Positions 1 through 44,823 of a stretch of 44,823 nt of DNA are shown here, piece by piece. Under the pieces are notes generated by a model. It saw nothing but the letters and a program-made list of their open reading frames with translations. It did no database searches and was not told the DNA's origin. How positions within the stretch are numbered: the stretch's first letter is position 1; each line of letters begins with the position of its first letter. A program made the translations under genes and the position numbers. The DNA is taken from the NCBI GenBank assembly GCA_900315105.1, contig OMXX01000034.1, positions 1-44,823 of the forward strand, written 5' to 3'. The stretch comes from an uncultured Prevotellaceae bacterium. Lineage in GTDB: Bacteria > Bacteroidota > Bacteroidia > Bacteroidales > Bacteroidaceae.

Positions 1-118
1 AAAAGCCCTAACACATGATGTAATGCTTTTGCCCTTTCAGGGCGAACTTACTCTCTCGCTATACCTAGGGCGATGCCCTAGGCTGTTAGCTTGTTGGCCC
101 TTCAGGCCGCATGTCACC
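1..118. repeat. Palindromic GGGCGATGCCC repeat, copy 1 (cut by window edge)
   Basis: Two small palindromes are visible: GCCCTTTCAGGGC near 32-44 and CCTAGGGCGATGCCCTAGG at 64-82, followed by a GGCCCTTCAGGCC-type hairpin. The same order of blocks recurs at 39466-39580 with the loops changed but stems kept. This is REP-like intergenic repeat architecture. No transposase accompanies it here. Confidence 0.7.
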
Positions 119-193
119 TAATTGCGGATAATCATCTTACGGGAAAAAACAGGAAAATGTCCTGCTATTGCACGCTATCTCACGCTAAGTCCT

Positions 194-319
194 AACCGAC
201 AATTCGGGATTTAGTAACTTTGCACTTGAAAAAAAAACAACAAAATACCACACTAAACTACGCTAAACCACATTAAACCGCAACCGACAATTCGAGATTT
301 AGTAACTTTGCACTCGAAA
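194..319 (+). repeat. Direct repeat pair, each with a -7 promoter-like box
   Basis: A 38-nt block occurs at 194-231 and again at 282-319 with two differences. Each contains ATTTAGTAACTTTGCACT, which includes a TAACTTTG box (215-222 and 303-310) matching the Bacteroidetes -7 consensus TAnnTTTG. No good TTTG -33 box sits at the right distance and no gene starts downstream for about 580 nt, so these may be duplicated promoters of an RNA or a relic of a duplicated leader. Confidence 0.6.
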
Positions 320-405
320 GATTGAAACACGCACAGGCTTTCAGCCGACGTTCGTTATCTTTCGAGTGCGAGGTGCAAAGCACGTTGTCACAAGGAAACA
401 GGAAC

Positions 406-486
406 AGACCCTCAAAATCTCCCTGCATAGGGAGACTTCCATCGCCCAAAAGCTTTCCCCCTATGCAGGGGGATCAAGAGGGTCTT
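406..486 (+). repeat. GACCCTC palindromic element, copy A
   Basis: An element of about 80 nt bounded by AGACCCTC and GAGGGTCT, with two inner hairpins: TCTCCC-tgcata-GGGAGA (near 419-435) and CCCCCTATGCAGGGGG (near 457-473). The same element occurs at 32091-32172 and, in opposite orientation, inside the RNA methyltransferase gene at 29482-29561. Confidence 0.85.
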
Positions 487-843
487 AAGTCCCATGTGAT
501 TCCCAAGTGATTCCTATGTGATTCCCATTTCTGATGGGAGGAAAAGGGAGCCGACAACAGAACAACGGAGAATGAAGAAATGCAGGTCACGCTCTTCAAT
601 CAAAGGCCACGAGCGAAGAGAAACTGATTCTGATTCCACCCTTCTGATTCCACCCATTCCCAATCTGTCAACATCATTAAACTCTCAGAGTAACCTCCTG
701 TATGGGGTATTAAGAAATTAATTGATTTGAAATAGTTTTAATCCGCAAGTGCATGATGCAGCACGAAACTGACTATAGATGGGGTCCTTCCTTAACAATC
801 ATAGCAGATTATGCAGGTCCTCAAAAAAAATCGATGAAAATAT

Positions 844-874
844 TTTGAAATATCCCACGTTTGTTGTACCTTTG
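844..874 (+). promoter_or_regulatory. Promoter of the Sel1-repeat gene
   Basis: TTTG at 844-847, a 19-nt spacer, then TACCTTTG at 867-874, an exact match to the Bacteroidetes primary sigma consensus. Transcription would start near 880, giving a 5' leader of about 20 nt before ATG 904. Confidence 0.75.
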
Positions 875-903
875 GCACAAAATTCCAATAACTCAAAAAC
901 CTT

Positions 904-2505
904 ATGAACCAAGATTTACTTGAAAAAGCAATAAGCGGTGATGCAGAATCACAATACCAACTAGCCCTTTGTTATCGTAATGGCGAAGGCGTAGAGCAGT
1001 CGAATGAAGAAGCCGCGAAATGGTATCGTAAGGCGGCAGACCAAGGCCATGCAGAAGCCCAATGCAATCTCGGTTACTGCTATGAAAATGGATATGGCGT
1101 TGAGCAGTCATATGAAGAAGCCGCGAAATGGTATCGTTTTGCAGCTGAGCAAGGCGATTCAATAGCACAATACAATCTTGGCAACTGCTACGAAAATGGA
1201 TATGGCGTCAAGCAGTCATACGAAGAAGCCGTGAAATGGTATCGTCTATCGGCAGAGCAAGGAGATGCAACCGCACAAAACAATCTTGGCTACTGCTATG
1301 CTAATGGCAATGGTGTAGAGCAGTCATACGAAGAAGCCGTAAAATGGTATCAAATGGCAGCAGAACAAGAAGATTCTATAGCCCAAAACAATCTCGGCAA
1401 CTGCTATTATTATGGCGATGGTATTGAGCAGTCATACGAAGAAGCTGCAAAATGGTATCGCAAGGCAGCAGAGCAAGGCTATGCAACCGCTCAATACAAT
1501 CTTGGCTATTGCTATTACGAAGGCAATGGTGTTGAGCAATCGTATGAAGAAGCCGTGAAATGGTATCGCATGGCAGCAGAGCAGGGCTATGCGTCCGCTC
1601 AATACAATCTTGGCTATTGCTATGACAATGGCAATGGTGTTGAGCAATCGTATGAAGAAGCCGTAAAATGGATTCATAAAGCAGCAGAACAAGGAGATGC
1701 TGATGCACAATTTTATCTCGGCTGCCTCTATAACAATGGTGAAGGTGTAGAGCAGTCACATGAAGAAGCCGTAAAATGGTATCGTCTATCGGCAGAACAA
1801 GGAGATGTTGATGCTCAATACAATCTTGGCTACTGCTATGCCAATGGCAATGGTGTTGAGCAATCGTATGAAGATGCCGTGAAATGGTATCGCATGGCAG
1901 CAGAGCAGGGCTATGCGTCCGCTCAATGTAATCTTGGCAACTGTTACGAAAATGGCTATGGCGTCAAGCAGTCATACGAAGAAGCCGTAAAATGGTATCG
2001 TTTAGCAGCTGAGCAAGGTGATTCAATAGCACAATATAATATTGGAAACTGCTATAACAACGGCTATGGGGTAGCTCTGTCCTACGAAGAAGCCGTGAAA
2101 TGGTATCGCATGGCGGCAGACCAAGGCCATGCAGAAGCCCAATGCAATCTCGGCTACTGTTACGAAAATGGCGAAGGCGTAGAGCAGTCGCATGAAGAAG
2201 CCGTGAAATGGTATCAAATGGCAGCAGAACAAGAAGATTCTACAGCCCAAAACAATCTCGGCAACTGCTATTATTATGGCGATGGTATTGAGCAGTCATA
2301 CGAAGAAGCTGTGAAATGGTATCGTAAGGCAGCAGAGCAAGAATACGCCAAAGCCCAATACAATCTTGGCTACTGCTATGCCAATGGCGAAGGCGTAGAG
2401 CAGTCGAATGAAGAAGCCGTGAAATGGTATCGCAAGGCAGCAGAGCAAGGAAATTCCGATGCACAGGAAGCCCTAACAGAGCTTGGATACAATAAAAAAG
2501 AATAA
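904..2505 (+). CDS. Sel1-like repeat protein
   Basis: A 533-residue protein built almost wholly of 14 tandem 36-residue Sel1-like (TPR-related) repeats, each reading roughly A-Q-x-N-L-G-x-C-Y-x-N-G-x-G-V-E-Q-S-x-E-E-A-V-K-W-Y. Such solenoids bind other proteins. There is no signal peptide, so a cytoplasmic scaffold is the default inference; the partner is unknown. The start is fixed by ATG 904 just after a consensus promoter. Repeats are highly alike at DNA level. Blocks recur: the segment with EDSIAQNNLGNCYYYGDG (repeats 4-5) reappears as repeats 12-13, suggesting internal duplication and likely variation in repeat number between strains. The 300 nt after the gene (2506-2805) carry no gene, only AT-rich sequence with a doubled GGTACAATGGTACAATAG-like stretch near 2685-2705. 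Confidence 0.93.
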   Translation: MNQDLLEKAISGDAESQYQLALCYRNGEGVEQSNEEAAKWYRKAADQGHAEAQCNLGYCYENGYGVEQSYEEAAKWYRFAAEQGDSIAQYNLGNCYENGYGVKQSYEEAVKWYRLSAEQGDATAQNNLGYCYANGNGVEQSYEEAVKWYQMAAEQEDSIAQNNLGNCYYYGDGIEQSYEEAAKWYRKAAEQGYATAQYNLGYCYYEGNGVEQSYEEAVKWYRMAAEQGYASAQYNLGYCYDNGNGVEQSYEEAVKWIHKAAEQGDADAQFYLGCLYNNGEGVEQSHEEAVKWYRLSAEQGDVDAQYNLGYCYANGNGVEQSYEDAVKWYRMAAEQGYASAQCNLGNCYENGYGVKQSYEEAVKWYRLAAEQGDSIAQYNIGNCYNNGYGVALSYEEAVKWYRMAADQGHAEAQCNLGYCYENGEGVEQSHEEAVKWYQMAAEQEDSTAQNNLGNCYYYGDGIEQSYEEAVKWYRKAAEQEYAKAQYNLGYCYANGEGVEQSNEEAVKWYRKAAEQGNSDAQEALTELGYNKKE

Positions 2506-2793
2506 ATCCCGGAAATGACAATTCTCAATTCAATATTATATAGTCCGGTAAACGTATGTATCATAAATTCCATCAAGTATATGAATAGAACAAGCCCTTA
2601 TAAGAAAAAACAGGAAAAAGCATAGCCAAATCGAAAAGTATAGAAATAATCTCCCGTGTTTTTGCATGACAACGAGCCTTTTTGGGGTACAATGGTACAA
2701 TAGTACAATAATTTTTAGTAATACCCTATGTATGATTTAGTGATGTTTTTCACTTTTTTTCTTCCTTTTCTGCATTTTTCCGTTTTTTTTTCG

Positions 2794-2801
2794 TAATTTC
2801 G
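2794..2801 (+). promoter_or_regulatory. -7-like box directly before the lipoprotein start
   Basis: TAATTTCG (one change from TAnnTTTG) ends only 4 nt before ATG 2806. If it is the functional -7 box, the transcript would begin at or next to the start codon, making the mRNA leaderless or nearly so. Confidence 0.4.
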
Positions 2802-2805
2802 CACC

Positions 2806-3633
2806 ATGATAAAACGAAAAATAGCATTTTTCATATTGGCACTTTCTGCCTTCGCGTGTAATGTGTTCCTCGTTTCGTGTGACGATGAGGAGGCAAAGGC
2901 ACGCCTGTCGAGGGCGGAGAGGGAGAAGCTTAGAATAGAGGATTCGTTGGCTTTCAAGGTCGGAATACTCCCTACAAGTGACTGTGATATTATCCGAAGG
3001 GCGGATTCCTTGGGAATATTCGACTCGCTTGGGGTGGATGTGCATATACGGCATTATAACGCCCTTTCCGAGTGCCGAATAGCTTTGATGAAGAATATTG
3101 TGGAATGTGCTGTTGTTGACAGCGCGTTGGCCGATGTTCTGAGGGATAAGGATTCCGTTGCCCTGACTCTCGGTCCTGCCACTACATTGTCGTGGAAGAT
3201 GCTTACTTCGACGAAATCACGTATAGTGAGGACGGAGCAGCTTGTTGACAAGATTATTGCTGCTGACAGTCACGGATATACACGCAAGTATGCAGAACTG
3301 GTTACGGACAGTCTTATGAAAAAACAAAAGAATGTCTATATCATTCAATGTGAGGACGTTAATGTCCGCACGAAGATGCTTACTACCGGTAATGTGGATG
3401 CTGCTTTCCTTCCAGAGCCTTTTGCCACAACTGCCATAAAGTCAGGTGCAAAGGTGCTTCGGGATTATTCCTCTCAGACAAAAGGTGTCTTCGCCTTTAG
3501 GAAGAAGGCTTTGGCGGATAAGAGGATAAAGAAACAGCAGGAATTATTCCTGAAAGGATTGGAGATAGCAAAAAAGGCCTCTCCCCCCGCCCTCTCCCGT
3601 AGAGAGGGAGCCGGAGCGCCCAAAGCCAATTGA
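2806..3633 (+). CDS. Solute-binding-type lipoprotein, C-terminus replaced by repeat sequence
   Basis: 275 residues. A lipoprotein signal peptide ends in the lipobox LVSC (Cys25), so the protein should be lipid-anchored. The body resembles NMT1/ABC-type periplasmic solute-binding proteins of Bacteroidales: KVGILPTSDCDII near 52-64, a central lobe, and NVDAAFLPEPFA near 195-206, the usual ligand-lobe turn. The ligand is unknown and no permease or ATPase gene lies nearby. The end is odd: after QQELFLKGLEIAKK the last ~17 residues (SPPALSRREGAGAPKAN) are translated from a palindromic repeat (3577-3625). Family members as I remember them run some 50 residues further, so this copy looks truncated by repeat invasion. 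It may be non-functional or tolerate the loss. Confidence 0.7.
   Translation: MIKRKIAFFILALSAFACNVFLVSCDDEEAKARLSRAEREKLRIEDSLAFKVGILPTSDCDIIRRADSLGIFDSLGVDVHIRHYNALSECRIALMKNIVECAVVDSALADVLRDKDSVALTLGPATTLSWKMLTSTKSRIVRTEQLVDKIIAADSHGYTRKYAELVTDSLMKKQKNVYIIQCEDVNVRTKMLTTGNVDAAFLPEPFATTAIKSGAKVLRDYSSQTKGVFAFRKKALADKRIKKQQELFLKGLEIAKKASPPALSRREGAGAPKAN
3577..3625 (-). repeat. GACCCTC-family element, partial copy D
   Basis: Read on the minus strand, this matches the right half of copy C (32091-32172): a GCGCTCCGGCTC block followed by a C-rich/G-rich hairpin. It forms the 3' end of the lipoprotein gene and supplies its stop-proximal codons. Confidence 0.6.
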
Positions 3634-3694
3634 CTTGCTTTAGCTTGATGAGCTTTAGCGAAAAACTTGCTTTAGCTTGATGAGCTTTAGCGAA
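3633..3694 (+). repeat. Tandem pair of a 30-nt GCTTTAGCTTGATGAGC repeat
   Basis: Two copies (3633-3662 and 3665-3694) of a 30-nt unit starting ACTTGCTTTAGC and ending TTTAGCGAA. Related single copies occur at 40088-40117, 42339-42366 and 42596-42624. Function unknown; it follows directly on the repeat-truncated lipoprotein gene. Confidence 0.75.
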
Positions 3695-3795
3695 TAAATT
3701 AGAAATTAAATTAATAGAAAAATTTGTATTGATACGCTTTTTGCGATTATACTATCAAACATCCTTCCCTTTGGGAAGGCTTGGTTAGGCTTCTT

Positions 3796-5901
3796 ATGCT
3801 AAGTGCTTTTTTACAGGACAAACTCGGTTTGGGACTTGCTATCCTGAAACCACACGTTGAGAGACTCGCAAGCATGGATATTTCCTCCCGTTATGAGTCT
3901 CTTACACAGGATTATGCCTATATGCTCCGTTTCATGACGGAGGGGTATAAGGATCCGCAGCGCGAAAAACTGTATGGCGAGATGCTTGCCAAAGGCTATC
4001 ATATTGCCTCTGATGTAAAGAGATTGCTGAGGATTATAAATGATACGGCACTTGTTAGCTTACAGAAAACGGTTGCTGCCGATGATAATAGTGCCAGTAG
4101 CTTGATTGAGGCTCTCAGGGATGAGAGTCTTGATGCAAAGGCGCATTATGAGGTGCTGAACAGGGCGTTTGTTTCTATATTCCTTTCATCGGATTGGCGT
4201 GAGCAGGAACAGCGACTATGGACGGCTTATCTGATTTCTACAGAAGTGAAATCGGCTGATGCTCAGGTTATTGTCTCTGCCATAATGCTTGGTTGTATGC
4301 TCGGGTATTGCGTGGAGAAATACAAGACGCTTTGCTATGTGTATATGACGAGCGAGGATATGTATGTTCGTCAGCGTGCATTTGTGGGGTGGGTGCTTTG
4401 CTATCAGATGAGCAACAGGCTTATGAAGCATGATGCCGAGACGCAGAATATGCTCGTGGAGCAGATGCTTGAGGACGATAACACGTGTTCGGAACTCGTG
4501 GAGATGATTATGCAAGTGGTTATCTGTACTGAGGCAGAGAAGGATAATAAGGTGATACAGAAGGAGATAATGCCTGATATTCTCAAGGGGAACCATTTCA
4601 AGTTCTCTCCGAAGGACGGATTAGTGGAGAAGGACGAAACGCTCGACGATATTCTTAATCCGGGAGAGTCGGAACTTGCTATGGAGAAGATGGAGCAGGG
4701 AATAAAGAGAATGTCGAATATGCAGAAGGCAGGTGTGGATATCTTCTATGCAGGCTTTAGCCAGATGAAGCGTTATCCTTTCTTCTATAAACTGGTAAAC
4801 TGGTTCATGCCTTTTGATATCAAGCATCCGGATCTGGGCGAGACAATACTGAATGACGAGGGGCTGCAGTCGATAGCAAAGGTATTTACTGTTCCTACGC
4901 TATGCAGTTCCGACAAATATTCTTTCCTTTTTGCCTTGAAGAGCGTGTTGCCAACGTTGCCCGAGGATATACGTAAGGCGATGGCTGGCGGTGAGATGGC
5001 TATTGTAGGCATGGGGAATATTGATAATACGATAACTGAGGAGTCGGCATACGTGCGTAGGATGTATCTGCAGGATCTATACCGTTTCTTCAAACTAAGT
5101 CCACAGGTGAAGATGCCGAATGTGTTTGTCGAGACCTCTTGGATGCGAGGATTGGCAGACAAGCCTCAGTTGAAGGGGCGTTGCGTGGAATTGGCAAAGT
5201 TCCTTCTCAGGCATGACAAACCGACTATTGCATCGGAAGTGGCACTTAAAGCTGAGGAATCGGAAGAGCGCAGTCTTGTATTGGCTACCGTTGCCGAGAA
5301 AAAGGGAGAGAATCCGTTGGAACATTACAAAAACGTTCTGGCAACGAATGGGGATTCTGTTCCTGCTATAAAAGGCATAGCCCGCTATTATCTGCAGAAC
5401 GGAAACGGGGAGGCTTTGCCGTATTGCCAGAGGCTTTGTGAGCTCTGTCCGGACGTGTTTGCATATGAACTGAACAGGCTTCATGCCTTTGTGCTTGCGG
5501 GCAAGGTAGAAGAGAATTTGAACGACTTCTATCGCCTTGATTTTGAGCATCCTGACGACCCTAAGGTAAAGCGTTTGATTGCCTGGGCGTTGCTTTGTCT
5601 TGGACGTTATGAAAAAGCCGAGGAGCTTTATCTCAGAATCCTTGAGGGTAAATGGGGTGAGACCTCGAAAAACGATTTCCTCTGCATGATAGACCTGTAT
5701 TTCTTCTCAGGAAACATGAGGAAATGCGTAGAGGCGTGTCTTAATTTTATTGATGCCTATCCGTTCAAGGGCAGCGTGATTATGGACAAATGGAATGAGT
5801 TGTATTCCGTTCTGAGTGAAGAGTTCAAGTTGCTTGAGATGTATCATAATTACTCTCCTTCCGATGTGTCGCTTCTTGTTGATGCCGTGCTTGGGGAGTA
5901 A
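3796..5901 (+). CDS. Large helical TPR-like protein, function unknown
   Basis: 701 residues from ATG 3796; an in-frame TTG at 3781 lies inside a CCTTCCCTTTGGGAAGG repeat and is a poorer start. No signal peptide is visible, so it is probably cytoplasmic. The N-terminal half is helical without a motif I recognise. The C-terminal third (about 480-690) has the alternation of TPR-like helix pairs, for example NGNGEALPYCQRLCELCP, LCLGRYEKAEELYLRILEG and FFSGNMRKCVEACLNFIDAYP. Long conserved-looking proteins of this kind occur in Bacteroidales but I cannot name a function. It follows the lipoprotein gene by 160 nt of repeats. The repeats make a shared operon uncertain. Its end converges on tex across a palindrome. 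Confidence 0.75.
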   Translation: MLSAFLQDKLGLGLAILKPHVERLASMDISSRYESLTQDYAYMLRFMTEGYKDPQREKLYGEMLAKGYHIASDVKRLLRIINDTALVSLQKTVAADDNSASSLIEALRDESLDAKAHYEVLNRAFVSIFLSSDWREQEQRLWTAYLISTEVKSADAQVIVSAIMLGCMLGYCVEKYKTLCYVYMTSEDMYVRQRAFVGWVLCYQMSNRLMKHDAETQNMLVEQMLEDDNTCSELVEMIMQVVICTEAEKDNKVIQKEIMPDILKGNHFKFSPKDGLVEKDETLDDILNPGESELAMEKMEQGIKRMSNMQKAGVDIFYAGFSQMKRYPFFYKLVNWFMPFDIKHPDLGETILNDEGLQSIAKVFTVPTLCSSDKYSFLFALKSVLPTLPEDIRKAMAGGEMAIVGMGNIDNTITEESAYVRRMYLQDLYRFFKLSPQVKMPNVFVETSWMRGLADKPQLKGRCVELAKFLLRHDKPTIASEVALKAEESEERSLVLATVAEKKGENPLEHYKNVLATNGDSVPAIKGIARYYLQNGNGEALPYCQRLCELCPDVFAYELNRLHAFVLAGKVEENLNDFYRLDFEHPDDPKVKRLIAWALLCLGRYEKAEELYLRILEGKWGETSKNDFLCMIDLYFFSGNMRKCVEACLNFIDAYPFKGSVIMDKWNELYSVLSEEFKLLEMYHNYSPSDVSLLVDAVLGE

Positions 5902-5940
5902 CGTCAGAATATTCGGAAAATAAATTTCTTTTTGGAAAAT

Positions 5941-6004
5941 AAATTAACGTGAGTTCGATGACTTGCTGCTTGTCCGCATTAAGTCGTCGAGCTCACGTTA
6001 ATTT
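5941..6004. terminator. Palindrome at convergent gene ends (ACGTGAGTTCGA family, copy 1)
   Basis: Arms of 24 nt (5941-5964 and 5981-6004, two mismatches) around a 16-nt loop; the core is AACGTGAGTTCGATGACTT. It lies between the converging ends of the TPR-like gene and tex and probably ends transcripts from both sides. A relative is at 20881-20934. The next 60 nt hold repeated TTTACTGA/TTTACTTTC blocks shared with the repeat-rich right end. Confidence 0.6.
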
Positions 6005-6065
6005 ACTGAATTAATTTACTGATAATTTACTTTCTAAATCTCCGCGCATGCGAGCCTTTCTTTGT

Positions 6066-8192
6066 TTATATGCCTTTGAGCGATAATCCGATGCGGTTAC
6101 GCTTTCTGTCAACCTCTACTACGCGCACCTTTACGTGCTGATGAAGGTGGAGCACTTCTGATGGGTCGGAGATGTACTTATCCGCCATTTGTGAGATATG
6201 GATAAGCCCATCCTGATGCACACCTATATCTACGAAAGCACCGAATTTCGTGAGATTTGTTACAATACCAGGAAGAACCATACCAGAAATAAGATCGTCA
6301 GGAGTATGTACGTTAGGATCAAACTCGAAGGTCTCGATCTCCGCACGAGGATCACGTCCGGGCTTCTCTAATTCGTTCATGATATCCGTTAGGGTAGGGA
6401 TGCCCACTTCCTCCGTGACGTATTTCTTAATGTCGATAGCCTTACGCTTCTCGGCAGAAGACATCAGTTCCTTGACCGTACAGCCACTATCCTTTGCCAT
6501 TTTCTCTACGATGGCATAGCTCTCAGGATGAACAGCACTTCCGTCGAGAGGGTTCTTGGCATTATGGATGCGAAGGAATCCGGCACATTGCTGATAGGCA
6601 GAAGGTCCGAGACGAGGCACTTTCTTCAGTTGGGTGCGAGAGGTGAAGGCTCCGTTCTCCTTGCGGTAATCCACGATGTTCTTTGCAAGGGTGGGGCCGA
6701 GTCCGCTGACGTATGTGAGGAGGTGGATACTTGCTGTGTTGAGGTCAACGCCTACGGAGTTCACACAACTCTCCACCGTACGGTCAAGTGAAGCCTTGAG
6801 CTGTGTCTGATCCACATCGTGCTGATACTGACCAACGCCAATGCTCTTAGGGTCAATCTTTACGAGTTCGGCAAGAGGGTCCATGAGTCTTCTTCCGATG
6901 CTAACAGCACCACGTACCGTTACATCCTCATCAGGGAACTCATCACGTGCAGCCTTTGAGGCGCTATATACGGAGGCACCATCCTCGCTTACAACATAGT
7001 GAGGAATGTCGAGACCTGAACGTTTCACGATTTCGGTAGTCTCTCGTGAGGCTGTACCATTACCTATGGCAATAGCCTCTGCAGCATATTTCTTTGCTAT
7101 GCTTGCGAATTTCTGGGCAGCACGCTCGCTGTTGCCCTGAGAGCCTACAGCCATAACGACATCGTGATATAGAAGGTTGCCCTGAGCATCAAGGCATACC
7201 ACCTTACATCCTGTTCGGATTCCCGGGTCAATACCCATCACACGTTTTTGGCCGAGTGGGGCGGCAAGTAGGAGTTGGCGCAGGTTTTCAGCAAACACAC
7301 CTATAGCCTCTTCATCAGCCTTGAGCTTGGAACTTGCAGCAAATTCATTCTCTATGCTTGGGCATAGAAGGCGTTTGTAGGCATCCTCGCAAGCCTCTTC
7401 AACAAGAGATTGGCAACGTCCGCGCCCATGAACGTATTGGCGTTGTAAACGGCTTATAGCCTCGTCATCGTCAACGTTGATGCTTATGCGGAGAATACCT
7501 TCAGCCTCGCCACGACGCATGGCGAGAAGTCTATTGCCTGTACAACGGCGAAGAGGCTCTTCGAAGTCGAAATAATCAGAGTATTTTGCTGCTTCGTCAG
7601 AGTCTTGTTTGGCCTTCACCACCTTGGATGTTATATAGGCTTCACGACGGAATGTGTTACGAAGGCGGTTACGGGTGTCCTCATCTTCACTTATTGTCTC
7701 GGCGATGATGTCTTGGGCACCTTTTATAGCTGTTTCGGCATCCTTCACACCTTCATTTACGAAACGCTTTGCGAGCTGTTCCGGATTCTGCTCACGTTGA
7801 AGGAGAATGGTAGTTGCAAGAGGTTCAAGACCAAGTTCACGAGTTACCTGAGCACGAGTGCGACGTTTTGGCTTATATGGAAGGTAGATGTCCTCAAGTT
7901 CGGTATTATCCTAGCAATCGTCAATACGTTGTTGGAGTTCTTTAGTCATCTTACCTAATTCGTTGATAGTCTTCGTTATAGTCTCTTTACGCTTGATGAG
8001 TTCTTTCATCTTGTCATAGAGTTGTGAGATGTTGCCGATTTGAACTTCGTCAAGTCCGCCGGTCTTCTCTTTGCGATAACGTGAGATGAATGGAATTGTA
8101 CATCCCTCATCAAGCAATGAGAGAGTATTTTCAACTGCCTTTACAGCAAGCTGTAATTGCTTGGCGATGAAAGATTTGATGTCTGTTGTCAT
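6066..8192 (-). pseudogene. tex: tex, S1 RNA-binding transcription accessory protein, interrupted by an in-frame amber codon
   Basis: The frame gives a complete Tex protein of about 708 residues apart from one TAG at 7913-7911 (codon 94). Before it lies the N-terminal helical region from ATG 8192 (MTTDIKSFIAKQL, then CTIPFISRYRKEKTGGLDE). After it the same frame continues with DNTELEDIYLPYKPKRRT, the Tex signature. Relatives as I recall read C-W-D here, so TGG to TAG is the simplest change. Further on are the YqgF/RNase H-like domain (GIDPGIRTGCKV), the HhH pair (VSGLGPTLAKNIVDY) and the C-terminal S1 domain (GIVTNLTKFGAFVDIGVHQDG). Tex acts in transcription and RNA handling in the cytoplasm. 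Nothing else is decayed, so this may be a recent mutation, a sequencing error or a suppressed codon. Confidence 0.85.
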
Positions 8193-8346
8193 GTGTATAT
8201 AAACTTTTTTGACTTTTTTGTGGTCGTAATGCAAAAAAACGGTTGAAAAATTCTTTTTTAAGAATTCTTTTCGTTAAATTTGCATCGAAGTAACTAAATG
8301 AATGCAAAGGTAAGAAAATTATTTGACAATTCAAAATTGATGAGCT

Positions 8347-9024
8347 ATGAAAAAGTTGTTTTTCTTTATAGTAAGTGTTTTTGCTTGTGTGGCGGTTTTT
8401 GCTCAGAAGCAGAAAGCTGTGCCATTCAATGGTGTTGTGGCAGATCTTCTCGGTCAACCGTTGAAAGGTGCTAGGGTGTGGGTTGTGAGTCCGGACTATT
8501 ATACAACGACAGATAAGAAGGGAAAGTTTGGCTTGACTAATGTTCGGCCAACGGATACTCTTCACGTGAAGTACAAGAAACAGCTATATTTGATACCTGT
8601 AGATACAATGAAGTCTGTTAGGGTTCGTCTTGGTGATGAATTACAATTTGATGTGCAGCAGGATGATGAACTCGTGAATTTCGGCTATGGCTTTGTTAAG
8701 CGTCGTGAATCTTGTTCTGCAACTTCTGGTATTTCTGGTGATGTGCTTGTGCGTACGGGTAGGACAGATGTTATGGAAGCACTTCAAGGGCTTGTGCCTG
8801 GTCTTTCCATAACAAATGGTAAGGCTATTATCCGTGGTATTGGTTCGATTAATGCTTCTACAGACCCTCTTCTTCTTGTTGATGGTGTTGAGGTTGAGAC
8901 ATTGTCATATGTAAACGTATATGATGTTGACAAAGTAGAGGTGTTGAAAGATGCCAATATATATGGTGCCAGGGGGGCTAATGGAGTAATTCTCGTGACA
9001 ACTAAACGCGGTTCGAGTAGATAG
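8347..9024 (+). CDS. Stand-alone SusC-like plug-domain protein
   Basis: 225 residues: signal peptide (about 1-20, ending VFAQ), a carboxypeptidase-regulatory-like beta-sandwich (FNGVVADLLGQPLKGARV onward, about 28-95), then a TonB-receptor plug domain (about 115-222). The plug carries the SusC-type signature VDKVEVLKDANIYGARGANG and a final VILVTTKRG. It stops where a receptor would begin its 22-strand barrel, and no barrel remnant follows in any frame before the next gene. Either it is a deliberate plug-only periplasmic protein or the stub of a lost receptor. The clean stop, intact signature and healthy spacing favour the first. The conserved EVLKDA-YGxRGANG face might contact TonB or a barrel partner, but that is inference. 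I know short plug-only proteins occur in Bacteroidales genomes; their role is not established to my knowledge. Confidence 0.82.
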   Translation: MKKLFFFIVSVFACVAVFAQKQKAVPFNGVVADLLGQPLKGARVWVVSPDYYTTTDKKGKFGLTNVRPTDTLHVKYKKQLYLIPVDTMKSVRVRLGDELQFDVQQDDELVNFGYGFVKRRESCSATSGISGDVLVRTGRTDVMEALQGLVPGLSITNGKAIIRGIGSINASTDPLLLVDGVEVETLSYVNVYDVDKVEVLKDANIYGARGANGVILVTTKRGSSR

Positions 9025-9186
9025 ACAAAAACGTCACAAAATAGGACTATATTCTCATTGGATAGGAGAATGTGATGATGTTTGACGCTTTAGGATGAGA
9101 AATATTAGGATAATCTTATCATTCGTGAATATTTTATATTACCTTTGCAAAAAAGAAAAGGTATATATTATATTCAAGATAAACAA

Positions 9187-10590
9187 ATGAAAAAGATTTT
9201 CTATTCAGCTGTCCTATTTGCTGTATGCTCTTCTGAAGCAATGGCAGGTGGTCTCGTGACTAATTCCAATCAGAGTGCTTCATTCTTGCGTAACACGGCT
9301 CGTGATGCCGTTATCGACATTGACGGTGTCTATACCAACCCAGCGGGTGTCTGCTTCATGCCAAACGGCTTTCACCTCGGCTTGTCATTCCAGCATCCAG
9401 AGCAGAAGAGAATGGTGACAACAGGAAGCTTTATGAAAATTAAAGGTGTAGATGAGCCAATACCTATTCTTGCTTTCAATCAGAATCATTTGGGTGAGCC
9501 TGTTCGTAAATATACAGGTACAGCTTCTGCTCCTGTAGTCCCAAGTTTCCAACTTGCATATGTTATGGATAAGTGGACATTATCTGCTTCCATGGCTGTA
9601 ACCGGAGGCGGTGGTAAATGTACGTTTGATGAAGGTACAGGAAGTTTGGAAACTCTTTGTGCGTTAGAACTTTATCAAAAAGTTAATGCCTTAGGTATTG
9701 GCGCTGCATATAAAGGCTATTCTTTCGATGCTTACATGAGAGGTCGTCAGTTCTATTATGGTTTTCAGGTGGGTGCTGGCTATAAGGTAACAGACAATCT
9801 CGCAGTCTTTGGTGGACTTAGAACAATGGTAGGTAGCGCAAAATATACAGGCTATATTCGTGATATAAAAATTTATACAAAGGCGCCAGGAATGGAAGTA
9901 ATTCCTGCTTCGGTTGATGATGAGATTGATATGACTACCAAGCAGTCTTGCGTGGGCTTTACTCCTGTTATTGGCATTGACTATCGTATTAATGACCAGT
10001 GGAACATCGCTGCAAAGTATGAGTTCCGCACAAAGATGAGTCTAGAGAACTCTTCGGAGATGAATGAGAAAGCTCGTAATGTGTCTGCTTTGGATAAGTT
10101 CAACGATGAAAAGACAAAGTATGTGCGTGACGATATTCCGGGAACTTTCACCTGTGGTGTTCAGTATTCTCCAATAGAGAATGTTCGCTTGAATGCTGGT
10201 TATCATTTCTATGATGACTGCAATGCTGTAAAGTATGGTGATGAGCACAAGAAAATTGATGGTGGTACTCGCGAGTTTCTCTTTGGTGCAGAATGGGATG
10301 TTGCAAAATTCCTTACCGTAAGTGCAGGATGGCAGAATACACACTATGACCTCTCAGATGAGTATATGTCAGACTTGAACCACAATCTTAGCAGCAATAT
10401 GATTGTGTGTGGTGTGCGTCTCCACGTTTCAGAGAAGATAAGCGTTGATATGGGCTATATGCACAATTTCTATGGCATACGTACGGTAGATACTGTTACT
10501 CCTGTTTCAGAGACTGTTTCTATAGCAAAGACAGATGTCTATGATCGCAAAAACGATGCTTTTGCAATAGGCGTTAATTTTGACTTCTAA
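9187..10590 (+). CDS. FadL/OmpP1-type outer-membrane transport protein
   Basis: 467 residues from ATG 9187 with a signal peptide (KKIFYSAVLFAVCSSEAMAGG). The mature N-terminus has the family hallmark of a hatch region followed by DIDGVYTNPAGVCFMPNGFHL, then amphipathic beta strands to a C-terminal phenylalanine in FAIGVNFDF, typical of an outer-membrane barrel. FadL/OmpP1/TodX proteins pass hydrophobic compounds such as long-chain fatty acids; the substrate here is not known. Transcription probably begins after the TACCTTTG box at 9140-9147. The in-frame TTG at 9145 overlaps that box and is not a credible start. A small membrane protein follows after 3 nt, so the two are very likely co-transcribed. 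Confidence 0.9.
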   Translation: MKKIFYSAVLFAVCSSEAMAGGLVTNSNQSASFLRNTARDAVIDIDGVYTNPAGVCFMPNGFHLGLSFQHPEQKRMVTTGSFMKIKGVDEPIPILAFNQNHLGEPVRKYTGTASAPVVPSFQLAYVMDKWTLSASMAVTGGGGKCTFDEGTGSLETLCALELYQKVNALGIGAAYKGYSFDAYMRGRQFYYGFQVGAGYKVTDNLAVFGGLRTMVGSAKYTGYIRDIKIYTKAPGMEVIPASVDDEIDMTTKQSCVGFTPVIGIDYRINDQWNIAAKYEFRTKMSLENSSEMNEKARNVSALDKFNDEKTKYVRDDIPGTFTCGVQYSPIENVRLNAGYHFYDDCNAVKYGDEHKKIDGGTREFLFGAEWDVAKFLTVSAGWQNTHYDLSDEYMSDLNHNLSSNMIVCGVRLHVSEKISVDMGYMHNFYGIRTVDTVTPVSETVSIAKTDVYDRKNDAFAIGVNFDF

Positions 10591-10593
10591 AAA

Positions 10594-10851
10594 ATGACAA
10601 ATAAACATACATCACTAAATAATTGCGGAAAATGCGATATCAACAAGGCTGACTGTCAGACTTGTAAGCTTGCAGCTCTTAACCTTGACAAGAACGCCAA
10701 GCGTAAGGTAAGGATTGACGATGAAGATGATGATCCTTCAATAAGCGAAAGATTAACAGAGAACAAAAATGATCATTCAATCCTTTTGCTATTCATCGTT
10801 GCAGTTGCAACATTTGTCGCAGTTGTTGGTTTTGCTATGTTGTTTAAATAG
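10594..10851 (+). CDS. Small CxxC membrane protein
   Basis: 85 residues. The N-terminus has two closely spaced Cys pairs (NCGKCDINKADCQTCK: Cys at 11, 14, 21 and 24), which could bind zinc or another metal. A basic-acidic linker follows (KRKVRIDDEDDD), then one C-terminal membrane helix (ILLLFIVAVATFVAVVGFAM). It starts 3 nt after the porin stop and ends just before a strong terminator, so it is the last gene of that transcript. I do not recognise the family. By the positive-inside tendency the Cys pairs should face the cytoplasm. Confidence 0.8.
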   Translation: MTNKHTSLNNCGKCDINKADCQTCKLAALNLDKNAKRKVRIDDEDDDPSISERLTENKNDHSILLLFIVAVATFVAVVGFAMLFK

Positions 10852-10854
10852 AAA

Positions 10855-10882
10855 AAAGCTCCCGCAAGGGAGCTTTTTGTTT
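10855..10882 (+). terminator. Rho-independent terminator after the porin operon
   Basis: AAAGCTCCC-gcaa-GGGAGCTTT with a following T-rich run, 4 nt after the stop codon of the small membrane protein. Confidence 0.9.
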
Positions 10883-10918
10883 GTTATTACATATACTTGA
10901 ATGTGGATAGGCTTTAGC

Positions 10919-11013
10919 TTCGCACTTCCTCCTATGTGAGTCCTAACCAAACTCGGTGAAAGTCCCTTCCTGGAACTATAGGATCATCGGACTTACATAG
11001 GAGGAAGAGCGAA
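10919..11013. repeat. Long hairpin with 25-nt arms
   Basis: Arms 10919-10943 and 10989-11013 match at 23 of 25 positions, with core CTTCCTCCTATGT, around a 45-nt loop. It lies in the 278-nt gap between the porin operon terminator and the end of the HAD gene. No T-run follows, so it is not an ordinary terminator. Confidence 0.75.
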
Positions 11014-11129
11014 GGTACATGGGAGGTAGAAAAGAGGCTGGGGAGATGTGGAAAAATCATTTAGCCGAAGAGAACGTTTGGATTATTTGTTCAACTTCAT
11101 TATGACTATTAAACTTTTGAGAATTTCCG

Positions 11130-11774
11130 CTATTTTAATATATTCTTAACTTCTTCCCTATAATCTGTATGAACAGGTGCGTTGTAGGTATGAATACCGA
11201 GAGACTCAGCAGCCTTGCAGTTGTCACTTGAATCGTCAATAAACAGGCACTCGTCAGCAGGTGTTCCTATCTGGCGAAGAACTTCCGCATATATTTCCGT
11301 GTCAGGCTTTGCCATTCCCATTTCCTGAGAGAGAAATAATTTGTTGAAATAGTACTCTGGAGGTTCTGGGAATGAGGTTTCAAGGATATACTTCCAATGT
11401 GCATCGTTTGTGTTTGAGAGAAGGTATGTGGCATAACCTTCATCGCGAAGCTGTTTCACGAAGTCGAGCTTGTACTTTGGTAGTGTCTGTAAACAAGAGT
11501 TCCATGCATCGAGAACTTGCTGACGGGTTGTGCCTGGGGCACTCAGTTCTTGAAGCATAGACAAGAATTGCTCTGTAGGAATCTTACCTGTCTGATACTC
11601 ATGCAAGGCTCCAGAGATGGTTACACCTTCGCAAACAGTAGATACTGGAGCTGTTGCTGATGTTTTCGTAAGAGCCTCTACGTCCACTCCAAGTGCTTTG
11701 ATGTTATGAAAACAGTTCTGCATATCAACATCGATAAGCACGCCTCCAAGGTCGAATATAATTGTCTTTATCAT
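11130..11774 (-). CDS. HAD-family hydrolase (subfamily IA phosphatase)
   Basis: 214 residues with all four HAD motifs: motif I IIFDLGGVLIDVD at the N-terminus (nucleophile Asp8), motif II TYLLSNTN near 117-124, the motif III lysine in GMAKPDTEIY near 152, and motif IV CLFIDDSSDNCKAA near 171-184. A helical cap lies between motifs I and II. The GGV form of motif I and the overall size resemble YihX-type sugar phosphatases, so a small phosphorylated metabolite is the likely substrate, not identified. A TAATTTTG -7 box lies on the minus strand at 11809-11802. It is transcribed divergently from the GH43 gene. Confidence 0.9.
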   Translation of the reverse strand: MIKTIIFDLGGVLIDVDMQNCFHNIKALGVDVEALTKTSATAPVSTVCEGVTISGALHEYQTGKIPTEQFLSMLQELSAPGTTRQQVLDAWNSCLQTLPKYKLDFVKQLRDEGYATYLLSNTNDAHWKYILETSFPEPPEYYFNKLFLSQEMGMAKPDTEIYAEVLRQIGTPADECLFIDDSSDNCKAAESLGIHTYNAPVHTDYREEVKNILK

Positions 11775-11801
11775 AATTCAAAGTTCGTAAACAAAACGCT
11801 G

Positions 11802-11892
11802 CAAAATTACTATAAAAAAATTATTTTTGGACATTAGAACTTGTTAAAAAAGGTATAATTGCCTTGGATTAGGCTAAGTTTTAGTAACTTTG
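11802..11892. promoter_or_regulatory. Divergent promoters, HAD gene (minus) and GH43 gene (plus)
   Basis: Minus strand: TAATTTTG at 11809-11802, giving a leader of about 20 nt to ATG 11774. Plus strand: TAACTTTG at 11885-11892, about 35 nt before ATG 11928. The -33 boxes are not clear for either. Confidence 0.55.
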
Positions 11893-11927
11893 TAGAAATT
11901 TTGAAACAACTAAACTAAAAAGATAAT

Positions 11928-13544
11928 ATGTTGAAATTTGATTTCAATAAGTCTGCAAAGGCTTTATTGTTGATGGCTATGTGTGCTGGTACTAATGTGG
12001 CTAATGCACAGAATCCATACTTGCCTCTATGGGAGTTTATTCCTGATGGAGAGCCATACGTTTTTGATGATCCGGATGTTCCTGGAAAGAAGCGTGTTTA
12101 TATCTATGGTTCGCACGACAATCTCATAAATTACTATTGCGGTAGGGACCAGGTGGTGTGGTCGGCTCCTGTTGATGACCTTACTAACTGGCGATATGAC
12201 GGCGTTATTTTCGAGTCAAAGACCGATGCTAAAGGCAAGAAACTGAATGCTGATGGGGTGGGAGACGTGCTCTATGCCCCTGATGTGACTATGGTAAAGG
12301 ATTCTAATGGCAAGAAAACGTATTATCTCTATCCTAACGTTCAGCATGACAAGCGTAGTAGCCTTGTTGCGAAATCAGACAGGCCTGACGGTCCGTTTGT
12401 ACCGGTCAATTGGAGTAAGGAGGCTGCTGATTCTACAGTAGGTCCATTTGCTTTTGATCCAGCTTGCTTTGTGGATGACGATGGTAGGGTATATGGTTAT
12501 TGGGGCTTCGAGCGTTCGTATGCTGCAGAACTTGATCCAACGACAATGTCAACCGTCAAGCCTGGAACGAAGATTATAGAAGATATGATTCCTGGTCACA
12601 AGCAGGACCATCTGTATCGTTTCTTCGAGGCTTCTTCTATCCGTAAGATAAAGGATAAGTATGTGTTTATCTATAGTCGTTTCACAAATGAGGGTGAGTT
12701 CGGATTGCCAACAACAAACTATACCCTTGCTTATTGCTATAGCAACAATCCTCTTGGGCCTTGGACTTATGGTGGTACTATTATTGACGGTCGAGGTAGG
12801 GAAAGACTTTCTGACGGAACGGTAGTTGCAACGGCTTGTCCTAGTGGAAATACTCATGGTAGTATATGTGAGATAAACGGCGAGTGGTGGGTGTTCTATC
12901 ATCGTCAGGCTGGTACTTCTGAGTATTCCCGTCAGGCTATGGTTGCTCCTATAAATGTTGAGGTACAGGAAGGTAAGGACGGATATGTACGAATCTCAGA
13001 AGCAGAGTTTACTTCTGAGGGATTCTGCACAGAAGGTCTTGATCCATACAAGAAATATCCTGCTGGTATTGCATGTTATTACACAGGTCCTAAGCAAGCC
13101 GTACAGGTGTATCCTAACGTGACATATTATGGTTCGCACACAAATATCAATCGTATCAAATATGATGGTAAGAAGAATCCTTACGACGAGTCAATCAATA
13201 AGTGTGAGATGGTGAATAATACATCTGGCTCTGTTGTTGGTTATAAGTATTTCAATTTCAGAAATACATTCGGCAAGGATAATCTTCAACTTCTCCTCGA
13301 TATTACCAAAGAAGGTGTTGGTGGTACTATTGATGTTTATATTGACCGTCCTAATGAGACTGATGGTGGTGTTAAGATTGGAACATTCGCTGTTGAGGCT
13401 CAGACAGATAAGAAGCCTGTAAATGTTTCAATTGCAGTTCCTAATTTGAAGAACTATAATGGCAAACACGCACTCTTCCTTGTGTTCAGCTCACCTACTA
13501 AGGAAAAGTCAATCTGCACGGTGAATAGCTTGCAGTTTAAGTAA
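11928..13544 (+). CDS. Secreted glycoside hydrolase family 43 protein with C-terminal beta domain
   Basis: 538 residues. The signal peptide ends at NVANAQ (about residue 28). The catalytic five-bladed propeller follows (about 30-350). GH43 features visible are DGEPYVFDDPD and YIYGSHDN at the start (candidate base Asp), FDPACFVDDDGRVYGYWGF (candidate pKa-modulating Asp) and RFFEASSIRK (candidate general-acid Glu). The last ~150 residues (NLQLLLDITKEGVGGTIDVYIDRP onward) look like a CBM6-type carbohydrate-binding beta sandwich. GH43 enzymes cleave arabinofuranosyl or xylosyl bonds of arabinoxylan and arabinan, so a hemicellulose role is likely. Exact specificity cannot be read from sequence. 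There is no SusC/D pair or regulator beside it, so it is a lone enzyme, not part of a full utilisation locus. Secretion is to the periplasm or surface. Confidence 0.9.
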   Translation: MLKFDFNKSAKALLLMAMCAGTNVANAQNPYLPLWEFIPDGEPYVFDDPDVPGKKRVYIYGSHDNLINYYCGRDQVVWSAPVDDLTNWRYDGVIFESKTDAKGKKLNADGVGDVLYAPDVTMVKDSNGKKTYYLYPNVQHDKRSSLVAKSDRPDGPFVPVNWSKEAADSTVGPFAFDPACFVDDDGRVYGYWGFERSYAAELDPTTMSTVKPGTKIIEDMIPGHKQDHLYRFFEASSIRKIKDKYVFIYSRFTNEGEFGLPTTNYTLAYCYSNNPLGPWTYGGTIIDGRGRERLSDGTVVATACPSGNTHGSICEINGEWWVFYHRQAGTSEYSRQAMVAPINVEVQEGKDGYVRISEAEFTSEGFCTEGLDPYKKYPAGIACYYTGPKQAVQVYPNVTYYGSHTNINRIKYDGKKNPYDESINKCEMVNNTSGSVVGYKYFNFRNTFGKDNLQLLLDITKEGVGGTIDVYIDRPNETDGGVKIGTFAVEAQTDKKPVNVSIAVPNLKNYNGKHALFLVFSSPTKEKSICTVNSLQFK

Positions 13545-13559
13545 ATATAAATTTAAGGT

Positions 13560-13612
13560 AAAAAGTAAAAGGTAAAAAGTTTGATTACAACACTTTTTAC
13601 CTTTTACTTTTT
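13560..13612. terminator. Perfect 21-bp hairpin between GH43 and xpt
   Basis: Arms 13560-13580 and 13592-13612 are perfect complements built from 7-nt units (GGTAAAA, AGTAAAA, GGTAAAA). The right arm overlaps the xpt stop codon. AT-rich and at a convergent junction, it can terminate both ways. Confidence 0.7.
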
Positions 13613-14189
13613 AATTTCTAAATGATATTGTTCCTTTCTCATAATCCATTTCGTCAACTATGGCAATAGACTCTACGTGGTAGCCTTGCTCTCGTAGTTT
13701 CTTTCCACCATCTTGAATGCCTTTCTCAATGGCTACGCCACAGCCGACAACAGTTCCACCTGCCTGATGAACAATATCTATTAGGGCACTCATAGCCTGG
13801 CCATCGGCAAGAAAATCGTCAACGATAAGTACTTTATCGTCAGCAAGCATGTAAGGTTTGGAAACAAAGATGGAGTTCATCTTCTTGTGAGTGAAAGAGT
13901 ATGCCTGGGATATGTATTTGTCGTCTGTACTATTGGCGGTCTCGCCTTTCTTTGCAAATACCACAGGCACATCATATAGGTCTGCGAGAAGTACAGCAAT
14001 TGCAATTCCGCTCGCCTCAATAGTGAGTATTTTTGTTACCTCCTTACCTTTGAAACGACGTTTGAATTCATACGCTATCTGTCGCATGATGTCAATGTCA
14101 ATCTGGTGATTGAGGAAGTTATCTACCTTTAATATGTTTCCTTGCTTGATACTACCGTCGGCAAGGATTTTTTCTTCTAAGAAATTCAT
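13611..14189 (-). CDS. xpt: Xanthine phosphoribosyltransferase
   Basis: 192 residues, the usual length of Xpt. It makes XMP from xanthine and PRPP in purine salvage. The PRPP-binding loop is VLIVDDFLADGQAM (about 119-132), and the family N-terminus LEEKILADGSIKQGNILKVD is present. It is the last gene of uraA-upp-pbuX-xpt, 17 nt after the xanthine permease. This matches the classic xpt-pbuX pairing of other bacteria, although here the transferase comes second. I saw no purine riboswitch before the operon. Confidence 0.95.
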   Translation of the reverse strand: MNFLEEKILADGSIKQGNILKVDNFLNHQIDIDIMRQIAYEFKRRFKGKEVTKILTIEASGIAIAVLLADLYDVPVVFAKKGETANSTDDKYISQAYSFTHKKMNSIFVSKPYMLADDKVLIVDDFLADGQAMSALIDIVHQAGGTVVGCGVAIEKGIQDGGKKLREQGYHVESIAIVDEMDYEKGTISFRN

Positions 14190-14206
14190 AAGGTTTTATT
14201 TGCAAT

Positions 14207-15532
14207 TTAGCTATTTGTATTTTCTTTTGAAGGCTCCTCTTCTTTTGGCAATATCAGATTAAGCAATACTGCCAATAGGAATACTATCGCGACACAGTTT
14301 TCTGCAAATATCGTCTTGATAATATCGGGGAAGGAGTTGAACATTCCTGTTGCCTGAGTAAAACCTAAACCGATACTTAGGGAAAGGCTTACTATCACCA
14401 TGTTACGCTGAGAGAATCCACATCGTGCCATCATTCCGAAGCCTGCAAAGAGGATAGACCCGAACATCATGATGGTGCAACCGCCGAGTACAGCCTGAGG
14501 GATGGTAGTAAGGAGGTAACCTATTCCTGGGAATATTCCGCCAAGAATCATGATTACAGCACCTGTAGCAATGGTGAAACGATTTACTACGCCTGACATT
14601 GAGGCAAGTCCTACATTCTGGCTGAATGAAGTGATAGGCGTGCATCCGAACAATCCTGCTATTGAACTGATAAAGCCGTCACAACTTACGGAAGCTCCAA
14701 GTTCTACCTTGTGAGGGTTACGTTTCAAAGCACCATTGCAAAGGGCACTTGTATCGCCGATTGTCTCTGTTGCAGATACAAGGTAAATGGCTGCTACTGA
14801 CAATATTGCACCAATATTGAACTCTGGGGTGAATGGCATGAACTTAGGAAGAGAAACTATAGGTTGATCTGTGATGCCAGTGAGATCTACCATACCCATG
14901 CAGAGGGCGAGGATGTAGCCGACTATAAGTCCGAAAAGTACTGATAATGAGCGGACAAACCCCTTGGCGCGAATTTGGCAGATAAGGCATACGAGTAAAG
15001 TGACACTACCCACTATCCAGTTGTTCGTACTTCCGAAATCAGCAGCACCTTGTCCTCCTGCAAAGGAGTTTGCACCAATAGGGAGAAGCGAGAATCCGAT
15101 AGCCGTTACTACCGTTGCAGCTACAACGTGAGGAATGAGCTTTACCCAGTACTTTACGAAGAGACCGAGCGTACCTTCTATCAATCCACCTATTATGACA
15201 GCTCCTATCAGAGTCCCCATGCCTTGTGTGCTTGCAATTCCGATGCTTACAGAAAGGAATGTGAACGAGATTCCCATTACGATAGGCAGTCGGGAACCTA
15301 TACGCCAGATAGGGTAGAGCTGAACGAGTGTTCCTATGCCTGCAATAATCATGCAGTTTTGTATCAATACACTACTGATGCCTTGCTCAAGTCCTATTAC
15401 ATTTGCAAGTATCATCAAAGGAGTGATGTTGCTCACAAACATTGCAAGCACATGCTGAAGTCCAAATGGTACAGCCTTTGCAATTGGCAATCTACCATCA
15501 AGGGAATATAGATTGTTGAGATTTTGTTCCAT
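14207..15532 (-). CDS. pbuX: NCS2-family xanthine/urate permease
   Basis: 441 residues with the 14-helix NCS2 (nucleobase-ascorbate transporter) fold. Motifs are VPFGLQHVLAMFVSNITPL at the start, the substrate-site glutamate in SATETIGDT (about residue 258) and FSQNVGLASMSGVVNR in the second half. The SQNVG sequence favours xanthine/urate-type carriers over uracil carriers, whose equivalent is GENTG. It should be a proton symporter in the inner membrane that feeds Xpt. Its ATG shares one base with the upp stop codon (TAATG at 15534-15530), so translation is coupled to upp. Confidence 0.92.
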   Translation of the reverse strand: MEQNLNNLYSLDGRLPIAKAVPFGLQHVLAMFVSNITPLMILANVIGLEQGISSVLIQNCMIIAGIGTLVQLYPIWRIGSRLPIVMGISFTFLSVSIGIASTQGMGTLIGAVIIGGLIEGTLGLFVKYWVKLIPHVVAATVVTAIGFSLLPIGANSFAGGQGAADFGSTNNWIVGSVTLLVCLICQIRAKGFVRSLSVLFGLIVGYILALCMGMVDLTGITDQPIVSLPKFMPFTPEFNIGAILSVAAIYLVSATETIGDTSALCNGALKRNPHKVELGASVSCDGFISSIAGLFGCTPITSFSQNVGLASMSGVVNRFTIATGAVIMILGGIFPGIGYLLTTIPQAVLGGCTIMMFGSILFAGFGMMARCGFSQRNMVIVSLSLSIGLGFTQATGMFNSFPDIIKTIFAENCVAIVFLLAVLLNLILPKEEEPSKENTNS

Positions 15533-16191
15533 TACATCTTCTCTCCATACATCAAATCTCCAGCATCTCCAAGACCAGGAACAATGTATTTATGCTCGTT
15601 GAGGATTGGGTCGATAGCTCCGCAGAAAAGAACGACATTATCATCAGGGAACATCTTCTTAAGATGATCTACCCCCTGTTTGCTTGCAATAACACATGCC
15701 ATGAAGAGACGTTTCGGACTACCTTTCGTACAGAAAGCCTTGTATGCCAGTTCCATACTCTCGCCAGTTGCAAGCATTGGATCAACTATGATAAGAGTTT
15801 TTTCCGATAGTTCCGGAGTTGCCATATATTCAATCTTTACGCCAATCTTTGTACATTCCTTGTCCAAGTAATAGCGGTAGGCGGAGAGGAAGCCGTTACC
15901 AGCTTCGTCAAAAACATCAAGGAAAGCCTCGTGCAATGGCAGACCTGCACGGAATACGGTTGCTAAGACAATATCGTTGTCGTGTGTGCTTACCTCGCAT
16001 GGAGCGAGTGGCGTATTGATTGTCTTATTGCTGTAATCAAGCAACTTACTTATCTCGTATGCTTCGATATGTCCAATTCGCTTTATGTTCTCGCGAAAGC
16101 GCATACGGTTCTTTTGGATGTTTTCATCACGAAGTTCTGCCATGAACTTGTTGAGTACGGAGTTCTTGGCTCCAAGATTAATTACTTTCAT
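15532..16191 (-). CDS. upp: Uracil phosphoribosyltransferase
   Basis: 219 residues, close to the usual 208-212. It converts uracil and PRPP to UMP. The PRPP-binding loop is LIIVDPMLATGESM (about 130-143), and the uracil-binding segment near the C-terminus is CGAIDPILNEHKYIVPGLGDAGD, the standard UPRT ending. The N-terminal RENIKRIGHIEAYEISKLL is also typical. It lies 40 nt after uraA across a spacer made of 7-nt repeats (GTTTAAA, GTGTAAA, GTGTAAA, GTAGAAA) and overlaps pbuX by one base. Confidence 0.96.
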   Translation of the reverse strand: MKVINLGAKNSVLNKFMAELRDENIQKNRMRFRENIKRIGHIEAYEISKLLDYSNKTINTPLAPCEVSTHDNDIVLATVFRAGLPLHEAFLDVFDEAGNGFLSAYRYYLDKECTKIGVKIEYMATPELSEKTLIIVDPMLATGESMELAYKAFCTKGSPKRLFMACVIASKQGVDHLKKMFPDDNVVLFCGAIDPILNEHKYIVPGLGDAGDLMYGEKM

Positions 16192-16231
16192 AGTTATTTG
16201 ATTTTCTACTTTACACTTTACACTTTAAACC

Positions 16232-17566
16232 TTATTCTTTATTCTTCGGCTTTTCCTTTCCATTAAAACTCTTCACCTTCATTCCCAGTTTTTCTGGGAG
16301 GATGGCATTTAGGAAGATGCCAACGATAGCAGCGAGAGCAAGACCTGAGATTGTGATAGGACCAATGCTGACACCACCTTGTTCGCTATATTGCACACCT
16401 ATTGATATGACAAGAATAAGAGCTGCGACGAATACGTTTCTTGATGATGAGAAATCAACAGATGTCTCTACGAGGTTGCGGACACCTACGGCTGATATCA
16501 TTCCATAAAGGATAAGGCTCACGCCACCGATAGTTGCTGCTGGCATAAGTCCTATGAGACATGCAAACTTAGGACAGAAACTCAGCAATATGGCAAAAAC
16601 GGCTGCAAGACGGATAACGCGAGGGTCGAAAACCTTTGTGAGGTTCAGAACTCCTGTGTTCTCTCCGTATGTGGTATTTGCAGGAGCACCGAATATTGAG
16701 GCAAGGAATGTGGCGAGACCATCGCCGCAGAGAGTGCGATGAAGGCCTGGATCCTTTATGAAATTACGGTTCACGGTACTCTGTATGGCACACATATCGC
16801 CTATATGCTCCATAATCGTTGCAAATGCAATAGGGAAGATAGCGATAATGGAGGTTATTATAAGGTCATAGTCAGGGGCTTGAAAAACGGCAAATGCCGT
16901 GCGGTCCATAGATAATGGCATACCAATCCATGCTGCATCATTAAGCTTGGCGAAATCCACCTCTCCCATAAAGGCTGCAAGAATATATGATGCCATGACT
17001 CCAAGAAGGATAGGAACTATCTTTATTATCCCCTTTCCCCAAATGGAAGAACCAATCACAACGACAATAGCAACAATGGCGAGAAGCCAGTTTTGTGAGC
17101 AGTTGTTAATGGCTGAGCCTGAGAGCGTTAGACCGATTGCAATTACCATCGGACCTGTCACAATAGGAGGAAAGAAACGCATAACTTTCTCTGTGCCAAA
17201 CATTTTCAGAAGAAATGCCATGATGAAATACATAATGGCTGCTGTTGCCACACCTATGCAGGCATAGTTGAGTGCCACTTCTTCCGTCAGGCCTTGTGCC
17301 ATACCCAATTGCTTCACGCTGGCATATCCACCGAGAAAAGCGAAACTGGAGCCGAGAAATGCTGGAACCTTGAATTGTGAAACAAGATGGAAAATTAATG
17401 TTCCAATACCCGCAAATAGAAGTGTTGCGCTAACATCAAGTCCAGTGATAAGTGGAACAAGTACCGTAGCTCCGAACATAGCGAAGAGATGCTGGATGCC
17501 GAGAACAAAGAATTTAGGTCTTCCGAGACTTCTTGCATCATAGATGCCTTGACTTTGGTTGCTCAT
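16232..17566 (-). CDS. uraA: Uracil permease (NCS2 family)
   Basis: 444 residues, an inner-membrane uracil:proton symporter. The UraA hallmarks are QHLFAMFGATVLVPLITGLD in the first helix region, the substrate-site MEHIGDMCAI in the middle and NTTYGENTGVL in the second half, where the Glu contacts uracil in E. coli UraA. It is first in the operon and supplies uracil to Upp encoded next. A promoter lies at 17651-17620 on the minus strand, leaving a leader of about 45 nt with no obvious riboswitch or attenuator. Confidence 0.94.
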   Translation of the reverse strand: MSNQSQGIYDARSLGRPKFFVLGIQHLFAMFGATVLVPLITGLDVSATLLFAGIGTLIFHLVSQFKVPAFLGSSFAFLGGYASVKQLGMAQGLTEEVALNYACIGVATAAIMYFIMAFLLKMFGTEKVMRFFPPIVTGPMVIAIGLTLSGSAINNCSQNWLLAIVAIVVVIGSSIWGKGIIKIVPILLGVMASYILAAFMGEVDFAKLNDAAWIGMPLSMDRTAFAVFQAPDYDLIITSIIAIFPIAFATIMEHIGDMCAIQSTVNRNFIKDPGLHRTLCGDGLATFLASIFGAPANTTYGENTGVLNLTKVFDPRVIRLAAVFAILLSFCPKFACLIGLMPAATIGGVSLILYGMISAVGVRNLVETSVDFSSSRNVFVAALILVISIGVQYSEQGGVSIGPITISGLALAAIVGIFLNAILPEKLGMKVKSFNGKEKPKNKE

Positions 17567-17619
17567 TTTTCAGGATTTTAATATACTGTCAAATAGGGGT
17601 TAATGTAGAAATTTCTCAA

Positions 17620-17651
17620 CAAAAGTAAACAAAATATACATATAAAACAAG
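17620..17651 (-). promoter_or_regulatory. Promoter of the nucleobase salvage operon
   Basis: On the minus strand a CTTG -33 box (17651-17648), 20-nt spacer and TACTTTTG -7 box (17627-17620). Transcription would begin near 17612, before uraA. Confidence 0.65.
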
Positions 17652-17760
17652 TATTAGCATAAAAAATCCTAATCAAATGCCTTATTTTTCTCAAAATACT
17701 CATTTTATTCACGAAAAATACGTATCTTTGCGTTCGTCAAATCAAATTTGTCAACGATAA

Positions 17761-18393
17761 ATGAAAAAAGAGACAAAGAACTTTTATATTCAGTCGATTC
17801 TTGCCGGAACGCTCATAGGAATGGGTGATCTTGTGTATGTTGTCAGCGAAAGCCATATACTCGGTTCATTCCTATTCTCACTTGGGCTTCTCAGTATCCT
17901 CATCAAGGGATATCCTCTATATACGGGTAGGATAGGATATGTGGAAGGTGTGCGTGACCTTTGGAAACCTGTTGGTGGGATGCTGCCAATCATCGTCATG
18001 AATTTTATTGGCATAGCTTTTGTATGTAGTCTTGCAAATGCTTCAAGGCTCGACCTCTCGGCTGTTGATGCTATGGTAAAGACAAAAGTTGAGCAGTCGT
18101 GGTTTAGTGCCCTGTACCTCTCATGGGGCTGTGGAGCAATGATGTATCTGGCGGTAAACGGTTGGAGGAAGACGAGCAATCCGATAACGGTCATAATGCC
18201 TATCATGTTCTTCATCCTATGTGGCTTTGAGCACTGTATCGCCAACTACGGATACTTCTGGATGTGGATAGCAAGAGACGGCTTTGCCCATATTTCAGAA
18301 CGTATCGTTGAACTTCCGCTTGGTTTCTCGCTTAATCTTCTCATAATGATTGTCGGAAACGCTTTGGGCAGCTTGACATTCTCGAAAATATAG
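17761..18393 (+). CDS. Formate/nitrite transporter (FNT) family channel
   Basis: 210 residues, shorter than the usual 260-280 but with six predicted membrane helices. FNT features are GTLIGMGDLVYV in helix 1, FSLGLLSILIKGYPLYTGRIG (the helix 2 region equivalent to the LFTGN loop), WGCGAMMYLAVNGWRK and the helix 5 signature FEHCIANYGYF (about 159-169), matching the EHSIANM motif with its pore His. FNT proteins move small monovalent acids such as formate, nitrite or hydrosulphide with protons. The substrate is not determined. A TATCTTTG box at 17723-17730 is the probable -7 element. BI-1 follows after 58 nt of 7-nt-periodic AT-rich sequence and may be co-transcribed. Confidence 0.88.
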   Translation: MKKETKNFYIQSILAGTLIGMGDLVYVVSESHILGSFLFSLGLLSILIKGYPLYTGRIGYVEGVRDLWKPVGGMLPIIVMNFIGIAFVCSLANASRLDLSAVDAMVKTKVEQSWFSALYLSWGCGAMMYLAVNGWRKTSNPITVIMPIMFFILCGFEHCIANYGYFWMWIARDGFAHISERIVELPLGFSLNLLIMIVGNALGSLTFSKI

Positions 18394-18451
18394 AGTTTCA
18401 AAAATGGTAAAAAAATAGTAAATTGTAAATAATTAAAAAGTAAATAAAATT

Positions 18452-19183
18452 ATGGATTACAAAGACTTCGACCGAATGGTCAATGAGGCAGAGGGCAACT
18501 ATACTCGCTCTTATCAGCCTTCTACTACCTTGTCAGTATTGATGCGCAAGGTCTATACTTGGATGGCTCTTGCACTTGTTATCACAGGCATAACTGCCTA
18601 TGGAGTGGCTACAACGCCATCTCTCATCATGGCTATAGCTAATAACTCAATCTTGTTCTGGGGACTCGTAATTGCTGAGTTCGGACTCGTCTTCGGAATC
18701 TCTGGTATGCTTCATAAGTTGAGCCTTACCACGGCAACACTCATGTTTATCGTGTATAGCGTGATAAATGGTGTACTTCTATCCTTTATCTTCCTTGTCT
18801 ATACAATGAGTTCTATCGGAATGGTATTCTTTATCACAGCTGCAACATTTGGCGTTATGGCTTTGATTGGATATACCACGAAGACCGATTTGTCAAAGTT
18901 GGGAAGTATCCTCTTTATGGCTCTTATCGGACTTATCATTGCTACTGTGGTGAATATGTTCGTTCAGTCATCTGGTTTCCAGTTGATTATCAGCTATATA
19001 GGTGTACTTATCTTTGTTGGCCTCACAGCTTATGATACTCAGAAGATCAAGCAGATGCTTTATGAACAGAGTTCTGCTGACGAGAGTGCTCAGAAACTTG
19101 CCCTTCTTGGTGCTCTGAGCCTTTATCTTGACTTCGTGAATATCTTCATCTATCTGTTGAGAATTTTAGGCGATAGGAAGTAA
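18452..19183 (+). CDS. Bax inhibitor-1 / YccA family membrane protein
   Basis: 243 residues with seven membrane helices after a soluble N-terminus (about 1-30). BI-1 features are TLSVLMRKVYTWMALALVITG at the first helix, GLTAYDTQKIKQM near 190-203 (the acidic Asp of the last loop) and SLYLDFVNIFIYLLRILG at the C-terminus. Bacterial members are calcium-leak channels or FtsH-associated regulators (the YccA example); the role here is unknown. It ends 20 nt before a hairpin terminator. Confidence 0.92.
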   Translation: MDYKDFDRMVNEAEGNYTRSYQPSTTLSVLMRKVYTWMALALVITGITAYGVATTPSLIMAIANNSILFWGLVIAEFGLVFGISGMLHKLSLTTATLMFIVYSVINGVLLSFIFLVYTMSSIGMVFFITAATFGVMALIGYTTKTDLSKLGSILFMALIGLIIATVVNMFVQSSGFQLIISYIGVLIFVGLTAYDTQKIKQMLYEQSSADESAQKLALLGALSLYLDFVNIFIYLLRILGDRK

Positions 19184-19204
19184 TTCTATTACAATAATAC
19201 AACT

Positions 19205-19250
19205 GAAAGCAGAGGTATAAATGTGCAAAACATATTATGCCTCTGCTTTT
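19205..19250. terminator. Bidirectional terminator between BI-1 and acetyltransferase genes
   Basis: GAAAGCAGAGGTATA (19205-19219) pairs with TATGCCTCTGCTTTT (19236-19250) around a short loop. T-runs follow on both strands and the neighbouring genes converge. Confidence 0.85.
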
Positions 19251-19264
19251 TCTATTATCAGAAT

Positions 19265-19741
19265 CTATTTTGCCATGTAAACCATTATCAGTTCCTCGTC
19301 CTTGTCTTCTATAGTTTTGAATCCAAGTTTCCTATACATCTTGGCTGCATAGTTCTGTTTCTGAACAGATAGGGAGATGCCTTTATATCCCTGTTTGCTA
19401 ACTATTTCCTGCATTGATTGCATCAAGGCTGTGCCAATGCCTTTGCCACGATATTCTGGCAAAAGTGAAATTGCAAGAGAAGGCATATCGTCAGATATAT
19501 GTCCATAGTCATTCATTATGCGCACCCAGACGGCTCCAACAATTTTGCTATCGAATTCTGCTACTAAACATATATCTCCGTCCTGTTCTCCGAATCTTTC
19601 GATATACACCTGAAGTTCAGGCTGTTTAATAATCTCGAAGGGTGGGGGAGTGATGCCATCAGGAATATATATGGCATGATATAGGAAAGTCTCAAGGACA
19701 TTCCTTTCGTCTATTGATAATTCGCGGATTGTATAGTTCAT
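19265..19741 (-). CDS. GNAT-family N-acetyltransferase
   Basis: 158 residues, one GNAT domain. The acetyl-CoA pyrophosphate loop is LLPEYRGKGIGTALMQ (about 88-103, R-G-K-G-I-G), preceded by the beta-4 strand and followed by SLSVQKQNYAAKMYRKLGFK, the usual beta-5 and alpha-4 ending. The acceptor amine is not predictable. It stands alone on the minus strand, sharing only the terminator with BI-1, and a lipoprotein gene lies 32 nt upstream in the same direction, so the two may share a transcript. Confidence 0.9.
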   Translation of the reverse strand: MNYTIRELSIDERNVLETFLYHAIYIPDGITPPPFEIIKQPELQVYIERFGEQDGDICLVAEFDSKIVGAVWVRIMNDYGHISDDMPSLAISLLPEYRGKGIGTALMQSMQEIVSKQGYKGISLSVQKQNYAAKMYRKLGFKTIEDKDEELIMVYMAK

Positions 19742-19773
19742 TGTGTTGTGATTTCTGTTGTTAATGTCGATTA

Positions 19774-20640
19774 TCAGGCTTCGCCATTGAGATGGAAATC
19801 AATTACTTTGCCTTCAGTTAAATCAATTCTTGCATCTCCATAATGATTTCCTCCGTCATCTACTAAATATGCATCATATTTTAGTCTTGAGTATAGAAAA
19901 GAACGGTCTGATGCGCCAACGATGTGTGCCAGACAAACATTGACAATAAGGTGACCATCTTTCATGTATCCATAATATTGTCTGAAATAATGATTGAATG
20001 GTAGAGGTTCAATCCCATCTTCTTTAAAAGAATTGGAGTATTCTGTTTTCCCGTTAGGTGCTTTGGCTTTAATCTTAAGATCCTTTATCGTGTAATAAAG
20101 TTTCTTGTCCATATAGTTCTCTAGAATTGTATGTGCCTGTTTCACTTGCTCGTTTGTAAGAATCAGTTTCCCATACTCTTTCCAGACATCTGGCTGATAT
20201 TTCAAATTTATGTCAAGGGAATCGCTTGGAAAATCAGTAGCTTTTATGCAAATTGCTTTTTTAGTATGATTGATTCGCTTGAAGACTAAATCCTTGTCTG
20301 CTCCTGGGAAATCAGTTATCACAAGTATGCTATCGTGAAGTTCCTTTATGGTAAAGACATACTCTTTGTTGTTGTCATCTACAAGACAAAGGGAATCTCC
20401 TTTTACAGAAATACTTACATAGTGGTATATGCTGTCGTTTACAACAGGATCAATCCAAGCATGTTCTAATCTGGTCACATCAAGGAAATCTAGATTCGTG
20501 AATGCCAGTTCTGTGAACTTCACATCATTCTGGAGCTTCCAGTATGCGTATATGTCATCAGCAACTATTTCTTTTTTGCACGATGTGAAAAACAAGGTGC
20601 AAATGAGAATTGATGAGAGGATATGTAGTTTCTTAATCAT
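19774..20640 (-). CDS. Lipoprotein of unknown function
   Basis: 288 residues from ATG 20640, chosen because the signal peptide then begins MIKKLHILS and reaches the lipobox FTSC at Cys21. An in-frame ATG 30 nt upstream would add a hydrophilic stretch. Residues 25-130 (DIYAYWKLQND, DSLCLVDDNNKEYVFTIKEL) look like a small beta-rich lipocalin-like domain that compares a value with the stored text of a phenotype. I do not recognise the family beyond that. The second half, about 150-288, has a KANAP-like beta-rich pattern with HLIVNVCLAHIVG. Anchoring in the outer membrane or periplasm is inferred from the lipobox. Confidence 0.75.
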   Translation of the reverse strand: MIKKLHILSSILICTLFFTSCKKEIVADDIYAYWKLQNDVKFTELAFTNLDFLDVTRLEHAWIDPVVNDSIYHYVSISVKGDSLCLVDDNNKEYVFTIKELHDSILVITDFPGADKDLVFKRINHTKKAICIKATDFPSDSLDINLKYQPDVWKEYGKLILTNEQVKQAHTILENYMDKKLYYTIKDLKIKAKAPNGKTEYSNSFKEDGIEPLPFNHYFRQYYGYMKDGHLIVNVCLAHIVGASDRSFLYSRLKYDAYLVDDGGNHYGDARIDLTEGKVIDFHLNGEA

Positions 20641-20726
20641 TGGTTTGTTTTTGTTTTTATATTGATTCAATATAATTCTGATTTCTTTTTGTCTACCTTT
20701 TATGTCCGTTTATTTCTCCAATATTG

Positions 20727-20771
20727 GGAACGGACTTGGAACGGACCTGGAACGGAGGTAGAACGGACTTA
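20727..20771 (+). repeat. Short tandem array, GGAACGGACTT units
   Basis: Four consecutive 11-12 nt units: GGAACGGACTT, GGAACGGACCT, GGAACGGAGGTA, GAACGGACTTA. It lies upstream of the lipoprotein gene. A matching AAAAGT-free TGTCCGTTTA at 20703-20712 could pair with the units. Confidence 0.8.
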
Positions 20772-20880
20772 CTATGGAAGAGGTGTTTTGGGATTTTTGT
20801 TTCTAAGTGCAAATTTAAGAATTTATTTCCTCATACACAAATATTTTGATGTGAAAAAGCAAATAAAACGACATAAAAAA

Positions 20881-20934
20881 GTAAGTTCGACGATTTTCAA
20901 TCATACATAAATTGTGCAAAATCATCGAACTCAC
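20881..20934. terminator. ACGTGAGTTCGA-family palindrome, copy 2
   Basis: Arms 20881-20897 and 20918-20934 pair at 15 of 17 positions around a 20-nt loop; the right arm ends in TCGAACTCACGTT as in the copy at 5941-6004. It lies 26 nt past the end of the acidic protein gene (minus strand), where it would serve as that gene's terminator. Confidence 0.6.
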
Positions 20935-20959
20935 GTTATTTGTTTTTTACTCTGACGGA

Positions 20960-21763
20960 TTAATAGTCTTCGTCGTCTCCTACTTCCTCAGCCTCAATAC
21001 CGAGTTCATCTGGGTCGGTATCGTATGTGGTACGATAACTCTCCTCTGTGAGCTTGTCATCATCGAATGCGTCATCGTCCTCGTCTGACTTGTAGTAGTC
21101 GTCCTTGATATCTACATCCTCATCGCTATCGGCATCATCATCCTCGAAGTGAACGCCATCCTCATCATAGCGCATCTTAACCTTAACCATTTCTGGCTTC
21201 TCCTTGGCGAAGATAGCCTCTGTCCATAGTCCCTTTGGAATTTCAAGCACGTCAAAGCCATCCTCAAGCTTCTTCTCGTAAAGGCCTCCTGGCTTGTGAA
21301 GACGATCCTTTGGAAGGGTAGTGGTTGAAATGTCGAAACCGCTTTCGATGATATCCTTGATACTCTGAGACAAAGAATCCCAGCCGCCACCGAAGTTACG
21401 CTCGATAACCTCAAGGAGCTTAGCTGCAGATATGTGACGGATATTCTCGTATGTAAGATCAGTTACGCGGAGAATAGGGCGTTTCTTAATGGCGTACTTC
21501 ACCTTGTTGCTCTCGTCAACACGAAGAAGTCCGACGCACATACCGCGCATCTCATATTTCCTAATGACTTCCGGGCGATCGACTTTAACCTCTTCAATCT
21601 CAAATGCAGAGCGGAGAATAGTGATGTATCTGTTGATATTCTCTGTCATATCAGCATCTTTTTCCCCTGCACTCCAAATTCTGAAGACATCATTCTCTTG
21701 AAGCTCCCATACATTACTCTTATTGAGTGTCTTGAGTGTGATTAATTTCTTGTCAGTTGCCAT
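20960..21763 (-). CDS. Protein with highly acidic C-terminal tail, function unknown
   Basis: 267 residues, no signal peptide or membrane helix. Residues 1-200 form a mixed alpha/beta region I cannot assign (LKTLNKSNVWELQENDVFRI, RPILRVTDLTYENIRHISAA, GGGWDSLSQSIKDIIES). From about 200 to the end the chain is dominated by Asp and Glu (VHFEDDDADSDEDVDIKDD, DEDDDAFDDDKLTEESY, EEVGDDEDY). Such tails occur in DNA-mimic, chaperone-like and polymerase-subunit proteins; which applies is unknown. It has its own well-formed promoter and is divergent from rarA. Confidence 0.8.
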   Translation of the reverse strand: MATDKKLITLKTLNKSNVWELQENDVFRIWSAGEKDADMTENINRYITILRSAFEIEEVKVDRPEVIRKYEMRGMCVGLLRVDESNKVKYAIKKRPILRVTDLTYENIRHISAAKLLEVIERNFGGGWDSLSQSIKDIIESGFDISTTTLPKDRLHKPGGLYEKKLEDGFDVLEIPKGLWTEAIFAKEKPEMVKVKMRYDEDGVHFEDDDADSDEDVDIKDDYYKSDEDDDAFDDDKLTEESYRTTYDTDPDELGIEAEEVGDDEDY

Positions 21764-21806
21764 ATGATTTAATTGTTATTTTGTTATTGTCATTACTTTT
21801 CGACTG

Positions 21807-21887
21807 CAAAAATACAACATATCGGGGTAACAAACAAATTTTTTAGCGATTATTTTTTGTCGGATTGATATATATTTCTTAATTTTG
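21807..21887. promoter_or_regulatory. Divergent promoters, acidic protein (minus) and rarA (plus)
   Basis: Minus strand: TTTG (21838-21835), 20-nt spacer, TATTTTTG (21814-21807). Plus strand: TTTG (21856-21859), 20-nt spacer, TAATTTTG (21880-21887). Both match the Bacteroidetes consensus, and their -33 boxes are about 20 nt apart, so RNA polymerase at one may affect the other. Confidence 0.8.
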
Positions 21888-21911
21888 TATCCGAAATCAG
21901 TAATATTTATA

Positions 21912-23183
21912 ATGAGTGAACCTTTGGCAGAGCGAATGCGACCTCGCACGCTCGATGAATATATAGGACAGAAACATCTTGTTGGCGAAGGCGCAGTTCT
22001 TCGTCGGATGATAGATTCCGGACATATCTCGTCTTTCATTCTCTGGGGACCTCCAGGGGTGGGAAAGACTACTTTGGCACAGATTATTGCCAATAAGCTC
22101 GATACTCCTTTTTATACACTTTCTGCTGTAACATCTGGTGTAAAGGATGTGCGTGATGTCATAGAGAAGGCAAAGAACAACAGATTCTTCGGCAATACAA
22201 GTCCTATACTTTTTATTGATGAGATTCACCGATTCTCCAAGTCTCAGCAGGATTCTCTTCTTGGAGCTGTTGAGCGAGGAGTTGTAACGCTTATAGGTGC
22301 AACGACGGAGAATCCTTCATTTGAGGTCATACGTCCTTTGCTCTCACGTTGTCAGCTTTATGTCTTGAAATCGTTGGAGAAGGCTGACCTTGAAGAACTT
22401 GTTAATCGTGCGATAACGCAGGATGTGGAGCTTCGAGAGCGTGACATCAAGTTGGAAGAGAGTGGGGCTTTGTTCAGATATTCTGGAGGCGATGCCCGTA
22501 AGTTGTTGAACATCTTGCAGTTGGTCGTTGATTCTGAAAGTACTAAGGAGGTGGTGATAACCGATAAACTCGTCGAGTCACGATTGCAACAGAATCCTCT
22601 GGCATACGACAAGGAAGGTGAGATGCACTATGATATAATCTCGGCTTTCATTAAGAGTATTCGAGGTTCTGATCCTGATGCGGCTCTGTATTGGATGGCA
22701 AGAATGATAGAGGGTGGGGAAGACCCGCAGTTTATTGCCCGTCGCCTCGTTATTTCTGCAGCCGAGGATATCGGACTTGCAAATCCAAATGCCTTGTTGC
22801 TTGCAAATGCCGCCTTTGATGCTGTTATGAAGATTGGCTGGCCGGAAGGTAGGATTCCACTTGCTGAGGCTTGCGTGTATCTGGCAACAAGTCCGAAGTC
22901 AAACTCTGCATACAACGGAATAAACGCTGCTATTCAACTTGTGCATAAGACTGGTAATCAGCCAGTTCCATTGCATCTCCGTAATGCTCCTACCCAGTTG
23001 ATGGCAGAATTAGGATATCACGATGGGTATAAGTACCCTCACGACTATCCGAATAATTTCACTCCTCAGCAGTATATGCCTGATACTTTGAAGAATGAGC
23101 GTCTTTGGCATGCACAGCATTCTCCTTCCGAAGATAAGCAGTATCAGAATATGCTGAAGCTTTGGGGAGATAGGTTTCGGTAA
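21912..23183 (+). CDS. rarA: Replication-associated recombination protein A (AAA+ ATPase)
   Basis: 423 residues, normal for RarA/MgsA. It acts at stalled or collapsed replication forks with SSB. It opens with MSEPLAERMRPRTLDEYIGQ, the family N-terminus. Walker A is WGPPGVGKTTLAQ (about 45-57), Walker B FIDEIHRFSKSQQD (about 102-115), sensor 1 IGATTENPSF and the arginine-finger-like PLLSRCQLY. The tetramerisation domain holds GGEDPQFIARRLVISAAEDIG and the C-terminal NAPTQLMAELGYHDGYKYPHD. ATG 21912 is chosen; a TTG 27 nt upstream overlaps the promoter. A TRIC-type channel gene follows after 17 nt, likely on the same transcript. Confidence 0.95.
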   Translation: MSEPLAERMRPRTLDEYIGQKHLVGEGAVLRRMIDSGHISSFILWGPPGVGKTTLAQIIANKLDTPFYTLSAVTSGVKDVRDVIEKAKNNRFFGNTSPILFIDEIHRFSKSQQDSLLGAVERGVVTLIGATTENPSFEVIRPLLSRCQLYVLKSLEKADLEELVNRAITQDVELRERDIKLEESGALFRYSGGDARKLLNILQLVVDSESTKEVVITDKLVESRLQQNPLAYDKEGEMHYDIISAFIKSIRGSDPDAALYWMARMIEGGEDPQFIARRLVISAAEDIGLANPNALLLANAAFDAVMKIGWPEGRIPLAEACVYLATSPKSNSAYNGINAAIQLVHKTGNQPVPLHLRNAPTQLMAELGYHDGYKYPHDYPNNFTPQQYMPDTLKNERLWHAQHSPSEDKQYQNMLKLWGDRFR

Positions 23184-23200
23184 TTAAAATTATTAGAAAG

Positions 23201-23818
23201 ATGTTAGGCGTAGATCATCTATTGGTAATCATCGAGTTTCTTGGTACGTTTGCCTTTGCCATTTCGGGCATAAGACAAGCGGCAGGCAAGAATTTTGACT
23301 GGTTTGGTGGCTTCATCTGTGGCATAGCCGTTGCTATTGGTGGAGGTACCATACGAGACGTATTGCTTGGCGTGCGTCCGTTTTGGATGACTGCTCCTAT
23401 TTATATTATTTGTACCTTCATAGCTCAGTTGTTCGTGGTAGTCTTTTCACGATATATCAAGAAACTGGATAATGCGTGGTTCGTATTTGATACACTAGGT
23501 CTTGCTTTTTTCACTATTGCCGGTATGCAGAAAACACTTGCTATGGGACATCCGTTCTGGGTGGCAATAATAATGGGTACTATAACTGGAAGTGCAGGAG
23601 GCGTTATTCGTGATGTGCTCCTAAATTCCGTTCCTGTGATATTCCAGAAGGAGATATACGCAATGGCAAGTATAGTCGGTGGTATCTTGTATTGGCTGAT
23701 GATATACCTTGAAGTTAATGTTACGGTATCTGCTACGATTTCATTCTTCGTTATTGTCGCCATTCGTTTCTTTGCCGTTAAATATCATTTGGCATTACCA
23801 AAACTTAAACAATTGTGA
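23201..23818 (+). CDS. TRIC / UPF0126 family membrane channel
   Basis: 205 residues, two tandem UPF0126 repeats of three helices plus a seventh. Repeat 1 has GTFAFAISGIRQAAGKNFDWFGG and GGGTIRDVLLGVRPFW; repeat 2 has GLAFFTIAGMQKTLA and GSAGGVIRDVLLNSVPVIF. The paired GG-x-I-R-D-V-L-L motifs line the pore in the TRIC fold. Bacterial members are thought to pass monovalent cations; some have been linked to amino-acid movement. The start ATG is 17 nt after rarA and a terminator lies 10 nt past the stop, so it is the last gene of a rarA transcript. Confidence 0.92.
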   Translation: MLGVDHLLVIIEFLGTFAFAISGIRQAAGKNFDWFGGFICGIAVAIGGGTIRDVLLGVRPFWMTAPIYIICTFIAQLFVVVFSRYIKKLDNAWFVFDTLGLAFFTIAGMQKTLAMGHPFWVAIIMGTITGSAGGVIRDVLLNSVPVIFQKEIYAMASIVGGILYWLMIYLEVNVTVSATISFFVIVAIRFFAVKYHLALPKLKQL

Positions 23819-23828
23819 TTATAAAAGT

Positions 23829-23872
23829 AAAAAGGGCCCATCATCTCGATGAGCCCTTTTTCTTCTTTTTTT
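23829..23872 (+). terminator. Rho-independent terminator after the TRIC gene
   Basis: AAAGGGCCCATC (23831-23842), short loop, GATGAGCCCTTTT (23848-23860), then TTCTTCTTTTTTT. Confidence 0.9.
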
Positions 23873-24027
23873 GTTTTCTAAAAGGTAATGTATTAGTCTG
23901 GTCGGTTTCTCACGAATAAAAGACCAGATCTGTTGACTTTATCTGTAAGTGGGTGCAAAATTACTCATTTTTTTTCGTATATGCAAGAAAAGTTGGGAAA
24001 AAATTTTATTATCTCGGAAAAATGTAC

Positions 24028-24035
24028 TACCTTTG
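24028..24035 (+). promoter_or_regulatory. -7 box of the rhamnose operon
   Basis: TACCTTTG, with a weaker TTTT 20 nt upstream in place of TTTG. The transcript would start near 24042, leaving a 34-nt leader before rfbD. Confidence 0.7.
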
Positions 24036-24075
24036 CACATATTTTTAATAAATTTTAATTATAATAGGAAAACAT

Positions 24076-24969
24076 ATGAATGTTCTTGTAACTGGTGCAA
24101 ACGGACAACTTGGAAACGAGATGCGTATCGTTAGCCGTAACAGTTCAGATAAATACATCTTTACGGATGTAATGGATATTGAGGGCGTTCAGACGACTCA
24201 TCTTGATATTACTGACATTGAGGCTATCCGAACTATCGTGAAAGACAATGATGTAAAATGTATTATTAACTGTGCTGCATATACTAATGTGGATAAGGCA
24301 GAGTCGGATGAGGCTTTCTGTCGTGTGCTGAATGCCAAGGCTCCTGAGAATCTTGCTGTTGTGATGGCTGAGGTTGACGGACTTCTCGTTCACGTCAGTA
24401 CAGATTATGTGTTTGGTGCAGATCCGTATAATGTACCTTGCAAGGAAGATCAGAAGGGAACCCCTACAGGAGTCTATGGTAAGACAAAACTTGAGGGCGA
24501 GCAGGCTATTATAGCAAGTGGTTGCAAATACATAATACTTCGTACAGCATGGCTATATTCTGAGTTTGGAAAGAACTTTGTAAAGACGATGCTGAACCTG
24601 ACTGCTACAAAGCCACAGTTGAAAGTGGTTTTTGATCAGGTTGGAACTCCTACCTATGCACTCGATCTTGCTAATGCTATCTATGACGTTGTAAATGGTA
24701 GGATGTATGAAGGAAATACCGGCATCTACCATTATTCAAATGAAGGTGTCTGCTCTTGGTATGATTTCACAAAGATGATTGCCATGCTGAGCGGTCATAA
24801 TGATTGCGATATCCAGCCTTGTCATTCTGATGAGTTCCCAAGTCCGGTGGTACGTCCTTCTTATTCTGTATTCGACAAGACAAAGGTAAAGAATACATTT
24901 GGGGTGAAAGTGCCATATTGGCTTGATTCCCTCAAAACCTGTTTGAGAAATATGAACGAACTTAAATAA
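24076..24969 (+). CDS. rfbD: dTDP-4-dehydrorhamnose reductase
   Basis: 297 residues, normal length. It performs the last, NADPH-linked step to dTDP-L-rhamnose. The Rossmann start is MNVLVTGANGQLGNEM, the SDR catalytic Ser/Tyr/Lys are in HVSTDYVFGAD and PTGVYGKTKLEGE (Tyr-x3-Lys near 134-138), and the C-terminal substrate end contains YHYSNEGVCSWYDF and RPSYSVFDKTK. It is first in the operon rfbD-A-C-B, after the promoter at 24028; a 9-nt gap separates it from rfbA. Confidence 0.96.
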   Translation: MNVLVTGANGQLGNEMRIVSRNSSDKYIFTDVMDIEGVQTTHLDITDIEAIRTIVKDNDVKCIINCAAYTNVDKAESDEAFCRVLNAKAPENLAVVMAEVDGLLVHVSTDYVFGADPYNVPCKEDQKGTPTGVYGKTKLEGEQAIIASGCKYIILRTAWLYSEFGKNFVKTMLNLTATKPQLKVVFDQVGTPTYALDLANAIYDVVNGRMYEGNTGIYHYSNEGVCSWYDFTKMIAMLSGHNDCDIQPCHSDEFPSPVVRPSYSVFDKTKVKNTFGVKVPYWLDSLKTCLRNMNELK

Positions 24970-24978
24970 CTCTATATA

Positions 24979-25881
24979 ATGAAAGGAATTGTTCTTGCTG
25001 GTGGCAGCGGTACAAGATTGTATCCTATCACAAAGGGTATCTCAAAGCAGTTGATGCCTATTTATGACAAACCGATGATTTATTATCCGATAAGCGTGCT
25101 TATGCTTGCGGGTATTCGTGACATCCTGATTATCTCTACTCCTTTTGATCTTCCGGGATTCAAGCGTCTTCTTGGCGATGGTAGTGACTATGGGGTGCAT
25201 TTCGAATATGCTGAACAGCCTTCACCAGATGGTCTTGCACAGGCATTTACTATCGGTGCAGATTTTATTGGCGATGATAGTGCATGTCTTGTTCTTGGTG
25301 ACAATATCTTCCAGGGAACAGGTTTTTCTAAGATGCTCCGAGAGGCTGTACGTACAGCTGAAGAGGATAAGAAAGCAACAGTATTTGGCTATTGGGTAAA
25401 TGATCCTGAGAGATATGGAGTTGCAGAGTTTGATAAGCAAGGCAATTGCCTCTCTATTGAAGAGAAACCAAAGGAGCCTAAGTCAAACTATGCCGTTGTA
25501 GGATTGTATTTCTATCCAAACAAGGTTGTAGAGGTTGCACGTAATATCAAGCCTTCTGCTCGTGGTGAGTATGAGATTACTACCGTAAACCAGAAATTCC
25601 TTGAAGACGGAGAACTGAAGGTTCAGACTCTTGGTCGTGGTTTTGCTTGGCTTGATACCGGAACTCATGATTCTCTTTCTGAGGCAAGTACATATATAGA
25701 GGTTCTTGAGAAACGTCAGGGATTGAAGGTTGCTTGCCTTGAGGGCATTGCATACCGTAAGGGATGGATTGATGAGGACAAGATGCGTGAACTTGCCAAG
25801 CCTATGCTCAAGAACCAATATGGACAGTATCTCCTCAAGGTAATTGATGAAGTGAAGAGATTCGGTTCTGGGTTGGAATAA
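24979..25881 (+). CDS. rfbA: Glucose-1-phosphate thymidylyltransferase
   Basis: 300 residues. First step of dTDP-rhamnose synthesis: dTTP + glucose-1-phosphate to dTDP-glucose. The nucleotidyltransferase signature [18 protein letters not shown] (G-G-x-G-T-R-L and the later [12 protein letters not shown]) opens the protein. The metal-binding VLGDNIFQG (Asp near 110) and the [19 protein letters not shown] and [11 protein letters not shown] segments are all intact. Its gap to rfbC is exactly 42 nt of 7-nt repeats. Confidence 0.97.
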
Positions 25882-25923
25882 TTTTAAGGAGTAAAGATTA
25901 AAGTATAAAGAGTAAAGTTTAAA
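25882..25923 (+). repeat. Six 7-nt units filling the rfbA-rfbC gap
   Basis: TTTTAAG, GAGTAAA, GATTAAA, GTATAAA, GAGTAAA, GTTTAAA: 6 x 7 = 42 nt exactly from stop codon to GTG start codon. Purine-rich AAAG/GAGTAAA units may also serve as a ribosome-binding leader. Confidence 0.85.
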
Positions 25924-26508
25924 GTGGAAGTAATAAAAACAGATATAGAGGGTGTGCTCGTTATTGAGCCTCGTGTTTTCAAGGATGCGCGTGGATATTT
26001 CTTTGAGAGTTTCTCACAGAGGGAATTTGACGAGAAGGTAGGTGCAATTCTTGGTCATACAATAAACTTCGTACAGGACAATGAATCAATGTCTTCTTAT
26101 GGCGTGATGCGTGGTTTACATTTCCAGCGTCCTCCTTTCACACAGAGCAAGCTTGTTCGTTGTGTTAAGGGTGCTGTGCTTGATGTAGCTGTTGATATCC
26201 GTAAGGGCTCTCCTACATATGGAAAGCACGTATCATGTCTTCTCACAGAAGACAACCACAAGCAGTTCTTTGTTCCAAGAGGTTTCGCTCACGGTTTTGC
26301 CGTACTTTCTGAAACTGCAGTATTCCAGTATAAGTGTGATGAATTCTATCATCCTGAAGCAGATGGAGGTATCTCTATTGTTGATGACTCTCTTGGTATT
26401 GACTGGCAGATTCCTACAGATAAGGCTATTCTTTCTGAAAAAGATACCAAGCATGAATGTCTCAAGGATTTCGATTCTCCATTCGATATTAACGTAAGCC
26501 TTTACTAA
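25924..26508 (+). CDS. rfbC: dTDP-4-dehydrorhamnose 3,5-epimerase
   Basis: 194 residues. It makes the 3,5-double epimerisation in dTDP-rhamnose synthesis. The start is GTG 25924, directly after the 7-nt array: the resulting VEVIKTDIEGVLVIEP aligns with the start of known RmlC proteins, so no upstream ATG is needed. The cupin body has DARGYFFESFSQREFDE, GVMRGLHFQRPPFTQSK (catalytic His in RGLHFQ, near 64), VDIRKGSPTYG and PRGFAHGFAVLSETAVF. A 42-nt array of 7-nt units separates it from rfbB. Confidence 0.95.
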   Translation: MEVIKTDIEGVLVIEPRVFKDARGYFFESFSQREFDEKVGAILGHTINFVQDNESMSSYGVMRGLHFQRPPFTQSKLVRCVKGAVLDVAVDIRKGSPTYGKHVSCLLTEDNHKQFFVPRGFAHGFAVLSETAVFQYKCDEFYHPEADGGISIVDDSLGIDWQIPTDKAILSEKDTKHECLKDFDSPFDINVSLY

Positions 26509-26550
26509 AGTGGAAAGTGTATAGTGTAAAGAGTAAAGAAATAGAAAGTT
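26509..26550 (+). repeat. Six 7-nt units filling the rfbC-rfbB gap
   Basis: AGTGGAA, AGTGTAT, AGTGTAA, AGAGTAA, AGAAATA, GAAAGTT: again 6 x 7 = 42 nt between stop and ATG. Confidence 0.85.
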
Positions 26551-27684
26551 ATGAAGAATATAGTTATCACCGGCGGTGCTGGTTTCATCGGAAGCCATGT
26601 AGTTCGCCTTTTCGTAAATAAGTACCCTGAGTATAATATCATCAATCTTGACAAGCTTACATACGCAGGTAACCTCGCAAACCTTAAGGATATCGAGGAT
26701 AAGCCTAACTATAAGTTCGTGCGCATGGACATCTGCGACTTTGATGCATTCTACAAACTTATGCAGGACGAGAAGATTGACGGTATCATTCACCTTGCTG
26801 CTGAGAGTCATGTTGACCGTTCTATCAAGGATCCGTTTACTTTTGCACGTACAAACGTGATGGGTACGCTAACCCTTCTTCAGGCAGCAAAGCTCTATTG
26901 GGAGTCTTTGCCAGAGAAGTATGAGGGCAAGCGTTTCTATCATATCTCTACCGATGAGGTATATGGTGCCCTGAAGATGACACACCCAGAGGGCATAGAG
27001 CCTCCATTCACAACAAAGGCTTCAAGTTCACAGCATCATGAGGCTTACGGAGAGGATTTCTTCTATGAGACAACAAAGTACAATCCTCATTCTCCATATT
27101 CTGCTTCGAAGGCATCTTCCGACCATTTTGTTCGTGCTTTCCACGATACATACGGTATGCCTACAATCGTGACAAACTGCTCAAACAACTATGGACCTTA
27201 TCAGTTCCCAGAGAAGTTGATTCCGCTCTTTATCAATAATATACGTAATCGTAAGCCATTGCCGGTATATGGTAAGGGAGAGAATGTGCGCGACTGGCTC
27301 TTTGTAGAGGATCATGCCCGTGCAATCGACCTTATCTTCCATAAGGGAACTATTGCTGAGACATATAACATCGGCGGTTTTAATGAGTGGAAGAACATCG
27401 ACATCATCAAGGTTGTAATCAATACCGTTGACCGTCTGCTTGGACGTAAGGAGGGTGAGGATATGAATCTCATTACATACGTTACCGACCGTCTCGGACA
27501 TGATGCCCGCTATGCTATCGATTCTACAAAGCTTCAGAAGGAACTTGGCTGGGAGCCAAGCCTCCAGTTTGAAGAGGGTATAGAAAAGACTGTGAAGTGG
27601 TATCTCGAAAACCAGGAGTGGATGGATAACATCACAAGCGGTGATTACGAGAAGTATTATGATGATATGTATAAAAACCGTTAA
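26551..27684 (+). CDS. rfbB: dTDP-glucose 4,6-dehydratase
   Basis: 377 residues. It turns dTDP-glucose into the 4-keto-6-deoxy sugar, the second step of dTDP-rhamnose synthesis. The NAD-binding start is IVITGGAGFIGSHVVRLF. The catalytic Thr-Asp-Glu is in YHISTDEVYGAL (about 131-142) and the Tyr-x3-Lys in NPHSPYSASKASSDHF (about 180-195). NIGGFNEWKNIDI and VTDRLGHDARYAIDSTK are the usual C-terminal substrate motifs. Its stop codon overlaps the start of the NusG-like gene by one base (TAATG), so the antiterminator is translationally coupled to sugar synthesis. Confidence 0.97.
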   Translation: MKNIVITGGAGFIGSHVVRLFVNKYPEYNIINLDKLTYAGNLANLKDIEDKPNYKFVRMDICDFDAFYKLMQDEKIDGIIHLAAESHVDRSIKDPFTFARTNVMGTLTLLQAAKLYWESLPEKYEGKRFYHISTDEVYGALKMTHPEGIEPPFTTKASSSQHHEAYGEDFFYETTKYNPHSPYSASKASSDHFVRAFHDTYGMPTIVTNCSNNYGPYQFPEKLIPLFINNIRNRKPLPVYGKGENVRDWLFVEDHARAIDLIFHKGTIAETYNIGGFNEWKNIDIIKVVINTVDRLLGRKEGEDMNLITYVTDRLGHDARYAIDSTKLQKELGWEPSLQFEEGIEKTVKWYLENQEWMDNITSGDYEKYYDDMYKNR

Positions 27685-28778
27685 TGGAGAATAACGAGTC
27701 TTGGAAACATGAAGGAAAAAGCTGGTATCTGTTGAGGTATGGCCAGATTTCCTTTCAGAAAATGCATAGCCAACTTGAGAATTCCGGTCTTGAGTTCTTC
27801 CTGCCGTCATATACTGCGGTAGAGAATCGCAAGCAGGGCGTACAGGTTCGTGTGGAAAGGGCGTTGATGTTCAATATGATGTTCATCCACTCTTCCCTCG
27901 ACGAATGTGTACAGTTCGTTGTGAATAATCCCGGGGTGAATTTCATGGTGAAACCGTCTGAGGAACATCCGTCTGTTTCCCTGAATCAGCTTACGCCCGA
28001 GGAGAAGAAGAAGGAGTTCTGCTACGATAAGGCCACATTCCGTTATGTGATTACCATTCCGGAAAGGCAGATGGATATGTTCATCAAGACCGTGACAAAT
28101 CGTAATACAAGGACTGTTCCTTTCATGAAGCCTTCGGAAATCGACTTGGAAAAGGGTGACAAGGTGAAGATTATAGGCGGTCCTTACGATGGTGTTGAGG
28201 GCATACTTGAAAGCCAGAAGGGTAAGGATGGCGGTACTGTCTATGTCCACATTCTGAATTTCATAGCCACACGCACCACCGAGATACGTCCTGAGTTCAT
28301 ACAGATACTGGAGTTTGCCAAAACAGGCAAGCACATGTATAAGAAGTTTGACTCCTTCATGACCCGCGGCCATCGTTGTGTTCTGTCTCATGCCAATGGG
28401 GAAAAGATATCCGCACGCGATAATTCATATCTTAACGTCTTCATACGCAGGTTTTCCGAACTCAAGACTCCTACGGTGAACATGACGGCAAAGCTGCATC
28501 TTTTTCTCTTTATTGCATATACTTGCCTTGACAGAAAGACGGAAGCCGACGTACATGAGAAATTCCTGCAGGATTATCTTGAACAGATATCCTCGGAGTC
28601 AATGCGTCTCAAGTGCCTGCTCTATCTATTCGGTTGCACAGGCTCGAAGGTGTATAAAAAGCAGATGCAGTCAATGATAAAAGGCTGGAGGAAGAACTCC
28701 AAGCTTGACAGCAAGAAACAGGAGATAAAGGATGCCTTCCTTGAATTTGAATGGGTTTGGGATGGAGGTGATGAGTGA
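27684..28778 (+). CDS. Long NusG-like (UpxY-type) transcription antiterminator
   Basis: 364 residues, about twice the usual length of UpxY/NusG paralogues. The N-terminal NGN domain (about 10-130) starts KSWYLLRYGQISFQKMHSQL and contains FFLPSYTAVEN, RVERALMFNMMFIHSS and FVVNNPGVNFMV. A KOW motif follows: EKGDKVKIIGGPYDGVEGIL (about 153-172). The last 160 residues are a helical extension (FIRRFSELKTPTVN, LEQISSESMRLKCLLYL) that I cannot assign. UpxY proteins in Bacteroides bind RNA polymerase and allow readthrough of capsule operons; they are usually encoded first in the operon. Here the gene is last, coupled to rfbB. That arrangement suggests it acts on another polysaccharide locus or on this same transcript. 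The stop codon lies inside a palindromic repeat. Confidence 0.88.
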   Translation: MENNESWKHEGKSWYLLRYGQISFQKMHSQLENSGLEFFLPSYTAVENRKQGVQVRVERALMFNMMFIHSSLDECVQFVVNNPGVNFMVKPSEEHPSVSLNQLTPEEKKKEFCYDKATFRYVITIPERQMDMFIKTVTNRNTRTVPFMKPSEIDLEKGDKVKIIGGPYDGVEGILESQKGKDGGTVYVHILNFIATRTTEIRPEFIQILEFAKTGKHMYKKFDSFMTRGHRCVLSHANGEKISARDNSYLNVFIRRFSELKTPTVNMTAKLHLFLFIAYTCLDRKTEADVHEKFLQDYLEQISSESMRLKCLLYLFGCTGSKVYKKQMQSMIKGWRKNSKLDSKKQEIKDAFLEFEWVWDGGDE

Positions 28779-28885
28779 AAAGTGAAGAGTGAAGAATTTA
28801 AGTTGCATTTATAGCGAAAGGTGATTATCTACCTTAAAACGCAATACAAACTTAAATTCTTCACTCTTCATTCTTCACTCTTCAC
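28779..28885. repeat. About 105-nt palindromic element, GTGAAGA family, copy 1
   Basis: Outer arms with GTGAAGAGTGAAGAATTTAAG and its complement (ending about 28885) are perfectly paired over 23 nt. The centre has a small hairpin AAGGT-gattatct-ACCTT. The arms are runs of 7-nt units (GTGAAGA / TTCACTC). It begins directly after the antiterminator stop and ends just before the RNA methyltransferase stop, at a convergent junction. Copy 2 is at 33987-34083. Confidence 0.85.
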
Positions 28886-28901
28886 TTTTTTTCTCTTCAC
28901 T

Positions 28902-29723
28902 TTAGGCATTTCTCCTCCTGAATTCCGCCACCGTTATGGCAGTTGCAATAGCCACGTTGAGGCTTTCGGCGGTGTCGCGTTCCGGGGGATAGGAAGGGAT
29001 TAGCAGACGGTGGCTTACCAATTCCCTTATGGCAGGTGAGATGCCGTTACCCTCGTTTCCCATTACGATAATGCCATTTGCCGATAGTTGGCTGTTGTAT
29101 ATGTTCTCTCCGTCCAAAAGTGTGCCGTAAATAGGTATATCCCTGTCTAATTTCCTGAGAAACTCTGTAAGGTCGGTATAGAAAACCTTCACCCTTGATA
29201 TGCTGCCCATTGTCGCCTGGACAACCTTGGGCGCATACGCATCGGCAGTTGTCTGGCTGCAAATGATCGTGTCAATACCAAACCAATCCGCAATTCTTAT
29301 TATCGTACCGAGATTGCCGGGGTCCTGAACTCCGTCAAGTGCTATGCATAGATGCTCCCGAAACCAGTTTTCTTCGGGAATGGTGTTGTTGTCGGGTATC
29401 TCAAACACGCCGAGTACCTGTTGCGGATGCTGCAGGAAGCTGGTCTTGCGAAGCTCGTCTTCTGTAACCGTAATTAAGAGTGGACCCTCTCCCCGCTCCC
29501 CCTTAAAGGGGGAGGGCTGATTGGTAGAAATGTCTCCCTTTAAGGGAGATTTAGAGGGTCTGCTCATCCACTCCTCGCATCCTACAATCATCTTCGGATT
29601 ATAGCCTGCATGTAGCAGTTCTTCTACAATCTTGAATCCCTCCGCAACAAAGACATTATCCTTCTTGCGGTTCTTCTTCAGTTCAAGACTGCTGATGTAT
29701 TTCTGTTGGTTCTTGGAGATCAT
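28902..29723 (-). CDS. SpoU/TrmH-family RNA methyltransferase with in-frame repeat insertion
   Basis: 273 residues from ATG 29723 (the in-frame ATG 30 nt upstream overlaps the -7 box and is not used). The N-terminal substrate-binding domain spans about 1-50 (YISSLELKKNRKKDNVFVAEG). The SPOUT catalytic domain has the knot motifs ALDGVQDPGNLGTIIRIADW (about 125-145), NGIIVMGNEGNGIS (about 206-219) and IPSYPPERDTAESLNVAIATA. S-adenosylmethionine is the donor and a ribose 2'-O position of rRNA or tRNA the expected target. Residues about 55-82 (RPSKSPLKGD ... PSPFKGERGEGP) are an in-frame translation of the palindromic element at 29482-29561. They fall in the linker between the two domains, which could explain why the frame survived. 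The gene ends at a convergent palindrome shared with the antiterminator gene. Confidence 0.9.
   Translation of the reverse strand: MISKNQQKYISSLELKKNRKKDNVFVAEGFKIVEELLHAGYNPKMIVGCEEWMSRPSKSPLKGDISTNQPSPFKGERGEGPLLITVTEDELRKTSFLQHPQQVLGVFEIPDNNTIPEENWFREHLCIALDGVQDPGNLGTIIRIADWFGIDTIICSQTTADAYAPKVVQATMGSISRVKVFYTDLTEFLRKLDRDIPIYGTLLDGENIYNSQLSANGIIVMGNEGNGISPAIRELVSHRLLIPSYPPERDTAESLNVAIATAITVAEFRRRNA
29482..29561 (-). repeat. GACCCTC palindromic element, copy B, inside a coding sequence
   Basis: On the minus strand it begins AGACCCTCTAAATCTCCC, has hairpins CTCCC-ttaaa-GGGAG and CCCCC-tttaa-GGGGG, and ends GGAGAGGGTCC. Outer bases AGACCCTC and GAGGGTC match copies A and C; the hairpin loops differ while the stems stay paired. 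Translated in the gene's frame it gives about 26 codons with no stop. Confidence 0.88.
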
Positions 29724-29750
29724 AGTTAGTGTCTTCTGATTTTCCAAGTG

Positions 29751-29758
29751 CAAAGTTA
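29751..29758 (-). promoter_or_regulatory. -7 box of the RNA methyltransferase gene
   Basis: On the minus strand TAACTTTG (29758-29751) followed by CACTTGGAAAATC, the shared start-region motif described under findings. Confidence 0.6.
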
Positions 29759-29799
29759 CTGTAAAAAATACTAAATCATTCCGTTTGCATAGATTTTTT

Positions 29800-29830
29800 T
29801 TTGTTTCTTACGAAAAAAATAGTAATTTTG
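29800..29830 (+). promoter_or_regulatory. Promoter of the TamL-like gene
   Basis: TTTG at 29800-29803, 19-nt spacer, TAATTTTG at 29823-29830. Transcription would begin near 29838, so an ATG at 29840 could be leaderless and ATG 29858 has a short leader. Confidence 0.7.
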
Positions 29831-29857
29831 CATATTATTATGTACATAGCACATAAC

Positions 29858-32083
29858 ATGGCACAACGCCTTCGCAATATAAAATCTAATATATCGTACA
29901 CTTTCCTTGTGTTCGTCCTGCTCGTCTTGGCAGGATGTGATGGTACGCGCTATGTGGCTGATGGTGACTATCTGCTTACCTCCGCACGTGTTTCCTGCGA
30001 GAATCCTCGTATCAATCTCACCACGATGGATACCTATATCCGTCAGCGCCCTAACTCCAAATGGCTTTCTACGTTGAAGGTGCCTCTCGGATTCTATTCC
30101 ATGTCAGGTGCCGATACTACGAAGTGGATTAACAGAACCCTTCGTAACTGGGGACAGGCTCCTGTGGTATATGATAGCGTTCTTACAGCCCGTACAGTTG
30201 AGGATATCACCGCAGCAGTTCGCAATGAGGGTTTTCTCAATGCTCAGGTCATTCCGCAGTTGTCTGCTGTAGGAAAACGAATTAAGGTGAACTATGACAT
30301 CGAAACAGGCAGTCCCTATGTCGTGCGGAAGATAAGCCATAACATCGAGGACCCCGCTATTGAAACCTTGCTTACGCAGAATAAGCAGTTGCTTGACATG
30401 CATTCCGGCCAGATATTCAGCGTAAACCAGTTGGGTAGGAATCGTAACCGTATAACAGAATATCTCAATAATCACGGATACTATCTGTTCAATAAGGAGT
30501 TTATCAGTTTCGATGTTGACAGTTCTCAGATGAATCGCACGGTGGATGTCACCATGAACCTTGAGCTCTATCGTCGTAACAGTTATCAGAAATTGTCACA
30601 GCACCCTCTATATCGTGTTCGTAATGTGTATTTTGAGGGAGCAAACACCCCTGATTTCAAACTGCGTCGGTCTGTCCTTGAGCAAAACTCGTTCATAGCA
30701 CCGGGACAGCCTTATAGTGCTGCCGATCTGCAGAAGACGTACACGCGCTTCTCACGCCTTCAGGCTATAAGATACACAAGTATCCACTTCGACGAGAACC
30801 CCGACAGCCTCTATCTTGACTGCCACATTCAGGTGTCACCGCAGAAGACGAACTCCATACAGTTCCAGCCTGAGGGAACGAATACCGCAGGCGACTTTGG
30901 AGCCGCTGTTTCTCTGATTTATCAGAACCGTAATGTGTTCCATGGTAGCGAACTCCTGAACGTCACGGCTCGTGGAGCATATGAGGCCATTCGCGGACTT
31001 GAAGGCTACCAGAGCCACGACTATGAGGAACTGGGACTTGAGACATCCCTCGCATTTCCGCGTTTCCTCTTCCCATGGATGAAAAAATCATTCCACCGTC
31101 GCAGTTCTGCCACTAGTGAGATACTCTTTAGTTTCAACCGTCAGAACCGCCCTGAGTTCCAGCGCCGTATATTCACAGCAGCATGGAGATACAAATGGAG
31201 CAATCCTCAGAAGCATATCCAGTACAAGGTGGATGCCATCGACGTGAACTTCATCTCAATGCCTTGGATTTCAGAGACTTTCAAACACGACTATCTCGAT
31301 TCCGTGTCCAACCGCAACGCCATCCTGCGCTATAATTATGAGAACCTCATGATTATGAAGGCTGGTATAGGTTTGACTTATAGTGACAGGGACAAGACCA
31401 TTCGTCTGAATCTTGAGACTGCCGGCAATTTCCTTCATCTTCTTGCCGGTCCTTTGAATTTCAAGAAAAATGAATATGGACAGAATATGGCATTAGGCAT
31501 TGCCTATGCACAATATGTCAAGGGTGATGCCGACTATTCCCATCTCTTTGCCTTGGATGACCGCAATAATCTTGCCGTCCATGCACGTCTTGGCATAGCA
31601 TATCCGTATGGCAACTCCACCATCCTGCCTTTCGAGAAACGCTATTTCGCAGGTGGTAGCAATAGCGTGAGGGGATGGAGCGTCCGTAGTCTCGGTCCTG
31701 GAGGATATACTGGCAAGGACGGACGTATCGACTTCATCAACCAGACAGGCGACATCAAACTTGAGTTCAGCACAGAGATGCGCTCAAGGCTGTTCTGGAG
31801 GTTTCAGGGTGCCGTCTTTGTCGATGCCGGAAATATATGGACGATACGCGAGTATCAGGACCAGCCCGACGGGCAGTTCAAGCTCGATACTTTCTGGAAA
31901 CAGATTGCCGTGGCATACGGCGTAGGTCTCCGACTTAACTTTGACTATTTCGTAGTACGATTAGATATGGGTATGAAAGCGGTTAACCCTGCTTATACCA
32001 CAACACGCGAGCATTTCCCGCTCGTACATCCAAAATTCTCACGTGATCACGCATTCCACTTTGCTGTGGGATTCCCGTTCTAA
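29858..32083 (+). CDS. TamL-type Omp85 lipoprotein (BamA/TamA family)
   Basis: 741 residues from ATG 29858, chosen because the lipoprotein signal then reads from MAQRLRNIKSN to the lipobox LAGC (Cys27); ATG 29840 would also preserve it. Unlike BamA, the N-terminus is lipid-anchored, the mark of Bacteroidetes TamL. Three POTRA-like repeats follow (TVEDITAAVRNEGFLNAQVI near 110-130, TEYLNNHGYYLFNKEF near 205-220, and the region near 260-320). The Omp85 barrel occupies the second half with GGSNSVRGWSVRSLGPGGY (about 606-624), the conserved strand with the lid-loop VRGW/RGF signature. A C-terminal aromatic ending, FAVGFPF, is a barrel insertion signal. It should insert or assemble outer-membrane proteins together with TamB, which is not in this window. 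Confidence 0.92.
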   Translation: MAQRLRNIKSNISYTFLVFVLLVLAGCDGTRYVADGDYLLTSARVSCENPRINLTTMDTYIRQRPNSKWLSTLKVPLGFYSMSGADTTKWINRTLRNWGQAPVVYDSVLTARTVEDITAAVRNEGFLNAQVIPQLSAVGKRIKVNYDIETGSPYVVRKISHNIEDPAIETLLTQNKQLLDMHSGQIFSVNQLGRNRNRITEYLNNHGYYLFNKEFISFDVDSSQMNRTVDVTMNLELYRRNSYQKLSQHPLYRVRNVYFEGANTPDFKLRRSVLEQNSFIAPGQPYSAADLQKTYTRFSRLQAIRYTSIHFDENPDSLYLDCHIQVSPQKTNSIQFQPEGTNTAGDFGAAVSLIYQNRNVFHGSELLNVTARGAYEAIRGLEGYQSHDYEELGLETSLAFPRFLFPWMKKSFHRRSSATSEILFSFNRQNRPEFQRRIFTAAWRYKWSNPQKHIQYKVDAIDVNFISMPWISETFKHDYLDSVSNRNAILRYNYENLMIMKAGIGLTYSDRDKTIRLNLETAGNFLHLLAGPLNFKKNEYGQNMALGIAYAQYVKGDADYSHLFALDDRNNLAVHARLGIAYPYGNSTILPFEKRYFAGGSNSVRGWSVRSLGPGGYTGKDGRIDFINQTGDIKLEFSTEMRSRLFWRFQGAVFVDAGNIWTIREYQDQPDGQFKLDTFWKQIAVAYGVGLRLNFDYFVVRLDMGMKAVNPAYTTTREHFPLVHPKFSRDHAFHFAVGFPF

Positions 32084-32090
32084 GAAGACT

Positions 32091-32172
32091 AGACCCTCTA
32101 AATCTCCCTGCATAGGGAGACTTTTTAGCGCTCCGGCTCTCCCCCTATGCAGGGGGAGCGGGGAGAGGGTCT
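32091..32172 (+). repeat. GACCCTC palindromic element, copy C
   Basis: Begins AGACCCTCTAAATCTCCC 8 nt after the tamL stop; hairpins CTCCC-tgcata-GGGAG and CCCCCTATGCAGGGGG; ends GGAGAGGGTCT. It fills the gap before the PIN-domain gene, which starts 20 nt later. Confidence 0.88.
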
Positions 32173-32192
32173 TTTAATTTAAATAATTTATA

Positions 32193-33986
32193 ATGACAGA
32201 AAAGACAACCGAAGTGGTAGTTTCCGAGGCTGGTAATGAAAAACAGCCTCGTAGAAAACCGGCAGTACGTAAGGCTGCAACCACAAAGAAAAAGGCTGCC
32301 AAGAAGGAAGAAGCTGTTGAGCCTGTAATCGAAGTAAAAGAAACAGAGGCTCCTGCAAAAAAACAACCACAGCGACGTGGACGTAAACCGAAACAAACAG
32401 CCGTAGAGGCAGCCAAGACAAAGACAGAAAACAATGACGCTCCTGTTCAGGCAACAGCCCAACACACAGAATCGCAGGATGCAGTCGTAGAAGTTCAGAA
32501 TCCAGTTCCTGAAAAGCCTAAGAAAGAGGAAACAAATGCTGAGGTAAAGAACGAAAAAAAACCTTCTTCCGAACCTGAGAAAGTGACTGGCAAGACAGAG
32601 GAAAAGGGTAGGGCAGAAGAAATCAAGAAAGAGGTTAAGGCTGATGTAAAGGCCGAGGTAAAGGTAGAGGATAATTCCAACATCCAGAAGTCAACACCTA
32701 ACACCCAACACCAATCTGCCAACACCCAGAAGCCAATCCCTCCGTTCAATCCCGTCCGTATCGACACCATCGTAGATATGGTGAATGCGCCAAAGGGACA
32801 GCTCCTTCTCAACGATCAGCAGATTCAGCAGCTCACACAGGAGGAGGCTCTCAAGCGCTTCCGTTGGATAGAGGGCACTCTCGCTTGGGTACTCAACTAT
32901 GATGTCGTTATCTCAGATACCAACATCTGGCTCGAACTTCTCGTCGGCCATACCTCAAGTCATAGTGACCCTAAGGTTAATGCCCGACTTATGTTTGAGC
33001 GTCAGCTTGAGTTCATCTCAAAGCTCGTGCGCTACCGTGGCGGACGTTTCATGATGATGAGCGAGACATACGAGGAGATTGACCGTTTCGCCACTCAGCA
33101 GGCTCCTACAAACTATAAGGATGCTGATTTCGCCGATGAGGCATTGTGCCGTAACGTGTCTGCGCGTCTTGCAAAGCGACTCATCCTCTCCCAGCTGCGC
33201 GAGAACCGTCTGAAGATTGAGGGTATCTGTGCTGAGAGCCATCATGCTGCTTTTGCCGATCCTGCCATCATCCGCAAGACCGTGGAACTGTTCTCTGTGG
33301 GCAAGCGTGTATTGCTTCTTACGAATGACGCATCTGTGGCAATCCGCAGTATGGGTATGTGCGACGACCTCCAGCGCATCAACGGCATCGACGATGAGAC
33401 GTGGGAGCACATCTATGCACCATTGCGCCCTATGGTCATCACGATGGACGACCTGAAGGTACTCGACCTATACACACGTCAGTATCACTTCCTCCAGATG
33501 GCTGCCGGCAAACAATGGATGGAAGATGTGCCACAACGTATGGAGAAGCGCAATATCCAGCCGCTTACTCTCTGGCTCGACGGTTTCCGTCCAGGCGACA
33601 AACAGTCGGAGATGAACATGAACAAACAGCAGCAGAAGCAACAGAAACAGGCAAAGCAGACGCAGCAGAAGCAACAGCAGAAACAGCAGAAGCAGGAGCA
33701 ACAGAAGACTCAGGAACAAGAACAGCCGAAGCAACAGCAGGCAAAGCCTGTGCAGCAGAAGAATGAGCCAAAGCAGTCTCAGGCTGAGCAGAAGCAGGAA
33801 CCAACGGCATCCGAGATGGTCATCGTGACCGACATCCCTAATACTCCTGAAATGCCAGATACTCCTGCAAATGCAGAATCCCAGGAGCCTACGGAAGCAG
33901 CAGAGCAGCCAACTCAGCAGCGTAAGCGTCCGCAGAGAAGACGTCCGCAGCGTAAGCGTCCGCAACAGGCACAGCAAGATAGTTAA
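32193..33986 (+). CDS. PIN-domain protein with basic and Gln/Lys-rich low-complexity tails
   Basis: 597 residues in three parts. Residues 1-180 are lysine/alanine/glutamate-rich with AT-hook-like RRGRKPKQ (about 61-68). Residues about 195-450 are folded and look like a PIN-type nuclease: acidic triad candidates in VISDTNIWLELL (Asp near 240), MMSETYEEIDRF (Glu near 293) and LLLTNDASVAIRSMG (Asp near 378). Residues about 470-597 are a Gln/Lys run (KQQQKQQKQAKQ and QQKQQKQEQQK units) ending in RKRPQRRRPQRKRPQ. PIN domains are metal-dependent RNases; the tails could bind RNA or drive phase-separated assemblies. The combination is unusual. No antitoxin gene lies beside it, which argues against a VapC pair. 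It sits after tamL and may be co-transcribed. Confidence 0.82.
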   Translation: MTEKTTEVVVSEAGNEKQPRRKPAVRKAATTKKKAAKKEEAVEPVIEVKETEAPAKKQPQRRGRKPKQTAVEAAKTKTENNDAPVQATAQHTESQDAVVEVQNPVPEKPKKEETNAEVKNEKKPSSEPEKVTGKTEEKGRAEEIKKEVKADVKAEVKVEDNSNIQKSTPNTQHQSANTQKPIPPFNPVRIDTIVDMVNAPKGQLLLNDQQIQQLTQEEALKRFRWIEGTLAWVLNYDVVISDTNIWLELLVGHTSSHSDPKVNARLMFERQLEFISKLVRYRGGRFMMMSETYEEIDRFATQQAPTNYKDADFADEALCRNVSARLAKRLILSQLRENRLKIEGICAESHHAAFADPAIIRKTVELFSVGKRVLLLTNDASVAIRSMGMCDDLQRINGIDDETWEHIYAPLRPMVITMDDLKVLDLYTRQYHFLQMAAGKQWMEDVPQRMEKRNIQPLTLWLDGFRPGDKQSEMNMNKQQQKQQKQAKQTQQKQQQKQQKQEQQKTQEQEQPKQQQAKPVQQKNEPKQSQAEQKQEPTASEMVIVTDIPNTPEMPDTPANAESQEPTEAAEQPTQQRKRPQRRRPQRKRPQQAQQDS

Positions 33987-34083
33987 GAGTGAAGAGTGAA
34001 AAATTTAAGTTACATTTATAGCGAAAGGCGATTATCGACTTAAAAACGCAATACTAACTTAAATTCTTCACTCTTCACTCTTA
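33987..34083. repeat. About 97-nt palindromic element, GTGAAGA family, copy 2
   Basis: Begins directly after the stop of the PIN-domain gene. Arms GAGTGAAGAGTGAA...ATTTAAG pair with CTTAAATTCTTCACTC; the inner TTTATAGCGAAAGGCGATTA block matches copy 1 (28779-28885). As there, it lies between converging genes. Confidence 0.85.
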
Positions 34084-34096
34084 TCTCTCTTAAAAG

Positions 34097-34132
34097 GGAA
34101 GGGCGACAGTATTTATTTACTGCCGCCCTTAT
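34097..34132. terminator. Terminator hairpin GGGCGACAGTA (copy 1)
   Basis: AAGGGCGACAGTA-tttattt-ACTGCCGCCCTT, nearly perfect. Close relative of the hairpin at 35028-35061. Followed at 34147-34186 by a stretch of 8-nt TCCTTAAT repeats. Confidence 0.75.
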
Positions 34133-34188
34133 GTTTATAGTAGGAGTAGTTTCTTAATTCCTTAATTCCTTAATCTCTTAATCTCGAC

Positions 34189-34893
34189 CTATTCTTCAAC
34201 AATCGGGTAAAGCTCGATGAACTCGCCCTGATGACTCTTGCCGTCGTTAATGAGCTCGGCGAACTTCTCGCCAACGGTATCGATGTCGTGGAAACCAGGC
34301 AAAGACATATTGCCGTTAAGGTCGGTAGTCGTAGGTCCTGGGTGAACAGTAAAGATCTCGACTGGGATATTATTCTGCTGGAACTCCATAGCCATGATAC
34401 CCGTCATCGCATTCTGCGAAGCCTTACTTGCAACGTATGCCAGAGGATGCCAGTAAGGACTCACCTCAGAAGGAACGGTAACATTAGCGATTCTGCCCTC
34501 GTTCTTCTGAATAAGAGGCAGAAGAGCCTTGGTCAAGGCAAACGTACCGATATAGTTCACGTCAAGCGTCTCCTTGATATCCTTAATCTCGGTTTCCCAA
34601 CTCTTGTGAGCCATATTACCCGGAATACCCGCGTTGTTCACAAGCAGATTAACCTCAGGATATTTTGCATTAAGCTCATCTGCCGCATTTTTTATAGAGT
34701 CGAGGTCGGAAAGTTCCACCTTCACCCAACCTGCTACATCAACGTTCAGGGCCTTCAGCTTCGCAATCGCATCATTCGCACGTTTCTCGTCACGTGCTCC
34801 GAGTACAACCCTCCAGCCGCTAAGTCCAAGATTCTTTGTTATTCCAAATCCTATGCCTTTATTGGCACCTGTCACAAATACTGTCTTCTTCAT
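34189..34893 (-). CDS. SDR-family oxidoreductase
   Basis: 234 residues, one classical short-chain dehydrogenase domain. The NAD(P) loop is TGANKGIGFGITKNLG (about 7-22), the NAG motif VNNAGIPGN (about 87-95), and the catalytic Tyr-x3-Lys YVASKASQNAMTG (about 153-165), preceded by a Ser in VTVPSEVS. The R-rich segment after strand 2 (GARDEKRAN) suggests NADP(H). The substrate, probably an alcohol or ketone, is unknown. It stands alone with a promoter that has operator-like palindromes and direct repeats (34920-34987), so it is likely under inducible control by a regulator that is not in this window. Confidence 0.9.
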   Translation of the reverse strand: MKKTVFVTGANKGIGFGITKNLGLSGWRVVLGARDEKRANDAIAKLKALNVDVAGWVKVELSDLDSIKNAADELNAKYPEVNLLVNNAGIPGNMAHKSWETEIKDIKETLDVNYIGTFALTKALLPLIQKNEGRIANVTVPSEVSPYWHPLAYVASKASQNAMTGIMAMEFQQNNIPVEIFTVHPGPTTTDLNGNMSLPGFHDIDTVGEKFAELINDGKSHQGEFIELYPIVEE

Positions 34894-34919
34894 TTCGTTT
34901 GTAGTTTTTATTCAATCTG

Positions 34920-34987
34920 CAAAAGTACACATAATAACGTATCGTTATTATGATTTGTTCCGAAAATGTCGATATTTGCTCCGAAAA
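34920..34987 (-). promoter_or_regulatory. SDR promoter with a palindromic operator and direct repeats
   Basis: Minus strand -7 box TACTTTTG (34927-34920), with no good -33 box. In the spacer is a perfect palindrome ATAATAACG-tat-CGTTATTAT (34931-34951). Farther upstream are direct repeats TTGTTCCGAAAA (34955-34966) and TTGCTCCGAAAA (34976-34987), starts 21 nt apart. The palindrome overlaps the core promoter as a repressor site would; the direct repeats, two helical turns apart, resemble AraC-type sites for an activator. Confidence 0.6.
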
Positions 34988-35027
34988 GGAATAATCTTTA
35001 GGTTGCGTAAGGACCTTATAAAACGGG

Positions 35028-35064
35028 GAAGGGCGATAGTATTTCTACTGTCGCCCTTTTTAAT
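35028..35064. terminator. Terminator hairpin GGGCGATAGTA (copy 2)
   Basis: AAGGGCGATAGTA-tttc-TACTGTCGCCCTTTTT with T-run on the plus side and AAAACGGGG on the other; it can serve the 31-residue minus-strand gene ending at 35120. Confidence 0.75.
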
Positions 35065-35119
35065 GTTGTTTTAAACTGATTTCTAAGCTTTGTGTTTTTC
35101 CTCTATGCGGTTGGGAGGA

Positions 35120-35215
35120 TTAACCTCTCATACCGTTAAGAGTCTTAACAACCATGTAAATGCTGAACAATGCTGCTACATAAACTGCACTTGTCATTAC
35201 CATAAATGTTGTCAT
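35120..35215 (-). CDS. 31-residue membrane peptide
   Basis: ATG 35215 to TAA 35120; an AAGGAAACACATT leader gives a near-perfect ribosome site 8 nt before ATG, rare for this organism. The peptide is mostly one hydrophobic helix (MTSAVYVAALFSIYMVV, about 7-23) followed by a basic end, KTLNGMRG, so it should be a single-pass inner-membrane peptide with its C-terminus inside. It has its own consensus promoter (35352-35321) and a 100-nt leader, and is bounded by the terminator at 35028-35064. I know no family for it. Small membrane peptides with dedicated promoters are usually regulators of a larger membrane protein. Confidence 0.6.
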   Translation of the reverse strand: MTTFMVMTSAVYVAALFSIYMVVKTLNGMRG

Positions 35216-35320
35216 AATGTGTTTCCTTTCTTAATTTTTAAATGTTATCCTTTATATAAATACTAATACTCGTCTTCAGTAAAATTGCATCTCTTCGATG
35301 TTCATTTCTGATTTCGAGTG

Positions 35321-35352
35321 CAAAGGTATAACAAATTGTGTGGGCACACAAA
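35321..35352 (-). promoter_or_regulatory. Promoter of the 31-residue peptide
   Basis: Minus strand TTTG (35352-35349), 20-nt spacer, TACCTTTG (35328-35321), then CACTCGAAATCAG. The leader to ATG 35215 is about 100 nt. Confidence 0.75.
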
Positions 35353-35494
35353 TATTTTTTTAATTTTATGGTAAAAAGTGGCAAATAATAAATTTATGTC
35401 AAGAAAACCGCGTTTTTTGCCTTTTCTTGCTCTAAATCAGCCAAAATACCCCTAAAATAGGCGAAAACAGCTTACAAATTGACATATATCATCT

Positions 35495-36376
35495 CTAAAT
35501 CCTGTCTAGCACAGTTTTTAGGATATTTTCCATCGTATTTTTATATGTCGTGTTCATTTCCTTGTCGTATCGGTTGGCAATAACCATACAACAGGTTGTA
35601 GCCTTGTGTCCGAGCATAGCCGACATACCGGCAACGGCTGAAGATTCCATCTCGAAGTTGCATATCTTCAAGGTCTCGCCATTTTCTGGAGAGGTATAAG
35701 AGAATGCCTCTACCTTCTGATTCTGCTCCGGATCTTGTATCTTCAGGCGTATCTGCCTTCCCTGAGGACCATAGAAACCGCCACAAGAAGCCGTAATGCC
35801 ACGATGCATATCTGTACCGCCTATTCTTCGGCTCAGCTCGTCATCAGCTACGGCAACGTATGGGGCGCCCTTCTTTTCCGACCAGTTCATGTGCTTGCGG
35901 AAAGCCTCCTCCAGTTTGAGGTCACAAACCTTGTCGCGATCTGCGTAATAGTTCAGCAGACCGTCGAAACCGATGCTCTTTACAGATATAATAGGGGTGC
36001 CGATAGGGGTGTCCGGTTGCAGACCTCCACATGTTCCTATGCGCACGATATCGAGGGTGCGATGCTGAGGGTTATCCTCGCGTGTGGCGTAGTTGATGTT
36101 TGCAAGTGAATCGAGTTCGGTAAGCACGATATCGATATTATCGCAGCCTATTCCTGTTGACTGTACAGTTATCCGCTTACCTTTGTAAGTTCCTGTAATG
36201 GTATGAAACTCGCGGTTTGAAACCTCTATTTCAATGGAATCAAACATTTTCCCAATCGTAGTAACCCTCTCAGGGTCGCCTACGAGTATTACTTTGTCAG
36301 CCAGATTCTCCGGCTTCAGATGAAGATGGAAACAACTGCCGTCTTCATTGATGATAAGTTCTGAAGGTGGGTACAT
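35495..36376 (-). CDS. Nucleoside phosphorylase (uridine phosphorylase-like)
   Basis: 293 residues of the PNP/UDP superfamily, which split nucleosides with phosphate. Features are VILVGDPERVTTIGKMFDSIE at the start (phosphate-site Arg), STGIGCDNIDIVLTEL, VRIGTCGGLQPDTPIGTPI, and the nucleoside-site FEMESSAVAGMSAMLGH near 230-246. The IGTCGGL and EMESSA motifs are diagnostic for the superfamily; assignment to uridine is tentative. It would return uracil for use by Upp, encoded 20 kb away. It sits on its own between the 31-residue gene and the long inverted repeat at 36405-36550. Confidence 0.88.
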   Translation of the reverse strand: MYPPSELIINEDGSCFHLHLKPENLADKVILVGDPERVTTIGKMFDSIEIEVSNREFHTITGTYKGKRITVQSTGIGCDNIDIVLTELDSLANINYATREDNPQHRTLDIVRIGTCGGLQPDTPIGTPIISVKSIGFDGLLNYYADRDKVCDLKLEEAFRKHMNWSEKKGAPYVAVADDELSRRIGGTDMHRGITASCGGFYGPQGRQIRLKIQDPEQNQKVEAFSYTSPENGETLKICNFEMESSAVAGMSAMLGHKATTCCMVIANRYDKEMNTTYKNTMENILKTVLDRI

Positions 36377-36404
36377 AGTGTTAATAGAATAAAGACAGCC
36401 CTGC

Positions 36405-36550
36405 GGCCCCTCACCCGCCCTGCGGGCACCCTCTCCCCAAGGGGCGAGGGAAAAATTACTTTTGTCCTCTGAAAAGAGAACGTGATTAGAAATTACTAAC
36501 TTCCCCCTCGCCCCTTGGGGAGAGGGTGCCCATAGGGCGGGTGAGGGGCC
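36405..36550. repeat. Inverted repeat with 46-nt arms
   Basis: Arms 36405-36450 and 36505-36550 match at 44 of 46 positions (both begin GGCCCCTCACCCGCCCT and include CCCTCTCCCC) around a 54-nt loop. It fills the gap between the phosphorylase start and the PD40-like gene's stop. The arms contain GGGCACCCTCTCCCCAAGG blocks similar to GC-rich repeats elsewhere in Bacteroidales. Confidence 0.88.
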
Positions 36551-36558
36551 GTTAGTTA

Positions 36559-37728
36559 TTATTTTGTTAATGTTTCAATCTCAGTATTCCTTATCTGCTT
36601 TTCAGTAAGGTTGAGTTTCTGGCGCTCGTTGAACACCTGCACCTCCATCTGGGCGATGGTGTTGGCGAGGTTCTTATTGCCGTTGTGGTATTTCGCGCGC
36701 ATCTCCTCCAGCTGCTTCTCCCTTGCCTCTACGTTGTTCTTCATCGTGAGATAGGTAGGGAACTGACTCTGGTTTACGCTGCTGCGGAAATCTGAAACAT
36801 TATGATACACCAGCTTTTCGTTTATAACGAACTCGAAGCTGTGTTCTTTCTTTGTGCCCTTGGTTTGACGGGCTTCTGAAAGGCGTGATTTTGCCGATGC
36901 CAACACCTCTTGGTCCATCTGTGAGTCCTTGATGGCTCTCAAACGTGCCAGACGGTCAAGCTGTACCTCCGGCATATTCTCCACGTCGTATGTCTCGCGC
37001 GTCTCCGTAGGCTGGAAGATATACACACATGTCTTGCCCTCAGGCTGACGGCGATTTGAAACCAAATAGCCCAGGTCGTTGAACTCGTCTATTATATAAT
37101 AGGTCTCGTCGCCGAATGAGTTGAAAGGCAGACCGAGGCTCTGAGGCTTGTAGAACGAGTGGCTGTCGCTATCATATACCGTGAAATATATGTCGTAGAG
37201 TCCCATAGAGTCCTCGCCACCCTTTGCGGCAAAGTAAAGGGTTACGCCGTCCGACATCATATATGGGCAGATGACATCCTCCACGCCCTCAAGCTCTATC
37301 GTCTTTGCGGCATCCCATTTCTTGCCCAATCGTTCCTCAACCATAAGCACGTGGCATGAATCCTGCATCACGGATGAGTATCTCTTGTCCTCAAACTCGT
37401 TTGTATAGAAATAGTCGTAGCCTTTCCCTTTCTTGCTCTTCTTGATGCTTATTTTTCCGCATGAAGAGGATAGGGGGATATGCTTCAGAAAGTCATTCTC
37501 ATCTGTTACCAAAGAGTCGATAAACATCACCTTGGCGGTAGATGGCAATAGCTTTGCAAAGTTCAGATCCTCTGCCGTAGGAACCACAGGTGCAGGCTTT
37601 ACGGCTTTTGCAGCAGCCTTTGCTGCTGGTCTTGCGGCTGGCCTTACTGCGCGTGCCACCTGTGCCTGAGATGTTGATACCCCAAGGAAGAGAGAGAGAA
37701 TAGCTATGTAGAGTCTTGAATATTTCAT
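36559..37728 (-). CDS. PD40/WD40-like beta-propeller surface protein
   Basis: 389 residues from ATG 37728, chosen because MKYSRLYIAILSLFLGVSTSQAQ is then a signal peptide; ATGs upstream add non-signal residues. After an Ala/Pro/Lys-rich linker (about 25-55, AARPAAKAAAKAVKPAP), the body has PD40-type repeats (PYMMSDGVTLYFAAKGGEDSMG, YDIYFTVYDSDS, YIIDEFNDLGYLVSNRR, about 150-250), as in proteins linked to OmpA-type envelope or gliding complexes. A long coiled coil closes it (NNVEAREKQLEEMRAKYHNGNKNLANTI and following, about 330-385). A TATTTTTG -7 box is at 37833-37826. Function is unknown; periplasm or outer membrane is likely. Confidence 0.8.
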   Translation of the reverse strand: MKYSRLYIAILSLFLGVSTSQAQVARAVRPAARPAAKAAAKAVKPAPVVPTAEDLNFAKLLPSTAKVMFIDSLVTDENDFLKHIPLSSSCGKISIKKSKKGKGYDYFYTNEFEDKRYSSVMQDSCHVLMVEERLGKKWDAAKTIELEGVEDVICPYMMSDGVTLYFAAKGGEDSMGLYDIYFTVYDSDSHSFYKPQSLGLPFNSFGDETYYIIDEFNDLGYLVSNRRQPEGKTCVYIFQPTETRETYDVENMPEVQLDRLARLRAIKDSQMDQEVLASAKSRLSEARQTKGTKKEHSFEFVINEKLVYHNVSDFRSSVNQSQFPTYLTMKNNVEAREKQLEEMRAKYHNGNKNLANTIAQMEVQVFNERQKLNLTEKQIRNTEIETLTK

Positions 37729-37825
37729 TGTCATTAGCATATTTTTCGCTTTTTGTGTGCTTCTTCGCACGAAGAAAATAGGGTTCGTCGTTCGTAGAGC
37801 GGTGCCCGTCTCCGATTTTCGAGTG

Positions 37826-37857
37826 CAAAAATACAAAAAAGAAATGATATTATCAAG
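37826..37857 (-). promoter_or_regulatory. Promoter of the PD40-like gene
   Basis: Minus strand CTTG (37857-37854), 20-nt spacer, TATTTTTG (37833-37826), then CACTCGAAAATCGG. The -33 box lies inside the last codons of the EamA gene. Confidence 0.6.
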
Positions 37858-38728
37858 CTTTTGAGCGTTTTTTTCTTACAGCGAGCACCATTCCAACTAT
37901 CAAAATCACAGCTCCGGCTATTGCCATGAAGGTGATGCGCTCTCCTAAAATTACATGTCCTGCCACCATCGCTACAAGACTCTGGAGGTATATGAAATTA
38001 GTTGATTTCACAGCTCCAAGCTTTCGCATTACCCAGTTCCATAGCAGATAGCCGCCTGTAGAGGCTACGAATCCGAGGAATATCAGATTGCCCCATATCG
38101 TCATGTTGCCCGAGGTAAGAAGCCCGATGTTGAGAGGATGCACAAGGGCAAAGTAGGGTAGGATAGTCACCAGACCGTAGAAGAATACCTTTCTCGTAAT
38201 GAAATCGGCTGAGTATCTGCCCATTATCCTTCGCATGAAGAGTGAGTAGAATCCCCATGTGAAGGATGCTCCGAGGGCGAGGGCATCGCCAAGAGGATTG
38301 AGGTGAAGGATAAACTGACCGTTGAGCACCACCAATACAACGCCCACGAATGCCAGTACAGAGCCGAATATCTGCCTTGCGCTCAAACGCTCGCTCTTGT
38401 AGAATATAGCCAGAAGCATAGCCGTTACCAATGGTGTGGTACTAACGAGTATGCTTACGTTTGAGGCGGTAGAGTGGAGTAGAGCCATATTCTCCACAAG
38501 GAAATAGATAGAGCCGCCCATCAGACCAAGTCCCACGAGAGTCAGCTCGTCGGCTATCGAATTGGCAAACAGCCTCTTATGCGAAAGGCATAGCATACAC
38601 AGGTAGGCTATGACAAAACGCACGAAGAAGATATCAGCAGGCAGCAACCCGCTGTTGAGCAGAACCTTACTGCTGACAAATGTTGTGCCCCACATAAGGA
38701 CAACGAATAATGCTACGAAGTATGGCAT
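37853..38728 (-). CDS. EamA/DMT-family transporter
   Basis: 291 residues with ten hydrophobic helices in two EamA halves. Half 1 opens FVALFVVLMWGTTFVSSKVLL and includes RFVIAYLCML; half 2 begins near AFVGVVLVVLNGQFILH and ends SLVAMVAGHVILGERITFMAIAGAVILIVG, with the usual ILGERIT-type motif. A basic tail follows (RKKRSKA). These proteins move small metabolites across the inner membrane; the substrate is unknown. Its start overlaps the end of the C_GCAxxG gene by 16 nt, so the two form an operon. Confidence 0.9.
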   Translation of the reverse strand: MPYFVALFVVLMWGTTFVSSKVLLNSGLLPADIFFVRFVIAYLCMLCLSHKRLFANSIADELTLVGLGLMGGSIYFLVENMALLHSTASNVSILVSTTPLVTAMLLAIFYKSERLSARQIFGSVLAFVGVVLVVLNGQFILHLNPLGDALALGASFTWGFYSLFMRRIMGRYSADFITRKVFFYGLVTILPYFALVHPLNIGLLTSGNMTIWGNLIFLGFVASTGGYLLWNWVMRKLGAVKSTNFIYLQSLVAMVAGHVILGERITFMAIAGAVILIVGMVLAVRKKRSKA

Positions 38729-39183
38729 TCCTTTAGATATTCTGCAAAAACCTTAGCTGCACTCTCAACCTTCCTGACACATGGGCGTTTCTTGTAGTAT
38801 TCGGCATTACGCTCGTCAGGTATGTTGGTGTCAGTCACCACTTTACAACCGTTCATCTTGAGTAATTCTGCACAAATCAGACTTCCATTCCTCTCCTTGA
38901 ACTTAGCCATCAATTCCTGCACAAGCTTATAGCATTCTGCCTTACCCTCGCGGTCGTTACCCTCGGTCTGGCCTTTCTCCAAGCCTGCGAGGACGACGAG
39001 AGCTGAAGCTGCGCCACACATCATGCGCATCCTACCCACACCACCGCCGAAACCGGCGCTGATGCGTTTTGCCATAATATCGTCAAGACCGTACATGTCA
39101 GCAAATGCTGCGACGACGGCCTGTGAACAGCCGTAGCCTTGCATGAAACATTCTACGGCTCCTTGTACTCTATCCTTTTCCAT
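38713..39183 (-). CDS. C_GCAxxG_C_C family protein
   Basis: 156 residues with the spaced cysteines that define the family: Cys13 (VECFMQGYGCSQ, also Cys19), CGAASALVVLAG (the GCAxxG-type element, near 56) and Cys residues near 82 and 103 (KAECYKLVQ, SLICAELLK), then PCVRKVESAAKVF. The family is thought to bind a redox or metal cofactor; its function is not settled. A likely -7 box TATATTTG lies at 39243-39236. It is translated first in a two-gene operon with the EamA transporter, with which it may share a redox or export role. Confidence 0.88.
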   Translation of the reverse strand: MEKDRVQGAVECFMQGYGCSQAVVAAFADMYGLDDIMAKRISAGFGGGVGRMRMMCGAASALVVLAGLEKGQTEGNDREGKAECYKLVQELMAKFKERNGSLICAELLKMNGCKVVTDTNIPDERNAEYYKKRPCVRKVESAAKVFAEYLKECHTS

Positions 39184-39465
39184 AAAATGAATGTATTGTG
39201 TGGATTATTATCCTCGCATATCTTTATTATGTCTGCAAATATATACATTTTTTTCGAGACTTCATGCCTTTATATATAGAAATGTGGATAATTCTCTCGG
39301 AAAAAATGATTAAAGACAAGGCTGACGTGCGTTTATTATCATTTTTGTTCAGGTTTGTTATTATCCGCATTTACCCGACAGGCGGGCTGCAAGCCCAACA
39401 AGCTCATAGCCCAGGGTAACACCCTGGGGAGATTAGGGTGGGGGAGCTAACGCCCTGTAAGGGCA

Positions 39466-39580
39466 AAAGCTCTAATATGATTAATTCTTTTGCCCCTACA
39501 GGGCGAAATTACCTACTACCATTTTCCTAGGGCGATGCCCTAGGCTATTAGCTTATTGCCCCTTCGGGGCGCTATCGGAT
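39466..39580. repeat. Palindromic GGGCGATGCCC repeat, copy 2
   Basis: Same block order as 1-118: a GCCCCTACAGGGC hairpin (39491-39504), then CCTAGGGCGATGCCCTAGG (39526-39544), then GCCCCTTCGGGGC (39559-39571). Loop bases differ between the copies while the stems remain paired. Confidence 0.75.
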
Positions 39581-39605
39581 ATGCTGATGATTATTTGTCG
39601 TAATT

Positions 39606-39733
39606 TGAGCGCCGTAGGTGCGACACCTAAAAGGGCGGTTCGTAAGAGCCGTTATATTATGGGGATTATAGTAATCTGAGGTCTGAAGGACCGACACCTA
39701 AAGTCTTCAGGTGTCGCACTTACAGCGCTCCTT
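39606..39733. repeat. Palindrome with GCGCC...GTGCGACACCT arms
   Basis: GAGCGCCGTAGGTGCGACACCT (39608-39629) pairs with AGGTGTCGCACTTACAGCGCTC (39710-39731) at 20 of 22 positions, with smaller hairpins (GGTCTGAAGGACC; GACACCTAAAGTCTTCAGGTGTC) inside. No obvious coding potential. Confidence 0.7.
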
Positions 39734-40087
39734 TAATCACGCATCTATAGAATAACAGCCCTTACGGACTGCCCTTGTTTTTTTAGATGGCGAAAGCAAG
39801 AAATACGACTTGCGTCGGGGTTGGAAAGTAAATTGTCAGAAAATTAGAATCAGTAAATTCTTTTCAGATACATTAGATAAATCCGTTTCTTTTTTCTTTT
39901 CGAACACAGAATGCACGAAAGAAACGAAGGCCTTCGTTTATTCTGTGTCTTCCGTGTTCATGTTTTATATTGACCACAGACATTCAGGATCTCACAGATG
40001 TCAATCACGAGCGCAAGCGAGATAATCTGTTTAATCTGTGGTCGTTTAGAATTTACTGAATATAATTTACTGGTTTAATTTCCTTCC

Positions 40088-40218
40088 ACTTGCTTTAGCT
40101 TGATGAGCCTAAGCGAATAATTTACTTTCAAAAAATATTTCAGGGCGCAAGCCCAGTTTCTTATTGGTAAAAGATTGCGTAGATTGTAAATTTTTGTCAG
40201 TTCAGCACTGGAGGTGCG
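40088..40218. repeat. Copies of two intergenic repeat families
   Basis: 40088-40117 is the GCTTTAGCTTGATGAGC unit. From 40133 the block CAGGGCGCAAGCCC, TTTCTTATTGG, GATTGCGTAGATTG and TTGTCAGTTCAGCACTGGAGGTGCG follows. The second block appears in reverse at about 42386-42480 and in part at 42575-42655. Confidence 0.75.
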
Positions 40219-40294
40219 TTAAATTTGAATTTGTTTTTATATGTTTTTATTGGTTTTGTCCTGTTTTTTTAGATGGCGAAAGCAAATGATTTGC

Positions 40295-40331
40295 AGAAAA
40301 AAAACGTGCAAATCATAATGACCTGCACGTT
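40295..40331 (-). terminator. Terminator of the esterase gene
   Basis: On the minus strand AACGTGCAGG...TTGCACGTT followed by TTTTTTTT; it lies 40 nt after the esterase stop codon. Confidence 0.88.
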
Positions 40332-40371
40332 CTAATCTAAATTATTAGTTATTATTAATTATTTGAATTAT

Positions 40372-41664
<1,293 letters not shown>

Positions 41665-41857
41665 TTAATGTTTATTTTTTGAATAATTGATACGGTTTTC
41701 GTGTCTTTTGACGAAACTGCTATCAAAAAGTTCAATCCCATCCGCGATAGTTATAAAAGATTAACATATCACCCATTAATCCTCCGCCTTTCCCCCTTTT
41801 TGTATAGATATCCCCCCCATTTGTCTATGATTCAGCCCTCCTGCGGAAGGGGGGTAT

Positions 41858-41899
41858 AGTTTAGAGGTTAGAGGTTAGAGTTTAGTGCTTAGAGATTTT
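41858..41899 (+). repeat. Six 7-nt TTAG units
   Basis: AGTTTAG, AGGTTAG, AGGTTAG, AGTTTAG, TGCTTAG, AGATTTT: 6 x 7 = 42 nt. The same length and period appear in the two rfb gaps at 25882 and 26509. Confidence 0.75.
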
Positions 41900-42084
41900 C
41901 ATCCAGATTTTTCCTAAGATTTTCTCTGGATTTGGCTTTCCCTTCGGCCGCCGACCTCTTCGACGTTCTGAGCGAGGAACGAGCGAAACAAAGAATAATT
42001 TTCCTCCCCATATTTTCAGCAAAGATTTTTTTTAGATTTTCAGCGGGGATTTTAAAACCTCTGCAAGTCTCGTTATTCGTATTT

Positions 42085-42305
42085 GCCTGGAAGGCAACAC
42101 TATGCGTAACCGAGGTGCATACTCGACGAAGGAGAGGATGCCCTCGGACATAGAGCCTCCATCAACTAATCAGCCTGGAAGGCTGTACCTGATTGGCGGT
42201 GTACTGCCCTCCAGGCAGTAGTGGGGGATTGGCGCTATATCCCCCGCACATCCTCGTTTCTCTCGTATGTACGGGGTTACGAATAGTACTGTCTTCCAGA
42301 CAGTT
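42085..42305. repeat. Complex palindrome, CTGGAAGGC family, copy 1
   Basis: Outer ends GCCTGGAAGGCAACACTATG and CATAGT-like ACTGTCTTCCAG pair, as do GTAACCGAGG...GAGAGGATG and CATCCTCG...ACGGGGTTAC. Inside, CCTGGAAGGCTGTAC pairs with GTACTGCCCTCCAGG and a GGGGGATTGGCGCTATATCCCCC hairpin follows. Copy 2 is at 44577-44816, overall about 85% alike by eye. Confidence 0.85.
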
Positions 42306-42338
42306 TTTATCTCGTTTATAGAGATAGAATGAACAATG

Positions 42339-42655
42339 ACTTGCTTCGGCTTGTTGAACTTTGCGAAAAATTCAATGTAAACGCATCTACGATGCTGAAC
42401 TGACAATAATTACCAATCTACGCAATCTTTAATCCAATAAGAAACCGGGCTTGCGCCCTGAGATGTTTTTTTGAAAGTAAATTCTAAGAAAATTAAACCA
42501 GTAAATTAATTTACTGATAAAATTTATTGCCCATTTGCTTTCTTTAATTCGCGTCAGCGAGCCTTTCTTTATGGTAGAAGATTGCGTAGATTGCAACTTG
42601 CATAACTTGATGAGCCTAAGCGAAAAATTCTTGTCAGTTCAGCAACGGAGTTGCG
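42339..42655. repeat. Mixed copies of the GCTTTAGC and CAGTTCAGCA repeat families
   Basis: Includes units at 42339-42366 and 42596-42624, an inverted CTTGCGCCCTGAG / GAAACCGGGC block at 42386-42480 that is the reverse complement of 40124-40218, and TTACTGATAAAATTT sequence with TTTACTTTC. It probably arose by successive insertion of repeats. Confidence 0.65.
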
Positions 42656-42665
42656 CCACCTCCTC

Positions 42666-43880
42666 CTAAAACCGATACCCGTATTTTAGTGTGAGGTCAA
42701 TCTCCCGGTTCGTTATATCCATTCCTGTGCAACTGCGGAACAGATACTGGCGGTAGTCACATGAAAGATTAAGCAGACTCCGCCCTATGTTATAGTTTAT
42801 TCCGCCACGAACAAATCCGTTTATGGTGAACTGCGAATCCCGTCCGTATGTGGCTGCGTCATAGAAATGCTTGTCGTATGCCTCCCATAAATCATCATCT
42901 TCCGGGTCGGTTTGCATGTAAACGTCATTCGGGTCATCCCAACTCCTGTGCGTCTCCCTGTTTACCAACGAAAACATCGGGATGACGGAAATACTGAATA
43001 GCAGTTTCCCCCCGTTTATAGCCCAGTTGTAACCATAACCTGCTCCTATGGAGAACTGATTATGACGGAACACCTCCTCCGTATAGTTCAGCATCCTATA
43101 CATATGTAATCTGCTTTGGTTATAATTTGCCATGACGAAAAAACTCCCCACGCTCCGCTTCTGTATCAATCGACCTGTGCGGGCTGCCGGCATACTAAAC
43201 CTCTTATTGTTAAACACATAATAAGCATCTGCATATACCGTTCGCAAATCCCAGTTCTCAGGTATCACATCCGATTTATGCGGAAAAACAGGGTCGTGAT
43301 TTTCCATCAGAGGCAACCCGTTTTCATATCGTTCCTTTAACCCTCCCACACGCTCTTCCACCTCTTCACAAGTCTGTAGAAATGCATTATTAACAGTTCC
43401 TTTAGGCTCTTTAACTGTGCGGTAGCGTACTGTGAAACCGAATTTAGAACCATTGCTGGCAAGACTATATGCCTTTGCGAATGAGTTATTGATAGGAAGC
43501 GGAATACTAACGGCCAAGCCGTGCCAGTCGAATCCTATTTGTGCCGATGATTTCACCGTGTTCAGGTTAGTCTGAATAAACAGATTACTGTTCGTGTTCG
43601 ATGGCAAAACCATAGGGTAGGGGTCAGGAAGTTCCACTTCAGATACAAGCACGGGAAACTCCATATCGTAAGTCTGAAAAGCCTCTCTGAACTTCAGCGT
43701 GAGCATAAAGTCCCGCTCAGGAATATCCACATAATCCGTATCCACCTTAGTTTTCTTGTATTTCAATATAGCATCATCAATTTTCCTTATGAAGTTATGG
43801 CGTGTATTTCCTTTTTGGGCACAAGCCGTCATTCCCCAAAACATCAAGAAGAATGCCGTCAGCAAGGTCTTTGTTCTCAT
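42666..43880 (-). CDS. DUF4421-like outer-membrane-type protein
   Basis: 404 residues from ATG 43880, which yields a signal peptide (MRTKTLLTAFFLMFWGMTACAQ). Upstream ATGs sit in the -7 region and are not used. The body is beta-rich with alternating hydrophobic strands (FLMTLKFREAFQTYDMEFPVL, SNLFIQTNLNTVKSSAQIGF, YNWAINGGKLLFSISVIPMFSL) and ends in an aromatic, RYLTLKYGYRF-like segment, typical of outer-membrane beta-barrels. It resembles the Bacteroidales DUF4421 family from memory; the function is unknown. The -7 box TATCTTTG lies at 43940-43933, about 45 nt upstream of the start. The gene is last before the repeat-rich end of the window. Confidence 0.75.
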   Translation of the reverse strand: MRTKTLLTAFFLMFWGMTACAQKGNTRHNFIRKIDDAILKYKKTKVDTDYVDIPERDFMLTLKFREAFQTYDMEFPVLVSEVELPDPYPMVLPSNTNSNLFIQTNLNTVKSSAQIGFDWHGLAVSIPLPINNSFAKAYSLASNGSKFGFTVRYRTVKEPKGTVNNAFLQTCEEVEERVGGLKERYENGLPLMENHDPVFPHKSDVIPENWDLRTVYADAYYVFNNKRFSMPAARTGRLIQKRSVGSFFVMANYNQSRLHMYRMLNYTEEVFRHNQFSIGAGYGYNWAINGGKLLFSISVIPMFSLVNRETHRSWDDPNDVYMQTDPEDDDLWEAYDKHFYDAATYGRDSQFTINGFVRGGINYNIGRSLLNLSCDYRQYLFRSCTGMDITNREIDLTLKYGYRF

Positions 43881-43932
43881 ATGGTATATATCAAAGGTAT
43901 GCATAATTATTGTAATAATGATTATTTTGCAC

Positions 43933-43940
43933 AAAGATAC
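43933..43940 (-). promoter_or_regulatory. -7 box of the DUF4421-like gene
   Basis: TATCTTTG on the minus strand followed by TGCAAAATAATC. No clear -33 box. Confidence 0.5.
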
Positions 43941-44035
43941 ATAATTTTTCTGTATTACTGATGTTTTTTACAATTTTTTTTTGCACAACCCCAAAATAAT
44001 ACTATGAAACAGGAAAAATCAAGTGATTGGAATAT

Positions 44036-44083
44036 TAAAAACGCCAAGACGCAAAGTCGCGAAGTTTATATTGCTTTGCGTCT
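44036..44083 (-). terminator. Hairpin after the smalltalk-like gene
   Basis: On the minus strand AGACGCAAAG...CTTTGCGTCT followed by TGGCGTTTTTA, 34 nt after the stop codon of the peptide gene. The CGCAAAG/CTTTGCG pair recurs in the direct repeats TCTGCGTC beside it. Confidence 0.7.
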
Positions 44084-44116
44084 CTGCGTCTCTGCTTTAA
44101 TTACTTACATAATTGC

Positions 44117-44209
44117 TTACATACAGCTCTGCACTCCGAGTGAAGTTGCTATCGCGGTCAGTATCGCCGCCAAAGTCTGAAGAATGAATTTCCAAGTTTC
44201 CTTTTTCAT
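44117..44209 (-). CDS. Smalltalk-like 30-residue peptide
   Basis: ATG 44209 to TAA 44117. The peptide begins MKKETWKFILQTLAAILTAI and ends in GVQSCM. This matches the pattern of the Bacteroidales 'smalltalk' family as I remember it: basic Lys/Trp start, one hydrophobic helix, and a conserved Ser-Cys near the end (Cys29). No function is known for the family. It has been noted near HU-type DNA-binding and amidase genes; none is in this window. A hairpin terminator follows. Confidence 0.75.
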   Translation of the reverse strand: MKKETWKFILQTLAAILTAIATSLGVQSCM

Positions 44210-44576
44210 TTCTGAAAGCAAATTAAAGGTTAATAAAATCTCTGCTTGCGCAGAGGGTTGAGTTTCTGCTTGCGCAGAGGTGGGGTGGAAAGTAAATTAG
44301 GAAGAAAATTATAGTCAGTAAATTACACGCGGCATCCGCCGCTGGGGAAATTGAAATCTCAGAAAAAATAATTTTTAAAATTATAATTTACTGGTCTTAA
44401 TTTACTGGTCCAATTTACCTCCCATTTACTTTCCACCCTCACCGACGCAAGTCGGGGTTAAAGTCCTCCGCCCTCACCGCCACCGGAAGGTGGGTTGTCA
44501 TTTCCAGCGCCAGAGGTGGTGTTAGAAGCGTTTAAATTGGAAAGAAATTAAATCAGTAAATTATATTCGGTAAATT
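44210..44576. other. Gene-free repeat-bearing region
   Basis: No gene. Short TTTACTTTC/AGTAAATTA blocks occur several times, together with ACGCGGCATCCGCCGCT (near 44326-44343) and a CCGACGCAAGTCGGGG hairpin (near 44440-44456) that echoes ACTTGCGTCGGGG at 39808-39821. Confidence 0.65.
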
Positions 44577-44816
44577 GCCTGGAAGGCAACACCATGAGTA
44601 ACCGAGGCGCATACTTGACGAAGGAGAGGATGCCCTCGGATATAATGCCTGCTATCCTTAACAGTCTGGAAGGCTGTACCTGATTGGCTTTCACGCATAA
44701 CCTCTCGCGATGTACTGCCCTCCAGGCAGTATTGGGGGTGTGGGTTGTAAATCCCCGCACATCCTCGTTTCACTCGTATGTACGGGGTTACTCATAGTAC
44801 TGTCTTCCAGACAGTT
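44577..44816. repeat. Complex palindrome, CTGGAAGGC family, copy 2
   Basis: Begins GCCTGGAAGGCAACACCATG and ends GTACTGTCTTCCAGACAG; shares nearly all blocks with 42085-42305 but has about 19 nt extra around ACGCATAACCTCTCGCGATG. Outer and inner arms pair as in copy 1. Confidence 0.85.
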
Positions 44817-44823
44817 CGTGCCT

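Follow-up and report, generated by a model that had tools for sequence, protein, structure and literature searches.

The Methyltransferase Gene and Its Palindromic Insert

The stretch of DNA analysed here (the window, 44,823 nt) is contig OMXX01000034.1 of assembly GCA_900315105.1, from an uncultured Prevotellaceae bacterium, and by its named matches the host looks Prevotella-like. It carries a TrmH/SpoU family RNA methyltransferase gene, for which TTG starts also lie further upstream of the MISKN start, and the best match of the protein among solved structures is 2i6d. Between the residues EEW and VTE, the protein reads MSRPSKSPLKGDISTNQPSPFKGERGEGPLLIT. This region contains a palindromic element of which two further copies are non-coding (Table 1).

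Table 1. Positions of the methyltransferase gene, the palindromic element and its copies in the window.
Feature	Position (nt)	Strand	Remarks
TrmH/SpoU family RNA methyltransferase gene (host of the insert)	28902..29723	-	PF00588, PF22435; MISKN start at 29723
REPIN-like palindromic element	29482..29561	-	predicted to be translated in frame as RPSKSPLKGDISTNQPSPFKGERGEG
Hairpin, one half-element	29496..29514		9-bp arms, 1-nt centre
Hairpin, other half-element	29533..29549		8-bp arms, 1-nt centre; complementary to the first hairpin in the central sequence
Non-coding copy of the element	406..486	+	no listed ORF of at least 80 aa before 902
Non-coding copy of the element	32091..32172	+	between an Omp85-type gene (ends 32083) and an ORF starting 32193

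An earlier note on this DNA had proposed that a dispersed repeat runs through the coding sequence in frame and without a stop, and the alignment bears this out: the three copies form one family of double-hairpin repeats of about 80 nt, and the only stop-free frame among the six of the coding copy is the one used by the gene. Each copy is a large imperfect inverted repeat, AGACCCTC...GAGGGTC(T), with two hairpins inside, and 29483-29512 is 87% complementary to 32142-32171 over 30 nt. The centres of the two hairpins are complementary to each other within a copy, as TGCATA/TATGCA in both intergenic copies and TTAAA/TTTAA in the coding one. The units are arranged as inverted pairs in all three copies, of which one is coding; these are the copies known in 45 kb, and their alignment revealed no common GTAG/CGTC-like tag. 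REPINs are elements that contain two inverted REP units each, and they were reportedly described, with RAYT transposases, by Bertels and Rainey in 2011 and by Nunvar in 2010.

The site of the insert is a loop within the Pfam MRM3-like substrate-binding match (residues 15-115) of the N-terminal domain, and not the linker between the two domains, where it had been placed previously. The loop is 33 residues long with the insert and 15-16 residues long in close kin without it, and comparison with these insert-free proteins indicates that about 9-10 host residues have been replaced, or about nine relative to the MSQHLTP-like loops described below. The net gain is thus 17 residues (33 vs 16), and neither a clean 26-residue insertion nor the simple gain of about 26 residues suggested in the earlier note is supported. 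A tryptic digest would be expected to release peptides such as GDISTNQPSPFK from the insert and its junctions.

An AlphaFold2 model of P0002, a relative that carries the insert, was built with 55 aligned sequences and has a mean pLDDT of 86.5, with 194 of 281 residues above 90. In the N-terminal domain, the insert (residues 63-88) is flanked by a helix (58-61) on one side and a strand (90-94) on the other. Within it, residues 71-86 are below 50 and, besides the N-terminus, form the sole stretch of three or more residues under this value. According to this model, the protein should tolerate the insert with its fold intact.

Several other repeats occur in the window. A second family is represented by two 108-nt copies (28774-28881, just downstream of the methyltransferase gene, and 33981-34088), which are 89% alike and have inverted arms of about 37 nt of the GTGAAGAGTGAA type. 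A very strong inverted repeat at 36404-36551, between two minus-strand ORFs, has 55-nt arms that are 91% complementary and 38 nt apart, and is C/G-rich like REP elements. A 533-residue protein encoded at 904-2505 consists of fourteen Sel1 repeats with a DNA period of 108 nt, and a CAG/AAG-rich low-complexity stretch (Gln/Lys-rich, 33618-33800) lies inside the ORF at 32193-33986. The region 39526-44816 is dense in dispersed repeats around DUF4421 and esterase genes, with copies that are 91-95% alike (e.g., 42083-42158 with 44575-44650, and 42242-42305 with 44753-44816).

Distribution of the Insert Among Relatives of the Methyltransferase

The best 120 of 8000 scored protein matches were compared at the loop. 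The insert is present in 12 of these 120 relatives (P0002-P0013, the last with a rearranged start), and the peptide RPSKSPLKGD is unchanged in 11 of the 12. A loop of 15-16 residues is found in P0014-P0031, and the insert was not seen in the remaining relatives of this set that include the region; P0039 is a fragment without it. Proteins with and without the insert can be nearly identical outside the loop, as shown by the query and P0014 (237/239 residues), P0009 and P0015 (236/240), and P0013 and P0019 (231/239), where the former of each pair carries the insert; most of the compared sequences are metagenomic, and the linkage between loop and flanks could partly reflect assembly.

A tree was calculated from 34 sequences with the loop excluded, leaving out P0001 (equal to the query) and the partial P0032 and P0039. 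The carriers of the insert do not form a clade on this tree. Their distribution requires six changes, at least four of which are forced by well-supported branches. One origin of the insert was recovered in 0% of 200 bootstrap trees, and the tree with a single clade of carriers was rejected (p-AU 5e-38). A single origin followed by plain vertical descent is therefore rejected.

The loops without the insert are of several kinds. One of them, INSYHPTP..HHQIIT, is found in P0014, P0016, and P0020, another, MSQHLTP-like, in P0015, P0018, P0019, P0021, and P0025, and further kinds in P0017 and P0022-P0030. Each of the first two kinds is common to sequences that stand apart on the loop-free tree, and whole loops therefore look exchanged. 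Homologous recombination would be the simplest way for such an exchange to occur.

Other Repeats at the Same Loop and at the RelA/SpoT Site

The site of the window insert (loop 1) also houses other repeats. In two loci of related Prevotellaceae, L001 and L012, it is filled by GGTTCA-type tandem repeats that encode a GGTTCAAGGTTCA-type peptide. The actual linker between the domains, loop 2, contains a further tandem repeat in L001 and an unrelated palindrome pair in L012. At the peptide level, the same loop is LPSLQGGAGG-like in P0076, P0093, P0095, and P0103, or VQGSGFKVQGSG-like in further relatives.

A comparable situation was found at a site in RelA/SpoT, where genome G002 (uncultured Prevotellaceae RUG062, the genome of L012) carries a palindrome. 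Among the 120 relatives listed, 78 have ten host residues at this site, 24 the G002 palindrome peptide (40-42 residues), 17 a repeat-like LEVRGEGLEVRE-type peptide (19 residues), and one a different palindrome-type peptide (43 residues), the last two assignments being judged from the peptide. Outside the site, proteins with the palindrome are up to 99.7% identical to empty ones and to those with the repeat-like peptide, and empty and repeat-like proteins reach 100%. A quick tree built from 51 of the 121 rows requires 13 changes among the four states, compared with a minimum of 3.

Repeat peptides were also noticed in genome G001, in which two proteins without a Pfam family (L134, L136) contain the same repeat peptide, LTPALSQGEG, immediately followed by a C-terminal tail that is similar in both (WYDL.GRK...NGKKVV).

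Palindromes in the Coding Genes of Related Genomes

The palindrome of L012 is dispersed in G002, with 21 matches, and has 12 matches in G001. A half-element profile, whose seed was a coding copy, was run on a G002 sample of 1,794,590 bases out of the 3.2-Mb assembly; at E<0.01 it recovered 65 copies, and the reversed sequence, used as a control, gave no match. Gene calling by a simple codon-usage method gave 1433 genes, which cover 90% of the DNA. The copies are internal to ORFs in 48 cases, N-terminal in 3, partly overlapping in 3, and intergenic in 11, though N-terminal placements (TatC, LptF/G, NadD, a chromate transporter, and a 108-aa ORF) may be start-site errors. Thus, 51 of the 65 copies are coding, and they lie in 42 of the 1433 genes (about 3% of those sampled). 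This proportion is below the coding fraction of the DNA (p = 0.005), so the elements do not prefer genes but merely avoid them little.

Coding copies occur on both strands and in all six frames (13, 10, 10, 9, 6, and 3 copies). The consensus has no stop in any of these frames, and copies with GTAGG have one in a single frame; this tag, counted by eye, is present in 10 of 21 seed units, i.e., in part of the family. Close pairs of units are inverted in 11 of 12 cases, and most units are single. The mean hairpin energy is -7.9 kcal/mol for coding and -8.1 kcal/mol for non-coding copies (n = 51 and 14, p = 0.66), compared with -4.0 for shuffled sequences. The earlier note had taken the paired stems as a sign that the DNA or RNA structure is under constraint; the equal folding of coding and non-coding copies does not establish this, and recent insertion alone would be a sufficient explanation.

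The host proteins are mostly members of known families, with a Pfam family in 38 of the 40 scanned (out of 42 genes). Names read from the Pfam matches include MutS2, UvrA, RelA/SpoT, MiaB, PrmA, PrmC, RibD, IspD, CoaBC, NadD, guanylate kinase, PurL, TatC, the CCA-adding enzyme, and an aconitase-type enzyme, among others. By reading, the insert lies inside the Pfam match in 17 proteins, and in the rest at domain borders, at the ends, or outside the match; one unit is located at the junction of a DUF559-guanylate kinase protein. In comparisons with solved structures, the insert falls in a gap or unaligned stretch in 6/6 proteins tried, wholly in RibD, a DEAD helicase, RelA, and MiaB, and partly in MutS2 and the linker of the guanylate-kinase protein.

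The family is sparser in G001 (8 matches in 408 kb). Ten genes had a match there, of which eight were aligned and two, at 26-41% identity, were left out. In three of the eight (PrmA, LeuA-like, and pullulanase-like), the insert is common to both genomes at the DNA level, which means that inserts can outlast speciation. It is degraded in the aconitase-type gene of G001, and the two genomes differ in the remaining four (CoaBC, a DUF4130 protein, TrmH, and a response regulator that is only 50% identical). CoaBC of G001 has the host residues EKDD in place of the insert, so trmH is not the only gene in which host residues were replaced. When 112 loci (L001-L112) and the window were scanned for the G002 family, it was detected in L012 alone (4 matches at E<0.01, none in the reversed control); element families are thus lineage-specific.

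A strict pattern for the window element matched in 2 of 399 genomes, and a looser one, CCTCTAAATCTCCC-spacer-GGGAGA, yielded 13 copies in 9 of 151 sampled genomes of the bacterial family and none with the reversed pattern. The element itself had no match at the DNA level in six genomes, an empty result that by itself shows nothing. Six of the 13 copies are in ORFs, and the other seven are not inside ORFs. Hosts of the window-type element include the large subunit of carbamoyl-phosphate synthase (CarB, L287), where the element lies partly in a gap relative to the mitochondrial enzyme 5dot, a GH43-type protein (L285), the C-terminus of an EamA transporter ending in SRPSKSPLKGDFKD (L288), and the region near the start of a 172-aa ORF without a family (L289). 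In two mobile-element-type proteins of genome G084 (BT4734-like, DUF3987; L290 and L291), different palindromes occupy apparently the same position.

Y1 Transposases as Candidate Vectors

Y1_Tnp matches were obtained in six of seven genomes, and the Y1 proteins of G002, G001, and G006 contain the motifs NHVH and YIHQNP. A direct link between these transposases and the coding elements was looked for in Y1 loci and not found. The G002 model had no match at E<0.01 in nine Y1 transposase loci, only four of which come from G002 or G001, where the model applies (two weaker G002 Y1 matches are outside the sample), and the window-type element was not found in two of these loci (G330, G069). That a Y1 (RAYT-type) transposase is the vector of the elements is a guess, which we would put at about an even chance.

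A separate palindrome with 11-bp arms lies directly after a Y1 transposase ORF of G002 (L250:2252-2288). Its core, GGGGAC(A/T)GTCCCC, occurs 6 times in 1.79 Mb, and it may be that transposase's own repeat.

Comparison with Known Palindromic Elements

Among known in-frame palindromes are the RPEs of Rickettsia (Ogata 2000, 2002, as cited in the accessible text of PMC2229807 and PMC3733652). Their choice as a precedent in the earlier note was apt: according to these sources, they are palindromic repeats found between genes and in frame in many unrelated conserved proteins, and the same two locations are seen here (one of three copies coding in the window, 51 of 65 in G002). Even a host is similar, since an RPE resides in gmk of R. 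conorii (PMC2229807, accessible text) and G002 has its unit in the guanylate kinase protein mentioned above. The differences are the phylum, the size (105-146 bp for RPE in the accessible text of PMC2229807, vs about 80 nt for the window element), the largely coding location in G002, and the presence or absence of inserts between near-identical sequences shown here.

Another parallel is offered by REPs of the GTAG/CGTC type that lie within genes (Di Nocera et al. 2013, PMC3733652), for which the accessible text describes REP hairpins and inverted dimers translated in ORFs, often as 20-30 residues. Their hosts include UvrA and RNA helicases, both of which are also host kinds in G002. The same text presents REPs as mostly intergenic, with GTAG outside and CGTC within Bacteroidetes, and the word Prevotella is absent from it; in G002, a GTAG-like motif is found in only part of the family.

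With REPIN/RAYT systems, the elements share inverted pairs of REP units and a setting in which most of the genomes searched have Y1 transposase genes; they differ in their mainly coding location in G002 and in that no element was found beside the Y1 genes examined. REPs are usually short palindromes of 20-40 nt that recur many times in a genome, as the G002 family does (65 matches in 1.79 Mb), and units are paired in inverse orientation (11 of 12 close pairs in G002, all three copies in the window). A mostly extragenic location, also typical of REPs, was not observed in G002, with its 51 of 65 copies in ORFs; in the window, one of three copies is coding. The accessible text of PMC6006769 lists the motifs NH[LIV]H and YIH[QN]NP for TnpAREP subclass 2.6 from Bacteroidetes and remarks on atypical flanking structures, copies of which occur at other places in the genome. 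The Y1 proteins of G002, G001, and G006 fit these motifs, while the coding elements were not found adjoining the Y1 genes seen here.

Among the published open-access papers listed by title, in several cases the top 10-20 of 13-242, none was seen to concern in-frame palindromes in Prevotella. We consider the following to be new: the element families and the group of hosts, the predominance of coding copies in one genome, the occurrence of different repeats at single loops, and the presence or absence of inserts in near-identical sequences.

Proposed Mechanism and Alternative Explanations

We regard it as likely that the element is a REPIN-like selfish palindrome in a trmH-family gene, tolerated as a disordered loop, whose alleles are exchanged or lost among strains. 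A non-autonomous repeat made of two inverted REP-type hairpins would have entered the gene at a surface loop in a stop-free frame, its hairpin DNA perhaps inserted by a Y1 (RAYT-like) transposase. Survival of such an insert would require an uninterrupted frame and a free loop. It would be translated into a disordered loop rich in Pro, Gly, Lys, and Glu that leaves the fold intact, and would thus be a tolerated passenger rather than a needed part. Loop alleles, with the insert or of several kinds without it, would coexist in natural populations. Homologous recombination would exchange them between strains, or they would be lost and later gained again. Lineage-specific element families would, in the same way, have placed such peptides in many core proteins of relatives. 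The identity of the repeat, its frame, its presence and absence, its patchy distribution, its spread over many genes of one genome, and the occurrence of different repeats at one loop are all observed.

Other explanations have to be weighed against this. The segment could be an old, integral part of the protein that was lost in other lineages; its occurrence in 12 of 120 listed relatives and the constancy of RPSKSPLKGD would fit, yet the same DNA is found between genes, the other listed relatives that cover this part of the protein lack the segment, and the tree forces at least four changes. According to the earlier note, a segment carried by all relatives would be an ancient part of the protein; the comparison of relatives favours insertion, and an ancient origin is highly improbable. 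Equally hard to believe is a loss of the insert before synthesis or maturation of the protein, through excision from the RNA or through ribosome bypass. In principle, a strong hairpin within a coding sequence might have this effect; however, the coding copies lie in open frames of ORFs supported by codon usage, with matches on both sides, and removal would make an open frame unnecessary. Moreover, the gmk product of R. conorii is translated and enzymatically active (Delihas 2007, PMC2229807, accessible text).

Presence and absence could also be mainly an assembly artefact, in which strains of mixed samples are misjoined at a variable spot. The sequences are mostly metagenomic, and assemblers can switch strains at variable spots between conserved flanks. 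We nevertheless find this quite unlikely, as both states recur (150 member sequences and 6 contigs in the insert-free cluster P0014, 12 members and 1 contig in the insert-bearing P0002), RelA shows the same pattern, and the separate genomes G001 and G002 have some inserts in common and differ in others. The alleles exist either way, and the doubt concerns only their linkage to the flanks. Finally, the peptide or hairpin may be useful, regulating the enzyme or mRNA or providing a switchable protein variant, and be kept by selection. This is unlikely, though it draws on the stems kept in coding copies, on the inserts shared by both species in three of eight compared gene pairs, and on the different repeats that occupy the same loops. 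Against it stand the use of all six frames and both strands, which implies that no single peptide is selected, the replacement of one repeat-like peptide by another, the near-identical sequences without an insert, and the low confidence of most of the insert in the AlphaFold2 model.

Significance

Protein-coding palindromes have classically been tied to Rickettsia, with scattered cases elsewhere; here, they occupy about 3% of the sampled genes of a Bacteroidota genome, including those for (p)ppGpp synthetase, nucleotide-excision repair, and tRNA modification. In the annotation of proteins from this group, LTPSPSPKGEG, LPSLLGGVGG and similar peptides may be signs of translated repeats and not of domains. 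The presence or absence of inserts in near-identical sequences makes it possible to test their neutrality, how they move, and which loops accept them. A bolder idea, which we think unlikely, is that permissive loops in core enzymes (TrmH, RelA/SpoT, and others) harbour a lasting reservoir of peptide cassettes derived from repeats in Prevotella populations, and that recombination swaps these cassettes faster than the rest of the gene changes; selfish palindromes would in this way be turned into switchable, possibly functional variation of housekeeping proteins.
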